Part shown: positions 1-60,230 of the stretch, in pieces
Layout of the letters: each line of letters starts with the position of its first letter
Numbering within the stretch: the stretch's first letter is position 1
NCBI GenBank assembly: GCA_003225295.1
Contig: QHYZ01000092.1
Coordinates: forward strand, 1-60,230
Length of the DNA: 60,230 bases
Direction: 5' to 3'
Origin: Acidobacteriota bacterium
Lineage (GTDB): Bacteria > Acidobacteriota > Terriglobia > Acidiferrales > UBA7541
Translations under genes and position numbers: made by a program
The notes under the pieces: generated by a model
What the model was told of the DNA's origin: nothing
What the model saw: only the letters and a program-made list of their open reading frames with translations
Databases searched by the model: none

Positions 1-1202
1 CGATCCGGCAACACTCTCAAGGAAATCTCCCTGCCGGTTTCCAGGGCGACGGCGCGTTCCATCGTGTTTTCGAGCTCGCGAACGTTGCCGGGCCAATCGT
101 AGGATTCCAGGCGGGTCATCCCTTCCGGGGAAATACCCTCAATAGGTTTTCCCATTGTGGTACGGAAGCGCTCGAGGAAGTGGCGAGCGAGCAGTGGAAT
201 ATCATCGCGGCGTTCGCGCAAGGGTGGCACCTGTATGGGAATCACGCTAAGACGATAGTAAAGGTCCTCGCGGAAACGGCCTTCCGCGATCTCCTTTTCA
301 AACTCCTTGTTCGTGGCGGCAATGATGCGGACATCCACATCCGATTCTTCGGTACTGCCGATCGGGCGGACTTTGCCTTCCTGGAGGACGCGGTAGAGCT
401 TCACCTGCATGGTGAGGCTCATATTTCCGATCTCATCCATGAAGAGCGTGCCGCCATGGGCAGCCTGGAACAGGCCCCGGCGGTTATCGTTAGCGCCGGT
501 GAAAGCTCCCTTCATATAACCAAAAAGCTCCGATTCCAGGAGCGTCTCGGGGAACGCACCGCAGTTAATGGTGATAAAAGGCGCCTGCGCCCGCACGCTG
601 TTTTCATGAATAGCCCGCGCCACCAGCTCTTTACCGGTTCCGCTCTCCCCCGTAATGAGCACGCGGCTCGATTGAGGAGCGACGGTTTGGATCATGTCGA
701 AGATGGCGCGCATCTTCGGGCTCTGTCCAATGATCTTGTCCAGCCCGGTAAGCCGCCGGAGTTCCCGGCGCAGATATCCAGCTTCCTTCTTCCATTTGAG
801 GTTCTCGGACACCTCATGAACGGCGCGGCGCAATTGGTCCACGAGTTGGTGATCTTTTATGACGTAGCGGTCGACGCCCGAGTTGATGGCCGCGATGGCG
901 GTCTCAATGGTTGGCACGCCGGTAATCAGCAGGAAAAAGGATCCCGGGGCGATCTCTTTGGCAAGCTTGAGAAGATCTACGCCGTCTGCGCCCGGCATAC
1001 GAATATCCGAAATGATGATGTCGAAGATCTGCGATTCGAGCTTACGCTTGGCAGCTTCCACGCTGTTGGCCACTTCCACACGGTGACCTTCCTTGCGAAA
1101 GGTAATCTCCAGAAGTTCGCAGATGGATTTTTCGTCGTCCACAACGAGAATGTGCGGCATCTCGCGTTCCGTTTCCTTGATTGCGGCTTTTGTTCCTTGC
1201 AT
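1..1202 (-). CDS. pilR: Sigma-54-dependent response regulator, PilR-like (C-terminus off window)
   Basis: This is an NtrC-family activator that would turn on sigma-54 promoters when phosphorylated by the kinase encoded just upstream. About 400 codons are visible. A receiver domain starts at HILVVDDE, with phospho-acceptor Asp near residue 66 in IISDIRMPG. An AAA+ domain follows, with Walker A GESGTGKE near 183, the sigma-54 contact loop GAFTGA near 231 and a DEIGNM Walker B. The C-terminal DNA-binding domain lies beyond base 1. The start at 1202 is 6 bases past the kinase stop; the ATG at 1160, directly before the receiver domain, is an alternative with a GGAA-type ribosome site. The location next to pilB-pilT-pilC and a PilS-like kinase suggests control of pilin or pilus genes, which is inferred from context. 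The family assignment is secure; the PilR name is less so. Confidence 0.88.
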   Translation of the reverse strand, partial: MQGTKAAIKETEREMPHILVVDDEKSICELLEITFRKEGHRVEVANSVEAAKRKLESQIFDIIISDIRMPGADGVDLLKLAKEIAPGSFFLLITGVPTIETAIAAINSGVDRYVIKDHQLVDQLRRAVHEVSENLKWKKEAGYLRRELRRLTGLDKIIGQSPKMRAIFDMIQTVAPQSSRVLITGESGTGKELVARAIHENSVRAQAPFITINCGAFPETLLESELFGYMKGAFTGANDNRRGLFQAAHGGTLFMDEIGNMSLTMQVKLYRVLQEGKVRPIGSTEESDVDVRIIAATNKEFEKEIAEGRFREDLYYRLSVIPIQVPPLRERRDDIPLLARHFLERFRTTMGKPIEGISPEGMTRLESYDWPGNVRELENTMERAVALETGREISLRVLPD

Positions 1203-1208
1203 AGCGCC

Positions 1209-2822
1209 TCACGAAACTCGCGGCAGCTCGACGATAAACTCCGCACCGCGGTCTTTCTCGGATACCACGGTGATCTTTCCACTGTGGGCCTGCACAATCT
1301 GATAGACGATGGACAGCCCTAACCCGGTGCCCCCTTCGAAACCCGATTGCAGAGGTTCAAAAATCTTGGCCCTTCGCTTGGGGTCGAGGCCAATACCGGT
1401 GTCTTGAAATGCGATGCGCAGCCAGAACGGCCGTTGTTCGAGCTTCACGGTCAGGGTGCCGCCATCGGGCATGGCCCGGAGCGCGTTGTCGCACAGGTTC
1501 CAGAACACCTGCTTGATTTTGTTGGCGTCCACCCGCGCATGTAATTCCTTTCCATTGAAGGCGCGGACAATCTGGTACTTCGGGCCTATCTCCGGTTTCT
1601 TCTCCATGAGCATCAGCGTTTCATCGAGGAGCCCGCGAACATCGGCATCTTGAAACTCGTAGGTTGTCTCACGAGAATAGTTGAGAAAGTCGGTGATGAT
1701 ATTGTTGAGCCGCTCGGATTCCCTGCTCACAATATTGACAAGATGCTTCTCGTCTTCTTCGAGCGGTACGAGACGCGCCAGTTCCTTGACCGCCCCGGCC
1801 ACGGCCGTCAAAGGCTGCCGAATTTCGTGGGCGATCGCGGCGGAAAGGCGCCCCAGCGCGGCCATGCGCTCCTTGGTTGCCACTTCCTGTTCCAGCCGGC
1901 GGAGATCCGTGAGGTCCTGAAAGTTGAATACATAACCGTTGCGTTCAGAGTCGCGCGAACGCAGCGGCGAAATACTGATGCCCAGATAGCGGACCTGCCC
2001 CGACGGCGTCAGGAAGTCAATCTCCTTTCTGAGAGAAAGTCTCTCGCTGTTTTCGTATTGATCGGGGAGCCAGAAATCGTCATTCAGCTCCTGTAGCCTC
2101 CTGCCTCGCAATTCCGCGAAGCGATGTCCTAGGATTTCCTCGCCGGCACGATTCAGAAGCAGAATGCGTCCACCCAGGTCGGTGGTGATTAAACCGCCGC
2201 GCATCGAGTGAATGATGTCTTCGGTGAAGTCCTGCAGGCTAAGGAGTTCCTCGCGCTTCTCTTCGAGCTCCACGCCCTTCTTGCGCAGAGACTGGGCCAG
2301 CAAGCTGGCCAAATAGGCCACCGCAAGAAACCCGAGAAGATTCATGACCAGCCAGGTGCGCAGGCTCTCCGTCGTCGGCAGGCTGGAGAAGGTGCGCGGA
2401 ATCTTCTCCGCGTAAGCCATCACGGTCATCACCGCAAGGAGGAGAAAGCAGGTCGCTGCCGCTAGAAAAGCGATTCGCCGGGAGAACAAGATGCTCGCGA
2501 CGATAATCACCAGCAAATAGAGCGAGATGAAATAACTCTCTTGCAGACCGGTCGAATACACCAGCAGCGAAATCATCACCACATCTCCGGCGACCTGCGA
2601 TCCGCCATGCCACCGCGCTTGCGGGACCCCGCGCAGCAGGATGAGGTGAAGGACTCCGAGGGTGATCCAGAAGATGATCAGCGGTAGAAAAAAGCGATTC
2701 GAGCTGAAGCCCGGAATATACTGCGGCCAGACCACTCCGATGGTGAGGATAAGCGTGATCGTCAGCAGACGAACACGCGTCAACCACTCCAGCCATTCCC
2801 TAGTTGCGAAGCTCTTATCCAT
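1209..2822 (-). CDS. pilS: PilS-like membrane sensor histidine kinase
   Basis: This is the kinase partner of the adjacent NtrC-type regulator. The N-terminal ~180 residues are strongly hydrophobic with about six membrane segments, as in PilS. A PAS domain follows (about 195-310), then a HisKA domain with the phospho-acceptor in [10 protein letters not shown] (about residue 332 from this start). The HATPase domain shows an N box (CDNALRAM), G1 (DTGIGL) and G2 (GTGLGLSI). The start at 2822 gives [10 protein letters not shown]; an in-frame ATG at 2849 adds nine Arg-rich residues and cannot be excluded, since neither has a strong ribosome site. The gene sits 119 bases downstream of pilC and only 6 bases before the regulator, so they are probably co-transcribed. 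The sensed signal is unknown; in Pseudomonas PilS senses pilin in the membrane. Confidence 0.87.
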
Positions 2823-2941
2823 TGCTCGCCCGCGCCTTCGTCCCGGCATACGGGCATCCCCAAGTCCACGCAGGAATCACAGAAGACGGAGAGAAACCCC
2901 GTCCCCGCAAAGAGGACCATGCCGAGCGGACGAAAGTCCGA

Positions 2942-4156
2942 TTAGTGCATCGAGCTCAGCTTGCCAATGAGCGAGAACAGCGGCAAGTACATGGAAATGA
3001 CCACGCCGCCGACGATGACGCCGAGAAAAACGATCATGATGGGCTCGAGAGCGGTCAGCAAGTCTTTCACCGCCGCGTCAACTTCTTCTTCGTAGAAATC
3101 AGCGATCTTCTGAAGCATGGCGTCCATCGCGCCCGTCTGTTCGCCGACGGCAATCATCTGTGTGACCATGCCCGGAAACACTTCTGATTCTTTCAAGGGC
3201 TCGGTGAGCGACTTGCCCTCCTCGAGTGATCTCCTCACCTGTTGTAAGGCCTTCTCGACGACTGCGTTGCCGGCGGTCTTGGCCGTGATGTCCAGGCCTT
3301 CCAGGATGGGCACGCCGCTGGAGATCAAAGTGCCAAGCGTTCGTGTAAACCGCGCCACGGCAATCTTTCTCATCAGAATGCCCAGGACCGGAAGCTTCAG
3401 GACGATGGTATCAAGTATAAAACGGCCCTGCTGAGTTCCGTACCAGGCTTTTAATCCGAAGATGCCACCGACGAGAGCGACCAGAATAAGCAAACCAAAA
3501 ATACTGCCGACGAAATTACTCAGGGCAATGACGATCTTGGTGGGCAGTGGGAGATCCACGCCTAAGCCGGCAAACAATGTGGCGAAAATCGGCACGACCT
3601 TCCAGAGCAGCAGGGTGATGACACCGCCGGCAACGCTTATCACGCCCACTGGATAGACCAGCGCGGACTTGACGGCGCGCTGCAACTTGACGTTCTTTTC
3701 GATGTAGCTCGAGAGGCGCTGCAGAATGGTGTCCAGAATACCGCCGGTCTCGCCCGCCTCGACCATGTTCACGTACAAGGCATCAAAAACCTTAGGCGAG
3801 GTGCGCATCGCGGCAGAAAGCGTTGCTCCGCCTTCGACCTGGGCACGCGTCCCGGTCAGGACCTTTTGAAAAAACTTGTTTTCCTGCTGGCTCGCCAGAA
3901 TCTCGAGACACTGAACTAGCGGGAGACCGGCATCGATCATGACCGAGAACTGGCGCGTGAAGATGGCGAGTTCCTTGGCCGTCACGCCGCCGCCGAAAGT
4001 GGGCATATTGAATTCCTTGCCCTTTTCGGTCATTTTCGTCGCTGTGATCTGCTGTCGCTTCAGCAGGCTCGCCAGTTCGGTCTTGTTCGTAGCGGTCATC
4101 ACCCCGCTGACGCTGCCGCCGGTGCGGCTGGTTCCCTGATATTTATAGTCCGGCAT
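2942..4156 (-). CDS. pilC: Type IV pilus inner-membrane platform protein PilC
   Basis: PilC is the polytopic inner-membrane platform on which the PilB and PilT motors act during pilus extension and retraction. The 404-residue protein has the standard length. Two T2SSF repeats are visible, starting at FTRQFSVMIDAGLPL (about residue 67) and FTRTLGTLISSGVPI (about 268). Hydrophobic segments flank them and close the C-terminus (IMIVFLGVIVGGVVISMYLP). The start has a strong AGGAGG ribosome site 8 bases upstream. The gene lies 63 bases after pilT in the same direction, giving the order pilB-pilT-pilC. PilM, PilN, PilO, PilQ and a pilin are not in this window. Confidence 0.95.
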   Translation of the reverse strand: MPDYKYQGTSRTGGSVSGVMTATNKTELASLLKRQQITATKMTEKGKEFNMPTFGGGVTAKELAIFTRQFSVMIDAGLPLVQCLEILASQQENKFFQKVLTGTRAQVEGGATLSAAMRTSPKVFDALYVNMVEAGETGGILDTILQRLSSYIEKNVKLQRAVKSALVYPVGVISVAGGVITLLLWKVVPIFATLFAGLGVDLPLPTKIVIALSNFVGSIFGLLILVALVGGIFGLKAWYGTQQGRFILDTIVLKLPVLGILMRKIAVARFTRTLGTLISSGVPILEGLDITAKTAGNAVVEKALQQVRRSLEEGKSLTEPLKESEVFPGMVTQMIAVGEQTGAMDAMLQKIADFYEEEVDAAVKDLLTALEPIMIVFLGVIVGGVVISMYLPLFSLIGKLSSMH

Positions 4157-4219
4157 TTGCTCGCCTCCTCAGTCTTTCAATTTCATGGGTATACGGCCGT
4201 TCAGGCAATGTCGTTTCTC

Positions 4220-5338
4220 CTAGCGCTTGCTGCCCGCCGGCGCCTTATTCACCATTCCAGGCATAGATACGCCGCGATTGATCATATCCTGCAGTTCATC
4301 GGCATTCGATGAACGTGACAGGGCCATGTCCAGCGTGATTATCTTTTGGAAGTAGGCGTTCGCCAGCCCCTGGTTAAAGGTTTGCATGCCCGTTTGACCC
4401 GTACCGGTTTGCATGGCGGAATAGATTTGATGAATTTTGTCCTCGCGGACCAGGTTGCGGATGGCGGGCGTCGGCACGAGCACTTCCATGATCATGGCGC
4501 GACCACGTCCATCGGCGCGCGGGAGAAGCGCCTGACAAAGAATGCCCTCCATCACCATGGAAAGCTGCGCACGAATCTGGGGCTGCTGGTGTGAAGGGAA
4601 TACGTCAATAATACGATTGATGGTGGAAGCCGCCGAATTAGTGTGCAGCGTGGCGAAGGTCAAGTGACCGGTTTCCGCAATGCGCAGGGCCGACTCAATG
4701 GTTTCGAGGTCGCGCATTTCGCCGATGAGAACGACGTCCGGGTCTTCGCGAAGTGCGGCGCGAAGCGAATTCGCAAAGGAATGCGTGTCGGCGTGGACTT
4801 CGCGCTGATTCACCAGGCACTTCTTGTGATTGTGAAGAAACTCGATGGGGTCTTCGATCGTAATCATGTGCTCTTCACGTTCGCCGTTGATTTTGTCGAG
4901 CATAGCAGCGAGCGTGGTGGACTTACCGGACCCTGTTGGTCCGGTCACAAGGACCAGTCCGCGGGGCTTGTCGCACAAACCCTTGACGACCTGCGGCAAT
5001 CCGAGAGCGTCGAAGCCTTTGATTTCCCACGGAATGGTACGGAAGACGGAGCCAACGGCTCCCCGCTGATTGAAAACGTTGCCACGGAAACGGGCCAAGT
5101 TTTTCAAACCGAAGGAGAAGTCCAATTCCAGGTTCTCTTCAAAGCGGTGTTTCTGCGCATCCGTCAAAACGCTGTAGGCAAGAGACTTGGTGTCCGCTGC
5201 CGTCAACGGGGGCATATCGAGAGGCCGCAGCCGACCGTGAACGCGCACGCGCGGAGCGCTGTTTGTCGTGATGTGCAGGTCGCTGCCTCCCATCTCGATC
5301 ATCTTCTTCAACAATTCGCTCAGCGTAATTCCAGCCAT
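4220..5338 (-). CDS. pilT: Type IV pilus retraction ATPase PilT
   Basis: PilT is the hexameric cytoplasmic ATPase that depolymerises type IV pili for twitching and DNA uptake. The protein is 372 residues, close to the family length. It begins with the PilT-type N-terminal domain (LSELLKKMIEMGGSDLHI), then Walker A GPTGSGKST at about 133-141, a Walker B region VVLIGEMRD near 205 and the His box TFATLHTNSA. AIRNLVREDKIHQIYSAMQT is the C-terminal signature typical of PilT rather than PilB. It starts 15 bases after the pilB stop, so the genes are probably translated from one mRNA. The last ~25 residues (ending NKAPAGSKR) look like a flexible tail. Confidence 0.96.
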   Translation of the reverse strand: MAGITLSELLKKMIEMGGSDLHITTNSAPRVRVHGRLRPLDMPPLTAADTKSLAYSVLTDAQKHRFEENLELDFSFGLKNLARFRGNVFNQRGAVGSVFRTIPWEIKGFDALGLPQVVKGLCDKPRGLVLVTGPTGSGKSTTLAAMLDKINGEREEHMITIEDPIEFLHNHKKCLVNQREVHADTHSFANSLRAALREDPDVVLIGEMRDLETIESALRIAETGHLTFATLHTNSAASTINRIIDVFPSHQQPQIRAQLSMVMEGILCQALLPRADGRGRAMIMEVLVPTPAIRNLVREDKIHQIYSAMQTGTGQTGMQTFNQGLANAYFQKIITLDMALSRSSNADELQDMINRGVSMPGMVNKAPAGSKR

Positions 5339-5353
5339 CGCTCACCTACAATT

Positions 5354-7072
5354 CTATAAAACCGTTTCGCGCAGGACTTCTTCCATGGTGGTCTGTCCGA
5401 GCGCAACCTTCATCAAGCCGCTGCGCCGCAGCGTGATCATACCCTGTTCGATCGCCTTCTTCTTCAATTCCAGGGCTGAGGCGCCAACAAGAATCAATTC
5501 GCGGAGCTCATCGTTGATTTCCATGACTTCGTAGAGACCGGTGCGCCCCTTGTAGCCGCGCTTGTTGCAGGTAGTGCAGCCCTTGCCGTGGTAGATCTTA
5601 GTGGTTTTGGCTTCTTCGGTGGTGTAGCCCGCGTCGATCAAAGCCTGGTGCGGAACTTCCAGCTCTTCCTTGCAGTTCCCACAGATCCGCCGCACCAGAC
5701 GCTGAGCGCAAATCAGGTTTACCGAGGTGGCCACGAGAAACGGCTCGATACCCATGTTCATCAAGCGGCTGATGGTCGAAGGCGCGTCGTTGGTGTGTAG
5801 CGTGGATAACACCAAGTGACCGGTGAGCGCGGCCTTTACCCCGATTTCCGCAGTTTCAAAGTCGCGGATCTCGCCGACCAGAATAATGTTGGGGTCCTGC
5901 CGCAGGAAAGCTCGGAGTGCAGCGGCAAAGTTCAGGCCGATCTGTTCCTTCATCTGCACTTGGTTGATGCCTGCCAATTGGAACTCGACGGGGTCCTCCG
6001 CGGTCATGATGTTGGTGTCAACGGTGTTTAACGTTGCGACGGAGGAATATAGAGTGTTCGTTTTGCCAGAACCCGTTGGACCTGTCACCAGCACCATGCC
6101 GTAGGGCTTCATGATGTTGCGTTCGAATTTCTTGAGCGACTCGGGCTCAAAACCGAGCTTGGTCATGTCCAGCCGGAGGTTTTCCTTGTCCAGCAATCGC
6201 ATTACGACTTTTTCGCCGTACAGCGTGGGCACGGTCGAAACGCGGAAGTCCAGTTCCTTTTTCTTACCATCGGCCTTGTACTTGATCATGATACGGCCGT
6301 CTTGCGGCAAGCGCTTTTCCGCAATGTCCAGTTTGGCCATGATCTTCAAGCGGCTGGTAATCGCGTCCTTCAGGCGCAAGGGCGGAGTCATCACTGTGGC
6401 AAGTTGTCCGTCAACGCGGAACCTCACGCGCATTTCGAGCTCGTAAGGCTCGATGTGGATGTCGCTCGCTCCGCGCTTGACGGAATCCGTCAAGATCAGA
6501 TTGACCAGCTTGATGATCGGAGCTTCTTCCGCCGCCTTCTCCAGCGTAGCAGTGTCCAGCTCCGATTCTTCGGAGGCCAACTCCAGCTCGTTGTCTTCAT
6601 CAACGAGGTCTTTCATCAAGTTACTGATCTCTTCTTGATTCGTGGATGACCCGCCATAAAAACGCACGATGGCGTCGCCGATGGCCGACTCCGAGGCCAC
6701 CACCGGCTCAACATTGAACCCCGTCATGAATTTGATGTCGTCCATGGCGAAGACGTTCGTGGGATCCGTCATGGCAATGGTGAGAACGGATCCGACGCGC
6801 GACAGTGGGATCACCTGGTAGCGCGATGCGGTGTCCTGGGGAATCAGCTTGATGACGTTGGGATCGATTTCGTAATACTTCAGGTTGATGGAAGGAACGC
6901 CGTACTGACGGGAGAGAACACCGGTGATGTCGTCATCGGTGATGAAGCCCATCTTCGTCAGGCAGCTTCCCAGCTTGCCTCCATTGGCGCGCTGAAACTC
7001 GAGCGCCTTTTGGAGCTGGTCCTGCGTGATGAGACTTTCCTTAACTAGTATTTCGCCCAAACGGACGGACAT
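5354..7072 (-). CDS. pilB: Type IV pilus assembly ATPase PilB
   Basis: PilB powers pilin polymerisation at the inner membrane. From ATG 7072 the protein has 572 residues: an N-terminal MshEN/T2SSE_N domain (RLGEILVKESLITQDQL), a linker rich in acidic residues, then the motor domain with Walker A GPTGSGKT near residue 330, Walker B ILVGEIRD and the His box LSTLHTNDAP. Two CxxC pairs (CGNC, CTTC) near residues 475-515 form the zinc site typical of PilB and GspE. A TTG at 7102 would extend the frame by ten residues, but ATG 7072 has a GGGAG ribosome site 8 bases upstream and begins with the expected MSVRLGEIL. It is the first gene of the leftward pilus cluster. Confidence 0.96.
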   Translation of the reverse strand: MSVRLGEILVKESLITQDQLQKALEFQRANGGKLGSCLTKMGFITDDDITGVLSRQYGVPSINLKYYEIDPNVIKLIPQDTASRYQVIPLSRVGSVLTIAMTDPTNVFAMDDIKFMTGFNVEPVVASESAIGDAIVRFYGGSSTNQEEISNLMKDLVDEDNELELASEESELDTATLEKAAEEAPIIKLVNLILTDSVKRGASDIHIEPYELEMRVRFRVDGQLATVMTPPLRLKDAITSRLKIMAKLDIAEKRLPQDGRIMIKYKADGKKKELDFRVSTVPTLYGEKVVMRLLDKENLRLDMTKLGFEPESLKKFERNIMKPYGMVLVTGPTGSGKTNTLYSSVATLNTVDTNIMTAEDPVEFQLAGINQVQMKEQIGLNFAAALRAFLRQDPNIILVGEIRDFETAEIGVKAALTGHLVLSTLHTNDAPSTISRLMNMGIEPFLVATSVNLICAQRLVRRICGNCKEELEVPHQALIDAGYTTEEAKTTKIYHGKGCTTCNKRGYKGRTGLYEVMEINDELRELILVGASALELKKKAIEQGMITLRRSGLMKVALGQTTMEEVLRETVL

Positions 7073-7170
7073 CCACAACGCTCCCGGCGGGTTTGCACCC
7101 AACGCTCACCTTAACAAATGCGGAAGTGGAACGTAGCCAGAATTTCGCGGACCGTTCTGAAATGGCTAAT

Positions 7171-7203
7171 ACCTGCCCAAGAGGGCAGGTCTCTCGAGGA
7201 GAG
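7171..7203. repeat. Adjacent pair of perfect hairpins
   Basis: ACCTGCCC-AAGA-GGGCAGGT (7171-7190) is a perfect 8-bp stem with a 4-base loop, followed immediately by CTCTC-GAG-GAGAG (7191-7203). No T-tract follows on either strand, so a simple terminator is unlikely. It lies just upstream of the kinase promoter and within the probable pilB leader, so an mRNA structure or protein-binding site is possible. Confidence 0.5.
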
Positions 7204-7217
7204 GACCGGTAGAAATC

Positions 7218-7246
7218 TTGACATGCATCCATACGCTGGCTATCGT
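7218..7246 (+). promoter_or_regulatory. Sigma-70 promoter for the NtrY-like/NtrX-like pair, with -10 inside an inverted repeat
   Basis: TTGACA at 7218-7223 is a perfect -35. A 17-bp spacer leads to TATCGT at 7241-7246 as the -10. The -10 hexamer is exactly the loop of the perfect inverted repeat CTGGC-TATCGT-GCCAG (7236-7251), an ideal place for a repressor. The start codon is about 140 bases downstream. Confidence 0.55.
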
Positions 7247-7392
7247 GCCAGAGAGATGTCTCGGCGAACAACACGGATACCTTCTGCACCTGACCTGACC
7301 ACGCTGACGAAAGATATCCAGGCTGAGCGCGGCACTCGCGGCTTTCCATCCCAGATAGACGCTTCACCCCCTCATTTGATGATAGCCAAATC

Positions 7393-9633
7393 ATGAGCCG
7401 CTTGGACAACAAACAGCGCTGGGGTCTCGCCATCGGCGGAATACTTTTGACCCTGCTCCTGGCCGCCGTCTTCACGTTCGGATCGCTCAACGTACCATTT
7501 GAGCCCAAGAGCTGGCGCGCCGTGATGGCGCTCTACGCTGTCTCCAGTTTTATCACTGCAGCATTTCTCGTCTTTGGCCTCATCCTCGCGCGCACCATCC
7601 TGAGACTCTGGGCGGAACGCAGCAGAGAGCAACTTGGCGCTCGCTTTAAGACCAAGATGGTTGTTGGCGCGATGGCCATTTCCATTCTCCCGATCGTGTT
7701 CATGTTCATCGTCAGCTACTCGTTGATGAATCGCAGCCTGTTGCTGTGGTTCCCCAGAGCGCTCGAGGTGGCCTCCGACGAGACTCAGAAACTCCTGAAC
7801 GATCTGGGCCGGGCACAGTTGCCGCGGCTTCGCGGGATGGCTCTCGAGGCGCAAGCAGAGGCAACTCGTCCCAGCACAGATTTCCTGCAGCATGTATTCG
7901 CGAAAGGCGCTGATGCAGTCTGGGTTTTGGATGGCAACGGCCAAGTGACGCAAGGCGGCATCGTCTGTGACGACCAGCCGGAGGATCGCGCCGGCGCGAT
8001 TTGTGCGCAACCGGAAGTTTCAGGGCAGTACCTACGATCGTTGCCGAGTGGCGTGGAAGTTTGGTCAGCTGGCGGAAGGAGCTACTTTGCCGCTCGCGTC
8101 CCGGCTTCCCCGGCAGGTCCAGCGGGGGGATTTGTGGTTGCCGCATATCGTACGAGTCCCGACGTTCTGGAGCGACTGACGGCCATTCAATCCCAGACGG
8201 GTCAGTATTACCAGGAAAAACAGGACCTGCGCGCGCTGAAGCGACAGATGCTTTTGATTCTTCTTCTTTTCACCGTTCTGCTGCTGTCCGCGGTCATGTG
8301 GGTGGCGTTGTTTCTGGCCAAGCAGGTCACCATCCCGATTCAGGCCCTGGCGGAGGGGACGCGGGAGGTTTCATCCGGCAACTTTGATTACCAGGTCGCC
8401 GAGCAAGCTCAGGATGAGTTGGGTATCCTGGTGCGCTCCTTTAACACCATGACCACACAGTTGCGCGACAGCCGCTCTCAAATCGATCAATTCACCCGGA
8501 ATCTCCAACAAGCAGTGCAGGAGCTTGAGCGCCGGCGCCAGCTGATGGAGACTGTTCTCGAGAACATTCCCACTGGGGTTATTTCGCTTGACGCCGCGGG
8601 AGCCATTCTTCGCCTGAACACTTCCGTTTCCAGGATGTTCGGGGTCGCCAGCTCTGAATCTCATTCTCTCGAGGAGCTTGTCGGGGCCGATGCCGCCCGC
8701 ATCGTGCACTACCTGATGCGCAGATCACTGCGCATGGGAGTGGTCTCCCGAGAAATCGAGACGGTCGCCGCGGGACGTGTCCTGCACCTCGCTGTCACGG
8801 TAAGTTCCCTGGGGCCGCGTCGCGCTAACACCGGTTACGTTCTTGTCCTCGACGATCTGACGGAAGTGCTCCGCGCGCAGAAATCGGCGGCGTGGCAGGA
8901 AGTCGCGCGGCGCATCGCTCACGAGATCAAGAATCCACTGACTCCCATTCAGCTTTCAGCCCAGCGCCTGCTGCGATTCCTTGAGCGTCGCGACCCTTCC
9001 CAATCAGCGGCTACTCGTCACTCGGAATTGGCCAAGCTGGTTCAAGAGTGCTCGCGTCTGATCGAGCGGGAGGTCTCCACGCTCGCCGCTCTGGTCAACG
9101 AGTTCTCTCAATTCGTGCGCTTCCCGATCGCCAAACTTGTGCCCACGAATGCCAACATCATCGTTCATCAGGCGGTGGAAGTATTCTCCGGGCGGCTCGA
9201 TGGCATCGCGCTCAAGACAATCCTTGCCGAGAATCTGCCGGCGGTGCGCGCCGACGAAGGGCTGCTCCGCAGCGTGGTCGTGAATCTCATCGACAATGCC
9301 GCGGAGGCACTGGAGAACTCGGCATTCCGGGAAATCCTGGTTTCCACCATGGCTCATTCGGATGCCGAGACCGTGGTGATCTGCGTCGCGGATACCGGTA
9401 CTGGCATTTCGCCAGAAGACAAGGACAAACTCTTCCTGCCGCATTTTTCAACCAAGGATCGCGGAACGGGGCTGGGCCTCGCCATTGCCGCTCGCATCGT
9501 CGCCGAACACGGCGGCAGCATCCACGTCGAGGATAATCTTCCGGTAGGATCGCGCTTCCTTGTTGAACTTCCCGTCGCCGAATTGACGCCCGCCTCTCTT
9601 GCCAACCACTATGGATCGGACGCTACTCGATGA
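7393..9633 (+). CDS. NtrY-like membrane sensor histidine kinase
   Basis: This is a 746-residue membrane kinase of the NtrY type, paired with the NtrX-like regulator that overlaps its 3' end. The N-terminus has two or three membrane helices (residues about 10-110), a periplasmic or extracytoplasmic region, and another helix near 280-305. A HAMP domain follows (about 310-365), then a PAS domain (about 385-490), HisKA with His510 in RIAHEIKNPLTPIQ, and HATPase with VNLIDNAAEA, DTGTGIS and GTGLGLAIAARI. The NPLTPIQLSAQR context after the His is characteristic of NtrY. The stop overlaps the next gene's ATG by four bases, implying translational coupling. NtrY/NtrX systems govern nitrogen, redox or envelope responses in different phyla; the signal here is unknown. 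Confidence 0.9.
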   Translation: MSRLDNKQRWGLAIGGILLTLLLAAVFTFGSLNVPFEPKSWRAVMALYAVSSFITAAFLVFGLILARTILRLWAERSREQLGARFKTKMVVGAMAISILPIVFMFIVSYSLMNRSLLLWFPRALEVASDETQKLLNDLGRAQLPRLRGMALEAQAEATRPSTDFLQHVFAKGADAVWVLDGNGQVTQGGIVCDDQPEDRAGAICAQPEVSGQYLRSLPSGVEVWSAGGRSYFAARVPASPAGPAGGFVVAAYRTSPDVLERLTAIQSQTGQYYQEKQDLRALKRQMLLILLLFTVLLLSAVMWVALFLAKQVTIPIQALAEGTREVSSGNFDYQVAEQAQDELGILVRSFNTMTTQLRDSRSQIDQFTRNLQQAVQELERRRQLMETVLENIPTGVISLDAAGAILRLNTSVSRMFGVASSESHSLEELVGADAARIVHYLMRRSLRMGVVSREIETVAAGRVLHLAVTVSSLGPRRANTGYVLVLDDLTEVLRAQKSAAWQEVARRIAHEIKNPLTPIQLSAQRLLRFLERRDPSQSAATRHSELAKLVQECSRLIEREVSTLAALVNEFSQFVRFPIAKLVPTNANIIVHQAVEVFSGRLDGIALKTILAENLPAVRADEGLLRSVVVNLIDNAAEALENSAFREILVSTMAHSDAETVVICVADTGTGISPEDKDKLFLPHFSTKDRGTGLGLAIAARIVAEHGGSIHVEDNLPVGSRFLVELPVAELTPASLANHYGSDATR

Positions 9634-10988
9634 CTTCTAGAACGCGTCTTCTCGTCGTGGACGACGAAGCCGGCATTCGTGACTCTCTCTCCTCGATTCT
9701 CGAGGACGAGGGTTACCAGGTTGAGGCGGTGGGTTCCGCCGAGGAAGCCTTGGAGCGGGCCGCTGCCGGCGATTTCGAGGTCGTGCTCCTGGACGTCTGG
9801 CTTCCGGGGATCGACGGCCTCGAAGCGCTAAGCCGCTTGCAAGCGTCTCCGCGGCCGCCCGCAATCATCATGATTTCCGGTCACGGTACAATCGAGACAG
9901 CCGTGCGGGCCACAAAACTCGGCGCCTTCGACTTCATTGAAAAGCCCCTCTCGCTTGAGAAGATCATCGTTCTGGTCCGCAACGCCATTCAGCGGCGCCG
10001 CCTCGAAGACGAGAACCAACTACTGCGAAGCGAACTGGGTTACCGCTACCAGGTTATCGGCGACAGCATTCCGATGAAAGCGCTGCGCCAGCAGATTGCC
10101 GTTACGGCGCCGACCAACGGCCGCGTGTTGATCTACGGTGAGAGCGGCACGGGCAAGGAACTCGTTGCTCGCTCGTTGCATGCCGCGAGCCTTCGCGGCA
10201 AGGGCCCTTTCGTGGAAGTCAATTGCGCGGCGATTCCTGAGGAGCTGATCGAATCCGAGCTCTTCGGGCACATTAAGGGCAGCTTTACCGGCGCGACGGA
10301 AGATAAGGTCGGCAAGTTTCAAAAGGCTGACGGCGGGACGCTTTTCCTCGATGAAATCGGGGACATGAGCCTGCGCACGCAATCAAAAGTTCTGCGCGTT
10401 CTTGAGGAACAGCGCTTCGAACGCGTGGGCTCCAACGAAACCTTGAGCGTGGACGTGCGCGTCATCGCCGCAACGAACAAGCATCTCGAACAGGAAATTG
10501 CGCGCGGCGCCTTTCGACAGGATCTTTTTTATCGCCTGAACGTGATCCCCTTTTACGTTCCGGCCTTGCGCGACCGCAAAGAGGATATCCCCACGCTGGC
10601 AAGATATTTCCTAAGGGAATTCAGCTCAGCCTACGGAAAGAAAACGCGCGAGCTCAGTGACTCGGCCATGGAAATCCTCATCCGCTATCCCTGGCCAGGA
10701 AATGTTCGAGAACTGCGAAACCTCGTCGAACGGCTGGTCATCGTGTGCCCCCAGGAACGCATCGAGCCGCATCATCTTCCGCCCGAACTCTTCCGTGGCG
10801 CCGCAGAAAGCCCCCACCATCCTTACTCCACGCTGCATGAAGCCCGCAGCGCCTATGAGCGGGAATTCATCCTGCGGAAACTGCAGGAGCACCGCTGGAA
10901 CATGACGCAAACGGCCACCGCCCTGGGGTTGGAACGCAGCCACCTCTACCGCAAAATGAAGTCCCTGGGAATCGCTGCCCCGGACTAG
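9630..10988 (+). CDS. NtrX-like sigma-54-dependent response regulator
   Basis: This 452-residue NtrC-family activator is encoded in a 4-base overlap with the NtrY-like kinase. The receiver domain has the acidic pair VVDDE and phospho-acceptor Asp55 in VVLLDVWLPG. The AAA+ domain has Walker A GESGTGKE, Walker B TLFLDEIGDM and an arginine-finger region. The sigma-54 contact loop reads GSFTGA instead of the usual GAFTGA (about residues 215-220). A Fis-type helix-turn-helix closes the protein (MTQTATALGLERSHLYRKM). The protein is full length, unlike the truncated PilR-like regulator at the left edge. Targets cannot be read from the sequence. Confidence 0.92.
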   Translation: MTSRTRLLVVDDEAGIRDSLSSILEDEGYQVEAVGSAEEALERAAAGDFEVVLLDVWLPGIDGLEALSRLQASPRPPAIIMISGHGTIETAVRATKLGAFDFIEKPLSLEKIIVLVRNAIQRRRLEDENQLLRSELGYRYQVIGDSIPMKALRQQIAVTAPTNGRVLIYGESGTGKELVARSLHAASLRGKGPFVEVNCAAIPEELIESELFGHIKGSFTGATEDKVGKFQKADGGTLFLDEIGDMSLRTQSKVLRVLEEQRFERVGSNETLSVDVRVIAATNKHLEQEIARGAFRQDLFYRLNVIPFYVPALRDRKEDIPTLARYFLREFSSAYGKKTRELSDSAMEILIRYPWPGNVRELRNLVERLVIVCPQERIEPHHLPPELFRGAAESPHHPYSTLHEARSAYEREFILRKLQEHRWNMTQTATALGLERSHLYRKMKSLGIAAPD

Positions 10989-11228
10989 AACTCGTCGATC
11001 CGGTCAGGTCCACGCCCGGCCGCAGTCCATTTCTCTCTTTCCCGCGAAACGCTGAATTCGTGTAAAATTCTCCAACCGGTGTCTTCACATTTCACAACAC
11101 TGACTGGATCAGCGGTTCTCACGCGGACGCTCTTGGTCCACCGCCGCTTCACTCACTGAAAATTCTGAAACATCTTCACCGGCCGGCCAATCGCCTTACC
11201 ACGCACGTGGGAAACTGGAGGAGCCCCG

Positions 11229-11840
11229 ATGATGAGAATCGCTATTGTTTTGACGGCATTCTTGACCGTCTCGGATCTTGCCGCGCACGCGCAGAGCACC
11301 GCCGCCGCATCGGGTCGCGAATCTCACTTCGTCTCGCCATCACGGACATTTTTCCCGCATAACTGGGTCCGCGGTTATACGGATTTCTCCGTCGCGCCGT
11401 CGCACAACGAACCGGATCTTGGACGCTGCATGTTTCCCCAGCCGGCCGGTGCGGGCGGGGCGGCTTCTACGTGCACAGCTTATGCACGCTATCTCTTTAG
11501 CGGATACATTGAGTTTCAACCGCTGGGCCGGACTCTGGCGCGGCATTTCTTTCTATTCTTCGAACCGAAATTCAGCTTTGGAAGAAATATTCCCCAGCTC
11601 ACGTATACGGCATCCATGTTGCCGATTGCTTTTGATCGTTCCGTTGGAATCGCTTTCCAATTGCCGAGAAATTTCGAACTGCGCGCCACGCAACATCAGG
11701 TGGATTGGTTAGGGCGCTATGGCAATTCCCTGGGCGCGGCGGACCTTCGCACCAATGGCCCTAATGGTCTTTATGCCACCTTTGGCGTGCGCTGGTCTTT
11801 CGGAGGATACGGGCACCAGGGAGCCCCTTCAGACTATTGA
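11229..11840 (+). CDS. Exported beta-barrel-like protein of unknown function
   Basis: I do not recognise a named family. The 203-residue protein starts with a clear signal peptide (MMRIAIVLTAFLTVSDLAAHAQS, cut probably after AHA). The mature part is rich in alternating hydrophobic and aromatic stretches and in Gly, and it ends GLYATFGVRWSFGGYGH. Small outer-membrane barrels have this pattern. One Cys pair (RCMFP and STCTAY) may form a disulfide. A strong GGAGGAG ribosome site precedes the first ATG. It lies 240 bases after the NtrX-like gene and converges on era. It might be a target of the two-component pair, but nothing in the sequence proves this. Confidence 0.7.
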   Translation: MMRIAIVLTAFLTVSDLAAHAQSTAAASGRESHFVSPSRTFFPHNWVRGYTDFSVAPSHNEPDLGRCMFPQPAGAGGAASTCTAYARYLFSGYIEFQPLGRTLARHFFLFFEPKFSFGRNIPQLTYTASMLPIAFDRSVGIAFQLPRNFELRATQHQVDWLGRYGNSLGAADLRTNGPNGLYATFGVRWSFGGYGHQGAPSDY

Positions 11841-11908
11841 TGCTGCAATCTAGGAACCCTGGGCCTCTTCAAGAGGCAAACTCGCGATCCTTCCTGGACG
11901 CGTGTTTC

Positions 11909-12862
11909 TCATTCTTTGTCATCCAAGTCGCTCGTAAGTCCCTCCAATTGGTAACGCCAGTCGAGTTCACGCACCCTTAAAGGATCTTCCCGCCAATCCG
12001 GCGATACTTTCACAAAAAGTCCCAGGTAGATTTTGCTGCCGAGGATCGTCTCGAGCTCCTTGCGGGCTTCCGTTCCGATCTTCTTGAGCATCTCGCCCTT
12101 GTGCCCGATCAGTATTTTTTTCTGCGAATCGCGCTCAACGTTCATTAGCGCTTCGATGCGCAATAGCTTGGGCGTCTCTTCATACTTTTCAACCACCACC
12201 GCCAGCGCATAGGGCACCTCGTGGTACATCACCTGTATGGCCTTTTCTCGAATGATCTCCGCGGCCAGAAATCGTTCCGGCTGGTCGGTCACTTGGTCTT
12301 CCGGGAAATACGGCGCTCCCTGCGGCAATTGTTTCAGAATCTCGTCAACTAGCTCTTCACATCCAGCGCCCTCGAGCGCGGAGATGGGCAAGATGGCGGC
12401 AAATTCGAACGCCTTCCGAAATGCATCGATCAACGGCAGGAGCTTTGGCTTCGGCAAACGATCGACTTTGTTCAGCGCCAGAATCGTTTTTCCGCTAAAC
12501 CGTCTGGCCTTTTCCAGCAGCAGTTCGTCCGCGTGAGGATGCATCCGGCTGGCATCGACCATCAACAACAGCACGTCGATCCCCTCCAGCGCAGCGGCCA
12601 CCTCCTGCATCATCTGCCGTCCCAGCGCCGAATCGGCTTCATGCAGACCCGGCGTATCGATGAAAATGATCTGCCCTTGCGGTTTGGTCGCAATCCCCTG
12701 GATGCGATTGCGAGTGGTCTGCGGTTTGGAAGTAACGATTGCGATCTTCTGCCCGACCAATCGATTCACAAGCGTGGACTTCCCCGCATTTGGCCGCCCC
12801 ACGATGGCCACAAAGCCGGATCGAAAATCCTGCCTTCCCGCGCTGCTTTCCTTTGTAGCCAT
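11909..12862 (-). CDS. era: GTPase Era
   Basis: Era binds the 3' end of 16S rRNA and acts in 30S subunit maturation. The G motifs are all visible: G1 GRPNAGKST (about 22-30), G2 in KPQTTRN, G3 DTPG, G4 NKVD. A C-terminal KH domain contains the diagnostic GHKGEMLKKIG. The length of 317 residues is slightly above the usual ~300 because of a short N-terminal extension. The ATG at 12862 shares one base with the upstream peptidase stop (TGATG), so translation is coupled. It is the last gene of the operon that starts at phoH, the same company (ybeY, phoH, corC, era) seen in many bacteria. Confidence 0.97.
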   Translation of the reverse strand: MATKESSAGRQDFRSGFVAIVGRPNAGKSTLVNRLVGQKIAIVTSKPQTTRNRIQGIATKPQGQIIFIDTPGLHEADSALGRQMMQEVAAALEGIDVLLLMVDASRMHPHADELLLEKARRFSGKTILALNKVDRLPKPKLLPLIDAFRKAFEFAAILPISALEGAGCEELVDEILKQLPQGAPYFPEDQVTDQPERFLAAEIIREKAIQVMYHEVPYALAVVVEKYEETPKLLRIEALMNVERDSQKKILIGHKGEMLKKIGTEARKELETILGSKIYLGLFVKVSPDWREDPLRVRELDWRYQLEGLTSDLDDKE

Positions 12863-14652
12863 CAAGGTTTCACGATCGGCAGCTCGAGCGCACTGGGGTG
12901 TTCCGAATCGTGCATCAGCGCGACATGCGCCGTCTTGGCATCCCTCCCGGTCTCCGCCGCAACCGTACCGCCGCTGTTGTAATTCTTTTCGGCGCCCGTC
13001 GAATTGATGCTGCGCACCACCAGCCGCAGCCGGCTGCCCTTTCCCACTCGCCGCGCGAAGAAAGTGAAATTGTCGAACACGTATTTTTCAATCTTTCCGA
13101 CCGCCACCGGCTTGGCTTGGCGAAGTGATTCGCGGTACCTCGCTCGCATCGATGCGCTGGTGAGCTCGACCGATTCTCCGTCGGGCAAAATCTCGTAGAG
13201 ATCCGTTTCCAGATCGGTATCCGGAACGTCCATCTTGAGCCATGCCGTCAGCTTCGGGAATCCAGCGATCTCCATAGCCCCCTCGAAGGGCTCGGCGTGG
13301 TACACCACTCCCTCGCCAAACAGATTGAGCACCGCCCGCTCGGACGTCAGTGAGTTGGCTTGGTCTTCGGGCTCCGCACTGCCGGCCCTGGTATCCAGCG
13401 GGTCGTAAGTCCACGAATCCATCACCGCTGATGCGCCAGGCCTCCCCTCCGCCAGTACCCCTGATCGAAACACGTCAGCGGCGTCCACATGCGAACCGAG
13501 ATACAGCGTCCTTGTTGCGTTCGAGACACTCTCGAGATTGTCCGCGTACTTCCATTCCTCCGCTCCCATCATGTAATAGGCGACGCGTTTCTTCAGAAAT
13601 TCTGGCTTGGCGCCGCCCTTCATCACCCAGTCGTACCATTCCGCGTGCAACTTGTTCAGATCTAGGACGCTCGCTTGGCCGAATTTCAGTCCCCCTACTT
13701 CCGCTTTCGGCGTGCGCGTTCCCGCGTGATCCCACGGCCCGATAATCAGGTAGTGATTCGCCTTTGCTTCCGCCGTCCCGTACTGCATGTGCCGCTTGTA
13801 AAACGTGAAGGCCCCCGGCTGATCTCCGTCGTAGTGTCCAGTAATCGTCAGGATCGGCAAACTCATTCTCTTGTACTGCTCCGCATTCGGCACCATCGCG
13901 TCGTAGTAAGCGTCGGGACTCGGATGCATCAGCCATTTCTGAAACACCGTCGAAGGGTTCCCCACCAGCTTGTCGTAATCCTGAAACGCCGAGTGCGTCA
14001 TGTACATCTCGCGTGACTTCGCCGACCAGAACCCACTGTCCCCAAATAGCTTGCCGTTGCCCGTTACCCCGCTGGTAAAAGTCAGCCATTGCATGTCGTA
14101 CGGTCCAAAAATGTTGTATTGGAACGGAAAGTCCACACCGGGATGCGCCGCTGCCGCCGGAACGATGGTCACCAGGTGCGGGGGAAATTCCTTCAAGACC
14201 GTCCACTGGTCGAATCCCGCGTACGAGCCGCCCCACATCGACACTTTGCCATTGCAATACGGTTGTTTGGCAAGCCATTCCACGACGTCGTATCCATCCT
14301 GACCCTCATTTACAAACGGCTCGAATTCTCCGCCGGAATTTCCGCGTCCCCGCACGTCCACCAGCGCGTATACGTACCCGTGCTTCGCAAAATACATCGC
14401 GCGGTCCGTGTATGAATCTCCGATGTACGGCGTAAACGTAAAGACGACCGGCAGCGGCTCTTTCTGACCGTGCGGCGTGAACACCGTCGCGTTCAGCTTC
14501 ACGCCGTCTCGCGCCGGAATCTTCACCGCCCATTGCATGTCGATGGTTGGCTCTCCGGCTTGCTGCCCCCTCGCCAGGGCCGTTCCCAACAGGAAGGGCA
14601 GCGCCCATCCGACTGCGGCCATACAAACCATCCTCAACGCCACACCGAGCAT
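12862..14652 (-). CDS. Secreted S15/CocE-NonD family hydrolase
   Basis: This is an alpha/beta hydrolase of the X-Pro dipeptidyl-peptidase/CocE family, which cleaves Xaa-Pro peptides or esters. After a signal peptide (VGWALPFLLGTALARGQQ) comes the S15 catalytic domain. The nucleophile is in MWGGSYAG (Ser near 143), the acid is probably in HYDGDQPGA and the His is in GPWDHAGT. The C-terminal half is the jelly-roll domain of the family (LKMDVPDTDLETDLYEI, then RLRLVVRSINS). The ATG at 14652 has a GGGGG ribosome site; a GTG at 14667 would add five residues. The substrate is unknown. It sits between the CorC-like gene and era, an unusual passenger in a ribosome-maturation operon. Confidence 0.88.
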   Translation of the reverse strand: MLGVALRMVCMAAVGWALPFLLGTALARGQQAGEPTIDMQWAVKIPARDGVKLNATVFTPHGQKEPLPVVFTFTPYIGDSYTDRAMYFAKHGYVYALVDVRGRGNSGGEFEPFVNEGQDGYDVVEWLAKQPYCNGKVSMWGGSYAGFDQWTVLKEFPPHLVTIVPAAAAHPGVDFPFQYNIFGPYDMQWLTFTSGVTGNGKLFGDSGFWSAKSREMYMTHSAFQDYDKLVGNPSTVFQKWLMHPSPDAYYDAMVPNAEQYKRMSLPILTITGHYDGDQPGAFTFYKRHMQYGTAEAKANHYLIIGPWDHAGTRTPKAEVGGLKFGQASVLDLNKLHAEWYDWVMKGGAKPEFLKKRVAYYMMGAEEWKYADNLESVSNATRTLYLGSHVDAADVFRSGVLAEGRPGASAVMDSWTYDPLDTRAGSAEPEDQANSLTSERAVLNLFGEGVVYHAEPFEGAMEIAGFPKLTAWLKMDVPDTDLETDLYEILPDGESVELTSASMRARYRESLRQAKPVAVGKIEKYVFDNFTFFARRVGKGSRLRLVVRSINSTGAEKNYNSGGTVAAETGRDAKTAHVALMHDSEHPSALELPIVKP

Positions 14653-14719
14653 CTCTACCCCCAGCACTTCGATTGCTTGCCTTTCCCTTCTCGTCCTTGA
14701 CTGGAGAGTCCTCTATGTT

Positions 14720-16006
14720 CTACGGCTTCGCGAGCACGGCCTTCATCTGCCTGCGAATTCGCACGCGCAACACTTTTCTCTGGTTTGCTTCCAGGACTTC
14801 GAAGCGATGTTCCGCCAGATCGATCTTGTCACCTGGCGCGGGTACCTTGCCGGAAACATGGCTCAGCAAACCTGCCAGAGTGGTTACCGCCTCATCCGTC
14901 TTGTCCCCGAACTTCACGCCAAGCAATTCCTCCACTTCGCCGATTGGCATGCTGCCGCGCATCACCAGTCCGCCATCCGGTTCGCGTACGACATCCGGCG
15001 CCGGGGGCTTTCCCGCGTTTCCGCTTTGGCCCACGATCTCTTCCACCAGGTCTTCCACGGTGGCGATGCCGGCTACGGTTCCATGCTCGTCGATAACCAC
15101 TGCCAGCGGCTGCCCCTTCTGGCGCATTTCGCGCAGCAACTCCGAGCCAATCTTCGTTTCCGGTATAAAGAGAACGGGCTTGACCAGTTCACGCACCTTG
15201 CGCTTCAGCAAATCTTGGTCCGCGATTTGCAAAAGGTCCTGCGAGTATACGACGCCGAAAATATCGTCGAGCGTTTTCTCATACACGGGAATCTTATTCA
15301 ATTTCGTCTCAACAACTTTTGCGTGCAGATCTTCGAGCGTGGCGTCTGCCGGCATGGCCACGATATCGGGCCGCGGCGTCATGACTTCGCGCACCCGTTT
15401 GTCGCTGAATTCGACGACTTGCTCGATCAAGTCCGCCTGTTCCGGCTCAATGATGCCTTCTTCTTCCGCGGCCTCCACCAACGCTTCGATTCCCTCTTCG
15501 GTGCGCTGCTCGTCGGTCTTTTCGACGTCGTGCTCCGAAATTCGCGCGAGCGATTCCGCGCCTTCCAGGAATACGCGCACCGGCCAGACGAACCACATCG
15601 CCCCGCGAATCAACGGCAGGAGTGGAAGCAGCCAGCGACCGGTGGTGCGGTACAACAGCATGTCCGGAATAAAGTGCATCGCGATGACCACTTCCAGCAC
15701 AAGAAAGACGCAGAACTCAACAAAGGACTCCCAGGTGCCCGGCACGAAGTACACCACCCCTCGGGTCGTCTCCAGCACCAGAAACGCGAGCCAGAAATGC
15801 CCGAGGATTCGGAATGTCCGCCCGCCGCTGCGGCGATTGATCTTCAGCTTTGGCTCGATCTCCGCTTCGAAGATTTCCAGATGCATATGGATGCGGCCCG
15901 TAGTCATGCGGCCCAGTTCGCGATAAATAAGTGTCAGGTAGGAGAAAATGGGCAAGGTAAAAGCTACAAGCACGACGCTGAATGCGTAAAGCCAGCCTAA
16001 ATTCAT
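14720..16006 (-). CDS. CorC/HlyC-like membrane protein with paired CBS domains
   Basis: The protein has 428 residues. The N-terminal part has about three hydrophobic helices (residues 1-25, 70-110, 120-160) but lacks a convincing full DUF21 transmembrane domain. A CBS pair follows, starting at VREVMTPRPDIVAMP (about 205) and extending through VIDEHGTVAGIATVEDLVEEIVG (about 310-335). A C-terminal CorC_HlyC transporter-associated domain (MRGSMPIGEVEELLG onward) is present. The family is linked to Mg2+/Co2+ homeostasis and binds adenosine nucleotides through the CBS domains. Its start overlaps the ybeY stop by four bases (ATGA). The ybeY-corC pairing is common in bacteria. Confidence 0.88.
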   Translation of the reverse strand: MNLGWLYAFSVVLVAFTLPIFSYLTLIYRELGRMTTGRIHMHLEIFEAEIEPKLKINRRSGGRTFRILGHFWLAFLVLETTRGVVYFVPGTWESFVEFCVFLVLEVVIAMHFIPDMLLYRTTGRWLLPLLPLIRGAMWFVWPVRVFLEGAESLARISEHDVEKTDEQRTEEGIEALVEAAEEEGIIEPEQADLIEQVVEFSDKRVREVMTPRPDIVAMPADATLEDLHAKVVETKLNKIPVYEKTLDDIFGVVYSQDLLQIADQDLLKRKVRELVKPVLFIPETKIGSELLREMRQKGQPLAVVIDEHGTVAGIATVEDLVEEIVGQSGNAGKPPAPDVVREPDGGLVMRGSMPIGEVEELLGVKFGDKTDEAVTTLAGLLSHVSGKVPAPGDKIDLAEHRFEVLEANQRKVLRVRIRRQMKAVLAKP

Positions 16007-16455
16007 GACCTGAGCCCGAGCCGTTTTCGCAGCTTCCGCTCGATGCGGTTCATTTCGCCGCGATCGGCTTCGTGGTCGTAACCCAGCAGATGCAAAACGC
16101 CGTGAAGAATCAGCACTCGAAGCTCACTCGAAAGCTTCCGCCCGTGTCTCTTGGCGTGGCGCCGTGCCGTCGCGGGGGAGATGGCAATATCGCCCAGGTA
16201 TTCACCGGCTCGGACCGTCTTTGGGCCCCGTCCCAGCCGGACCGCTTTTCGCCGCACTACCATGGGGAAGGAAAGCACGTCGGTAGGACCCTTCTTCTTG
16301 CGAAACGTCTTGTTCATCCGCGCGATCTCTGCATCGCTCACCAGGCAAACCGCTAGGCCCGTTTCTTCCAGCCCCAGTTCGTTTTTCACGTGGCGCAGAA
16401 ACGATTCGAGGGGACGCCGCACCAGGCGCACCGCCCGCTGGCGGTTCAGAATCAT
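16003..16455 (-). CDS. ybeY: Endoribonuclease YbeY
   Basis: YbeY is a zinc-dependent endoribonuclease for 16S rRNA 3'-end maturation and 70S quality control. The zinc-binding signature HGVLHLLGYDHEAD is present near the C-terminus, and the upstream family motif GPTDVLSFP is intact. The 150-residue length is typical. The gene starts five bases after the phoH stop and overlaps the next gene by four, so it is embedded in the operon. A YbeY-Era pairing in one operon fits their shared role in 16S processing. Confidence 0.96.
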   Translation of the reverse strand: MILNRQRAVRLVRRPLESFLRHVKNELGLEETGLAVCLVSDAEIARMNKTFRKKKGPTDVLSFPMVVRRKAVRLGRGPKTVRAGEYLGDIAISPATARRHAKRHGRKLSSELRVLILHGVLHLLGYDHEADRGEMNRIERKLRKRLGLRS

Positions 16456-16460
16456 CCTTG

Positions 16461-17489
16461 TTACGTTTCTTTTTCTCGTTCTTTACCGGATTCTCTCGTG
16501 GGCGTTCCCGCTTTGCCATTGACAGTGTTCCCACCCCGCTGCGGGTGAGCTACATCATACTCTTCATAGGCGCGGATGATCTGCTGCACCAGGTTGTGCC
16601 GCACCACGTCCTTCTCCCCGAACTGCACCACACCGATCCCGTCGATCTTCCCGCAAACTTCCAACGCTTCGACCAAGCCGGACTTCTTCCCCTGCGGCAG
16701 GTCGATCTGCGTCACGTCGCCGGTGATCACCGCTTTGGAGTTGAAGCCCAGCCTGGTGAGGAACATCTTCATCTGCTCGCTGGTGGTGTTCTGCGCTTCG
16801 TCGAGGATGACGAATGAATCATTCAGCGTGCGGCCCCGCATGAACGCCAGTGGCGCAACTTCGATGATTCCCTTTTCCAGGAAGCGCTCCAACTTGTCCG
16901 CATCCAGCATGTCGTACAGCGCGTCGTATAGTGGCCGCATGTACGGATCGATCTTCTGTTGCAGTGTCCCGGGCAGAAAGCCGAGTCGTTCTCCCGCTTC
17001 CACTGCGGGTCGCGCCAGGATGATGCGGTTCACTTGCTTCGTAAGCAGCGCGCTCACCGCCATGGCCACGGCAATGTAGGTTTTTCCCGTGCCGCCCGGC
17101 CCGATCCCGAACATCATGTCGTGCTTCTCGATTTCTTCCATATAGCGCCGCTGGCTGGCGTTTTTCGGTGTAACTTGTTTCTTCCCGAACGAGCGAGTCC
17201 GACTGTGCTCAAACATCCCGCGCGGCGATTCGTGCGGTTCTTCCGTCGCCACGCGCATCAGCGATTTCACTTCCGCGGCGGAAAGCGTCCGCCCATGCCG
17301 GGTGAGATGGTTGTACTCCTCCACAATCTTCACGGCCTGGTCGACACTGTCCTGCTCACCCTCAATGGTCAGCCGCGTGTCGTGCAGATGCGTGCGCACG
17401 CGCAGCGAATCCTCGAGCACGCGCACATTTTCATCCAGCGTGCCAAAGAACGGTTCGATTTGTCCGGAAATGTGAACGGTACGCCGCAT
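16461..17489 (-). CDS. phoH: PhoH-like ATPase
   Basis: This is a PhoH-family NTPase of the type encoded next to ybeY (YbeZ), thought to assist RNA processing. Walker A is in GIGPGGTGKTYIAVA (about residues 140-150), Walker B in FVILDEAQN and sensor residues in ITGDVTQIDLP. The first ~110 residues carry the KH-like N-terminal region (VRVLEDSLRVRTHLHDTRLTIEG). The C-terminal ~25 residues are charged and probably disordered. The ATG at 17489 matches the expected N-terminus but has no good ribosome site. A perfect AGGAGG lies at 17538-17543, so translation may start upstream at a non-standard codon. This is the first gene of the five-gene operon. Confidence 0.94.
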   Translation of the reverse strand: MRRTVHISGQIEPFFGTLDENVRVLEDSLRVRTHLHDTRLTIEGEQDSVDQAVKIVEEYNHLTRHGRTLSAAEVKSLMRVATEEPHESPRGMFEHSRTRSFGKKQVTPKNASQRRYMEEIEKHDMMFGIGPGGTGKTYIAVAMAVSALLTKQVNRIILARPAVEAGERLGFLPGTLQQKIDPYMRPLYDALYDMLDADKLERFLEKGIIEVAPLAFMRGRTLNDSFVILDEAQNTTSEQMKMFLTRLGFNSKAVITGDVTQIDLPQGKKSGLVEALEVCGKIDGIGVVQFGEKDVVRHNLVQQIIRAYEEYDVAHPQRGGNTVNGKAGTPTRESGKEREKET

Positions 17490-17537
17490 CCAATTGGAAA
17501 GTTTTCCTGTTACCGGAACCGGGTGGCCGATGGGATT

Positions 17538-17543
17538 CCTCCT
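17538..17543 (-). promoter_or_regulatory. Strong ribosome site without a standard start codon, upstream of phoH
   Basis: A perfect AGGAGG on the minus strand (17543-17538) is followed six bases later by ATC, which is in frame with phoH fourteen codons before its ATG. No ATG, GTG or TTG lies in that frame between them. Confidence 0.4.
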
Positions 17544-17563
17544 GCAGGGGAGAAACTCATTAC

Positions 17564-17592
17564 ACCCTACCCGACCCCCGCGTCAGGGTCAA
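17564..17592 (-). promoter_or_regulatory. Sigma-70 promoter of the phoH-ybeY-corC-S15-era operon
   Basis: On the minus strand TTGACC (17592-17587) is separated by exactly 17 bases from TAGGGT (17569-17564). The predicted start is near 17557, giving a leader of about 68 bases that contains AGGAGG at 17543-17538. The -35 matches well; the -10 keeps only the essential TA and final T. Confidence 0.6.
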
Positions 17593-17646
17593 GTTGCGGA
17601 ATCTTGACGCGAAACCACATGCTCCAGAGAGGTCATAAGCGCTCCA

Positions 17647-18471
17647 CTACTTTGAATCCCTTTCCGCCATCGCAGCTTGGATCGCCTTTTCAGCCACCGG
17701 CGCCATCACCGCGTATCCGGCAGCGTTGGGATGGAGGCCATCCGCGCTGATTTCCTTTTTGAGCAGCCCTTCGTCGTCCACCATGACGGAAAAATAGTCG
17801 AGATATACATGGCCTTTCTCCGCGGCGTACTTTTTGATCCAGGTGTTCAGTTCTAGAATCTTCTCTGGTGGGCGCTTGATGCGCATATCGATAGGATGGC
17901 CTTCGCGGTCGTGCCCATAGTTGCTTACGGGCATTACCGAGGACAACACCACGCGAATGCCATTGGCGCGGGCCAGTTCCGCCATCGACGCCAGGTTCCC
18001 TTCCGTTTCCTCCAGCGTGATCGGACCCGTATTTCCAGCAATGTCGTTGGTTCCCGCCAGAATCACTACAACTTTCGGCCGCAGGGCGATCACGTCGGCG
18101 CGAAATCGCAGTAACATTTGTGGTGTCGTCTGCCCGCCAATTCCCCTCCCCAGGTACGGCTTCCCTGGAAAAAATCCACCGAATTGTGGTAGCACCCACA
18201 TGTCCGTAATCGAATCGCCCATGAAAACGACGCGCTGTTCGTCCTTCGCCAGGGCTGCCATGGTGGCGTTGGCATCCCGATAGTGCGCGAGATCCGGCCA
18301 ATCCTTCAGCCGCTTCTCTTGCGCTTCCAACCTAGCCTTCACCTCTGCCAACTCCCCGCAATCCTCCGGCGCCTTCGCGGGCGCTTGGGTCTGCGCCCCT
18401 GCCAATAGCCCGTGGGCGCACACGGCCAAAGTAACGGCAAGACAAGCAGTCAGCTTGAAAACAGTCTCCAT
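17647..18471 (-). CDS. Secreted SGNH/GDSL-family hydrolase
   Basis: This is a lipase- or acyl-esterase-type SGNH hydrolase of 274 residues, exported by an N-terminal signal peptide (LTACLAVTLAVCAHGLLAGAQT). The four family blocks are visible: block I FMGDSITD with nucleophile Ser87, block II Gly in GRGIGGQTTPQM, block III Asn in LAGTNDIAGN, and block V Asp-x-x-His in DGLHPNAAGY. A short coiled-coil-like segment (AEVKARLEAQEKRLKDW) precedes the domain. A strong AAGGAG ribosome site fixes the start. Such enzymes act on carbohydrate acetyl esters, lipids or peptidoglycan; the substrate is not evident. It is transcribed away from the next gene. Confidence 0.9.
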   Translation of the reverse strand: METVFKLTACLAVTLAVCAHGLLAGAQTQAPAKAPEDCGELAEVKARLEAQEKRLKDWPDLAHYRDANATMAALAKDEQRVVFMGDSITDMWVLPQFGGFFPGKPYLGRGIGGQTTPQMLLRFRADVIALRPKVVVILAGTNDIAGNTGPITLEETEGNLASMAELARANGIRVVLSSVMPVSNYGHDREGHPIDMRIKRPPEKILELNTWIKKYAAEKGHVYLDYFSVMVDDEGLLKKEISADGLHPNAAGYAVMAPVAEKAIQAAMAERDSK

Positions 18472-18673
18472 CGATTTCTCCTTCCTCTTCCTTCCGAGAA
18501 CTAACCACTAAGAACCAAGAACTGAAGCTACCCTCACCCTCCCGGCCAGTGCCCCAACCATTACCTGTACTCTGGTACGGAGGCTCTATGGACGTAAACC
18601 TTGCGTAACGCAAAGATGTGGTCGAAGCAGAGATTAATACTTTCAAAATTCACTGGCGGATGGAAGGGGTACG

Positions 18674-19669
18674 ATGACAGGTAAATTCATTCTTCTCGGT
18701 GCTCTTGCGAGCCTAGCTTTGAACACATCTTCGCGGGCAGCAGAACTTGGGACTTCATGCGCTCCTCCCCTCAACGCCGTCCTCATCAGCAAGATTAGTT
18801 GCAATGGATACCTCAGTGTTCCCATGACCGCCGATCAGGAACAGTCGCTCCCCCTCCAGGTTATCGCCACCCTAGAATGCGGCCAGGAAGTCGGGGTACT
18901 CTCCGACGCCGAAGGATATACGGTAAATATCCACACCACGGACGGCAAGAATGGTTACGTCGCGCGCATGTATCTCACCCAACCGGTCCGGAAGCAAGCA
19001 AAGGTTTCGGCACCAGGGGATGACGCACCGCTGAATAACGGCGTGGCCCACTGGCAGTCTGGCTCCAAAGGTAGCTATGAATTTACGAGCGGGGACAAGC
19101 TGGTGGAATCGCTGACCGCCAATGGCATCACCGTACAGATTTCGCTGCAGGACACGGGATGGAAAATGCGCGCCAATGTCGCCGTGGTCAACGGCGGCCA
19201 GCAACCGGTCCACTTACAGCCGAGGTTGCTCTCGCTGGATGAGATCGCGCCACTGGTGAGGCCGCTTCGCTACCAGGATCCGGCGGAAGTGGCCAAAGCC
19301 GCCAATCATCAGATCCTGTGGACCGCGGCCAGCGCAGGCCCATCTGGCGGCGCGCAGCCGCAGCGGACTTCATCGAGCACCGACCTGTACACCGTGAATT
19401 ACAGACTTCCGTCGTCTGACCCTTCACGCAACTATCTCGCACAGCACCAGGCCCTCGAAGAGATCGCCGCGAAAAATCAGGCCGCGCTCGTCAACATGGT
19501 CCGGGAAATCAATGCTCTCTCATTGAGAGAATGTACCCTGAAACCAAACGAGAGGACCGCGGGAGCCGTGTGGTTCGAACGCGACGCAAAATCAAACCAG
19601 GTTGTCTTGCGCGTCCCTGTCGGCGGCGTAATCTTTGAGTTTCCGCTTTCCTTCAATCACGAAAAGTAA
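18674..19669 (+). CDS. Exported protein of unknown function with SH3-like region
   Basis: I do not recognise a named family. The 331-residue protein has a signal peptide (FILLGALASLALNTSSRAA). Residues ~45-105 (ATLECGQEVGVLSDAEGY, then GKNGYVARMYL) resemble a bacterial SH3 domain, often a cell-wall or ligand-binding module. The central part (VQISLQDTGWKMRANVAVVNGG) looks like a beta sandwich, as in proteins with an N-terminal exported DUF. The C-terminal part has a short helical segment (ALEEIAAKNQAALVNMVREI), then a strand-rich end (VVLRVPVGGVIFEFPL). The GGAAGGGG ribosome site supports the start. An intrinsic terminator follows directly, so it is a monocistronic unit. Confidence 0.72.
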   Translation: MTGKFILLGALASLALNTSSRAAELGTSCAPPLNAVLISKISCNGYLSVPMTADQEQSLPLQVIATLECGQEVGVLSDAEGYTVNIHTTDGKNGYVARMYLTQPVRKQAKVSAPGDDAPLNNGVAHWQSGSKGSYEFTSGDKLVESLTANGITVQISLQDTGWKMRANVAVVNGGQQPVHLQPRLLSLDEIAPLVRPLRYQDPAEVAKAANHQILWTAASAGPSGGAQPQRTSSSTDLYTVNYRLPSSDPSRNYLAQHQALEEIAAKNQAALVNMVREINALSLRECTLKPNERTAGAVWFERDAKSNQVVLRVPVGGVIFEFPLSFNHEK

Positions 19670-19690
19670 TCGAGTCTATACGCCGCTCCT

Positions 19691-19731
19691 GTCCCGCCCT
19701 TCTTCCTCCGGATGGGCGGGGCTTTCGTTTC
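19691..19731 (+). terminator. Intrinsic terminator after the SH3-like protein gene
   Basis: CCCGCCC (19693-19699) pairs with GGGCGGG (19714-19720), extendable by a G-T and a G-C pair, with a 14-base loop. TTTCGTTT follows directly on the plus strand. Confidence 0.65.
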
Positions 19732-19971
19732 TGGTCCCTTCTTTTAGGTTGTTTCATTAAGTGCGTTGCGCCAACCCTCGGCCGCTGCGCGCATTTTTGC
19801 CCATCCGCGAATAGCTTGAACTTCTTCGGCGCGCGTCACGCTCGAGAGGCTGCGTTTCCTGAATCTCACTGGGGAGGCATGTGGAGATGGCAGAAGATGC
19901 CTGCGTCCGGCGGTTTTTCCGGTACGCAGAGCAAGCCCACAACAGATTCAGCAAGATTCAGTTAGAGTCAG

Positions 19972-20018
19972 CAGCCCGCCAGTTCCCAGGATTGCGGTCC
20001 CTACCGGACCGCGGGCTG
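19972..20018. repeat. Compound inverted repeat
   Basis: An outer pair CAGCCCGC (19972-19979) and GCGGGCTG (20011-20018) encloses a perfect inner hairpin GCGGTCC-CTACC-GGACCGC (19994-20012). The inner and outer right arms overlap by two bases. No T-tract follows. Such structures resemble dispersed palindromic repeats more than a terminator. Confidence 0.5.
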
Positions 20019-20099
20019 GCAAGGATTTCCCGGAACGTTCTTCAACGTTGTTCCCCATCGATGGCAATTGGTCCAGGCGACCAGCTACAATGTTTGTCT

Positions 20100-20813
20100 A
20101 TGAAGTGCCCGGGCTGCGGAACCGAAATGACGGCCATGGCGCTGGGCGGCCACTTAGGCGCACAGGTCAGCATCGATGTGTGCGCCCCTTGCCAGGCGTT
20201 CTGGTTCGATCAGTTCGAAAGCCTGCAGCTCTCTGCCGGCTCCACACTGAAGCTCATGAAGTTTATCGGTGAACACTCGTCACTGCGGAAGGCATCGCTG
20301 CCGGACGCGCTCCCCTGTCCGCGGTGCGCAACGAGGCTGCGGCTGGCGCACGACATGCAGCGAAACATGCCTTTCACTTATTGGCGATGCGGGAACGAAC
20401 ACGGTCGCTTCATCGGCTTTTTCGAGTTCTTGAAAGAAAAGAATTTCATCCATCCACTGTCGTCTGAACAGATCAAGGAGTTGCGGCAGAACGTTCAGTT
20501 TGTGAATTGCTCCAACTGTGGGGCGTCCATCAACCTGGAATCCACCTCGGTCTGTTCCTACTGCCACTCGCCCATCTCCATGCTCGATATGAAGCAGCCG
20601 CAGCAGATGCTGGAGCAGCTCAAACAAGCTGCCGAGCCTCGGCCGATTGATCCGGCACTCCCTTTGAAACTCGCGTCCGCAAGGTTGGAAACGGAAACCT
20701 CCTTGGCCGGATTTGATCGCAGTCCTGAATGGTGGAGCGATGCTCACTCGTCCGGCCTGGTGCAGGCCGGTCTGAACGCCGTCACCCGATGGCTCAACGA
20801 GTTGGTTGATTGA
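20100..20813 (+). CDS. Zinc-ribbon protein of unknown function
   Basis: The 237-residue protein starts with a TFIIB-like zinc ribbon, MKCPGCGTEM with partner VCAPCQAFWFD, of the kind found in zf-TFIIB bacterial proteins. A second set is CPRCATR with RCGNEHGR, and a third is NCSNCGAS with CSYCHSP (about residue 145). Three treble-clef ribbons in a row suggest a structural or nucleic-acid role. The remainder is helical and ends WWSDAHSSGLVQAGLNAVTRWLNELVD, possibly amphipathic. The ATG at 20100 is chosen because the first CxxC motif follows directly; upstream in-frame starts at 20061 and 19881 exist. The ribosome site is poor. Function unknown. Confidence 0.72.
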   Translation: MKCPGCGTEMTAMALGGHLGAQVSIDVCAPCQAFWFDQFESLQLSAGSTLKLMKFIGEHSSLRKASLPDALPCPRCATRLRLAHDMQRNMPFTYWRCGNEHGRFIGFFEFLKEKNFIHPLSSEQIKELRQNVQFVNCSNCGASINLESTSVCSYCHSPISMLDMKQPQQMLEQLKQAAEPRPIDPALPLKLASARLETETSLAGFDRSPEWWSDAHSSGLVQAGLNAVTRWLNELVD

Positions 20814-20827
20814 TGGCTATGAGCCCC

Positions 20828-20841
20828 CCTAATTAATTAGG
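20828..20841. repeat. Perfect 14-bp palindrome CCTAATTAATTAGG
   Basis: A perfect AT-rich palindrome sits 15 bases after the zinc-ribbon gene stop. It has the size and symmetry of a dimeric-regulator operator, but the nearest downstream gene is a remnant. It has no T-tract and is too AT-rich for a terminator. Confidence 0.4.
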
Positions 20842-20970
20842 AGAATTCAAGCGTGCGCCTTTAAAGATGCATCATTTCCGAAGGGTAGGTAGTGGGTTAG
20901 TGTGCCGAAGTCCAGCGCGGAAGGTTCTTAGAGTAAGTCTCGCGTATGACAACTCCGCTGAGGAGGCCAT

Positions 20971-21461
20971 ATGTCCAAAGTTACGCTGGCATTCGGATCA
21001 TTCGCATGAGGAGTTGCCGCCACGCTTTTTGCCCTCTCCGGTAGCCCCGCGCTCAGTTCGGCGCAAGGGCGCATTACACCTCAAAGGCCCATTCCACCTC
21101 TGGCCGTGGGTAGTGGCGCAGGGATTCCCACCGTGCCCGTTATTACCAGCATTACGCAGATTTTGGCGTCTCAGCCACAAACTTGGCCTATGACGTGGAC
21201 GGGTCGGAGTGTGTCAGATGTGTTTTTGACGGCCCAGTATTGAGATATAGCGGAGGGAATTTCCAGTTTACAGACTATTCGTTTTCTGGCCCGGTACGAG
21301 TTGAATTCACCGGCGCTGCCCGAAATACGCTCCTATTCCTTCAGTTTGTCCAAAGTTTGGCCGCTGGCCACGCCCCTAAACAGGAGGTGCCAAACACCTC
21401 GGTACTGAAAACAGTAACGCTCAAAGAGCCGATTAAACGCAGCTTTGGAATAACTAAGTAA
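20971..21461 (+). pseudogene. Remnant of a small secreted protein gene (in-frame stop plus frameshift)
   Basis: An AGGAGG ribosome site (20961-20966) precedes ATG 20971. The frame reads MSKVTLAFGSFA, then TGA at 21007-21009, then continues as GVAATLFALSGSPALSSAQG. Read through, this is a classic signal peptide. Around 21114-21170 the coding signal moves to another frame, which reads YYQHYADFGVSATNLAYDVDG and then the strand-rich ECVRCVFDGPVLRYSGGNF to the stop at 21461. That C-terminal part resembles small acidobacterial hypothetical proteins as I recall them; the family has no function I know. A nonsense change plus a frameshift makes this a pseudogene or a badly assembled gene. The alternative is a separate 90-residue gene starting with TTG at 21183. 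Confidence 0.6.
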
Positions 21462-21518
21462 GTAACACTTCAAGGGGAATCTTTTTCAAACTGACCCACA
21501 ACCCACGCTTCAGCGCGT

Positions 21519-21547
21519 TTGACAAAGCTGTGAGCCTCGTTTAACGT
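21519..21547 (+). promoter_or_regulatory. Sigma-70 promoter of rpsT
   Basis: TTGACA (21519-21524), a 17-bp spacer, then TAACGT (21542-21547). The predicted start is near 21554, leaving a leader of about 28 bases with an AAAAGGAG ribosome site. Promoter and leader look intact although the gene behind them is not. Confidence 0.6.
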
Positions 21548-21581
21548 TAGAAGTTTGAGCGATACCCAAAAGGAGCAATAG

Positions 21582-21793
21582 ATGGCGCAGGGACAGGCTA
21601 CCAAAGTTAAGAAGAAGAAAAAGTCAGTTTTGAAGCGCGCGGCGCAATCCCGTCAGCGCGCCGAAGTGAATCGCGCCAACCGCACTCGCGTTCGCACATT
21701 GCCAAGGGCGTGCTGCACGAGAACACCGCCAACCGCTACAAGTCGCGCCTCACGCTGGCCTACAACGGCGTCAAAGCCAAGCCTGCCAAGTAG
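21582..21793 (+). pseudogene. rpsT: Ribosomal protein S20 gene, disrupted by internal deletion and frameshift
   Basis: S20 is a primary 16S rRNA-binding protein of the 30S subunit. The start at 21582 has a good ribosome site, and the first ~38 residues are typical S20 (KKKKKSVLKRAAQSRQRAE, then NRANRTRVRT). Coding then continues in another frame as IAKGVLHENTANRYKSRL, ending NGVKAKPAK at TAG 21791-21793, the expected S20 C-terminus. The two parts together make about 70 residues, while S20 is normally about 85-90, so roughly 20 central residues are missing and the frame is shifted. As read, the protein would be nonsense after residue 38. Because S20 is usually single copy, an assembly or sequencing error is a serious alternative to real loss. 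Confidence 0.8.
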
Positions 21794-21832
21794 CAACGGT
21801 CCTCTCGCTTTCGGATCTTATTGGTTTTTCTA

Positions 21833-21862
21833 GGGCGGGCCTCGGCGCGCCCGTTCTTTTTT
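21833..21862 (+). terminator. Intrinsic terminator after rpsT
   Basis: GGGCG (21833-21837) pairs with CGCCC (21848-21852), with a GC-rich palindromic interior. GTTC and then six T residues (21857-21862) follow. It ends just before the aminotransferase gene and argues against that gene starting at 21864. Confidence 0.6.
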
Positions 21863-21875
21863 CATGCGAGGCCTG

Positions 21876-22934
21876 ATGTCACAGTCGATCCCCATCACCC
21901 GCGTTTCACAGTCCCGTCTCACGGAAGCGCTGCGCGAGAATTCCGAATTCGGCGCCACCTTCAGCGACCACATGTTGGTCGTGGATTGGGAATCGGGCTC
22001 CTGGAAGCAACCTCAAATCGTTCCCTTCGGCCCGATTTCGTTTTCTCCCGCACTCACTCCTTTCCACTATGGTCAGGCCATTTTCGAGGGCTTCAAAGCG
22101 CATCGTACCGCCGGCGGGGGTGTGGCACTCTTTCGCCCGCGTGAGAATTTCACTCGCTTGAATCGCTCCGCCACGCGCCTGGCCATGCCCGACATTCCAG
22201 AGTTGCTGTTCCTCGAAGGCGTCGCTGAATTGGTTCGGCTCGATCGTGATTGGGTCCCCCATCGTGAAGGGGGTTCTCTCTACGTCCGCCCAACGTACTT
22301 CGGTGTCGACGACACCCTTCTGGTTCGCCCCGCCAATCGTTTCCGTCTCATCGTCATGACGTCTCCCGTAGGCCCCTATTTCGCGCAACCGATTCGCCTG
22401 CTCGCCGAAGAGCGCTTCGTCCGCGCCTTTCCCGGCGGCACCGGCGACAGCAAAGCCGCTGGCAACTATGCCGGTGGCCTCCTCGCCGCGCGCCTGGCCC
22501 AGGAAAAAGGATTCCACAACGTCCTCTGGCTCGACGGAGTCGAGCGCCGCTTCGTCGAAGAGTCCGGCGTGATGAACGTCTTCTTTGTTCTGGAAGGCAA
22601 AGCGATTACTCCGCCCCTCACCGGCACGATCCTTCCCGGTGTTACTCGCGACTCCGCCCTGACTTTGCTGGGCGAGATGGGCATCTCCGCCGAAGAACGC
22701 CAAATCGCCATCGACGAACTTCTCTCCGCGCACACCGCCGGAAAACTCACCGAAGCCTTCGGCGCGGGAACCGCCGCCATCGTTGCTCCCATCGCCTGCA
22801 TCCGTTACCGTGATCGCGACCTACAATTCTCCCCCGTTTCCGATTCCTCGGTCGCCGCGCGGCTCCGCTCTCGTCTCGTGGCCATCCAAACCGGCCGTCA
22901 GCCGGACACCCACAATTGGCTCTTGCCCATCTAG
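21876..22934 (+). CDS. ilvE: Branched-chain amino acid aminotransferase
   Basis: This is a fold-type IV PLP enzyme of BCAT type II, exchanging amino groups between glutamate and the keto acids of Leu, Ile and Val. The PLP lysine is in GDSKAAGNYAGG (Lys193). Other family blocks are FGPISFSPALTPFHYGQAIFEG near the N-terminus and FVEESGVMNVFF and TGTILPGVTRDS in the second half. The length of 352 residues is normal for type II. The ATG at 21876 has GAGG five bases upstream; ATG 21864 would add four residues but directly abuts the rpsT terminator T-tract. It is followed after 24 bases by a YciI fusion protein, likely on the same mRNA. Confidence 0.94.
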   Translation: MSQSIPITRVSQSRLTEALRENSEFGATFSDHMLVVDWESGSWKQPQIVPFGPISFSPALTPFHYGQAIFEGFKAHRTAGGGVALFRPRENFTRLNRSATRLAMPDIPELLFLEGVAELVRLDRDWVPHREGGSLYVRPTYFGVDDTLLVRPANRFRLIVMTSPVGPYFAQPIRLLAEERFVRAFPGGTGDSKAAGNYAGGLLAARLAQEKGFHNVLWLDGVERRFVEESGVMNVFFVLEGKAITPPLTGTILPGVTRDSALTLLGEMGISAEERQIAIDELLSAHTAGKLTEAFGAGTAAIVAPIACIRYRDRDLQFSPVSDSSVAARLRSRLVAIQTGRQPDTHNWLLPI

Positions 22935-22958
22935 GCTCACTCCGAAAAGGTGCACTCA

Positions 22959-23597
22959 ATGAACTACTACGCCTTGTTCTACGAACTTGTCGACGACATG
23001 GTCACGCGCCGGGTCCCCTTCCGCGAAGAACATCTGCGCCTTGCCCGCGAGGCCCGCGAACGCGGTGAGCTCGTTCTCGCCGGCGCGCTCGCCGATCCTG
23101 TCGACCGCGCCTTGCTCGTTTTCCACGTCGATGACAAGAGCAAGGCCGAATCCTTCGCCCGCAAAGATCCCTACGTCGTGAACGGCCTGGCAAAGAGATG
23201 GGAAGTCCGCCCCTGGAAGGTGGTGGTCGGCAACGAGCCGCCCGCTTCATCCGCCGCCTCTGGTTCTCCGGCCCGGACGACCGAAACCATCCTGCGCCGC
23301 TGGTCCGCTCGCACCACCAAAGCGCAATTGCCGAAATATCTGGAGCACTTTTCCAAAAATGTTCTGCCCGAGCTTCGCCGCGTCCCCGGCTACCTCGGAG
23401 CCATGGTTTCCGTTGGCCGCCTCGATGGCGAAATCGAAATCGTGGTCGAGACCACCTGGCGTTCCCTCGAATCGATCCGCAACTTCACCGGTCCCGACCT
23501 CGAAGCCGCCGTCGTCGCCGACGAGGCCGCCGCCTTGCTCACCAGCTTCGACCGCCGCGTCCGCCATTGCGAAATTGTGGCGGCCGATCGCCCTTAG
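22959..23597 (+). CDS. Fusion of a YciI-like domain and an antibiotic-monooxygenase-like (ABM) domain
   Basis: Residues ~1-95 match the YciI fold: YYALFYELVDDMVTRRVPF, the His in REEHLRLAREARERGEL, the LAGALADP block and YVVNGLAKRWEVRPW. A Ser/Ala/Pro linker follows. Residues ~110-210 look like a dimeric alpha/beta barrel of the ABM type (LPKYLEHFSKNVLPELRRVPGYLGA, then EIEIVVETTWRSLESIRNF). Both halves belong to the ferredoxin-like dimeric-barrel superfamily, so this is a single-chain pseudo-dimer. The substrate is unknown; YciI-like proteins are related to muconolactone isomerases and dehydrochlorinases. ATG 22959 has an AAAAGG site at 8 bases, better than GTG 22950. Confidence 0.78.
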   Translation: MNYYALFYELVDDMVTRRVPFREEHLRLAREARERGELVLAGALADPVDRALLVFHVDDKSKAESFARKDPYVVNGLAKRWEVRPWKVVVGNEPPASSAASGSPARTTETILRRWSARTTKAQLPKYLEHFSKNVLPELRRVPGYLGAMVSVGRLDGEIEIVVETTWRSLESIRNFTGPDLEAAVVADEAAALLTSFDRRVRHCEIVAADRP

Positions 23598-23782
23598 CTC
23601 CCTCGCCACGCAACCCACGTTCGGGATTGCGACCCTCCCCCGTACGCCCGTCACCCATGTTGTACAGCGCAAGAATCCCTATATCACCTGGGCGGCCCAC
23701 TTTCCTCCGGGGCTGCGGGTTTCGATCACCATGCCCGGTGAGGAGATCGTATCGCAGGTCCGCCGGCCGGCAGCCCTTCGGA

Positions 23783-25015
23783 TCACTCGCGGTCTGCGGC
23801 GGCAGTTTCCCTCATGCGGCCAAGATCAATCTCAATCAAGGCATATTGCGGCAGGTAAACGTCCTGTCCGTGCCTGGTAAGGAGGAATGTCAGCGAAGCT
23901 CCGAGACCTACCCATCGTGCCGCATTGGCAACCGCGGCATCACTCATTGACGCGCCGATTGCGTGAAGGGGAGCTTCGGAAATATCATCAGAAACCTTCC
24001 CAAGGAAGTAGGCATAACCAAGGTCAACCAGCCCGTTTAGCCTCCCGGGTTTGCGACCGTAGAATCTGCCTTCTTGGTCTAGAGCAAAGCGCGCCTGTCG
24101 ATCGGCTTCCGCCGCACACAACGAGCCGCCCACGCGAAGAGGCTCTCCGTCGGGGGGCACGATGCGCTCGACTCGAAGATAGAGACTCCCCGCGCGACTC
24201 AGCATTCGCGGCGCAACACTGCGGACGACGGTTCCTTCCACCACGCTACCAGGCGAGAAAACACGGCCGGCAGCGCGCACGGGCTCCGCCAGCTGGGCTC
24301 GAAATGAGTCGCCCCCATGATTCAGCGAGGCGCGGAGCGCAGTAAGCAAGTAGGCTTGCGCCAGATGTGGTTCTTCCGCAGCGGCCGCTGACGGCACGTT
24401 GGGCTCAAGCGGAACAGAAAACAACACTTCCCGGCGCAATGCCATCAGCAGCGTGTCGGTGGCCCTGCTTTTCTCTCGCGCTGCACCCGCCGCAGGCAGT
24501 GACTTGGCCTTGGGCTGGACCATCACTGCGGAGCTGGCACGCAGAACTTGCACGTCCAACGGCAGCACTTCACCCGTGGGCAGCAGCAAGTCCGCGGCGC
24601 TCAATTCCACGCGATACTCCGTTGGGCGGCTCGTCTCCAACGGGTTGAACGCCCGAACAATCGCGCGTCCTGTTTTCCGCCAGAATCCCAACCCTTCGCG
24701 GATCTTTTCGACCGAGCCCACAGTGACGCGAATCGTGCTCTCGGCAGGCGCCGCTACGTGTTCGCCGGCGTAAAGCGGCGGCGAGAGGCGGCCCTCCAGC
24801 ACTCCTCCTTTTTCGACGCGGCCCCAGCTCTTGCGGCCCGGGAAATCCGCGCGCAACATCGATTCACTGTGCACATGGAGAACGGAAACACCGGGCAGTG
24901 GGCCGGCCGAACTTGCTTCTTTACGGCTAAGCTCCTGCGCACGGAGCACGCACGGGAGAATAGCTAAGATCCCGGTGCCCAGAAGTGTTTTCCGGAAAGA
25001 CGCGATGCGACTCAT
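23783..25015 (-). CDS. Exported protein of unknown function
   Basis: The 410-residue protein has a signal peptide (LLGTGILAILPCVLRAQE). Two similar segments, GGVLEGRLSPPLYAGEHVAAP (about 70) and FSPGSVVEGTVVRSVAPR (about 265), each pair a Gly-rich turn with a strand and recall the repeated beta elements of TrbI/VirB10-like or DUF-type barrel proteins. That resemblance is weak. The middle (residues ~165-215) is Ala-rich and probably flexible. GAGGGAAT just before ATG 25015 supports the start. It is 123 bases downstream of the propeller-phosphoesterase gene and may be co-transcribed. No catalytic motif is visible. Confidence 0.68.
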   Translation of the reverse strand: MSRIASFRKTLLGTGILAILPCVLRAQELSRKEASSAGPLPGVSVLHVHSESMLRADFPGRKSWGRVEKGGVLEGRLSPPLYAGEHVAAPAESTIRVTVGSVEKIREGLGFWRKTGRAIVRAFNPLETSRPTEYRVELSAADLLLPTGEVLPLDVQVLRASSAVMVQPKAKSLPAAGAAREKSRATDTLLMALRREVLFSVPLEPNVPSAAAAEEPHLAQAYLLTALRASLNHGGDSFRAQLAEPVRAAGRVFSPGSVVEGTVVRSVAPRMLSRAGSLYLRVERIVPPDGEPLRVGGSLCAAEADRQARFALDQEGRFYGRKPGRLNGLVDLGYAYFLGKVSDDISEAPLHAIGASMSDAAVANAARWVGLGASLTFLLTRHGQDVYLPQYALIEIDLGRMRETAAADRE

Positions 25016-25138
25016 ATTCCCTCACGATTGGTATTTTCTCGGAATGCACTGATCGGCAAGCTGATCGGAGGCCGTCGAACGGGGTAGGCCGTGGGGCTCC
25101 CCGTTCGACTGGCGGTCAAACCACAACTGTGAGCGACT

Positions 25139-28135
25139 TCAGTTCCCGCCTCCCGCCTGGCCCGTGGAGGAACTCTGCACCAAGCCCAGGACTCGTGACT
25201 CGCGCCACTGCTTGAGCAGCGCTTCGCGCTTCTTGCTCAGGTCGCGACCGTCGCGCACGGCCGGATACGGGACGTTTGCGCCCATCAATCCCTGCCACTG
25301 GATGAGGTTGAATTTCGCGGCGTCCACGCGATCTTCACGACTGAAGTCGAAGCCTTCCGTCTTTGCGGCCCAGTAGGCAGCGGTGTGCGTCGGCTTGGCG
25401 TAAAACGCAGACAGCGCATTCTTCTTCAGCGTGTTTTTCGCGGTGGCCACCGGCAAGGGCAGTTGTGTATTGCGCAAGATGTCCGGCACGATGGAATTGA
25501 AACCCCACTTCTTGGTGTTCTTCGAGAAGATATCGCTCATGGGACGGTCCAACGCGTCGTACGTGCCCAGGTGCTCGATCCCCAGGATGTCGACGATAGT
25601 GGCGATCATGCTGACGGTGGTGTATTTCGTGGACACCACCGCTCCTTGCTTCACGTACGGCCCGGCCACGAACGCGATGCTGCGATGCGCATCCACGTGA
25701 TCCGGCCCGTCCTGTGCGTCGTCTTCCACTACGAACACGAGCGTATTGCCGCTGTAGCGCTTGCTCTTGGCCACCTTCTCCACGATGCGCCCCACGGCGT
25801 AGTCATTGTCGGCCGTCTGAATCTCCGGTGTGTTCACGCCGTCGATGGCCGTGCCAAAGTTACCGGTGTGGTCGTGCATCACGCGCACGAATTCCAGGTT
25901 AGGAAGATTGCCGTTCGCTTCGAATTGGTCGAATTCCCGCGCCCATTCATCCACGCGGTAGAAGTCCGGGAAGTGGTTGTCGTAGCCGCGGAAGAACTGA
26001 TCTGTGATCGGGCGCAGTGCCGCTTTTGTAGCGGCGGAAACTGGAGTGTTCGAATCGGATGGATGACGGAGCAGTGGCGCCCCACCCGAGGCGACCGGGA
26101 CGCTGTACGGCCCGAGGTCGATGAAGAATCCGTAGTTGCGCACGTTCAAGCCCGCGCGAAGCGCGGAATCCCACAGATAGCCGGCGCCTTCTTCGCCTTC
26201 CGGACTGTCCGGAGCGGAAATATCGGCGGTACCGAGCAGCAGGTTATTTGCAACGCTTGGCGGCAGACTGTCATACGCGGGGAACGCCGCGGCGCGTTCT
26301 TGCGGCGTGCCAAATCCGACGTTCACGTTGCGATTGGTGCCCTCGTAGTCATAGTTCAAGCCGCGACCAGCGTAGTTGATGGGCTCGGTCTTCTCGATGG
26401 TGTCTGCGGCTCGCGCGGAGGTCGACCAGTTCCAGCCGTCTCCACTCACCTCGCCGCTGTCGTAGAAGTTATCCAAATCGACGAAGCTGGCGGCCAGCGC
26501 GTGAAGATTCGCCGTCAACGGCTGCGGGTATACCACGATCGAGGGATCGCCGTTGCCTTTGCCGAGGTCGCCCAGGATCTGGTCGTAGGTGCGGTTTTCT
26601 TTTACGATGTAAATGACGTGCCCAATCTTCTCATGAAGGAAGCCCATAATGCCCACATCGGCACCATTTTGCTGTGCACTATAGTTGTTGTTCTGGGCCA
26701 CCTGAGCGGTCAGTTCTTCCAAGGCATCTCCATGCGGCACGGGCAGCGTCAAGAACCCGGCTTTCGTGAGCTGCCAAGCATAGGAATTTGATGCGGCGCA
26801 ACCTGCTTCGGTGCCACTCGGCAGCAGTGAAGCGGCGTCGCGGCAATTCTGCGGATTGGGCCCGGCGTTGCTCTTCCCGTTGACGACGTAGAGCATCGAG
26901 CCGTCGGCACTCACGCTGACTGAATTCGGATACCAGCCGGTGGGAACCAAGCCGCGCAATTCGCTTTTGGCGCCGGAAGGGCCGTTGCTTCCGGCACTCT
27001 GAGCCGCAAGATGAATTACGGCCACGGAATTGGCGCCGCCGTTGGTCACGTACAAGTAACCGCCATCGGGTGACCCGGCCACGCTGTTCGGGCTGCTTCC
27101 CTTAAAGCCACTGTTGTTGGCGAAAACGGATTTTGGCGCGGTCGTGCCAATCTCCTCGATGACCTGGTGTGTCTTGGTATTTATCACCGCCACGGAGTCG
27201 CTGCTGGATTCCGTTACGTAGAGACGCGTTTCCTTGGGATTGAGCGCGATGCGCGTTGGTTGCCCTTTCAGGCGAATGCGCTCGGCAATCGCTGGCGAAT
27301 TCGTGGATATATCCACGACCACGATTTCGCGGTCGCGTGCGCTCGAAACGAAGGCGGTCGAGCTGCCCTGGATGGCCACCCACACTGGATACTCTCCTCC
27401 TGGCACGCCGTTGCCCGGGCGAAGGTCCAGTTCGGCCAACACCTTGCGCCCGGCGATGTCCACCAGGCTGATCGAATCGTTTTCATAATTCGCCACCACC
27501 AGCCGCTTGCCGTCTGCGGTCAATGCCAAGCCCATTGCACCCGGGGTGATGTTCCCCAAAGCCAGCGCCGCGGGATGACCTAGTTTTACCGGAGCGCCGC
27601 TCTCGGCCCAGCTGCTTCCATTCCAGTCGTAGAAATGAACGTTGTCATCCGGCCCGCCACTGACGTAAAACTCCTTCCCGGTCGCATTAAACGCGAGCCC
27701 GTCGAAAGCGCTAGGCACTTGAAGGACCTGTGTTTCGAGAGGCTTCCCGCCGGAAATATCAAAGACAAAAATATATTCGTTGGACTCGTCGGCATTGGAG
27801 TTTCCAAGATTCGGGCCCGCGGTAATATTTTGGCTGTTGTAGCCGCTGGTAAGAATGAGCAGCGTGTGTCCTTCGGGACTGATTGCCGTGGTTACCGCTT
27901 GCCCGACGGTAAAGCTCGGATCGAACGACAGTCCCGGATTCAACCGCTGGAACGACGACCCGGGAGCGGCCGATGGTGTGATGTGCAGGCCCGTCGGAAT
28001 GAAGGTGCCTCTCTCCAAGACGGGGTCATCTGCCCTGGCGGAAACCACACCTCCCATGCTGATAAAACTCGAGATGGCCAGCGCAAGTGTGGACACAACC
28101 ACCTGCGGCCGGCGGGTTCGGCCATTCCGCAACAT
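25139..28135 (-). CDS. Secreted beta-propeller protein fused to a phosphoesterase domain
   Basis: The 998-residue protein begins with a signal peptide. Residues ~60-430 form a YncE-type beta-propeller with repeated blades (GLAFNATGKEFYVSGG, KRLVVANYENDSISLVDI, TRLYVTESSSDSVAVINT, GYLYVTNGGANSVAVIHL). Residues ~500-880 are an acid phosphatase/phospholipase C-like phosphoesterase, opening with IGHVIYIVKENRTYDQILGDL and containing FVDLDNFYDSGEVSGDGWNW and LVFVVEDDAQDGPDHVDAHR, where the metal-binding Asp and His residues are expected. The C-terminal ~90 residues are helical. AGGAGG six bases before ATG 28135 is an excellent ribosome site. It probably removes phosphate from extracellular organic esters, but the substrate is inferred from family only. 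Confidence 0.88.
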   Translation of the reverse strand: MLRNGRTRRPQVVVSTLALAISSFISMGGVVSARADDPVLERGTFIPTGLHITPSAAPGSSFQRLNPGLSFDPSFTVGQAVTTAISPEGHTLLILTSGYNSQNITAGPNLGNSNADESNEYIFVFDISGGKPLETQVLQVPSAFDGLAFNATGKEFYVSGGPDDNVHFYDWNGSSWAESGAPVKLGHPAALALGNITPGAMGLALTADGKRLVVANYENDSISLVDIAGRKVLAELDLRPGNGVPGGEYPVWVAIQGSSTAFVSSARDREIVVVDISTNSPAIAERIRLKGQPTRIALNPKETRLYVTESSSDSVAVINTKTHQVIEEIGTTAPKSVFANNSGFKGSSPNSVAGSPDGGYLYVTNGGANSVAVIHLAAQSAGSNGPSGAKSELRGLVPTGWYPNSVSVSADGSMLYVVNGKSNAGPNPQNCRDAASLLPSGTEAGCAASNSYAWQLTKAGFLTLPVPHGDALEELTAQVAQNNNYSAQQNGADVGIMGFLHEKIGHVIYIVKENRTYDQILGDLGKGNGDPSIVVYPQPLTANLHALAASFVDLDNFYDSGEVSGDGWNWSTSARAADTIEKTEPINYAGRGLNYDYEGTNRNVNVGFGTPQERAAAFPAYDSLPPSVANNLLLGTADISAPDSPEGEEGAGYLWDSALRAGLNVRNYGFFIDLGPYSVPVASGGAPLLRHPSDSNTPVSAATKAALRPITDQFFRGYDNHFPDFYRVDEWAREFDQFEANGNLPNLEFVRVMHDHTGNFGTAIDGVNTPEIQTADNDYAVGRIVEKVAKSKRYSGNTLVFVVEDDAQDGPDHVDAHRSIAFVAGPYVKQGAVVSTKYTTVSMIATIVDILGIEHLGTYDALDRPMSDIFSKNTKKWGFNSIVPDILRNTQLPLPVATAKNTLKKNALSAFYAKPTHTAAYWAAKTEGFDFSREDRVDAAKFNLIQWQGLMGANVPYPAVRDGRDLSKKREALLKQWRESRVLGLVQSSSTGQAGGGN

Positions 28136-28404
28136 GTGTTACCTCCTGTTTACTCTGCAGTTCTCGGGGTCTTAGTCGAGTGGACCCTCTACAACGGCTC
28201 TTTTCAAAGCGTTTGGCTGAGGTCCATCAAGTTAGGCGGGCTTTGTTTCAGAAGCTTCTTCCGAAAATGAATAATCCGCAAATCTTTTTTAATCTGATGT
28301 GTATGTTGCAATTTTTCGGCGGTAGGCGATTGCGCGTGAGTCCCGACCAATCCAACGCTTGGAACCTTGGACCCTCACGTGAACTCTCTTTTCTGAACGC
28401 CTCT

Positions 28405-29460
28405 CTACCTGGGCGCGGCCTGCGTCTCTGGGGCTGTCAGCTCCGTCACCAGGAACTCCATCACGGCGCGCGCATCTTCCCCACCGCGTTTGAGTCGGTC
28501 GTCGGCCTTCTGAAAAGCCCGCAGGCCTCCTAGCAAGCGCTGCCGGGAGATCTTCCTGGCGTTCTGGAGTGCCAGTTCGGCCTGTTCAGGTCTCATGCCA
28601 AGGGTGCGCGCGGCCTGCCAGCCATTGGCTACACCCTTCAGCTCGCTGGCCTCGATCAATTTGCGGTACATCCAGGTCATCGCACCAAGCATCGGCAACG
28701 GCTCTTCCCCATCACGCAGCAAACGGTCGAGGAACTCCAGCGCTTTTTTCGGCTGGCGCGATGCCAGCATGTCCGCCAATTCCCAAACCGTCGTGGTCTT
28801 TTCCGAAATTACCATCGCGCGCACATCCTGCCGCCGGATCAGTTTTCTCTCTCCCGCATAGGTTGCCAGCTTCCCGATTTCCGTTTTCAATCGCATCAAA
28901 TCCGCTGCCACAAACTCCGCCAAATCCTCCGCGGCGCCCTTTTCGAATTCCACGTCCTCTTCTTTGGCCATCACTCGAGCGAGTGCCGTCGCCGACGCCA
29001 GCCTCTCCTCCACTTTCTCGCCCAGCCCGCAATCCACCACCAATGTTTTCTCCGCCAGCAGCTTCCCCAATTTCATCCGTTGATCCAGCCCCGTCGCTTC
29101 TAGCACCAGTACCGTAAATGGCGCTGGATCTTCGAGATACGCGCCGACCTGGGCCACGGCCTCGTCCCGGTGCTTCTCCCCGAGCTTCTCGATCGCTTGC
29201 ACATCCTCGAGGAATACCACCTGTTGCGGTGAAAGCATGGGAAACGTCTGCGCTTGTTCGAACGCCGCCTGCGTCTCATCGCGCTCCGCCGAATACCGCG
29301 ACACCGCCCAGGTCCGCGATGCTTCGGTCACAAATCTTTCGATCAATTGAGTTCGGCAGGCGTCGCGAAGGTACGGCTCTTCCCCCAGCAGCAGAATTGC
29401 CGGAATGGGCTTGCCCTTCTCCAATTTCCACAGCAATTCTTGAGCCGATAGCCGCGCCAT
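28405..29460 (-). CDS. holA: DNA polymerase III subunit delta
   Basis: HolA is the clamp-loader subunit that opens the beta sliding clamp. The 351-residue protein shows the family opening (AQELLWKLEKGKPIPAILLLGEEPYLRD), the central block with LVLEATGLDQRMKLGKLL and the DLMRLKTEIGKLATYAG segment, and the C-terminal helical domain (AEQAELALQNARKISRQRLL). The ribosome site AGGGGAG supports ATG 29460. It lies 82 bases downstream of lptE, the lptE-holA adjacency that is widespread in Gram-negative bacteria. Confidence 0.93.
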   Translation of the reverse strand: MARLSAQELLWKLEKGKPIPAILLLGEEPYLRDACRTQLIERFVTEASRTWAVSRYSAERDETQAAFEQAQTFPMLSPQQVVFLEDVQAIEKLGEKHRDEAVAQVGAYLEDPAPFTVLVLEATGLDQRMKLGKLLAEKTLVVDCGLGEKVEERLASATALARVMAKEEDVEFEKGAAEDLAEFVAADLMRLKTEIGKLATYAGERKLIRRQDVRAMVISEKTTTVWELADMLASRQPKKALEFLDRLLRDGEEPLPMLGAMTWMYRKLIEASELKGVANGWQAARTLGMRPEQAELALQNARKISRQRLLGGLRAFQKADDRLKRGGEDARAVMEFLVTELTAPETQAAPR

Positions 29461-29542
29461 GTGCTCCCCTTCACGTCCTAATGGACGAATCTCTCGACTC
29501 CCTCAGGCATACTCATTTCGCGCAGCCGTCGTTAAGTCTCCT

Positions 29543-30091
29543 CTAATAATTCTCCACCACCGCCGCCACCAGCCGCGCCGCAAACTCTTGCGCCATGCGG
29601 TCCAGTGCCGGGTCTTGCTCTTCAAAAAAGTTCCTGATGCTGCTTGCGTTGTTCACGTCCGTGGAAATCTCGTACTGATTGCGGAAAATAAAATTGTCCG
29701 TGTGATAGAGAATCTTCCCCGTCTCGCGTTCTTCGAACGAGATCTCGCACTTCAAGGTAACCAGCATGGTGGTCGCGCGCCCCGTCGCCGTATCAAACAG
29801 CAGCGGTACCGCTTCCACACTCAGGACCTTGCCCCGCAGCACGGCATCCCCGTTCGCCGGATCCGGCACCACGCGATAGGAAGTCTTCGCTAGGAATTCA
29901 TGCACCGTGGCCGTCGTTAATCTCTGTTCGATGCGGTAACTGGTCGTTTTGTTTTCGAGCGCCGGCACAGCAATTACATGGATGCTCTTCGGCAGCGAGT
30001 TGCTCCGCTCCGCCACGTGATATCCGCAGCCCGCCGCTGCCAGACACAGCACCACTGACATCCCCAGACACGCCGTGTTTCCCCCATTCAT
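29543..30091 (-). CDS. lptE: LPS-assembly lipoprotein LptE
   Basis: LptE is the outer-membrane lipoprotein that plugs LptD and helps insert LPS. A lipoprotein signal peptide ends in AAAGC with the lipidated Cys near residue 22, followed by GYHV, the usual start of mature LptE. The body has SIHVIAVPALENKTTSYRIEQ and the ATTMLVTLKCEISFEERETG strand region of the family. The 182-residue length is normal. The ATG overlaps the stop of the Asd-like gene by four bases (ATGA). The gene order with holA supports the call and shows that the organism has an LPS-bearing outer membrane. Confidence 0.88.
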   Translation of the reverse strand: MNGGNTACLGMSVVLCLAAAGCGYHVAERSNSLPKSIHVIAVPALENKTTSYRIEQRLTTATVHEFLAKTSYRVVPDPANGDAVLRGKVLSVEAVPLLFDTATGRATTMLVTLKCEISFEERETGKILYHTDNFIFRNQYEISTDVNNASSIRNFFEEQDPALDRMAQEFAARLVAAVVENY

Positions 30092-31095
30092 TCCGCGAGT
30101 TTCTCCGCCAGCTTTACCGCATTCGCCGCTGGCAATCGAACATTATCAGCTGCACCCCAGAACCACCAAGTCCCGGGCTTGGACGGCTCACCCTGCGCTG
30201 CGCCCAGCTGGATGGCCACCGCTTCCGCGCCGGTCACATTGCTCGGAGTTTCTGGCGGTTGAAGAACGGAAAAGCCTGCCGCCTTGCATGCGCTGACGAC
30301 CCTCGCTGTATCCACGGAAGGGTCCAGCTCCCCGCAGGCAGAAAACGTGACGCCGTAAAATACCGGCACATGCACCAACTGAATCGCGGGAACCACGGCC
30401 GTGCCGCGAAGGCAGGAGCGCACCTCTGTTCTGAGAATTGCCAACGCTTGGCGTAGATCGATTCGGCTGGCAGGCCCAAACCGATCCAGGGTATTGAAGG
30501 CTACTTGCGCATCGAATACTTGCTTCCCAGTATTTTGAAACGAAAGCAACTGACTCGTCTGGGTTTCCAATTCTTCGATGCCTCGTTTTCCTGCCGCGGA
30601 AACGGGTTGGAGCACGATAGAAGTAAGTCGGCTTAAACCGAGGTCTTGCAAGGATAAAGACAAGCGCACCATAGCTTCGGCGACGGCGGAGGGAATGAAC
30701 GTGCGTGTGGGCTTCCCGGGAAGGACTTCGCCGCGAAGTTTCTCCAGACCCGGAAACCATGCCAAGGAGTTGGCGCCTGCCGCCGAGTGACCTGACAGGT
30801 CGATAGTCACAGCCCCGCTGCGGTGCGCCAGTTCGAGATTCGCGAGTGTGAATTCGAACGAACTGGTGAAAAACACATATCGCGCGCGGTCGAAGCTGCT
30901 TTCTTCCACCGGCTGAATTACCGCCGGCTCTCCGCCCGCTTCAGTCAACGTTCCCACGGCGCTTTCCTCATCGACCAGCCGTAAATCCCATTCCGCGAAC
31001 CGGCTTTCCTCCAGCAACGACTTCAGTTCCGCGCCAAGCAGCGAAGACGCACCCGCAATCACGATGTGTCTGGAATCCCGTTCAAACGAAGGCAT
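30088..31095 (-). CDS. Aspartate-semialdehyde dehydrogenase-like protein lacking catalytic residues
   Basis: The 335-residue protein keeps the Asd/ArgC architecture: a Rossmann start VIAGASSLLGAELKSLL (about 12-28), the middle block VLQPVSAAGKRGIEEL (about 161-176) and a C-terminal dimerisation domain. At the active site the usual NPNC is replaced by IPSAV (about 134-138), so the catalytic Cys is gone. The usual GH of the second signature is GV in HVPVFYGVT (242-250), so the catalytic His is lost too. It therefore cannot act as a normal dehydrogenase and resembles the USG-1 branch of the family. It starts three bases after the pssA stop and overlaps lptE by four, so it is tightly held in an envelope operon. 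A structural or regulatory role is inference. Confidence 0.82.
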   Translation of the reverse strand: MPSFERDSRHIVIAGASSLLGAELKSLLEESRFAEWDLRLVDEESAVGTLTEAGGEPAVIQPVEESSFDRARYVFFTSSFEFTLANLELAHRSGAVTIDLSGHSAAGANSLAWFPGLEKLRGEVLPGKPTRTFIPSAVAEAMVRLSLSLQDLGLSRLTSIVLQPVSAAGKRGIEELETQTSQLLSFQNTGKQVFDAQVAFNTLDRFGPASRIDLRQALAILRTEVRSCLRGTAVVPAIQLVHVPVFYGVTFSACGELDPSVDTARVVSACKAAGFSVLQPPETPSNVTGAEAVAIQLGAAQGEPSKPGTWWFWGAADNVRLPAANAVKLAEKLAE

Positions 31096-31098
31096 GAA

Positions 31099-31935
31099 TC
31101 ACGCGGTCCGCGAAACCAAACGATGGCGCACGAAGCGCGCCAGGTGCAGCGCGACGCCTAGTGCCGCGTAGCCGCACGCCAGCATTACCAGCACGTACTC
31201 CGAATACACCCAGATCATCCCCGCCAGCAAGATAAGGACAACGATCAGAAAAGCTGGCTGCTTTCGGGTCCACGGAATGTCTTTGAAGCTGTAGTAGCGG
31301 ATGGTGCTGGTCATCAGCCCACCGAGACCCGCAGCCAGCAAGAACCACGCCACCGACCACCGCCAATCCTGCACCGGCCCAAATCTATGAAACCCGTGCA
31401 CCAGCGCAGCGATCACTCCCGCCGCCGCAGGCGTAGGCATTCCCACAAAATACTTTGAGCCGCCGGGCGCCATTCCTTTGACATTGAACCGCGCTAGGCG
31501 CCACGCGCAGCAGATCAAGAACGCCAAGCAGCATAGCCAGCCAAATCTCCCAAGATGGTGAAACGCTTCTCCTCCCAAGCCCACGACACTTCGCACGCCC
31601 CAGGCATACGCCAGGATGGCGGGCGCAATCCCGAAACTCACGACGTCCGCCAGTGAGTCAAACTGTATGCCGAAGTCCGTGTTCGCCCCCAATAGACGCG
31701 CTAGCCGTCCGTCCAGTGAATCAAACAGGATCGCGAACCCGATAGCCTTGGCGGCATGATTAAAATCCTCCGGCGCCCCTAACAACGCGGCAACCACGGC
31801 GTAATACCCGCACAAGAGATTCGCCGAAGTAAACACGGAGGGGATCAGAAAGATTCCCCGACGCAGCCGGTGATTCTTTATGCGCCGCTCTTGAAACGGC
31901 ATTTCGTGCTGTTCGCGATCGGGCATGGTTACCAT
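31099..31935 (-). CDS. pssA: CDP-diacylglycerol-serine O-phosphatidyltransferase
   Basis: PssA makes phosphatidylserine from CDP-diacylglycerol and serine in the inner membrane. The CDP-alcohol phosphatidyltransferase signature is complete: DGRLARLLGANTDFGIQFD, preceded by DSL and followed by SLADVVSFGIAPA. About eight hydrophobic helices span the 278 residues. The frame could start at ATG 31935, inside the end of psd, or at ATG 31926, two bases after the psd stop; both are compatible with coupling. Together with psd it supplies phosphatidylethanolamine. Confidence 0.95.
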   Translation of the reverse strand: MVTMPDREQHEMPFQERRIKNHRLRRGIFLIPSVFTSANLLCGYYAVVAALLGAPEDFNHAAKAIGFAILFDSLDGRLARLLGANTDFGIQFDSLADVVSFGIAPAILAYAWGVRSVVGLGGEAFHHLGRFGWLCCLAFLICCAWRLARFNVKGMAPGGSKYFVGMPTPAAAGVIAALVHGFHRFGPVQDWRWSVAWFLLAAGLGGLMTSTIRYYSFKDIPWTRKQPAFLIVVLILLAGMIWVYSEYVLVMLACGYAALGVALHLARFVRHRLVSRTA

Positions 31936-32612
31936 TGCTTCCCCACCGCGGTTAGATTTGCTTCTGTCTCTGCGGTACTCGATTTACCGGCCACAGGTTT
32001 CGCAGGCCACCGGGCGAGCACGCTTGATCCGCCCTTTACGTTCTCCCCCAGCTTCACCAGGATCTCCGCATCTTGCGGGACCCACACGTCCACCCGCGAC
32101 CCGAATCGTACCAGTCCAATGCGCTCTCCGCGAGCCACCTTTTCGCCGGCCTTCTTCCAGGAGACAACTCTCCGTGCGATCAGTCCGGCAATCTGCTTGA
32201 ACACCATTTCCCCGGCATCCGTCGAGAGCGTGAACACATTTTGTTCGTTTTCTGCCGACGCATGTTCTCGCATCGCCGCCAGAAATTTCCCTGGGCGGTA
32301 TTCCATCTTGGTAATTGTTCCCGCAGCCGGCGAACGGTTGACATGCACGTTCCACACGGCCAGAAAAATACTCACTCGCTTTCCCGGCTTTCCCTTGCTC
32401 TCCTCATCCGTGACCACCACCACGCGGCCGTCACCGGGAGACACCACCGCCCCGAGTTCCGTGGGAATCACGCGCTCCGGATCGCGAAAGAAGCAGAAGA
32501 CGAACGCGGCGAGCAACACCAGCACGACCGCCGCCACATACCAATGCAGCAACAAACTGACACCGCCCAGCACCAGCGGCGGCAATCCGAAGTAGTAGCC
32601 CTCTTTGACCAT
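31929..32612 (-). CDS. psd: Phosphatidylserine decarboxylase, short PSD type
   Basis: Psd converts phosphatidylserine to phosphatidylethanolamine with a self-made pyruvoyl group. The motif LVRFGSRVDVWVP near residue 172 contains the Gly-Ser cleavage site of the short PSD type; the Ser becomes the pyruvoyl of the alpha chain. A membrane helix region lies at residues 8-45, and IFLAVWNVHVNRSP is another family block. ATG 32612 gives MVKEGYYFGLPP, the common N-terminus; ATG 32636 would add eight residues. The stop TAA overlaps the pssA frame. This gene pair indicates that phosphatidylethanolamine is a membrane lipid of this organism. Confidence 0.93.
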   Translation of the reverse strand: MVKEGYYFGLPPLVLGGVSLLLHWYVAAVVLVLLAAFVFCFFRDPERVIPTELGAVVSPGDGRVVVVTDEESKGKPGKRVSIFLAVWNVHVNRSPAAGTITKMEYRPGKFLAAMREHASAENEQNVFTLSTDAGEMVFKQIAGLIARRVVSWKKAGEKVARGERIGLVRFGSRVDVWVPQDAEILVKLGENVKGGSSVLARWPAKPVAGKSSTAETEANLTAVGKQW

Positions 32613-32706
32613 GCTCCCCTGAGCAGACCCCCACATTTCTCTGCGCAGCTTTCGCGCGGCGAGCGCGCATGGTCATTCTACGACAGAATCACGGTCGATA
32701 AAGTCG

Positions 32707-32949
32707 TTATTGGGTGTAATTGGAACGGGTGCGTATGATACGTGCGGCAATCCGCTCCATCTCATCCTTGCAGTGGAGCTTCATTTTCTTCAGTTTGATT
32801 TCTTCCAGGAGGTCTTCCGAATTCAGGTAGGGCGACTTGGAGATTCTCTGCAGTTCTGCTTCGTATTGCCGGTGTTGCTCTGCCAGACGCTGATACTCGG
32901 CGTCTGTCTCAAAAGGTATGTCCCGAGGTGTCCGCTGCGCACTGGCCAT
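32707..32949 (-). CDS. DUF465/YdcH-family small helical protein
   Basis: This 80-residue protein has the DUF465 core: AEYQRLAEQHRQYEAELQRI, a short break, then LLEEIKLKKMKLHCKDEMERI. Both helices would pack as a coiled-coil hairpin. Members are common and small, with no settled function. ATG 32949 has a strong GGGAGGAA ribosome site; the longer frame to 33027 crosses the promoter at 33000-33027 and is rejected. It is the first gene behind that promoter and lies about 95 bases upstream of psd. Confidence 0.85.
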   Translation of the reverse strand: MASAQRTPRDIPFETDAEYQRLAEQHRQYEAELQRISKSPYLNSEDLLEEIKLKKMKLHCKDEMERIAARIIRTRSNYTQ

Positions 32950-32999
32950 GCGTTCCTCCCGAAAATTCCGTGAATGAGATGTGAGTACTACATAAACGC

Positions 33000-33027
33000 A
33001 AGATAGCACTCTGGCTTGCCGCGTCAA
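33000..33027 (-). promoter_or_regulatory. Sigma-70 promoter upstream of the DUF465-psd-pssA-asd-like-lptE cluster
   Basis: On the minus strand TTGACG (33027-33022), a 16-bp spacer ending in TGC, then TATCTT (33005-33000). TGC before the hexamer makes an extended -10. The predicted start near 32993 gives a leader of about 44 bases. Confidence 0.6.
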
Positions 33028-33045
33028 GAGGGTATTTACGAAATT

Positions 33046-33519
33046 TCAGGGGAGCTTCCTTTCCATCACCATCGCCGCCTCATCCGGATCGCGGTAATAG
33101 CGCGCGCGGCGCCCGGTTTTGGAAAAGTCATGCTCTTCGTAAAACGCAATTCCCGTTTGATTCGACTCGCGAACCTCTAAAAACACTCGGTTTACCCCGC
33201 GCGATCGAAACTCATCGAGCGCCGCCTTCAGCAGTGCTGCGCCTTGTCCTCGGCGTCGGCCAACCGCGGTGACCGCGAGATTCAGGATCTCCGACTCGTC
33301 CCCCACCTGGCGCCCGAGAATGAAACCCGTAACCTGCCCATCGTCCTCACTCACCAATGCCAGCACACCCGGCCAATCGAGCGCTTCCCGATACGCCTGT
33401 TCCGGCCAGTTGGCCGCTTCCGGAGCCTGGCGCAAAATCATGGTCACCGCCGCTGCGTCCCCAGGGCGAAACGCACGAATCGTTACTTCAACGCACTCGC
33501 GCCTGGTTTCAGCCGCCAT
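33046..33519 (-). CDS. rimI: Ribosomal-protein-alanine N-acetyltransferase RimI
   Basis: This is a GNAT acetyltransferase of the RimI type, which acetylates the N-terminus of ribosomal protein S18. The 157-residue protein shows VTIRAFRPGDAAAVTMIL at the start, the acetyl-CoA loop GRRRGQGAALL, the catalytic region FLEVRESNQTGIAFYEEHDF and RRARYYRDPDEAAMVM. The ATG at 33519 overlaps the tsaB gene end by eleven bases. A longer frame to 33636 is only the antisense-like extension into tsaB. The tsaB-rimI pairing is a classic bacterial arrangement. Confidence 0.92.
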   Translation of the reverse strand: MAAETRRECVEVTIRAFRPGDAAAVTMILRQAPEAANWPEQAYREALDWPGVLALVSEDDGQVTGFILGRQVGDESEILNLAVTAVGRRRGQGAALLKAALDEFRSRGVNRVFLEVRESNQTGIAFYEEHDFSKTGRRARYYRDPDEAAMVMERKLP

Positions 33520-34225
33520 GCGTCGTCCTTCCCTTCCAGAAAATTTCCGCGTCCGACCGCCGCACGTAATTTGCATCCAGGGCCAGTGCTTCCGTGAAAC
33601 GGCCCTCTGCCAATTCCGCCAATCCAATGCGCCCAATCATCGGTGCTCGCACGCTCGAAACGCGCTCTACTTTCTCCCGCCGCCTCTCTCGCGCTTTCCA
33701 CGCCTCTTCGGAAACAACGCACTCCGCATCCGCCGAAACCCACCCAATGCTTCCATCATTTCCAAATTCTGCCGCAGCTTCAACAAATTTGCCCGGTGCC
33801 ATCACCATCTCGGCACCCAACCGCGCTAGGCCCGTCCCCTCCCGTTGATAGATCGCCCCGAACACCTGACCTCGTTGTGCATTCGCAAACGCCGCCACTA
33901 GGGCTGCTCCCCCTGAGGCTTCCATTGCCAATGCTCGTAACCGCGAGACCGCCACAATTCGCTTTCCGTAAACCTCCGCCCAAGCTTTCACGGTTGTCAA
34001 ACCCACCCGCACCCCCGTAAACGAACCCGGCCCGGTGGCCACCGCGTAGGCCTCTACGTCCTCCATTTGAAGCTCGCTACCCTGCAAGCACTCACCAACC
34101 GCCGGGAGCAGCCACGAGGAATAGTCCTCCTGTGAATCGTGGGCCACCACCTTCAAGAGGCAATCTTCTTCTAGCACCGCCACACTGCCCCTTGAATCAC
34201 ACGTATCTATTGCCAGTACAATCAC
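33509..34225 (-). CDS. tsaB: tRNA threonylcarbamoyladenosine biosynthesis protein TsaB
   Basis: TsaB partners with TsaD and TsaE to place t6A at position 37 of ANN-decoding tRNAs. The protein has the ASKHA-fold opening IVLAIDTCDSRGSVAVL and the conserved block YAVATGPGSFTGVRVGL near residue 65. The length of 238 residues is typical. It starts with GTG at 34225; no ribosome site is visible, and a possible -10 box TAGAAT ends seven bases before, so the mRNA may be leaderless. tsaD is present at 39697-40818, but tsaE and tsaC are not in this window. Confidence 0.93.
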   Translation of the reverse strand: MIVLAIDTCDSRGSVAVLEEDCLLKVVAHDSQEDYSSWLLPAVGECLQGSELQMEDVEAYAVATGPGSFTGVRVGLTTVKAWAEVYGKRIVAVSRLRALAMEASGGAALVAAFANAQRGQVFGAIYQREGTGLARLGAEMVMAPGKFVEAAAEFGNDGSIGWVSADAECVVSEEAWKARERRREKVERVSSVRAPMIGRIGLAELAEGRFTEALALDANYVRRSDAEIFWKGRTTHGG

Positions 34226-34231
34226 ATCCGC

Positions 34232-34262
34232 ATTCTACCGTACTCTCGCTCTTGACTGCCAA
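34232..34262 (-). promoter_or_regulatory. Possible leaderless promoter of tsaB
   Basis: TAGAAT at 34237-34232 is followed by six bases and then the GTG start, so transcription would start on or next to the start codon. The best -35 is TTGGCA (34262-34257), but the 19-bp spacer is long. Suggestive only. Confidence 0.35.
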
Positions 34263-34448
34263 GCTCCGCCAATAGCCAAGCGCGGCGGCATCAACAGACA
34301 AAAGCCGCGCCAGCACCGTGGCAGTTTTTGGCTTGCGCCTGATCCTAATTCTCATCCCTAGGCACGACCAATTCCCACCGTCCCGAGCAATTCGACTGCC
34401 AAATTTGCACCTAATTTTCCCTAACCTCCTGATTCCACAGGATATATC

Positions 34449-34477
34449 TTGACTCTTGCAACACAATGTTATATATT
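34449..34477 (+). promoter_or_regulatory. Sigma-70 promoter of the CarD/CdnL gene
   Basis: TTGACT (34449-34454), a 17-bp spacer, then TATATT (34472-34477); each hexamer matches five of six consensus bases. The predicted start is near 34484, about 26 bases before ATG 34510. It also rules out the in-frame start at 34456, which would lie inside the promoter. Confidence 0.72.
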
Positions 34478-34509
34478 TCTTATGCATCGCCTGGGGGGCA
34501 AGCAAATCT

Positions 34510-35031
34510 ATGGACTATAAGATCGGCGACAAGGTCGTTTACCCGAATCACGGTGTGGGCGTTGTTGAGCAGATCAGCTACGGAGTCTTGAACGGCAGAA
34601 CCGAACGTTACTTCATGATCCGCATTGTTTCCAGCGGCTTGCGCGTCATGGTCCCGCAGTCCAACGCCATGACCGTTGGCCTTCGTTCCGTTATTCGTTC
34701 CACGGAATCCACCAAAGTCCTTGGTTTCCTCGAAAAGGGCAAACTAAACTCTCATCACGACTGGAAGCACCGCTTCAAGGAGAACTCCGAGCGCATGCGC
34801 ACCGGGGCCCTTCTCGAAGTCGCCGTGGTCCTCAAGAGTCTGGTTTCCCTTAGCCGCAGCAAGCCTCTCTCCTTTCGCGAAAAGAAAATGCTGGAACGCG
34901 CGAAGTACCTCCTCGTCAGCGAAATGGCCACTTCCCGCAACACCACGGCGGAAAACGCCGAAGCCACTGTCGTAAAGTCTCTCGCCAAGGCCAAACTGCA
35001 GTTTCCCATCATGACCGAGAAATTCGAATAG
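34510..35031 (+). CDS. cdnL: CarD/CdnL-family transcription regulator
   Basis: CdnL/CarD binds the RNA polymerase beta subunit and stabilises open complexes at promoters with weak -10 regions, including rRNA promoters. The N-terminal RNAP-interaction domain is recognisable (YKIGDKVVYPNHGVGVVEQI, then YFMIRIVSSGLRVMVP). The C-terminal helical domain covers residues ~75-165 (FKENSERMRTGALLEVAVVLKSL, then REKKMLERAKYLLVSEMA). The length of 173 residues matches CdnL. It has its own strong promoter, a short leader and a strong terminator, so it is an isolated unit. A string of weak -10 boxes elsewhere in this window fits such a regulator. Confidence 0.92.
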   Translation: MDYKIGDKVVYPNHGVGVVEQISYGVLNGRTERYFMIRIVSSGLRVMVPQSNAMTVGLRSVIRSTESTKVLGFLEKGKLNSHHDWKHRFKENSERMRTGALLEVAVVLKSLVSLSRSKPLSFREKKMLERAKYLLVSEMATSRNTTAENAEATVVKSLAKAKLQFPIMTEKFE

Positions 35032-35062
35032 CTTCTGGCGCTGTCTTGGCCGTTCTCCTTCT

Positions 35063-35099
35063 GGCGGGCAACCTCACGTTGCCCGCCACTTTTCTTCTA
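35063..35099 (+). terminator. Intrinsic terminator after cdnL
   Basis: GGCGGGCAAC-CTCAC-GTTGCCCGCC (35063-35087) is a perfect 10-bp stem with a 5-base loop, followed by ACTTTTCTTCT. It ends 32-68 bases after the cdnL stop. Confidence 0.85.
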
Positions 35100-35378
35100 T
35101 ATCACACGGCCTGGGCATGAAACTCCGTCTTTCCTCTGGAACTCTGTCTCCTTAATGGGAGACCCCTTCATTGCGCCACGCTCGTGGCTGCAGATTCAGT
35201 ATGCGTGGGGCGGACAACTCTTCAATCATCGCTCGGGTGGCGGGTGAGTCTTGGTTGCAGCCCAGGGTCATGCGGCGGAATCGCGCCAAATCGCGGAACT
35301 CTGAGACCGAAAACAGCGTATCTCCCCTTGTATCCGGGCGCCCGCCCGCAAAAAGATACGGAAGATGACAGCCCGTAG

Positions 35379-35564
35379 GCAAAGTTCGGGCTGTGGGGCA
35401 ATGCCTTGGCGTTCAAACGGGCGGTCCCGAAGTTGGAGTCAAGCGATCCGATGGACAAGACTGCCGCCTTCTATAAGAAGGCGCTCGCGAAATATGGGAC
35501 CGTTTTACGTAGAATCGCCGGATTCAGAAAAAGAAAAATAGATACAGTGGATGACGTACTTTGA
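35379..35564 (+). pseudogene. C-terminal fragment of an acidobacterial hypothetical protein
   Basis: Open from 35379 (after a TAG) to TGA 35562-35564, this frame encodes SSDPMDKTAAFYKKALAKYG followed by TVLRRIAGFRKRK. The DPxDKxxAFYKKALAKYG pattern matches a small exported protein type I recall from Acidobacteria, in which a paired domain has exactly this helix. No start codon, ribosome site or N-terminal half is present, so it is a remnant. The recollection of the family is from memory and should be checked by a search. Confidence 0.4.
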
Positions 35565-35579
35565 CATAACTGAAGTATC

Positions 35580-36356
35580 TCAGGGCCGCGGAAGAGCGCT
35601 GACCACCACCCCTGCTTGGTGCAAGATCCGTGTCACCGTTGCCGCGATCTCCGGCGCTCCTGGGGTGTCGCCATGAATGCAAAGGGTCTGCGCATCAACA
35701 GAGACTTCTGTCCCATCGCATGCAATTACCATGCCTCGTTCCACTATACGCAACGCCTGCACGCCTGCTTGCGCGGGATCACGGATCAGCGCGTCCTCCA
35801 ACTTACGTGAGCGCAACGTTCCATCCGGCTCGTACCGCCGGTCGGCGAAGGCTTCAGCAGCCACTCGGAACCCCGCTTTTCGGAAGATATCCAACATCGG
35901 CGACCCCGCCAGACCCACAAGCACGACGTCGCGGTTCCATCGTGCGACGCCCTCCGCAATCGCCTCCGCAATGCCGTGATCTCGCACCGCCTGATTGTAA
36001 AGCGCGCCATGCGGCTTGACGTGCGTCAAGCACACGCCGTAACCGCCGGCAATCCCGGCAAGTGCCCGGACCTGATCGAATACAGAAGCTGCAATCTCGT
36101 TCGGCGGCAGTTTCAACGCCAGCCGCCCAAAATTCTCACGATCCGGGTACCCGGGATGCGCCCCGACTGCCAGCTTCCAGCGAATCGCCTGTTCGACCGT
36201 TGTCTTCATGGTTTGTACGTCCCCCGCGTGCCCCCCGCAGGCCACGTTGACCGACGTGAGCGAAGGCATCAGCGATTCTTGCGTGCCATCCGCAATCGCC
36301 TCCGCCAGCTCACCCATATCGCAATTCACATCAATATTTCGGTGCACGTGCCTCAT
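35580..36356 (-). CDS. pxpA: 5-oxoprolinase subunit PxpA (LamB/YcsF family)
   Basis: PxpA works with PxpB and PxpC to hydrolyse 5-oxoproline (pyroglutamate) to glutamate with ATP, removing a metabolite damage product. The 258-residue protein has the family start IDVNCDMGELAEAIADGT, then SVNVACGGHAGD, VGAHPGYPDRENFGR, VKPHGALYNQA and CIHGDTPGA. The start overlaps the pxpC stop by four bases (ATGA). The gene order is pxpB-pxpC-pxpA. Confidence 0.94.
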   Translation of the reverse strand: MRHVHRNIDVNCDMGELAEAIADGTQESLMPSLTSVNVACGGHAGDVQTMKTTVEQAIRWKLAVGAHPGYPDRENFGRLALKLPPNEIAASVFDQVRALAGIAGGYGVCLTHVKPHGALYNQAVRDHGIAEAIAEGVARWNRDVVLVGLAGSPMLDIFRKAGFRVAAEAFADRRYEPDGTLRSRKLEDALIRDPAQAGVQALRIVERGMVIACDGTEVSVDAQTLCIHGDTPGAPEIAATVTRILHQAGVVVSALPRP

Positions 36357-37345
36357 TCGAAAATCAGCTCCTCCGAGGCCATCAGTTCCTCCTGCTCACT
36401 CAACAGGGATCGCGCCGTTTCCCACGCCACCCGTTCGAATCGAATCTCATCGCGCGGCCGAAGCTGGCCGAGACTGTGGAAATCCGCGGAAATCAGATTG
36501 GCGATCTTGGGATATCCGCCCGTGGTTTGCTGCTCCACAAAAAGGATAATGGGCATGCCACCGTCGGGCACCTGAACGGCGCCGAGTGTAACACCCTCGG
36601 AAACCATCCCTCCCGTGCCCCGGCTGGGACCGGCATTCCCGCCTGTCTCCTCCGGCCACGTATCATCGCGGGGCATCGGAATGGCCGCACCTTCCAAGCG
36701 CAGCCCCATGCGATTGGCATCCTCCGCAACTCGATAAGTGCTCCCGTAGAACAAGGGCTCCGAGGCCTCGTCAAACCAATCACTCTGCGGGCCCGGCGTA
36801 ACCCGCAAGACCCGGCGAGGCTCCGCCATCTTCACCGCTCGCGCCGACAGCCTTCGCTCGCGAGCTAACCCGCTCGCGGCCCCCATGTGTAGCACATCTC
36901 CTTTTCGTAACGCACGCCCTTCAAACCCGCCAAGCCCACTCAAAATATGCGTTGATGCGCTTCCAAGAAAAGGCTCCACCGCGATGCCACCTCGCACGCA
37001 CAAATAACACCGCGCCCCTGAACACGTCGGCCCCAGCCGCAGCGTCTGCCCCGGTTTTACCGCAAACGTCGTCCACAAATCGACCCGCTCTCCGTCCAGT
37101 GTCGCGCCGAAATCGGAACCAGTCAGGGCGCCGGTGGCGCCCTGCGGAAAAATAAACGTGCCGCCGAGCAGCGTCATCTCCAAACCAGCCGCGCCCTCAG
37201 CATTGCCAAGCAATCGATTTCCCAGCCGAAGTGAAATCGCGTCAGCCGCCCCGGAAGCTGAAACGCCAAGAAAAGCGAAACCTTCTCGCCCCAGATCTTG
37301 CACGGTGGTGAAAAGGCCAGACTCGCGCACCCGAATCACTCCCAT
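36353..37345 (-). CDS. pxpC: 5-oxoprolinase subunit PxpC (biotin-dependent carboxyltransferase fold)
   Basis: PxpC forms the catalytic complex with PxpB. The 330-residue protein has the start IRVRESGLFTTVQDLGREGF, the block SGAADAISLRLGNRLLGN, and the C-terminal GYPKIANLISADFHSLGQL. ATG 37345 overlaps the pxpB end by ten bases and matches the normal N-terminus. A frame open to 37477 runs into pxpB and is not used. Confidence 0.94.
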   Translation of the reverse strand: MGVIRVRESGLFTTVQDLGREGFAFLGVSASGAADAISLRLGNRLLGNAEGAAGLEMTLLGGTFIFPQGATGALTGSDFGATLDGERVDLWTTFAVKPGQTLRLGPTCSGARCYLCVRGGIAVEPFLGSASTHILSGLGGFEGRALRKGDVLHMGAASGLARERRLSARAVKMAEPRRVLRVTPGPQSDWFDEASEPLFYGSTYRVAEDANRMGLRLEGAAIPMPRDDTWPEETGGNAGPSRGTGGMVSEGVTLGAVQVPDGGMPIILFVEQQTTGGYPKIANLISADFHSLGQLRPRDEIRFERVAWETARSLLSEQEELMASEELIFE

Positions 37346-38082
37346 TCCTTCTCCAGCGCCGCAAATCGTTCGGCGGAGATCGGCGTAAATCGCACGCGGT
37401 CTCCAATGCTCAAAAGGCTCAACCCGTCGCGGTCCGTTCGAAACATCGCCATAGGAGTCCGTCCAAGCAATCTCCATCCACCGGGCGTGGCGAACGGATA
37501 CACACCGGTCTGATGGCCGGCGATCCCCACGCTGCCCGCTAGCACCCTTCGACGCGGCGTCGCCAGCCGCGGCGTCACCAGCGCTTCAGGCAACCCACCC
37601 AGATAAGCGAATCCAGGCACGAACCCTAAAAAATAGACAAGGTACTCGGGTGCGGCATGCATCTCGATGGCCTTCGCGGCCGTCATTCCGTGCATCGCGC
37701 ACACCTCAGCCAGGTCCGGACCGTACTCTCCGCCATAGCACACTGGAATTTCCACTTGATGCGGCTCCGGGAGGATCACCTCATCAAGCCGCTCGAGGCA
37801 TCGCCGCAGAACCGCTTCGACTTCCTCGTGCCGCAACCGAAGTGCATCAAACTTGACCAGCAAAGAGCAATACCCCGGATGAAGATTCCGAAAGCCTTCA
37901 ATGGGTTCCAACTGCAGCAGCCGCAGCAGCTTCCTGACCCTTTCATTCGCTTGGAGCGTGATCTGAGTCTGTAGAGGCCGAGCTTCAGCTCGGCCTTTTC
38001 TATTCTGTCGAGCGAAATAAACCAGCAGCGATTGATCGCTCGCCAGTTCGAATCGCGCGCCTCCGCCCGCTTCTATGTCCAT
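37336..38082 (-). CDS. pxpB: 5-oxoprolinase subunit PxpB (KipI-like), carrying an in-frame palindromic insert
   Basis: PxpB binds PxpC in the 5-oxoprolinase complex. Family motifs are intact: SDQSLLVYF at the start, FRNLHPGYCSLLVKFD, VCYGGEYGPDLAEVC, LVYFLGFVPGFAYLGGLP and GSVGIAGHQTGVYPFATPGGW. Between the first strand and the ANERV helix, where only a handful of residues normally lie, there is an extra basic stretch of about 14 residues (RQNRKGRAEARPLQ). It is encoded by a palindrome with a 10-bp perfect stem (37973-37998). ATG 38082 is preceded by TATACT (38097-38092) at a distance that predicts an almost leaderless mRNA; GTG 38103 would overlap that box. The insert is in frame, so the protein may remain active. 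Confidence 0.92.
   Translation of the reverse strand: MDIEAGGGARFELASDQSLLVYFARQNRKGRAEARPLQTQITLQANERVRKLLRLLQLEPIEGFRNLHPGYCSLLVKFDALRLRHEEVEAVLRRCLERLDEVILPEPHQVEIPVCYGGEYGPDLAEVCAMHGMTAAKAIEMHAAPEYLVYFLGFVPGFAYLGGLPEALVTPRLATPRRRVLAGSVGIAGHQTGVYPFATPGGWRLLGRTPMAMFRTDRDGLSLLSIGDRVRFTPISAERFAALEKEWE
37973..37998. repeat. Palindromic element inserted within pxpB
   Basis: AGGCCGAGCT-TC-AGCTCGGCCT (37975-37996) is a perfect 10-bp stem, extended by a G-T and an A-T pair. TTTTC follows on the plus strand. It lies inside coding sequence but outside the conserved blocks of PxpB, and its translation is the non-family segment. The whole extra segment is about 42-48 bases. I found no second copy in this window. 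Confidence 0.75.
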
Positions 38083-38188
38083 GTTCGCGAAAGTATACCG
38101 CACGCGGCAGTAGCTCCAGTGGGACAGGAATTCCTGCCGGTCTAGTTCAGCCGCCCGTCTTCAACGCACCCCTCAGAAACGATCCTGG

Positions 38189-39403
38189 TTATTCCGCAGC
38201 CCCGCGCTCGCGCAACTTTGCCACCGTCTTGTTTTCACCGCCTGGAAACTGCAGCGCGTATCCCAGGGGCGTGCACTCCACAATTTCACCCGGCCGCTCA
38301 TAGTGTCCTGGTAGTTTCACCCGAACCGATAGGTCCGCACCGTGGTCCATTAACAACTGCGCCGCCAGTAAACCGCAGTCGCCGAACTGTGTCACCGCGT
38401 GGAAGATTGCCGTCTGCCCACCGATACCGGACTCATCCACCGTCGCGCGCGCATTGACGTCCGCACCGCGGTCCAGAAATAACTCGGCTGCTTCCACGTT
38501 GCCGTACTCCGCCGCGACGTGCAGCAGGGTCGCCCCGCGAAGTGACAGGCGTCGCGCCCCGGTAACACCGAAGTCTAGTTCCGGGAATTGCCGATCGACC
38601 AGCGCAGCGTCGGCATCAAGCAGTTCCGCCAGATGATCGAGCCGGCCGCGGAGCAAGTCCAGCACCGGAGGCACGTCGTGTTTGGTAACGCCACCGGCAT
38701 CAAGAAGGAGTTGGATGCAAGTACCGAGCTGCCGCGAACGTCCGTAAGTGGCGATGACGTAATCCAGCGCCGTGCCCGGATACTTTCGCTGCGGTTTGGC
38801 GCAGTTCGGATTGGCACCGTGCTCCAGCAGCCATTTGATTGGCGTTGGCTCCACCGTCTCGCAAGGTGCAAAGAGGATCGGGAAATACCCGTTCCACTCG
38901 GCGTTCACGTCCGCTCCGTGGGAAACAAGCAGTTCCATCATGGGGATGCGATGGCCGAAAAGCGCAGCGCGCATCAACGGCCCGTCGCCGCCCTGATGCA
39001 CGTCCGATCCGTTATCGATCATCCACTTCGCCATGGCCAGTCGCTCCACACTCGGCGGCTCCCAGGGAACGCGGCATTCCGCGACCCAGGTGAGCGGGCC
39101 GTTTTTGTTATAGCCAAGCGGAGCGCCATGCAGAGCCGGATTGCGGCTCATAAGGGTTTTCACGCCCTCGAAGTCGTTGGTATCGATGGCGTGCTTGAGT
39201 TGTCCGATCTCTTCGAGCGAATCGACGTGAGCCTTCAGCTTCGGCCAGCTAGCAAATCCATAGAGACGGGCAATCTTGAATTGCGCATCCGTGAGCGACC
39301 TAGCGTCACCCGCCCTGAACAGATCCTTGGCTTGATTTTTCAAATGCCGGAGATCGGGACGGTCAGGAAGCGGACGCGGTGTGTCCTGAGAATGGGTCGG
39401 CAT
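38189..39403 (-). CDS. Ankyrin-repeat protein
   Basis: The 404-residue protein contains at least five ankyrin repeats, with clear examples in GPLMRAALFGHRIPMMELLVSHGADVN, TLLHVAAEYGNVEAAELFLDRGADVNARA-type segments and QTAIFHAVTQFGDCGLLAAQLLMDHGAD. The N-terminus (PDLRHLKNQAKDLFRAGD, then AQFKIARLYGFASWPKLKAHV) is a segment found in many bacterial ankyrin proteins. There is no signal peptide, so it is probably cytoplasmic. A perfect AAAGGAGG ribosome site precedes ATG 39403. A protein-binding role is likely; the partner is unknown. Confidence 0.85.
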   Translation of the reverse strand: MPTHSQDTPRPLPDRPDLRHLKNQAKDLFRAGDARSLTDAQFKIARLYGFASWPKLKAHVDSLEEIGQLKHAIDTNDFEGVKTLMSRNPALHGAPLGYNKNGPLTWVAECRVPWEPPSVERLAMAKWMIDNGSDVHQGGDGPLMRAALFGHRIPMMELLVSHGADVNAEWNGYFPILFAPCETVEPTPIKWLLEHGANPNCAKPQRKYPGTALDYVIATYGRSRQLGTCIQLLLDAGGVTKHDVPPVLDLLRGRLDHLAELLDADAALVDRQFPELDFGVTGARRLSLRGATLLHVAAEYGNVEAAELFLDRGADVNARATVDESGIGGQTAIFHAVTQFGDCGLLAAQLLMDHGADLSVRVKLPGHYERPGEIVECTPLGYALQFPGGENKTVAKLRERGAAE

Positions 39404-39696
39404 AGCGACCTCCTTTCAACAAAGCCCCCGTCATCCGCACATCGGGCTGAAAGAAGGTTCGCGAAGATCGATTGCAAACAGGTGGGCTTCTACCCTTTCC
39501 GCGGACCGGATGCGTCCCCAACGCTGGAGGAATCGTACCACAGAGCCCGCCAAGGAAGCCCCCCCGGCGCGGGCAGGCGCGCCGTGAAGAATGCACTGAA
39601 CGAAATGGCTCAGAAGGCGAAACCGCGCTCGCGCCGTTCCTCACTCCAACGGAGTAGGCAGACATCCTCTTCCGTTTTCAGCAGCTTGTTGAATTC
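39404..39696. other. Intergenic region between the ankyrin gene and tsaD
   Basis: Nothing is recognised in these 293 bases beyond the ankyrin gene's ribosome site; no hairpin with a T-tract and no tRNA-like structure is seen. Confidence 0.4.
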
Positions 39697-40818
39697 CTAG
39701 GCCAGTCGAAGGCTGGGGTCGGCGTTCAAAGTAACATCCGCGAGGATGCCGTTTCGCAACCGTGAATACGCAGCGGCGGCGATCATCGCGGCGTTGTCGG
39801 TGGAGAGTGCGCGGCTGGGGAAAAAAACGTCAACGCCGGCAGCTTTGGCACGTTCTTCAAATGTCAGGCGCAACTGGCTGTTGGCCGCCACGCCGCCGGA
39901 CACCAGGATGCTTTCCACGGCCAGCCCTTCCGCCGCGGTCATTGTCCGTTCGACCAGATCACGCACCACTGCATTCTGAAACTCGCGCACCAGCGCCAGC
40001 GTTCTTGGCGAGCAGAGTGGCAGCAACTGTTCGAACTCTCTCTCGCCGCGCTGCAGCGTCTCTTCCCGCATGCGGATCTCCTCTGAATATTCCTGATGCT
40101 CCCGCACGTGGTAGAGCACCGCAGTCTTCAGTCCGCTAAAGCTGAAGTCCAGCGCATTTCCTTTCATTTTCGTCGGACCGAATTTCACCGGAGCAGCCGC
40201 ACCATTCGAAGCCGCGGCCAGCCGATCCAAAATCGGTCCTCCGGGATAGCCCAGCCCAAGCAGCTTCGCGACTTTGTCGTACGCTTCCCCGGCGGCATCG
40301 TCCCGCGTCTGCCCGATCTTGCGATAACGCAAGAGCGCACTCGCATCCTGCACGTTCGAATCTTCCATCTTCACTTCATACAAAACAGTGTGCCCACCTG
40401 AAACAATCAAGCACACTGCTGGCAATTTCGCTGCTCGCCTCGTCTTGTGCGCTTCCAGAAAAACCGCGTGAACGTGCCCCTCAAGATGATTCACGGGCAC
40501 AAGCGGCTTTCCCAGTGCTTGTGCGAGCGTTTTCCCATACGTAATTCCAACCAGCAGCGCCCCCACCAGTCCCGGACCCTGCGTCACAGCGATCGCGTCC
40601 ACATCCGCAAGCTTCATTCCCGCTTGCGCAATCGCCTCGCGCACCACTGGTACGATCTGCCGCAAATGCTCGCGAGAAGCCAGCTCTGGCACCACGCCAC
40701 CATACTTCTGGTGCACATCGACTTGAGAAGCGACGACGCTGGACAAAATCTCTCGCCCGTCGGCCACCACGGCCGCCGCGGTTTCATCGCACGAAGATTC
40801 AATTCCCAGGATTCTCAC
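39697..40818 (-). CDS. tsaD: tRNA N6-adenosine threonylcarbamoyltransferase TsaD
   Basis: TsaD transfers the threonylcarbamoyl group to A37 of ANN-decoding tRNAs. The 373-residue protein has the opening RILGIESSCDETAAAVV, the metal-binding HxxxH in NHLEGHVHA (about 110-118), GHTVLYEVK, the block LLGLGYPGGPILDRLA and ILVSGGVAANSQLR. The start is GTG 40818 with an excellent AGGAGGAG ribosome site. It is separated from tsaB by 5.5 kb, so the t6A genes are dispersed here. Confidence 0.97.
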   Translation of the reverse strand: MRILGIESSCDETAAAVVADGREILSSVVASQVDVHQKYGGVVPELASREHLRQIVPVVREAIAQAGMKLADVDAIAVTQGPGLVGALLVGITYGKTLAQALGKPLVPVNHLEGHVHAVFLEAHKTRRAAKLPAVCLIVSGGHTVLYEVKMEDSNVQDASALLRYRKIGQTRDDAAGEAYDKVAKLLGLGYPGGPILDRLAAASNGAAAPVKFGPTKMKGNALDFSFSGLKTAVLYHVREHQEYSEEIRMREETLQRGEREFEQLLPLCSPRTLALVREFQNAVVRDLVERTMTAAEGLAVESILVSGGVAANSQLRLTFEERAKAAGVDVFFPSRALSTDNAAMIAAAAYSRLRNGILADVTLNADPSLRLA

Positions 40819-40942
40819 GCTCCTCCTCTAGTCCGCCGGGAAAATCCGTTCAACTTTCATTATGCTAGCACACGCCTGCCCTGGGCTTCAGGCTACGCGT
40901 TAGGCAACTTCATTAGGCGGCCGGAGTGCAGGCTGGCGCTGC

Positions 40943-40971
40943 TTGACTAATCCAAGAACCACCGCTATTGT
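40943..40971 (+). promoter_or_regulatory. Sigma-70 promoter of galU
   Basis: TTGACT (40943-40948), a 17-bp spacer, then TATTGT (40966-40971). The predicted start near 40978 gives a leader of about 69 bases. Confidence 0.6.
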
Positions 40972-41046
40972 GCAATTCGGTTGACTGCATCCAACCACAT
41001 CGAAGAATGGTATTCATCCCCTTGGAGTGTGTGAAAAACTGAGACC

Positions 41047-41988
41047 ATGACCAACACCCCCTCCGCCACACCCCACGCTGCGCAACCTGATTGTCCCACG
41101 AGAAGCCGCAACAAAGTTCGCAAGGCGGTGCTCCCTGCCGCAGGACTCGGCACGCGCTTCCTGCCCGCCACCAAGGCGCAGCCGAAAGAAATGCTCATCG
41201 TCGTCGACAAGCCGCAGATTCAATACGTCGCCGAAGAGTGCGTCGCTTCCGGGATCGACCACATCATCATCGTCACCGGCAAAGGCAAGAATTCCATCGA
41301 AGACCACTTCGATTCGGCTCCTGCGCTCGAACGTTTTCTGGAAGAAAGAGGCAGGAAAGACCAAGCGGAAATGGTACGCAAGATCAGCAACATGGTGCAG
41401 GTGAGCTACACACGTCAGAAGGTACCGCTGGGCCTGGGCCACGCCGTGCTCGTCGCGCGCGACCTTGTAGGCGACGAACCCTTCGCCGTCTTGCTTGGCG
41501 ACGTGTTAATCCCCGGTCCGAATCCCGCCACCAAACAACTCATCAAGGTCTATGAGACTACCGGCGTCGGCGCCATTGCCGTCGAAGAAGTCCCAAAGGA
41601 CAAGACCCATCTTTACGGCATCGTGGATGGCGAACCAGCTCCGCAGCCGCCTTTCGGCGAACGATTGCTGCGCATCCGAGAACTGGTCGAGAAACCGAAA
41701 CCGGAAAGCGCCCCATCCAATCTTGCCATCACCGGACGCTACGTCTTGCCGTCGGCGATTTTCGATTGCCTTGAGCGCACCAAGCCCGGCGCTGGAAATG
41801 AAATTCAGCTTACCGATGCGCTGCGCATTCTCGCCAGGGAGCAAGGGCTCTGGGCTTACATCTACGACGGCGTTTCTTACGACGCAGGCGATAAACTTGG
41901 CTTCCTAAAAGCCACTGTCGAGATCGCGCTGCAGAATCCTGAATTCGGCGCCGCGTTTCGCAGCTACTTGAAAACTCTCAAACTCTGA
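41047..41988 (+). CDS. galU: UTP-glucose-1-phosphate uridylyltransferase
   Basis: GalU makes UDP-glucose for LPS, exopolysaccharide and trehalose synthesis. The nucleotide-binding signature LPAAGLGTRFLPATKAQPKEM is complete from about residue 33, followed by QYVAEECVASGIDHIIIVTG, the catalytic region FAVLLGDVLIPG and a GNEIQLTDALRIL block. The length of 313 residues is standard; the first ~20 residues (TPSATPHAAQPDCPTRS) are probably a disordered extension. The ribosome site is weak. It converges with the fmdB-like gene. Confidence 0.95.
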   Translation: MTNTPSATPHAAQPDCPTRSRNKVRKAVLPAAGLGTRFLPATKAQPKEMLIVVDKPQIQYVAEECVASGIDHIIIVTGKGKNSIEDHFDSAPALERFLEERGRKDQAEMVRKISNMVQVSYTRQKVPLGLGHAVLVARDLVGDEPFAVLLGDVLIPGPNPATKQLIKVYETTGVGAIAVEEVPKDKTHLYGIVDGEPAPQPPFGERLLRIRELVEKPKPESAPSNLAITGRYVLPSAIFDCLERTKPGAGNEIQLTDALRILAREQGLWAYIYDGVSYDAGDKLGFLKATVEIALQNPEFGAAFRSYLKTLKL

Positions 41989-42012
41989 GCGAAGCATCTC
42001 GTTCCAAGAGAA

Positions 42013-42342
42013 CTACTTTTTCTTGGCGGGCTTCTTTTCTTTGCTCTCTTTGGCATCCTTGGATGCCGCTTCCTTGCTCGCCGATTCTTTATCTTTATTC
42101 CCTGCTTCTGTTGCTTCAGTGACGGGCTTGTCCCCTTTCTCTCCATCGCCGCTAGTGGCTTTTTTCCCGCCATAGTCATTCACGTACCAACCCGCGCCTT
42201 TGAACTGGATCGCCGGCGCGGTGATCACCGACTCCACTTTTCCGCCGCAGTGCGGGCACTTTTTTAGGTGCGGGCCGGAAACGCTCTCGATTTTTTCCGT
42301 GTTGCGTCCGCACTTCAAGCACTTGTACTCGTACAGGGGCAC
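42013..42342 (-). CDS. FmdB-family zinc-ribbon protein with a charged C-terminal tail
   Basis: The 109-residue protein starts with the FmdB zinc ribbon (PLYEYKCLKCGRNTEKIESV) and its second CxxC (KKCPHCGGKVESV), followed by the family segment APAIQFKGAGWYVNDYG. The last ~45 residues are a Lys/Glu/Ala/Asp-rich low-complexity tail ending EKKPAKKK. The start is GTG 42342 with a GAGGAGC ribosome site; the frame open to 42780 has no FmdB character and overlaps rsmI. FmdB proteins are poorly characterised; a regulatory role was suggested in formamidase operons. It is divergent from rsmI, with shared symmetric promoters. Confidence 0.87.
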   Translation of the reverse strand: MPLYEYKCLKCGRNTEKIESVSGPHLKKCPHCGGKVESVITAPAIQFKGAGWYVNDYGGKKATSGDGEKGDKPVTEATEAGNKDKESASKEAASKDAKESKEKKPAKKK

Positions 42343-42375
42343 TAACGCTCCTCGGAGGTACTGCTCAAAACTCAA

Positions 42376-42384
42376 AGTATAGCA
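42376..42384 (-). promoter_or_regulatory. Extended -10 promoter of the fmdB-like gene
   Basis: On the minus strand the sequence reads TGC then TATACT (42384-42376), an extended -10. The best -35 is TTCCGA with a long 19-bp spacer, so the extended -10 probably carries it. The predicted start near 42370 gives a leader of about 28 bases with GAGGAGC. Confidence 0.5.
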
Positions 42385-42415
42385 CGCGTGGCTGACGCCG
42401 TCGGAACGCGTGCTA
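42380..42415. repeat. Perfect 10-bp inverted repeat spanning divergent promoters
   Basis: TAGCACGCGT (42380-42389) and ACGCGTGCTA (42406-42415) are perfect reverse complements with a 16-bp spacer. Each arm contains the TGCTA of an outward-facing extended -10 box. The size suits an operator or simply symmetric core promoters. Confidence 0.65.
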
Positions 42416-42419
42416 GACT
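42392..42419 (+). promoter_or_regulatory. Promoter of rsmI, predicted leaderless
   Basis: CTGACG (42392-42397), a 16-bp spacer ending in TGC, then TAGACT (42414-42419). ATG 42427 begins eight bases after the box, so transcription would start on or beside the start codon. This fits the lack of a ribosome site. Confidence 0.5.
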
Positions 42420-42426
42420 CTTTGTC

Positions 42427-43332
42427 ATGCGTGCAAGGACTGCTCCCCCCGAGCCGGCAGATGCGGCAGCCGGCGGCTGCCTCTATCTTGTCGGCACGCC
42501 GATCGGAAATCTCGAAGACATCACGCTTCGGGCGCTGCGCATCCTGAAGGAGGTCGACAAAATCGCCTGCGAAGACACGCGCCATACTCTGAAGCTCCTT
42601 ACGCACTACGACATTCACAAGCCGCTGGTCAGCTACCACCAACACAATGAGTTGACGCGCGCGCCTGAGCTGGTCGTCGCCCTGGAGCAAGGCGCGAAGA
42701 TTGCGCTGGTTAGCGACGCGGGGATGCCACTCGTGTCCGACCCCGGCCACCGTCTCGTCACGCTCTGCCTGCGGCATCACCTTCCCGTCGTTCCCATTCC
42801 CGGGCCGTCTGCGCTGCTCGCTTCTCTTTCTGCTTCGGGCCTACCTAACGAAGAATTTCTCTTCGTCGGCTTTTTGCCCGCGCGGAGCGGTGAACGGCGC
42901 CGCGCCCTCGAACGTCTGCGCATCGAGGACCGCACGATCATCCTTTACGAGGCTCCGCACCGTGTCTCGGACTGTGTTGCCGACGCCCGGGAGGTTCTCG
43001 GCAATCGCAGCGCCTGCATCGCGCGGGAAGTTACGAAGCTGCACGAAGAGTTCCGCCGCGGCAAACTCTCTGAACTCTCCACTTCACTCGAGCAACGCCC
43101 CGCGCGCGGCGAAATTACGCTCTTGATCGGGCCGGAGGCTCCCGCCGACGCACGCACGCAGGCAAATTCGGCTCAAAGCCTCGCCGACCGCGTCGAGGAG
43201 CTCATCCGCCAAGCCAAGCTCGACCGCAAAGAAGCCTTGAAGCTCGCCGCCAAGGAACGCGGGCTGACGCGGCGTGCGGCATACCACGAGATTGTGAGCG
43301 GGCAACAGGGCGAGGTGAATAGCGACGAGTAG
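42427..43332 (+). CDS. rsmI: 16S rRNA 2'-O-ribose C1402 methyltransferase RsmI
   Basis: RsmI methylates the 2'-OH of C1402 in the 16S decoding centre using SAM. The tetrapyrrole-methylase fold is clear: LYLVGTPIGNLEDITLRALRIL, CEDTRHTLKLL, SYHQHNE, ALVSDAGMPLVSDPG and VPIPGPSALLASLSASGLP. The length of 301 residues is normal. ATG 42427 is chosen because the longer frame from GTG 42388 crosses the promoter and adds no family sequence. No ribosome site is visible, consistent with a leaderless mRNA. Confidence 0.95.
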   Translation: MRARTAPPEPADAAAGGCLYLVGTPIGNLEDITLRALRILKEVDKIACEDTRHTLKLLTHYDIHKPLVSYHQHNELTRAPELVVALEQGAKIALVSDAGMPLVSDPGHRLVTLCLRHHLPVVPIPGPSALLASLSASGLPNEEFLFVGFLPARSGERRRALERLRIEDRTIILYEAPHRVSDCVADAREVLGNRSACIAREVTKLHEEFRRGKLSELSTSLEQRPARGEITLLIGPEAPADARTQANSAQSLADRVEELIRQAKLDRKEALKLAAKERGLTRRAAYHEIVSGQQGEVNSDE

Positions 43333-43654
43333 GGCACCTTCGCAAACGGCGCTGCTTCGAGCTGGAATCCTGGTTAGCAAATAACACCACCAACAGGGCC
43401 GTGTTGTTCATATGGTGTTGATTCAAACGATAGTTACAATTGCGGCTCAGAATTTGGACCGAAGGCGGTGGTGGCCCGACGCTCCCTCGCCGTGGCACAC
43501 CTCCCCGTGCACCTTGATGAGCCGGTGCAGGCAGTGCTAGTGTCGCTGCCACCGCAGCAGGAGGAGGTCCCGGACCGCGACCTTGCTTCCACTGACGCAC
43601 ACGTCCGAGGAGTTCTGCCGAGCGTTGCAATGTGATTTGCAAAGGAGAGCGTCC
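43333..43654. other. Intergenic region between rsmI and the VOC gene
   Basis: These 322 bases hold no supported gene. A 7-bp inverted repeat AACACCA/TGGTGTT (43383-43419) with a 23-base loop is too loose to interpret. The ribosome site AAGGAGA of the VOC gene lies at the right end. Confidence 0.45.
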
Positions 43655-44476
43655 ATGAGCGAAGCCGCAGCAGCAGCAGCAGCAACAGGGCCGAGGCAAG
43701 CACAGGCCAGAACCGTTCATTACTTGCGCCCGGGATTGACGTCGATCACGCCGTACGTGGTGGTCCGCGGCGGGGCGCAGTTCATGGCGTTCCTGAAGGC
43801 TGCATTCGAGGGCACAGAACGGCTGCGCATGCCGACGCCGGACGGATCGATCATGCACGCGGAAGTGGCGATCGGCAACGGCACCATCGAGCTGAGCGAT
43901 GGGAGTGAGGCCTATCCGGCCGCGCCCTGCGCAATCCATCTTTACGTGGAGGACGCCGACGCCACGTATGCGCGCGCGGTGCAAGCGGGGGCGACATCCG
44001 TCTACTCAGTGACGGATCAGCCGTGGGGCGACCGCCAAGGAGCGGTGAAAGACCAATTCGGCAATCACTGGTACATCGCGAAGCCCATTGCGTGGACGCC
44101 CGGACCGGAAGGATTGCGCTCGGTTCAGCCGTTTCTGCATCTTCGCGAGGCGCACAAGATGGTTGCGTTCCTGGAAGCGGCGTTCGGGGCGGAGGCGCTG
44201 GGCGTGGCCAAGTCGGCGGAGGGCATCGTGTTGCACGGCACGATGCGCATCGGGAACGCCACCCTGGAGATTGACGAGGCACACGGGGAATTCCAGCCCA
44301 TGCCATGCCACCTGCATGTGTACGTGCCGGACACCGATGCGGTGTACGCACAGGCGCTGCGGGTAGGAGCGACATCCATTGAGACGCCGCAGGACAAGCC
44401 GTACGGGGACCGGGCCGCAGAAGTCAAAGATGCATGGGGCAACAGCTGGTTTATTGCCACGCATTTGGGGCGCTAG
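43655..44476 (+). CDS. Tandem VOC (glyoxalase/PhnB-like) protein
   Basis: The 273-residue protein carries two VOC domains of the PhnB type. The first covers ~30-145 (ITPYVVVRGGAQFMAFLKAAF, then PCAIHLYVEDADATYARAVQAG and GDRQGAVKDQFGNHWYIA). The second covers ~150-270 (VQPFLHLREAHKMVAFLEAAFG, then PCHLHVYVPDTDAVYAQALRVG and AEVKDAWGNSWFIAT). Each is a paired betaalphabetabetabeta unit. Members include fosfomycin and bleomycin resistance proteins and PhnB; the substrate is not evident. The N-terminus has an Ala run encoded by a GCA repeat. ATG 43655 has a good AAGGAGA ribosome site. Confidence 0.88.
   Translation: MSEAAAAAAATGPRQAQARTVHYLRPGLTSITPYVVVRGGAQFMAFLKAAFEGTERLRMPTPDGSIMHAEVAIGNGTIELSDGSEAYPAAPCAIHLYVEDADATYARAVQAGATSVYSVTDQPWGDRQGAVKDQFGNHWYIAKPIAWTPGPEGLRSVQPFLHLREAHKMVAFLEAAFGAEALGVAKSAEGIVLHGTMRIGNATLEIDEAHGEFQPMPCHLHVYVPDTDAVYAQALRVGATSIETPQDKPYGDRAAEVKDAWGNSWFIATHLGR
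43667..43684 (+). repeat. (GCA)6 microsatellite in the VOC gene
   Basis: Six consecutive GCA codons encode part of the Ala run near the N-terminus. The tract could slip in multiples of one codon, changing the length of a disordered segment without breaking the frame. Confidence 0.8.
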
Positions 44477-44534
44477 CAGCTAGCAACGGAACAGAACAGA
44501 GCGGTGTAAAAACCGCCCCTCGAAGAGAACCACG

Positions 44535-44924
44535 TTAACCGGCGGATTCGGAGCGGAAAACGCGTTGGAAGCGGGGGCCGGTGAACTGCACGCCCACGAG
44601 CTTTTCGCCTTCGGACTGGGCGTCAGCGATGTGGACAACGCGACCGCGGGTGGCGAAGTCCGCATCGTTGTTTCTGGCGGCCGCAAGGCGGCCGACACGC
44701 TGTCGAGAGTATTGCGAAAAGGGGATGCGGATTTCCAGGTCGGAGCCGATGGCGATGTCGAAACGAGTCACGAAGGCGGCTCCATTGCGGCCAAGATTTT
44801 CGCTGGCAGTATCTTCTTCGAAGGCGTAGCCGTGGGCATCATGGCCGCGCACTTTGAGCGGCAGGCGGACGGCGATTCTACGTTCCGAGCGCTGCCTCGA
44901 TACGGTGGTGCTGATGGGGACCAT
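44535..44924 (-). CDS. PilZ-domain protein
   Basis: The 129-residue protein is a single PilZ domain, which usually binds cyclic di-GMP. The Arg-rich first motif is in SRQRSERRIAVRLPLKVRG. The second motif, usually D/N-x-S-x-x-G, appears as ENLGRNG with Gly in place of Ser. The rest (ATRGRVVHIADAQSEGEKLVGVQF) is a typical PilZ strand pattern. ATG 44924 has GAGGA upstream; ATG 44993 would overlap dus. It is the last gene of the hldE-mfd-surA-yhaM-dus run. A link to the pilus genes at the left is only suggestive. Confidence 0.85.
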   Translation of the reverse strand: MVPISTTVSRQRSERRIAVRLPLKVRGHDAHGYAFEEDTASENLGRNGAAFVTRFDIAIGSDLEIRIPFSQYSRQRVGRLAAARNNDADFATRGRVVHIADAQSEGEKLVGVQFTGPRFQRVFRSESAG

Positions 44925-44962
44925 GGGCTGGGTCCTCGATTCCGGAGCGGTCAGCTTCTTGG

Positions 44963-45943
44963 CTACGCCATGGCTCGGTCCTCGAAGAAGCATTCGACGC
45001 TCTCGAGGATCTCCGCGGGGGTGCGTGCCGCATGTACAATTCTACGCAGCTCTGTGCCGTTCCCCACGCCATGCGTAAACCAGCAGGCGAACTGCTTCAT
45101 TTTGCCTACAGCATCGGGAAGGTTGGCGGCATTAATTTGTCTGTAGTAGTCTATTAGTAAACGGTAGCGGACAGCGTCGGTGGGGGTATCGTAGCTGCCG
45201 GTTTGTGTGTATTGCCGCATCTGCGAAAAAATCCACGGGTTCGTGGCGGCGGCGCGGCCGATCATGACGGCGTCGCAGCCGGTTTCGCTGACCATGCGCG
45301 CGGCGTCTTCGGGCTTGTTAATGTCGCCGTTGCCAATGACGGGGATTTTCACGGCCTGTTTGACGGCGGCGATGATGGTCCAGTCCGCGGCGCCGGTGTA
45401 GCCCTGCGTGCGCGTGCGCGGATGCACCGCGACGCCTTCCACGCCCATGCTCTCCGCCATTTTCGCAACCTCCACAGCGACGATGGAATTTTCATCCCAA
45501 CCAGCGCGGAGCTTGATGGTCAGCGGGATTTTTACCGCCGCACGGACGGAGCGAAAAATATCTTCTAGCAAGGGCAACTCGCGGAGCAGGCCGGAGCCTC
45601 CGCACTTCACGACTTTCTTTGCGGGGCAGCCGAGGTTGATGTCCACGGCGTCGTAGCCAAGGTCCTCGACCATCTTCGCCGCTTCGGCCATGACAGCAGG
45701 ATTCGCGCCAAAAAGCTGTGCCGTGATGGGATGCTCGTCTTCCTGGAAGTAGAGATAGCGTAAAGTTTTCTTTGCGCTGCGGGTAATGCCTTCGGAGCTG
45801 GTGAATTCCGTCATAAGCAGCCCGCAGCCGCCGAGGCCGCGAATGACGCGGCGGAAAAGCGTGTCCGTCACGCCGGCCATGGGCGCCAGGACCGCAGCGG
45901 GGCGGATCGTCAAGTCGCGAATTTGGAAGAATGCCGGAGTCAT
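44963..45943 (-). CDS. dus: tRNA-dihydrouridine synthase (DusB-like)
   Basis: Dus enzymes reduce specific uridines in tRNA using FMN and NADPH. The 326-residue protein shows AAVLAPMAGVTDTLFRRVIR, ITAQLFGANPAVMAEAA, DINLGCPAKKVVKCGGSGLL with the catalytic Cys, LTIKLRAGWDENSI, the phosphate-binding VIGNGDI and VMIGRAAATNPWIF. It is of the DusB/NifR3 type. ATG 45943 lies four bases after the preceding stop; the longer frame to 45982 overlaps the neighbour. The stop is followed by the PilZ gene, whose ATG is only 38 bases away. Confidence 0.94.
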   Translation of the reverse strand: MTPAFFQIRDLTIRPAAVLAPMAGVTDTLFRRVIRGLGGCGLLMTEFTSSEGITRSAKKTLRYLYFQEDEHPITAQLFGANPAVMAEAAKMVEDLGYDAVDINLGCPAKKVVKCGGSGLLRELPLLEDIFRSVRAAVKIPLTIKLRAGWDENSIVAVEVAKMAESMGVEGVAVHPRTRTQGYTGAADWTIIAAVKQAVKIPVIGNGDINKPEDAARMVSETGCDAVMIGRAAATNPWIFSQMRQYTQTGSYDTPTDAVRYRLLIDYYRQINAANLPDAVGKMKQFACWFTHGVGNGTELRRIVHAARTPAEILESVECFFEDRAMA

Positions 45944-45947
45944 GAAG

Positions 45948-46934
45948 CTACGCCGTCTTCTTTGCCGCCGCGTCCTTGGCATTCAAGAATTCATCGAGAC
46001 GGAGGAATTTACGGCCAAGGGCACCGGAATAGGCGGACCACTCGGGGTCGCCGGAATCGACGGCCAGTGCGGCGCGCACGGCTGCCAGCTTTGAATCCAG
46101 ATCATCCATGTAGTGGAAGGCCATGGCTTCGCGGATCATCGGGAGCTTTGGCGAGCCGAACTCGTATTGGCCGTGATGGCTGATGAGAAGATGTTGGACC
46201 ACGGTCTTCAAATTCGCTGGAAAACCCTCGATGGCATCCACCGCCCGGGAGACCGTTTCCAGCTCCATCACGATGTGGCCGAGGAGCTGGCCTTCGACGG
46301 TGTAGCCGATGGCGCGCTCGTAGCACAGTTCGTCGAGCTTCCCAACGTCGTGTAATATCGCGGCGGTCAGCAGTAAATCAACGTCGAGCTCGGGATAGTG
46401 CGCGGCGATTTGCTTCGCGAGGCCGCACAACCCGATGACGTGCTCCAGCAGACCGCCGAGATAGGCATGGTGCATGACCTTTGCGGCGGGGGCGCGTTTG
46501 TACTTCGCAGCTATCCCAGGATCCGAAATGATTTGGGCCACCAACTTCTTGAGCCAAGGATTGGTGATCGATGCCGCATGTTCTAGAAGCTGGGCGTAAA
46601 GCTTACCGACGTCTTCTTTTGTGTGGGGCAGGAAGTCGGCGAGGTCGACCTCTTCGGGTTTCGCGAGCCGCAGCTGCTGAAGAGAGAGCTGCGGCTTGTT
46701 GCGGTAGATTTCAACCCGCGCGTTCACCTTGACGAAGTCGTCGCGATTGATGTTCTTCACCGCGGCATCGAATTGGTCCCACATTCGCGCTTCGATGGTG
46801 CCGCTACGATCGCCGAGCTCGAGGCGCAAATAAGTCTTGCCTTCACGGGTGCTGCGAATCTCTTTTTCGTGAACGAGGAAAAACGTAGTAATGGTTTGTT
46901 CGGAATTGAGGTCGGTAACGAAGGGCGTCTTCAT
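45948..46934 (-). CDS. YhaM/Cbf1-like 3'-5' exoribonuclease
   Basis: The 328-residue protein joins an OB-fold nucleic-acid-binding domain (residues ~10-100, YLRLELGDRSGTIEARMWD, then DDFVKVNARVEIYRNKPQLSL) to an HD-type hydrolase domain (~160-300) with HHAYLGGLLEHV and the metal-binding pair ILHDVGK, plus ISHHGQYEFGSPKLP. This is the YhaM architecture, a 3'-5' exoribonuclease acting on RNA and single-stranded DNA. Its start overlaps the surA stop by four bases. It belongs to the long leftward operon from hldE to dus. Confidence 0.9.
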   Translation of the reverse strand: MKTPFVTDLNSEQTITTFFLVHEKEIRSTREGKTYLRLELGDRSGTIEARMWDQFDAAVKNINRDDFVKVNARVEIYRNKPQLSLQQLRLAKPEEVDLADFLPHTKEDVGKLYAQLLEHAASITNPWLKKLVAQIISDPGIAAKYKRAPAAKVMHHAYLGGLLEHVIGLCGLAKQIAAHYPELDVDLLLTAAILHDVGKLDELCYERAIGYTVEGQLLGHIVMELETVSRAVDAIEGFPANLKTVVQHLLISHHGQYEFGSPKLPMIREAMAFHYMDDLDSKLAAVRAALAVDSGDPEWSAYSGALGRKFLRLDEFLNAKDAAAKKTA

Positions 46935-48166
46935 GTGGCGGATGCCGAGCCGGAGCGCTTGCCGAAGAGCAGGAATTTCTTGTGGCTCTTCTTGCTCTTG
47001 GTCACCTCTGGCGTGGCGCTCACTTCCTGAATCTCGGAGCCTCCGCCGCCGGCGAGGTCCTGATAGCCGGGCTTGATCACCACGTAGCTTTGCTCGCGCA
47101 GGGTCTTGAGATATTCGCGCATCGCGGGTTCCATGCGTGTGCCGTAAAGCTTGTCCATGATTTCATTCTTGACTTTCGAGAGTGCTTGTTCGCCTTCGTC
47201 GTAGTGCTCCAGAACCTGCAGAACCAAAAAGCCTTGTCTGGTTTCCATAACCTCGGTTAGCTCGTTGCGCTTCATCTTGAAGACCTTGTCCTCAAGTTCC
47301 TTGGAAAGTTCTCCGCGCTTGTAAACACCGAGAAAGCCACCCTGGTTTTTCGTGCTGCCATCGGAAAGCCGCTTGGCGATTTCGGAGAAATCCTCACCGT
47401 CCTGGACGCGCTTGAGCGCGGTCTCCGCCTTTTTCTTCAGGTCGGGGAGGTCTTCGGGCTTCTTTCCCTCGGTGCTAACCACGATCTCCCGCAGCGCTAC
47501 CTGCTCCGGGCGCACGAATTCGGTTTTGTGCGCTTCGTAATACTTGGTCACTTCTTCATCGCTGATGGTGATGTGCGAACCGACCTCGCTGCTGATCACG
47601 CGCTGCTGCAGCAAATTATTGCGAATGTTGTTCTTGAAATCCTCCCAGTTCGTTCCTTGCCCGGAAACCGCCTTTTCGAGCTCCTCCATGCTGGGTAGAT
47701 TGTTCTGAGTGCGGATGGCATCGAGCCTCTTGATGAGCTCAGGCTCGACGCTCACACCCATGTCCTTGGCGCGTTGCACCAGGAGGGACTGGTCGACCAG
47801 CTCGCGCAGAGTGTTTTTCTGGCGATCCTCGATGTTGATTTGCAATTGTTCCGGCGTGCAACGATTCTGGCATTCGGATTTGGCGTCTTCTTCCGCAGCC
47901 AAGCGTGCTTTCTCATACTCCGAGCGGGTGATGATCTCATTGTTCACGCGGGCAATGATCTCTTCGACGGTCTTCCCGCTATCCGCATTAGCCGTTTTCG
48001 GGGCGGCCGGCTTGGCCGGCTTTTCGGATTTTGCGTCGGGGGCGGCCATCCCCGGCTTTTCGAGCGTGGGCCCGCCCGATGGCTTCGGCTGGGAACCTTG
48101 TGGTTGCTGCTGTGCCGCGAGCGGCAGGGCGGCCGAGAGCGCCGCGATGATAACCAGTTTTCGCAT
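46931..48166 (-). CDS. surA: SurA-like periplasmic chaperone and peptidyl-prolyl isomerase
   Basis: SurA helps outer-membrane proteins fold in the periplasm. A signal peptide (LVIIAALSAALPLAAQQ) is followed by a Pro/Lys/Ala-rich linker, the SurA N-terminal helical domain (VEEIIARVNNEIITRSEYEKA), and one parvulin PPIase domain (residues ~225-320, VALREIVVST, then GEDFSEIAKRLSDG and GFLVLQVLEHYDEG). A single PPIase domain is fewer than the two of E. coli SurA. The C-terminus ends in an unusual Lys/Ser-rich stretch (KSKKSHKKFLLFGKRSGS). ATG 48166 has GAGGG upstream; the GTG at 48178 lies in that ribosome site. Confidence 0.87.
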   Translation of the reverse strand: MRKLVIIAALSAALPLAAQQQPQGSQPKPSGGPTLEKPGMAAPDAKSEKPAKPAAPKTANADSGKTVEEIIARVNNEIITRSEYEKARLAAEEDAKSECQNRCTPEQLQINIEDRQKNTLRELVDQSLLVQRAKDMGVSVEPELIKRLDAIRTQNNLPSMEELEKAVSGQGTNWEDFKNNIRNNLLQQRVISSEVGSHITISDEEVTKYYEAHKTEFVRPEQVALREIVVSTEGKKPEDLPDLKKKAETALKRVQDGEDFSEIAKRLSDGSTKNQGGFLGVYKRGELSKELEDKVFKMKRNELTEVMETRQGFLVLQVLEHYDEGEQALSKVKNEIMDKLYGTRMEPAMREYLKTLREQSYVVIKPGYQDLAGGGGSEIQEVSATPEVTKSKKSHKKFLLFGKRSGSASAT

Positions 48167-48187
48167 CAGTTCCCTCACCTCTAAAGT

Positions 48188-51100
48188 TTAGCCCTGCCCC
48201 TGAAGACCGAGCAATACGTTTCTCAAAGCAGCGGGGATCGATTCTCCCCGTTTGATTTCCATCCAGAGTACGCCGCTGGGGTCGAGTTTGATGCCTGTAC
48301 GAGAGCGTACCACGGTGACCAGCTTGGCTGGGTCCAGCATTGTCTCGGGATGGAATCTTACCGCGATGCGGGTCCCCTGACGTTCCACGGCCGAGATTCG
48401 CAGGCGCTCACACATGCCTTTGAGGGCGGCATACTCCAAAAGGTTTTCTACCGAGGAAGGCGGTGTGCCAAAGCGGTCTTCAAGCTCTTTGCGGACGTCC
48501 TGCTTGTCCTCTTCCGAGGCGATCGAGGATATGCGTTTGTAGGTGCGCAGACGGAGATTTTCGCTGGGAATGTAGTCCTGCGGGATGCGCACGTCAAAGC
48601 CCAGGCTGAGCGTAGTGCGCAGGTCGGGCGCGACTTCTTCGCCCTTCAGCTTCGATACGGCGCGCTCCAGCATCTGACAATACATATCGAATCCGATCGC
48701 TTCGATGTGCCCGTGCTGCTGGCGGCCGAGCATGTTGCCGGCGCCGCGGAGCTCCAGGTCGAGCGCGGCGATGCGGAATCCGGCACCCAGTTCGCTGAAC
48801 TCCTTCATGGCGGCAAGGCGTTTGCGGGCGATGTCGGAGAGCGAGGTGTCGGGCGGGACGAGCAGATAGGCGTAGGCGCGCTGCGCGGAACGACCGACGC
48901 GGCCGCGCAATTGATAGAGTTCAGCGAGCCCCAGGCGGTCGGCGCGGTTGATCAGAATCGTATTGGCGCGCGGGATGTCCAAACCGTTCTCGACGATGGT
49001 TGTGGCCACCAGCACGTCTGCTTCATCACGGATGAATTTCAGCATGACACTCTCGAGCTCTTTTTCGGCCATCTGGCCATGGGCCACAACAACGCGTGCC
49101 TTGGGCACCAGCTTGGCCACCATAGCTCCGAGCGAATAGATCGATTCGACGCGATTGTGAATAAAGAAGACTTGGCCGTCGCGAGCAAGTTCGGTTTCGA
49201 TGGCGCTCTGCACGAGTTCTTCTTGAAAAGGGGCGACGACGGTTTGAATAGCCAGACGGTCGCGGGGAGGGGTTTCGATGACGGACATGTCGCGAAGCCC
49301 GACCAGCGACATGTGCAGCGTCCGTGGAATGGGCGTCGCGGAGAGCGCCAGCGCGTCCACGTTTTTGCGCATTTCCTTGAGGCGCTCTTTGTGGGCCACC
49401 CCAAAACGCTGTTCCTCGTCCACGATCAGCAGGCCGAGGTCGGCGAATTTGACATCTTTCGAAAGCAGCCGATGGGTGCCGATGACCACGTCCACCTTGC
49501 CCGCTTCCAAATCCGCGAGAATTTTCTTCTGTTCCGCGGCGCTGCGGAAGCGGCTGAGCATTTCGATGCGCGCGGGGAAAGCGGCGAATCTCTTCTTGAA
49601 GGTTTCGAAATGCTGGAAAGTGAGCACGGTGGTCGGTGCGAGAACCGCGATCTGCTTGTTGTCAATGACCGCCTTGAAGGCCGCACGCATGGCGACTTCT
49701 GTCTTGCCGTAGCCGACGTCCCCGCAAAGCAATCGGTCCATGGGCTCGGCGTGTTCCATGTCGCGCTTGATGTCGCGGATGGCGGTAATCTGGTCGGTGG
49801 TTTCCTCGAATTCGAAGGCGTCCTCGAATTCGCGCTGGAAATTGCCATCCGGTGAAAATGCAAACCCCGCGGTGGTCTTTCGTTGCGCGTAAAGTGCGAG
49901 AAGCTGGTCAGCCAAGTCTTCGACAGATTTGCGGGCGCGCGTCTTGCGGGCGCTCCAAACGGTGCTGCCGAGTTTGTCCAACGGCGGGTGCGTGCCTTCG
50001 AGTACGCGGTAACTCTGAACCAGGTCCATCCGTTCCAGAGGAACATAGAGGCGCGCATCGTCGGCGTACCGCAACAGCATGAACTCGCCGCTATGTCCGC
50101 CGGAGGCGATCTGGCGAAGCCCCTCGAACTGGCCGATGCCGTGATCCACATGGACCACGTAGTCGCCGGGCTTCAGTTCCGCGAAATCGCCGAAGAAGCC
50201 GGAAGTACGAATCTTCCGACTGGGCCGCTCAACCGTGGGTGTGACGTCGAAGAGATCAGCGTGGCCAAAAAGCGTAAGTTGAGCATCGGGGAACGTCACG
50301 CCTTCCGGGAAAGGCGCGCGGATCAGCAACATCGCCGCGGATTCGTGCGCGCCCTCCGCGGTAAAGCCGGCGGCGGCGTCTTCCGATTCGCCCAGCACAT
50401 AGGGCACTTCATAGTCGCGGCAGATGTCCGCAAAGCGCTCGATCTCTCCGGTGCTTGCCGCCGTCAGAAAAACCGTTCCGCCGGAAGCGAGTTGAGACTT
50501 CACGTTTCCCATGCAGGCCACGACATCGCCGTGAAAGCGCGCGCTGGGTCGCGAGGAAAGTTCAAACTGCGGCGTCGAACCGATCCCCAGGCCGAGCTGT
50601 TCGATGTGAATTTGTGAAGTTTTCTCCAGCGCAGTCGCAAATTCCTTTTCGGACCAAAAGAAGTGAGCGGCCGCCGGGGAGTTGGCGCGCCCGTGACGCT
50701 CGTAATTTTCCGTGGCGGCCGCGAGATGCTTCGCCGCAGCCTCACGCAGAGTTTGCGGCTCATCCAGGAACACGATCGGCCGCAAGGAACTTTCTGACAG
50801 CTCAAACAGCGTGCTGGGCCCCGGCTCACCCGGGAGTCCAAAGAACGATGGCGTCTCCCAGGCAGCGTCGTTCGGATCCGCTCTTTCCGGCGGCGGCACA
50901 GACCATTCCGCCAAGGGCAGAAGCGTTGTACGCACGACCGGCGCAATCGACCGCTGCGTGCGCGCGTCGAATTCGCGGACCGATTCCACGCTGTCACCGA
51001 GCAGTTCAATGCGCACCGGGCGAGCGGCTTCCGGCGAGAAGACATCAATGATGCCGCCGCGCACGGCGAATTGCCCCGGCAGCTCCACCATTTCGGTTCG

Positions 51101-51619
51101 CGTGTAGCCCACGGAACCCAGGTGCGTAATTAACTCTTGGTGGGGAATCTCGGTGTCTTTTGCCAACGCCCGGGTGAGGTAGAGATAGGCTGCGGGATCC
51201 TGATAACGCCAAAGTGCCGCGGCCATGGGTGCAATCACCAGGGAAACCTGTCCATCCGCGACGCGAAAGAGCGTGGCCGCGCGCCGTTCGAGAATATCCG
51301 CGTGGGGGCTTTGCGATTCCCAGGGAAGTCTGTCGAACGCCGGGAGCGTCGCGACGCCACCCACCGCCCCTGGAAAGATGCCGCTGAAAAAGCGCAGCGT
51401 TTCCGCGAGTGTTTCGGCGCGACGATTGGAATCCGTGACAAAAAATCCCGGACGCCGCAATTCCCGCGTCAAGTAGGACGCCACGAGACCTTTGGCGACA
51501 TCGTGCAGGCCGGTGATCGAGATGTGGCTCGAGCCAGAACGCAAAGCGGCCAGCGCGCCCTCCATCGCCTCATGGCGAAGGACGGCCTCCAATCTCTCGC
51601 GGACGGCAGGAAGTATCAT
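48188..51619 (-). CDS. mfd: Transcription-repair coupling factor Mfd
   Basis: Mfd removes stalled RNA polymerase and recruits UvrA to lesions. The 1143-residue protein shows the UvrB-like N-terminal module, the RNAP-interaction domain (DYVVHVDHGIGQFEGLRQI, about 475-570), the SF2 translocase with Walker A GDVGYGKTEVA near 636, DEEQ box VDEEQRFG and helicase motif VI RGRVGRSAQRAYAYLL, and the C-terminal TRCF domain (~1010-1110). The length is standard. It starts 11 bases after the hldE-C gene and is followed by surA 22 bases after its stop. Confidence 0.97.
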   Translation of the reverse strand: MILPAVRERLEAVLRHEAMEGALAALRSGSSHISITGLHDVAKGLVASYLTRELRRPGFFVTDSNRRAETLAETLRFFSGIFPGAVGGVATLPAFDRLPWESQSPHADILERRAATLFRVADGQVSLVIAPMAAALWRYQDPAAYLYLTRALAKDTEIPHQELITHLGSVGYTRTEMVELPGQFAVRGGIIDVFSPEAARPVRIELLGDSVESVREFDARTQRSIAPVVRTTLLPLAEWSVPPPERADPNDAAWETPSFFGLPGEPGPSTLFELSESSLRPIVFLDEPQTLREAAAKHLAAATENYERHGRANSPAAAHFFWSEKEFATALEKTSQIHIEQLGLGIGSTPQFELSSRPSARFHGDVVACMGNVKSQLASGGTVFLTAASTGEIERFADICRDYEVPYVLGESEDAAAGFTAEGAHESAAMLLIRAPFPEGVTFPDAQLTLFGHADLFDVTPTVERPSRKIRTSGFFGDFAELKPGDYVVHVDHGIGQFEGLRQIASGGHSGEFMLLRYADDARLYVPLERMDLVQSYRVLEGTHPPLDKLGSTVWSARKTRARKSVEDLADQLLALYAQRKTTAGFAFSPDGNFQREFEDAFEFEETTDQITAIRDIKRDMEHAEPMDRLLCGDVGYGKTEVAMRAAFKAVIDNKQIAVLAPTTVLTFQHFETFKKRFAAFPARIEMLSRFRSAAEQKKILADLEAGKVDVVIGTHRLLSKDVKFADLGLLIVDEEQRFGVAHKERLKEMRKNVDALALSATPIPRTLHMSLVGLRDMSVIETPPRDRLAIQTVVAPFQEELVQSAIETELARDGQVFFIHNRVESIYSLGAMVAKLVPKARVVVAHGQMAEKELESVMLKFIRDEADVLVATTIVENGLDIPRANTILINRADRLGLAELYQLRGRVGRSAQRAYAYLLVPPDTSLSDIARKRLAAMKEFSELGAGFRIAALDLELRGAGNMLGRQQHGHIEAIGFDMYCQMLERAVSKLKGEEVAPDLRTTLSLGFDVRIPQDYIPSENLRLRTYKRISSIASEEDKQDVRKELEDRFGTPPSSVENLLEYAALKGMCERLRISAVERQGTRIAVRFHPETMLDPAKLVTVVRSRTGIKLDPSGVLWMEIKRGESIPAALRNVLLGLQGQG

Positions 51620-51629
51620 GCGTGGGTGA

Positions 51630-52157
51630 TCAGGATTCCGCGCGAGAGGCGCGCGCCCCTTCGCGTATTCTCTCGAGAATGGCCGATGTCGAATAGCCCG
51701 GGACTACGGGAACGGAGACGACGCGTCCTCCCGCAGCTTCTACTTCCTCGCGGCCTACGATCTGGTCGCCGGGCCAATCGCCACCCTTCACCAGGACATC
51801 GGGGAGCAGGCCGGTGATCATTTCGCGCGGCGTTCGATCGTCGAAGATCACCACGGCATCCACAGATTCCAAAGCGGCGAGAATTTCCGCGCGCTCGCCT
51901 GCAGTGATAACGGGCCGTCCTTTCCCCTTTAATTGCCGGACACTGGCATCGCTGTTCAGTCCAACGATGAGCATATCTCCCAACGCGCGCGCCAGTTCCA
52001 GGCTGCGGATGTGGCCAGGATGAAGCAGGTCAAAGCAGCCGTTGGTGAAGACCACGCGGCGGCCGTTGCGTTTCTCGCGGCCAAACCGCAGAATCGCTTC
52101 CTCAAGTGTCAGGACTGCCGGATTCAAAGGGTCTCCATGCGGACCGGAAAAGACCAA
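51630..52157 (-). CDS. hldE: D-glycero-beta-D-manno-heptose 1-phosphate adenylyltransferase
   Basis: This 175-residue nucleotidyltransferase matches the C-terminal half of HldE (RfaE2), which makes ADP-heptose for LPS inner core. The cytidylyltransferase motif is in [21 protein letters not shown] with the HxGH box, followed by [22 protein letters not shown]. It lacks the kinase half, as in bacteria with separate HldA and HldC. The start is TTG 52157; no ATG or GTG precedes it after the upstream in-frame stop. It begins the mfd-surA operon, so heptose activation and outer-membrane folding are co-transcribed. Confidence 0.9.
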
Positions 52158-52226
52158 AGTGACAGCGGTTAAGAAAGTAGTTTATCACGCGGAGGAGGTC
52201 CGGCGCCCGCGGGTCGGCGACTCACG

Positions 52227-53735
52227 GTGAAATCACGCGATGCCATTCGCGCGATTGCAGGAGTCTTGTTGTGCGCCGCCGGACTCTGGCTGGCCCTCCC
52301 GACTCCCTATCGCGAGCGGACCTTTCTCATCGATGCCGGTGGCTGTAGGCTTGAAACGACGATCGTGGAGAAGCAAGAGGGAGGCTCACAGGGATCGGTT
52401 TTGCTTTTCCATGGAATCTCCGCGAACAAGAAGATCATGTCGTACCTGGCGCGGGGTTTTGCCGAACAGGGCCTTCGCGTGTACGTTCCGGATTTACCGG
52501 GTCATGGACGCACGGCGGGCCCGTTCTCTCCCGGGCGTGCGGAACAGTGCGCAGAGGCACTTCTCCGCGCACTGCTCGCGCGCGGCACGGTCAATGCTGA
52601 CCGCACGATTCTCGCTGGGCACTCCATGGGCGGCGCCATCGCCGAGCGCATTGCGTCCCGCGTTCCGGTCGCCGGCTTGGTCGCCGTCTCGCCCGCGCCT
52701 ATGCGGGCGGCACACGGGGTGACGCCAGAAAAGCTGCTTTTCAGCGATCCCACAATTCTGCCAAGTCATTCTCTCGTGATTGTCGGTGCGCTGGAACTGG
52801 AGTCGATGCGCCGAAATGCAGCCGACCTGGCCGCCTCGCGAAACGATGGGACGGTGAAATATCTGGAGATTGCTGGCGCCTCGCACGTCAGCGTTCTTTT
52901 CAACCGTGTCGTGGTGCGCGCCCTCGAGGAATGGTCGGCCGAAACCCTGAACTTACGTTCCACGGCTGCGTTGCCCTCGCACCGCCCGCTCATCGGCGCG
53001 CTGGGAGGTTTCGCGGGGATCCTGCTGCTCGCCGGACCATTCCTCCGGGAAGCGAGCGGGAGGAACAAAAGCGAAGAAAACGTCGCGAAGGGTGCGGTCA
53101 TCGGAATGCCACGACTCTCTCTGGAATTTGCCGCGGGCGCGATCCTGATCGTGCTGCTCTTGCGATTGTGGATCCCTTTGAAGGCCATCAGACTCTTTCA
53201 GGGCGACTATCTTGTCAGCTTCTTGCTGCTCTTTGGGGTGCTGGTGGCTGTGGCGCACTGGAGTTGCCTGCGTCCTGCTCTCGCCATTTCCCCTCGCCAC
53301 CTGCTTGCGGCGGGATTTGCCGGAGTCGTGCTGCTACTTCTCTCCACGGCATGGTTCGATTTGACGTTCTACGAAGCGTGGCTGACCGGCGCCAGGTGGG
53401 TGCGCTTTCCCTTCCTGCTGATCGTGCTACTCCCATACCACATAGCGGAAGAAACACTCCTGGGCCCCGCAGAACGTGGGAAGAAATGGCGCAGGCTGGC
53501 GCTCGCCTTGGCCTTAAGGCTCATCACTTGGGGAGTGCTAATGGGCGGCATTTTGTTTCTGCACAATGGAGAAATTCTGATCGGCCTCCTGTCGGTGTAT
53601 ATGGCGGTGTTCAATTTGTTACAGCGGAGCGCCATGGACATGGTGCGTAATGAAACCTGTTCGGCAGCGGCGACGGCGCTATTCGGTGCTATACTCCTCG
53701 CGGGCTTTTGCCTGGTGATCTTTCCCCTCACCTAA
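52227..53735 (+). CDS. Alpha/beta hydrolase with a polytopic membrane tail
   Basis: The 502-residue protein begins with a single hydrophobic helix (residues 6-25), then an extracytoplasmic alpha/beta hydrolase domain (~50-235). It has the oxyanion region LLFHGISANKK, nucleophile Ser133 in LAGHSMGGA and catalytic His220 in GASHVSVLF. The C-terminal half (~255-500) contains about six or seven hydrophobic helices. This fusion is uncommon; I do not recognise a named family. The start is GTG 52227 with no clear ribosome site. It is divergent from the hldE-mfd operon and precedes the flavoprotein. Confidence 0.75.
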   Translation: MKSRDAIRAIAGVLLCAAGLWLALPTPYRERTFLIDAGGCRLETTIVEKQEGGSQGSVLLFHGISANKKIMSYLARGFAEQGLRVYVPDLPGHGRTAGPFSPGRAEQCAEALLRALLARGTVNADRTILAGHSMGGAIAERIASRVPVAGLVAVSPAPMRAAHGVTPEKLLFSDPTILPSHSLVIVGALELESMRRNAADLAASRNDGTVKYLEIAGASHVSVLFNRVVVRALEEWSAETLNLRSTAALPSHRPLIGALGGFAGILLLAGPFLREASGRNKSEENVAKGAVIGMPRLSLEFAAGAILIVLLLRLWIPLKAIRLFQGDYLVSFLLLFGVLVAVAHWSCLRPALAISPRHLLAAGFAGVVLLLLSTAWFDLTFYEAWLTGARWVRFPFLLIVLLPYHIAEETLLGPAERGKKWRRLALALALRLITWGVLMGGILFLHNGEILIGLLSVYMAVFNLLQRSAMDMVRNETCSAAATALFGAILLAGFCLVIFPLT

Positions 53736-53821
53736 TCACCTTAAGGCCCGTCACCAAACGAACTCATGGCGGGGCTTCTGCGCCCAGGGACGGAATTGAA
53801 AGCGGTCAACGAGACACGACC

Positions 53822-55012
53822 ATGGCTCAGATAGCGATCGTCGGCGGCGGACCGTCCGGCGCGATGTGTGGTGAACAACTCGCGCGCGCGGGCCACCAAG
53901 TCAATCTTTTTGACGAGCACTTGGCGTGGGAAAAACCTTGCGGCGGCGGCCTGACCCACAAAGCCATTCAATGCTTTCCATTCCTGCTCGATAATTCCTA
54001 TCCCAAGAAGCTAGTGAATTCCGTTGAACTGATCAGCAGCGAAGAGCAACACGCCACGCTCGACATGCCCCATCCGATTGTTATTTATTCGCGCACGGTT
54101 CTCAACGGCATGCTCCTGGATCGCGCGCGCGATGCAGGCTGCAACGTCCAGCGTTCACGCGTGTTGGGTGTGGACACCTCCTCGACGAAGCCGCGCTACT
54201 GCGTGGAAGGCGCTTGGCAGGAAGCCGATTTTCTGGTTCTCGCGGCCGGTGCACGCAATCAACTGCTGCCCGAAACGCGGGCATTACAACGTGATGAGCT
54301 CGAAATGACCCAGGGTTACTTCGTGCCGCAGACCAGCGATTCCATCACCATCAAATTCCTGCCGCAGTTTGAGGGTTATATCTGGTCGTTCCCCAGGTGC
54401 GATCATCTTTCGGTCGGGATTTGCGGGAGCATGTCGTCGCATACCAGCTCGGAGTTGCGCAGCCATCTGCAGACCTTTGTGGAGAAGCACGGTATACAAA
54501 CGGAGGGCGCAAAGTTCTACAGTCACGTCCTGCCTTCACCAAAGGAACGCACGCTTTCCGAACGAAACGTGATCGGTAAGAACTGGGCGCTCATCGGAGA
54601 TGCGGCCGCCTGGGTTGATCCCCTCACAGGCGAAGGCCTTTTCTATGCCATTCGCTCCGGCGAATTGCTGGGCCGCTCGCTCGCCGAAGGCTGCCCGGAA
54701 AAGTACCCGGCTTGGGTGAAGGCTACTTTCTGCGCCGAACTGGAATTCGCGGCGCGCATCGTGCGGCGCTTCTACCGCGGATCTTTCCTGGGCAGCGCGG
54801 TGACCACTCGCATGGTTCAGTTCCTGCGCCGCAGCCCGGTGTTCCGGCAATTGATGTGCGATCTGTTCAGCGGCACGCAGGATTACACCAGCCTGAAGCG
54901 CAGACTGTGGGGCCATCTGGGGATCACCGTCAGCGAATTTATCTCCAGCGTCTTGAATCTGGATCGACCCGCCAAGGCCATCGTGCCCCGCGCGGGAACC
55001 GCCGGCGACTGA
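53822..55012 (+). CDS. Geranylgeranyl-reductase-like FAD-dependent oxidoreductase
   Basis: This is a flavoprotein of the geranylgeranyl reductase family (396 residues). The FAD-binding GxGxxG is in AIVGGGPSGAMCGEQLA, with the ribose-binding acid in NLFDEHLAWEKPCGGGLTHKA, and the second FAD contact in ALIGDAAAWVDPLTGEGLF. PCGGG is the usual PxxYxWG-region equivalent. The family reduces isoprenoid or polyprenoid double bonds. ATG 53822 matches the normal N-terminus; the longer frame from 53708 adds only basic sequence. Whether the hydrolase and the downstream exporter act with it is not shown. Confidence 0.86.
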   Translation: MAQIAIVGGGPSGAMCGEQLARAGHQVNLFDEHLAWEKPCGGGLTHKAIQCFPFLLDNSYPKKLVNSVELISSEEQHATLDMPHPIVIYSRTVLNGMLLDRARDAGCNVQRSRVLGVDTSSTKPRYCVEGAWQEADFLVLAAGARNQLLPETRALQRDELEMTQGYFVPQTSDSITIKFLPQFEGYIWSFPRCDHLSVGICGSMSSHTSSELRSHLQTFVEKHGIQTEGAKFYSHVLPSPKERTLSERNVIGKNWALIGDAAAWVDPLTGEGLFYAIRSGELLGRSLAEGCPEKYPAWVKATFCAELEFAARIVRRFYRGSFLGSAVTTRMVQFLRRSPVFRQLMCDLFSGTQDYTSLKRRLWGHLGITVSEFISSVLNLDRPAKAIVPRAGTAGD

Positions 55013-55308
55013 AGCAGCATGCGGATTATGCATCGTTCCACTCCTGGTTAGCGGCACACCCAGTTTCTCTTTCGTGACGAACCGATGCCGAACCAAGACT
55101 TGCATGGGATTTCGCAGCCAACAAAACGATGCACCACTGCCCTATGGATGGCCGCATAAAAATAGGAATGGTCGCTCTCTACAATGTCGAGCCTTACGCC
55201 AGCGTAGATCTTTTCTAGAAGTGACGCGGCTTTCGCGTAAGAATATGAGTATGGTTGTTTGCTCGCCCCGGACATCTAACCTACGGGGCATAGTTTGAAC
55301 TTCCCATC
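55013..55308. other. Intergenic region upstream of the ABC exporter
   Basis: I see no gene, terminator-like hairpin or clear promoter in these 296 bases. The weak GGCATAGT near 55290 is a possible -10 without a -35. Confidence 0.35.
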
Positions 55309-57225
55309 ATGACCACCGAGACACCATTCAAGTCACCCGCCAAAACTGAAAAACGCAAGAACGCGTGGAAGAATCTTCCTGATGTCTGGGCGCTGATCAA
55401 ACCGCGGCGCGGGCTTCTGGCACTAGGCTTCGTGCTCATGGCCATCAATCGGCTTGCGGGATTGGTTTTGCCTGCCTCTACAAAGTATTTAGTGGACAAC
55501 GTCATTAGCAAGCGGCAAATCCAGCTGCTCACGCCAATCGTACTCGCCGTTCTCACCGCCACTGTGGTTCAGGGACTGACCTCGTTCACGCTGACTCAAC
55601 TGCTCTCCAAGTCGGCGCAAAAAATGATCGCCGAACTGCGCCGCCAAGTGCAGGCGCACATCGGCCGGCTTCCGATTTCGTTCTACGATGCCAACAAAAC
55701 GGGCGCGCTCGTCTCACGCATCATGAGCGACGTGGAAGGCGTCCGCAATCTTATCGGGACAGGCCTGGTGGAGTTTGTCGGAGGGATCATGACTGCAGTC
55801 ATCGCGCTGGTCTACTTGATTCATACGAGCGTGACCATGACCGCCGTCGCGTTTGGCATCCTGCTCGTTTTCGGATACGGGATCAACAGAGCCTTTCTGA
55901 CCATCCGACCGATATTCCGCGCACGGCCGAAAATCAACGCGGAAGTCACCGGACGCCTCACCGAATCGCTTAGCGGCGTTCGCGTGGTGAAGGGTTATCA
56001 CGCCGAAGAGCGTGAGGAGGGCGTCTTTGCCGGAGGCGTGCAGCGTCTGCTCGACAATGTGTTGAAGACCCTTACGGCCACTTCGCTGATGAGTCTCTCC
56101 GCCGCCGGGCTGATGGGTATTGTCAGCGCCATCATCATGGAACTCGGGGCGCACAAGATTCTCGGGGGCACCATGACCCTGGGAACCTTTTTTGCCTTCA
56201 ACATTTTTTTGGGCCTACTGGTGGCGCCTGTCTTTCAAATCGTGGCCATCGGCACGCAAATTACCGAGGCCATCACAGGTCTTGAGCGCACGCGCGAAAT
56301 TCTGAACGAGAAGCTGGAAGATGATGAGCCTGGTCGGACCGTTAAGCTCGAACGCGTAAACGGGCTGGTAGAGATGGAAAATGTGAACTTTGCCTACGAT
56401 ACGCGGAAGGAAGTTCTGCACGATGTAGGTTTCCGCTCGGAACCGGGAACGGTCACGGCACTCGTTGGTCCTTCGGGAGCAGGAAAATCGACGATCATCG
56501 GGCTGATCGCGGCCTTTTACGCGCCTTCGGGCGGGCGTGTTCTGGTCGACGGAGTGGATCTTTCTACAGTAAAATTGAATTCCTATCGCACGCAGCTCGG
56601 CGTCGTATTGCAGGAAACTTTTCTTTTCGATGGAACCATCCGGGAAAATGTGGCTTTTGCCCGGCCCAACGCCACGGAACAAGAAATCTTAGCGGTCTGC
56701 CACATCGCGCGCGTCGACGAATTCGCGGAATCTTTCGAGAACCAGTACGACACGGTCGTGGGCGAGCGAGGGGTAAAACTTTCCGGCGGCCAGAAGCAGC
56801 GTGTTTCGATCGCTCGCGCCATCCTGGCCGATCCACGCATCTTGATCCTCGACGAGGCCACCTCCAGCCTCGACTCGGAATCCGAAGCGCTGATTCAGGA
56901 GGGACTACGCTATCTGATGCGCGGCCGTACGACATTCGTGATCGCGCACCGGCTCTCTACTATTCGACGCGCCGACCAAATTCTAGTGGTGGAGGCGGGG
57001 CGCGCGATCGAGCGCGGAACTCACGAAAGCCTGTACGCTCTCGGCGGCCGTTACTACGACCTCTATACCAAGCAGCACGCGGTCGAAGCCAATCTCTTCC
57101 TGGCGCCCGGGGAAGGCAGTGATCTGGAAGATTCCGCGGGCGCGGAAATCCAGGCGGGCGCCAGTAGCCGCAATGATCCCGCCCTGCCGGACGCCATCCG
57201 CCTCATCCGCGGCCAGGGCAGCTGA
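55309..57225 (+). CDS. MsbA-like ABC exporter (fused membrane and ATPase domains)
   Basis: The 638-residue half-transporter has a type IV exporter membrane domain (residues ~35-325, six helices) and a nucleotide-binding domain (~350-580). Walker A is in LVGPSGAGKST (about 387), the Q-loop in VVLQETFLF, the signature in LSGGQKQRVSIARAI (about 491), Walker B in ILILDEATSSLDSES and the switch His in VIAHRLSTIRRAD. It probably acts as a homodimer exporting a lipid or lipopeptide; MsbA moves lipid A. A Pro/Ala/Glu-rich tail ends the protein. The XRE regulator converges with it from the right. Confidence 0.9.
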   Translation: MTTETPFKSPAKTEKRKNAWKNLPDVWALIKPRRGLLALGFVLMAINRLAGLVLPASTKYLVDNVISKRQIQLLTPIVLAVLTATVVQGLTSFTLTQLLSKSAQKMIAELRRQVQAHIGRLPISFYDANKTGALVSRIMSDVEGVRNLIGTGLVEFVGGIMTAVIALVYLIHTSVTMTAVAFGILLVFGYGINRAFLTIRPIFRARPKINAEVTGRLTESLSGVRVVKGYHAEEREEGVFAGGVQRLLDNVLKTLTATSLMSLSAAGLMGIVSAIIMELGAHKILGGTMTLGTFFAFNIFLGLLVAPVFQIVAIGTQITEAITGLERTREILNEKLEDDEPGRTVKLERVNGLVEMENVNFAYDTRKEVLHDVGFRSEPGTVTALVGPSGAGKSTIIGLIAAFYAPSGGRVLVDGVDLSTVKLNSYRTQLGVVLQETFLFDGTIRENVAFARPNATEQEILAVCHIARVDEFAESFENQYDTVVGERGVKLSGGQKQRVSIARAILADPRILILDEATSSLDSESEALIQEGLRYLMRGRTTFVIAHRLSTIRRADQILVVEAGRAIERGTHESLYALGGRYYDLYTKQHAVEANLFLAPGEGSDLEDSAGAEIQAGASSRNDPALPDAIRLIRGQGS

Positions 57226-57295
57226 GGAGTCTCCATTCGGAGAAGGCGCGGCACAAGAACCGCGCTCCCGCCATCAAATTCCCTTGTGAAAACGG

Positions 57296-57715
57296 TCAGG
57301 CTGTCGGGCGGCGGACGATCATCTTCTTGGCCGCGGGGGGTGGAATCAGAGTAGCCATCTTGCGGATCATCGCCAGCACCAGCCGCTTGTCTCCATCCGA
57401 AAGCGTCGAACTGTAGCGCTTGATCTCCACCAGAAAGCGAATCTCGTCCTGCGAAAGCTCACCCAACATCTTCTGGGTCTCTTTGTCCCGCGGCGTTTCC
57501 GTTCCTGGGAAAAAGTCGGCCAGCGAAATGTCCATGGCCTCGGCAATCTTCGCCAGCGTTTCAAGAGATGGCACTGTGTGCCCGTTCTCCACACGCGACA
57601 GGTAGCAGCGCAGCAGCCCCGTACGACGTTCGATGTCGCCTTGCGACAACCCGCGCTGGCCACGATATGTCTTGATGACTTCCCCGATGTTTACTTGCGG
57701 CTTTTCTTTTGGCAT
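57296..57715 (-). CDS. XRE-family transcriptional regulator
   Basis: The 139-residue protein has an N-terminal HTH_XRE domain (IGEVIKTYRGQRGLSQGDIERR, then YLSRVENGHTVPSLETLAKIA), close to Cro/C1-type DNA-binding domains. The second half (QKMLGELSQDEIRFLVEIKRYSS, then KRLVLAMIRKMA) is helical with no ligand domain I recognise. ATG 57715 follows GAGGGA. A good promoter lies upstream at 57761-57789. The target is unknown; the proximity to the exporter is convergent, not divergent, so joint control is only a guess. Confidence 0.88.
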   Translation of the reverse strand: MPKEKPQVNIGEVIKTYRGQRGLSQGDIERRTGLLRCYLSRVENGHTVPSLETLAKIAEAMDISLADFFPGTETPRDKETQKMLGELSQDEIRFLVEIKRYSSTLSDGDKRLVLAMIRKMATLIPPPAAKKMIVRRPTA

Positions 57716-57760
57716 CGTTCCCTCACTTAAGCCCATGCCGGGCTTTCTGCACGAGGGGGT

Positions 57761-57789
57761 AGCTTAGTCACTAACAGTAGAAGTGGCAA
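57761..57789 (-). promoter_or_regulatory. Sigma-70 promoter of the XRE regulator gene
   Basis: On the minus strand TTGCCA (57789-57784), a 17-bp spacer, then TAAGCT (57766-57761). The predicted start is near 57754, with a leader of about 40 bases. Confidence 0.6.
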
Positions 57790-57903
57790 GGAGGAATTCC
57801 GGGAATTGTCCCGAATGTGCTTCCTAAGAAACAATACCCGGCAAACGGTTCCGCGGCCTGCAACGCAACGTCCGCAACGGCTTCTGAGCGTAGAAGTTAG
57901 GGA

Positions 57904-58779
57904 CTAGCGGCTTGTCGGTGACACGGTCGCCGGCTGCTGCAGGCGGAATTCCAGCAACGTTTCGCTGGGCACTTTTACTTGCTGCCCTTTGGTGAGCACC
58001 TGCACACCAGCGCCAGCGCCGCCGCCCGCTGCCGCACCAATCGCAGCGCCCTTACCGCCGCCCGCGATTCCGCCAATGATCGCTCCCACGATCGCGCCGC
58101 CGCCAACTTTCTTCGCGCTGTCCGAGCCTCGGCTCTTTCCCTGCAGGTTGTAGTCGCTGCTCACCAGTGAGTAGTCTCTGCCGTCGATCATTAGCCTCGT
58201 CAGTTCAAGTTGCAGCTCCGATTTCCCGGAGAATTTGCCGCCCTGGTCCGCGCTCGCCAGTCTGCCGTAAACGTCGGAGCCCTTACGGGCCACAAGAATG
58301 CCGTTCACGTTCAAGTCAGTCTCAAGGCTCGCGTGAAAGATATCGCCCACGTGATTCTTTGACGAGTCGACCGTGTCGATCATGCGCACCAGCAGCGGTT
58401 GACCTGCAGGCAGCGTAATGTCTCCGCCACTGTTAGTGGCGTTATTGGCCGACGGTGGCGGTGCGGACTCCGCTGCGGGCGGCGCGCCCTGGTCGGGCGG
58501 AGGGTTATCCGCAGGTGCGGCCGCGGGCGGTGGCGGCGCGGTCTCGGGTACGCGCCCGCTCGACCCGCGTGTGAACGTCAACGCCACAATATCGTGCGTC
58601 GGGAATGTCTGGACGTCGCCATTTACCTCAAAACGCAAGACAGCCTGCGTTCCGCCGAGGTATTTCCCTTGCAGCACTCGGCCATCCTTCAATTCCAGCG
58701 TGTCGGCGAAGCCGAGTCCGGCGAAAACCAGTGCAATGCCAGCCATCACCATAAGTCTGGTAAAATTCCGCATCTTCAT
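57904..58779 (-). CDS. Exported protein with glycine-zipper segment
   Basis: The 291-residue protein has a signal peptide (LMVMAGIALVFAGLGFA). Residues ~25-75 (LELKDGRVLQGKYLGGTQAVLRF) look like a small beta domain. Residues ~80-115 are a Pro/Ala-rich linker. Residues ~120-215 form a second strand-rich domain with LPAGQPLLVRMIDTVDSSKN and GILVARKGSDVYGRLA. A glycine-zipper segment (GGGAIVGAIIGGIAGGG, about 225-260) could insert in a membrane or oligomerise. GAGGGGAA precedes the ATG. Function unknown; such proteins are common in Acidobacteria. Confidence 0.75.
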   Translation of the reverse strand: MKMRNFTRLMVMAGIALVFAGLGFADTLELKDGRVLQGKYLGGTQAVLRFEVNGDVQTFPTHDIVALTFTRGSSGRVPETAPPPPAAAPADNPPPDQGAPPAAESAPPPSANNATNSGGDITLPAGQPLLVRMIDTVDSSKNHVGDIFHASLETDLNVNGILVARKGSDVYGRLASADQGGKFSGKSELQLELTRLMIDGRDYSLVSSDYNLQGKSRGSDSAKKVGGGAIVGAIIGGIAGGGKGAAIGAAAGGGAGAGVQVLTKGQQVKVPSETLLEFRLQQPATVSPTSR

Positions 58780-58893
58780 TTCCCCTCGCCTCCCGGATGA
58801 ACCTTTTGAGCTCTACCCGCTGCCCCACACTTACACGTTACCCTGAAGGGTTGGATGTGCCTGAACCCCTGTCAGGTTGCGCGCGTCAGCCGC

Positions 58894-59811
58894 TTACTCC
58901 GTCGCTTCGTAAAGACTCTTGGACACGTCCGCCATCAGCGCGGAGCTTTCCTTTATGTCGACCAGGCCGCGCACAAGAATTACCAAAATAAAAGGCCGCT
59001 TCGCAAACACGATCGCGGCGTCGTGATGAATCTTGGTAATCTCGCCCGTTTTGTGCGCTACCGGAGTGCCCTGCGGCAAACCTGCCGGGATGCCCTCGTT
59101 GAATTTTTGGCGCTCTAGAACAGCAATCATTTCTTTACAGCTTTCGGCGTCGACTGCCTTGCCTTCGGCAATCGCCTGCAGCAGAATCGCCAGGCCGCGC
59201 GCGGTGGTCGTATTGTTCAACCCTTTTTCGTAAGCCTTGTCGTCTTCCACACCGCGCAAGACATTCACGCCGTCTGCCCCAAGCGCGTGCACCGTGGCGC
59301 GAATATTCTCAACGCCGAGTTTTTCGATCAACAGATTTGTCGCGAAATTGCTGCTCACCGTAATCATCAATTCGCAAAGCTGGCGAACAGTACGCGTTTG
59401 CCCTTCGGCTTTGTACAGATCCAGTTCGGAATCGTCCTTCGCGCTCAACGTGTAGATGGAGCCATCGACGATACTGTGGAATTCATTTTTGATCGTCAGC
59501 GGATCATCCAGCTTCAGCTTACCCTGATTGACCTGATGAAAAAGTTCGATCATCACGGGAATCTTCATGGTGCTTGCGGCGTGAAAAACGTCTTCGGCTC
59601 GTGAGCTCCATACGGATTTTCCGTCGAGTGTTTTGAAATACACCCCAACGTCCGCTCCGCTCTTCGCAATTCTGGTCACAATCGCCGATTCAGCTGAGGT
59701 CAGTTTTGTGTCTTGCGCAGCGGCTGAACCGCACAGAGTAAGGCACACGAGAAGCAAGGAGAAAGCCTGCGCGGGCCTGGAAAATTCACTTCGAAAACGC
59801 AGAGTAATCAT
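58894..59811 (-). CDS. Class A beta-lactamase-type serine hydrolase
   Basis: The 305-residue exported protein has a signal peptide (FSLLLVCLTLCGSAAAQ) and all class A motifs: S80-x-x-K in AASTMKIPV, S-x-N at 153-155 in VSSNFATN, E195-x-x-L-N in YEKGLNN, and K254-T-G in AHKTGEI. The Glu in the omega loop, which activates the deacylating water, distinguishes true class A enzymes from related DD-peptidases. The spacing from SxxK to SxN is about a dozen residues longer than in TEM-type enzymes. The substrate spectrum cannot be read from sequence. No AmpR-like regulator is adjacent. Confidence 0.9.
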   Translation of the reverse strand: MITLRFRSEFSRPAQAFSLLLVCLTLCGSAAAQDTKLTSAESAIVTRIAKSGADVGVYFKTLDGKSVWSSRAEDVFHAASTMKIPVMIELFHQVNQGKLKLDDPLTIKNEFHSIVDGSIYTLSAKDDSELDLYKAEGQTRTVRQLCELMITVSSNFATNLLIEKLGVENIRATVHALGADGVNVLRGVEDDKAYEKGLNNTTTARGLAILLQAIAEGKAVDAESCKEMIAVLERQKFNEGIPAGLPQGTPVAHKTGEITKIHHDAAIVFAKRPFILVILVRGLVDIKESSALMADVSKSLYEATE

Positions 59812-59879
59812 CCGGCGAATTGTGCATTACACCGCCACGCATTGCAATCTTGAAGGTGCGACCGGCAGCCACTGAATCG

Positions 59880-60230
59880 TCAGTGAGCAGTTCCCTGCTG
59901 CTGCGGCACTTCACCCGCGGCGATATTGAAACCGCTGACTTGGATTACCGGGTGCGCACCGTGCAAATCGCCGGTTTCGTATGAAGCCGAGAGCATGCGT
60001 TCTTCCCCGGGTAGTAACGAAAAATAGTTGTCGTCCCAGAACACGGGAACCACATCCATATCGTCTTTTCTGTTCGCGAGCCGCAGACGAATCTGAAACG
60101 CGACGCTCGACGAAGCGTTCTTCACGCGTACATGCGCTTTGCCTTTCGAAGTTTCTGGCTTTTTCTCGACCAGCGCACTTGCCTGTAATTTGACCTGTGG
60201 CAGCGAAGCCAGTCCGGTCAGATCGCCGAA
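59880..60230 (-). CDS. C-terminal end of a glycoside hydrolase family 2-like protein (partial)
   Basis: Only the last ~116 codons are visible; the frame is open to the right window edge. The sequence VVPVFWDDNYFSLLPGEERML is typical of the C-terminal immunoglobulin-like domain of GH2 beta-mannosidases and exo-glucosaminidases, and the preceding FQIRLRLANRKD is the matching strand. No catalytic residues are in view, so the enzyme specificity is unknown. An internal ATG at 60125 is not the real start. Confidence 0.65.
   Translation of the reverse strand, partial: FGDLTGLASLPQVKLQASALVEKKPETSKGKAHVRVKNASSSVAFQIRLRLANRKDDMDVVPVFWDDNYFSLLPGEERMLSASYETGDLHGAHPVIQVSGFNIAAGEVPQQQGTAH

Follow-up and report, generated by a model that had tools for sequence, protein, structure and literature searches.

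A GTAG-tagged hairpin within a loop of PxpB and the different in-frame repeats found at the same place across an acidobacterial genus

The GTAG-tagged REPs carry an unpaired GTAG at one foot of a palindrome of 20-40 bp, with stems of 5-13 bp and short loops that are often TY (PMC3733652; PMC2817692). They are RAYT-associated and occur as many dispersed copies, which are mostly intergenic and in some cases intragenic (Di Nocera et al. 2013, PMC3733652; Nunvar et al. 2010, PMC2817692). The REPs that flank RAYT genes are inverted in PMC2817692, and recB of two Xanthomonas species holds REPs at about one site (PMC3733652; PMC2817692). Other small repeats have been described inside genes: the intragenic RPE-4 and RPE-6 of R. 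conorii are counted with the CGTC-tagged class and RPE-1 is a longer palindromic insertion (PMC3733652), and the MITEs of Coxiella burnetii are, according to the title of the paper describing them, small repeats with implications for protein evolution (PMC5896051). In the main text of PMC3733652, Acidobacteria and Koribacter are each mentioned a single time, in both cases for transposases with other inverted repeats. Among the matches listed by our search of the open literature, no title or start of an abstract dealt with the REP family considered here in Acidobacteria, or with a single loop refilled across a genus.

Here, we describe a palindromic insert found in pxpB, within a window of 60,230 nucleotides (the whole stretch of acidobacterial DNA that was analysed), and compare it with its own genome (G000) and with a set of 36 genomes of the genus. 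Probably, a GTAG-tagged REP entered a loop of PxpB in an ancestor within this genus, and the loop was then weakly constrained and remodelled.

The insert and its hairpin in the window

Consistent with the initial annotation, pxpB (Table 1) looks intact outside the insert: its frame is open over 255 codons and its product matches the Pfam domain CT_C_D with an E-value of 5.8e-67. Relatives of PxpB in the PDB are 2phc, YbgJ (5dud) and KipI (2zp2). The neighbouring pxpC-like frame matches CT_A_B (E 9.3e-90, for 36353-37339). In comparison with homologues whose site is empty, PxpB contains extra residues at positions 34-47, the edge of which can slide by a few residues, and a CAG stands on either side of the insert in the gene sense. 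The initial annotation had placed about 14 extra residues exactly at the palindrome; 14 were indeed found, but the insert is longer than the palindrome and includes GTAG. The position in frame and within a loop, also proposed there, was borne out by the comparison of homologues and by the AlphaFold2 model, in which the insert belongs to a loop between a strand and a helix, with a pLDDT under 50 at residues 35-45.

Table 1. Features of the pxpB locus in the window
Feature	Position	Strand	Basis
pxpB (5-oxoprolinase subunit B / KipI-like)	37336..38103	minus	ORF; 255 aa, GTG start
pxpC-like neighbour, downstream of pxpB	36353..37477	minus	ORF as listed; true start uncertain
In-frame insert, 42 bp, 14 codons, NRKGRAEARPLQTQ	37963..38004	minus	comparison with empty sites, e.g. 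L029
GTAG tag, 5' foot of hairpin	37971..37974	plus	sequence
Hairpin left arm, AGGCCGAGCT	37975..37984	plus	sequence
Hairpin right arm, AGCTCGGCCT	37987..37996	plus	sequence

The stem had been given as 10 bp when perfect and 12 bp with a wobble, and this was confirmed at 37973-37998. The hairpin proper (37975-37996) reads AGGCCGAGCT-TC-AGCTCGGCCT, with a perfect 10-bp stem and a 2-nt loop (TC, 37985-37986), and the stem reaches 12 bp when the G37974-T37997 wobble and the A37973-T37998 pair are added; in the window's copy, the G and the A of the tag are able to pair further in this way. Elsewhere in the window, an 11-bp palindrome (TGGCGGGCAAC/GTTGCCCGCCA, 35062-35088) followed by a T-rich stretch is terminator-like.

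A 10-bp palindrome alone is unremarkable in 60 kb. Indeed, about 0.4 such palindromes are expected over this length (loops of 2-8 nt, equal bases), and when the local sequence was shuffled 200 times, 8 of the shuffles folded as well as the real one. Because a palindrome of this size is near chance and shuffles fold as well, the case for an element rests on comparison. In the window, no second copy of the hairpin was found at up to 3 mismatches, in agreement with the initial annotation, and the search for inverted repeats at the settings used returned none. A looser hairpin pattern was dropped (11 matches versus 13 in its control), and two weak matches to the model described below, at window positions 47396 (18 bits) and 21825 (17.5 bits), were set aside as too weak.

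A dispersed and mostly intergenic family

The family pattern GTAGNGGCCGGNCTTNNGNCCGG, searched at up to 1 mismatch, gave 421 matches in 34 of the 36 genus genomes (up to 42 per genome) and 3 with the reversed control; this pattern included the tag, the conservation of which is partly built into the matches. The own genome contains two of these matches, neither of them in pxpB, and the pxpB copy in the window differs from the pattern by 2 mismatches. In the homologues, the hairpin plan at the pxpB site is, in plus-strand sense, TGTAG-N-GGCCGGGCTTNAGCCCGGCC or TGTAG-T-GGCCGGTCTTCAGACCGG.

The model used for further searches and for covariation was built from an alignment of 11 hairpins of the simple kind, selected by hand from 10 species and excluding the compound hairpins, G031 and G006. 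In this alignment, 94.3% of the cells pair, and this proportion, the 8 two-sided cells and the covariation score were each reached by 0 of 500 shuffles; two of the five covariation measures failed to beat the shuffles of these 11 hairpins (123/500 and 279/500). Applied to the own genome, where 150 of 4636 candidates were scored, the model gave five matches with an E-value under 1e-3 (C143, C331, C329, C264 and the pxpB copy), a count which is too low, as it does not list the two weak positions of the window. The repeat nature suggested by the initial annotation thus holds for a dispersed palindromic family; the absence of any other copy in the genome, which had been named as evidence against it, is true of the exact 22-mer (no further copy with 2 or fewer mismatches in the draft genome of 8.13 Mb, which has 385 contigs and is 96% complete) but not of the family, with four other members.

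We also examined 155 distinct copies, taken from the loci of pattern matches and from retrieved stretches, with the exclusion of at least four copies of G011 and two pxpB copies. They fall into two subfamilies, which differ by complementary changes in the stem, and a T precedes the tag in 86-87% of 153 copies, a base that the pattern did not demand. The tag and the complementary differences between the subfamilies are typical of GTAG-tagged REPs, and the family fits this class. The initial annotation had likened the element to those of Rickettsia, to which the GTAG-tagged REP is preferable, RPE-4 and RPE-6 having the other tag class (PMC3733652). Four GTAG hairpins, the stems of which are related without being identical, lie within 1.3 kb of the own genome (G000:C186:11684-12952; L060, L061, L064, L065), and a second short repeat, GTCATCCTGAGCG..., adjoins REPs in several places (L052, L055, L117, L205); a GTCATTCCGAG-like form of it recurs in frame in PurL of three species (see below).

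Taken together, these comparisons of sequences place the pxpB hairpin above chance, through the dispersed family and through the homologues that carry other family hairpins at the same place. A palindrome arisen by chance in an ordinary expanded loop, unrelated to repeats, would agree with the number of palindromes expected in 60 kb and with the uniqueness of the 22-mer. However, the tag, the loop and the stem plan are those of the 421 dispersed matches, and consensus family hairpins occupy the pxpB site of homologues, e.g. in G022 and G014; we regard such an origin as extremely improbable.

The family is mostly intergenic. According to a coding test based on simple codon usage, 2 of 150 copies are in coding sequence (a lower bound, as this insensitive test passed only one of five pxpB positive controls), versus 289 of 572 positions located 500-700 nt away; the remaining 5 of the 155 copies were too close to a contig end. 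The two copies that passed belong to the PolX gene of G030 and to PurL of G013. Other intragenic candidates were rejected, either because the start codon seems by eye to be downstream of the element (L112, L163, L182, L196), as a probable chance match in a gene (L220) or for want of a Pfam match (L148). Two more were left uncounted: a possible in-frame REP near the N-terminus of a DUF5118-like protein (L140; 22.3 bits, below the cut-off of 27) and another after a Trans_reg_C domain, the domain being upstream only (L190).

Different repeats in the same loops

Matches to pxpB were found in 28 of the 36 genus genomes, and a further locus, L049, which is outside the genus, gave no site. The insert is present in 15 of the 28 and the site is empty in 13, its position lying between YF and a QIT-like motif. 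When the 15 inserts were tested for a perfect stem, seven beat the shuffles (at most 8 of 300), four were equalled by 23-49 shuffles and four by 98-191; of the last four, an alignment to the family is still possible for G011 and G013 but not for G031 and G006. Extra residues without palindrome in relatives, which the initial annotation had considered as an argument against an element, therefore exist in part, in G031 and G006, whose inserts have no recognisable palindrome. The sister genome G015 has a broken stem in its insert.

By eye, the occupants of the site comprise a GGGCT-type hairpin with its close variants, a GGTCT-type hairpin, a compound hairpin and tandem pairs (G022, G028). In the tandem pairs, each unit ends in CAG, like the gene's own edge. 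Orientation and frame are uniform across the inserts wherever a hairpin is readable, and the kinds of repeat differ. The core of the compound hairpin is itself dispersed, with 54 matches in 11 of the 36 genomes, two of them in pxpB, and none in the control. The pxpB gene of G029 (L028), which contains a compound insert, is interrupted by an internal TAA, after roughly residue 95 of the stretch shown, and may be a pseudogene or reflect an assembly error.

On a tree of pxpB comprising 27 of the 28 rows (L046 missing), the status of the insert changes six times (4-6 over bootstraps), and at least two of these changes are forced by well-supported branches; a well-supported clade of six (99/97) combines two filled and four empty sites. 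With six changes of status, several gains may have occurred.

The initial annotation proposed to look for in-frame copies inside other genes; family members of this kind were found in loops of PurL and PolX of sister genomes. In PurL (29 of 30 loci readable), the loop after ESCFA contains, by eye, a pxpB-type REP in G013, G027 and G014, GGCGGGGCTTGCC-type hairpins in G028, G029 and G020, the GGGGCGCARCATG type in G005, G022 and G017, and an in-frame GTCATTCCGAG-like repeat without GTAG tag in G008, G019 and G024; the place is empty or unclear in about 10 of the 29 genes. Dispersed copies of the GGGGCGCARCATG type occur in 29 of the 36 genomes (control 0). The tag in PurL is in the same codon phase across several species, again by eye. 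PurL of the own genome holds another hairpin at that place, of which no further copy was found in that genome at up to 3 mismatches. In PolX (24 of 30 loci readable), a pxpB-type REP is read in the same antisense frame (NRSKDRPLQ) in G030, inside a stretch matched to the polymerase thumb domain. Extra sequence occurs at this place in 4 of the 24 genes read, that of G030 alone being a pxpB-type REP, and the other 20 have none. A tandem GAGTGGCGAGTGGCGAG-like repeat is also visible within in-frame extra sequence in the thumb region of PolX of G030 and G019 (L256, L259).

The simple hairpin of G000 and the compound hairpin of G029 agree at 21 of 24 nt over the flank and the first arm, a comparison chosen after the fact, and their 12-nt tails agree at 11 positions (read by eye from the alignment); among the 155 dispersed copies, the best agreement with the G000 tail is at most 9 nt. 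Since the flanks agree while the hairpins differ, the alignment suggests one ancestral insert for this pair, remodelled in place. By eye, G024 and G017 look alike in a similar way. Alternatively, a fixed target preference of the transposase could have caused independent insertions at one spot, strand-specific insertion then fixing both orientation and frame. The changes of status on the tree, the clade with filled and empty sites, the CAG that ends each tandem unit in G022 and G028 and the constant codon phase of the PurL tag would all agree with repeated insertion. The shared flanks of G000 and G029 despite their different hairpins, and the tagless GTCATTCCGAG-like repeats at the PurL place, argue against it, and we consider this alternative rather unlikely.

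The closest pair, G000 and G015, shows non-synonymous changes at 4.5 of 37.5 sites in the 17-codon insert zone (pN 0.12) versus 4 of 452.5 in the other 203 codons (pN 0.009; Fisher p 0.0002 or 0.0017, depending on rounding). No clear contrast was seen in G027/G013, with a pN of 0.065 in the insert and 0.040 elsewhere, and the PurL insert of the same pair shows no change in 45 nt. The initial annotation had allowed that coding insertion might be selected for; this finds no support, as amino acids in the insert zone of the closest pair are replaced about 13 times faster per site than elsewhere, although the second pair shows little contrast. We infer that the insert is near-neutral.

A lineage-specific functional loop kept by selection (for binding a partner, for regulation, or as an mRNA hairpin tuning translation) could also be considered. 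Such a loop would be consistent with the persistence of the insert in 15 of the 28 species, with stem covariation on three of the five measures, with the folding of the mRNA strand of the insert region (-19.4 kcal/mol, z -2.05) and with a pN which is not raised in G027/G013. Covariation is, however, also expected from swaps between REP subtypes with complementary stem changes genus-wide, the residues vary from one species to another, with fast change in the closest pair, the stem is broken in G015, 13 of the 28 species do without the insert and the loop is predicted to be disordered. A function of this kind is improbable in our opinion.

We favour the entry of a REP, in an ancestor within the acidobacterial genus, into the loop between the second strand and the first helix of PxpB. 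The gene would have stayed open because a REP read in the antisense direction brings no stop codon into this frame, because the insert adds up to a multiple of three nucleotides and because additional residues are tolerated in the loop, and the enzyme presumably still works. The opened loop would have become a small island of weakly constrained sequence, in which the hairpin may have decayed in some species while a second REP was gained in others. A swap to another type of repeat with retention of the flanks might have taken place through similar outer arms. The putative mover is a RAYT transposase, according to the hypothesis of the literature.

Candidate movers and comparison with known systems

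RAYT (NF047646) scores over the cut-off in 19 of the 36 genus genomes and not in the own genome, where the best match has 27.6 bits versus a cut-off of 80. Among 30 RAYT loci examined, 20 of them over the cut-off, a pxpB-type REP was found at two: L242, with one on both sides, and L231, with two copies on one side. The two REPs flanking L242 are in direct orientation, unlike the inverted ones described in PMC2817692. In G013:C190, a REP copy lies 99 bp from RAYT, and hairpins of other types border several of the remaining RAYTs. REPs are not enriched at RAYT loci (5 in 94.8 kb versus 9 in 124 kb for a background that takes in the pxpB inserts). RAYT is a plausible mover within the genus, the copy in the window being probably a relic. 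At L237 (G026:C341, 951-2333), the RAYT gene is surrounded on both sides by a dense array of GTAGCAGCGGCTTTACGCCGCTG hairpins, and the same contig carries an empty pxpB site.

The Y1 transposases of the own genome (10 matches) were discarded as movers: seven of their loci were scanned for tagged hairpins, and a pxpB-type REP was present at none. GTAG-preceded hairpins of other sequence (TCCCC...GGGGA), perhaps element ends, were seen near Y1 transposase matches at L013:3132 and L017:3128, one of them beside a 472-aa ORF which we take to be TnpB.

In-frame REPs have so far been catalogued gene by gene. The pxpB place can be followed through 28 species in filled, empty, decayed, tandem and swapped states, which makes testable the turnover rate of intragenic palindromic repeats, whether they exit cleanly and whether protein loops draw raw material from them. 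A second such place is the loop of PurL, which acts in purine synthesis. We give about even chances to the idea that certain enzyme loops of this genus are harbours which, after one in-frame repeat, are refilled repeatedly by unrelated repeat families. If this is true, housekeeping enzymes (PxpB, PurL, PolX) would be steadily supplied with new loop sequence by REP turnover.

Compared with other small elements, MITEs have terminal inverted repeats, usually with a target duplication, and the insert of G000 has a 3-nt CAG on both sides. Palindromic repeats in frame within genes are shared with the Rickettsia palindromic elements; unlike RPE-4 and RPE-6, tagged by CGTC, the pxpB element has a GTAG tag, and the phylum is also different. 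The GTAG foot, the 10-bp stem, the 2-nt TC loop, the mostly intergenic location of the family and its subfamilies with complementary stem changes across the genus are all as in GTAG-tagged REPs. In contrast to those described, one place is occupied here in 15 of 28 species, and by several kinds of repeat. In-frame REPs were already known; what is new is that a single loop is filled by different repeats in half of a genus.
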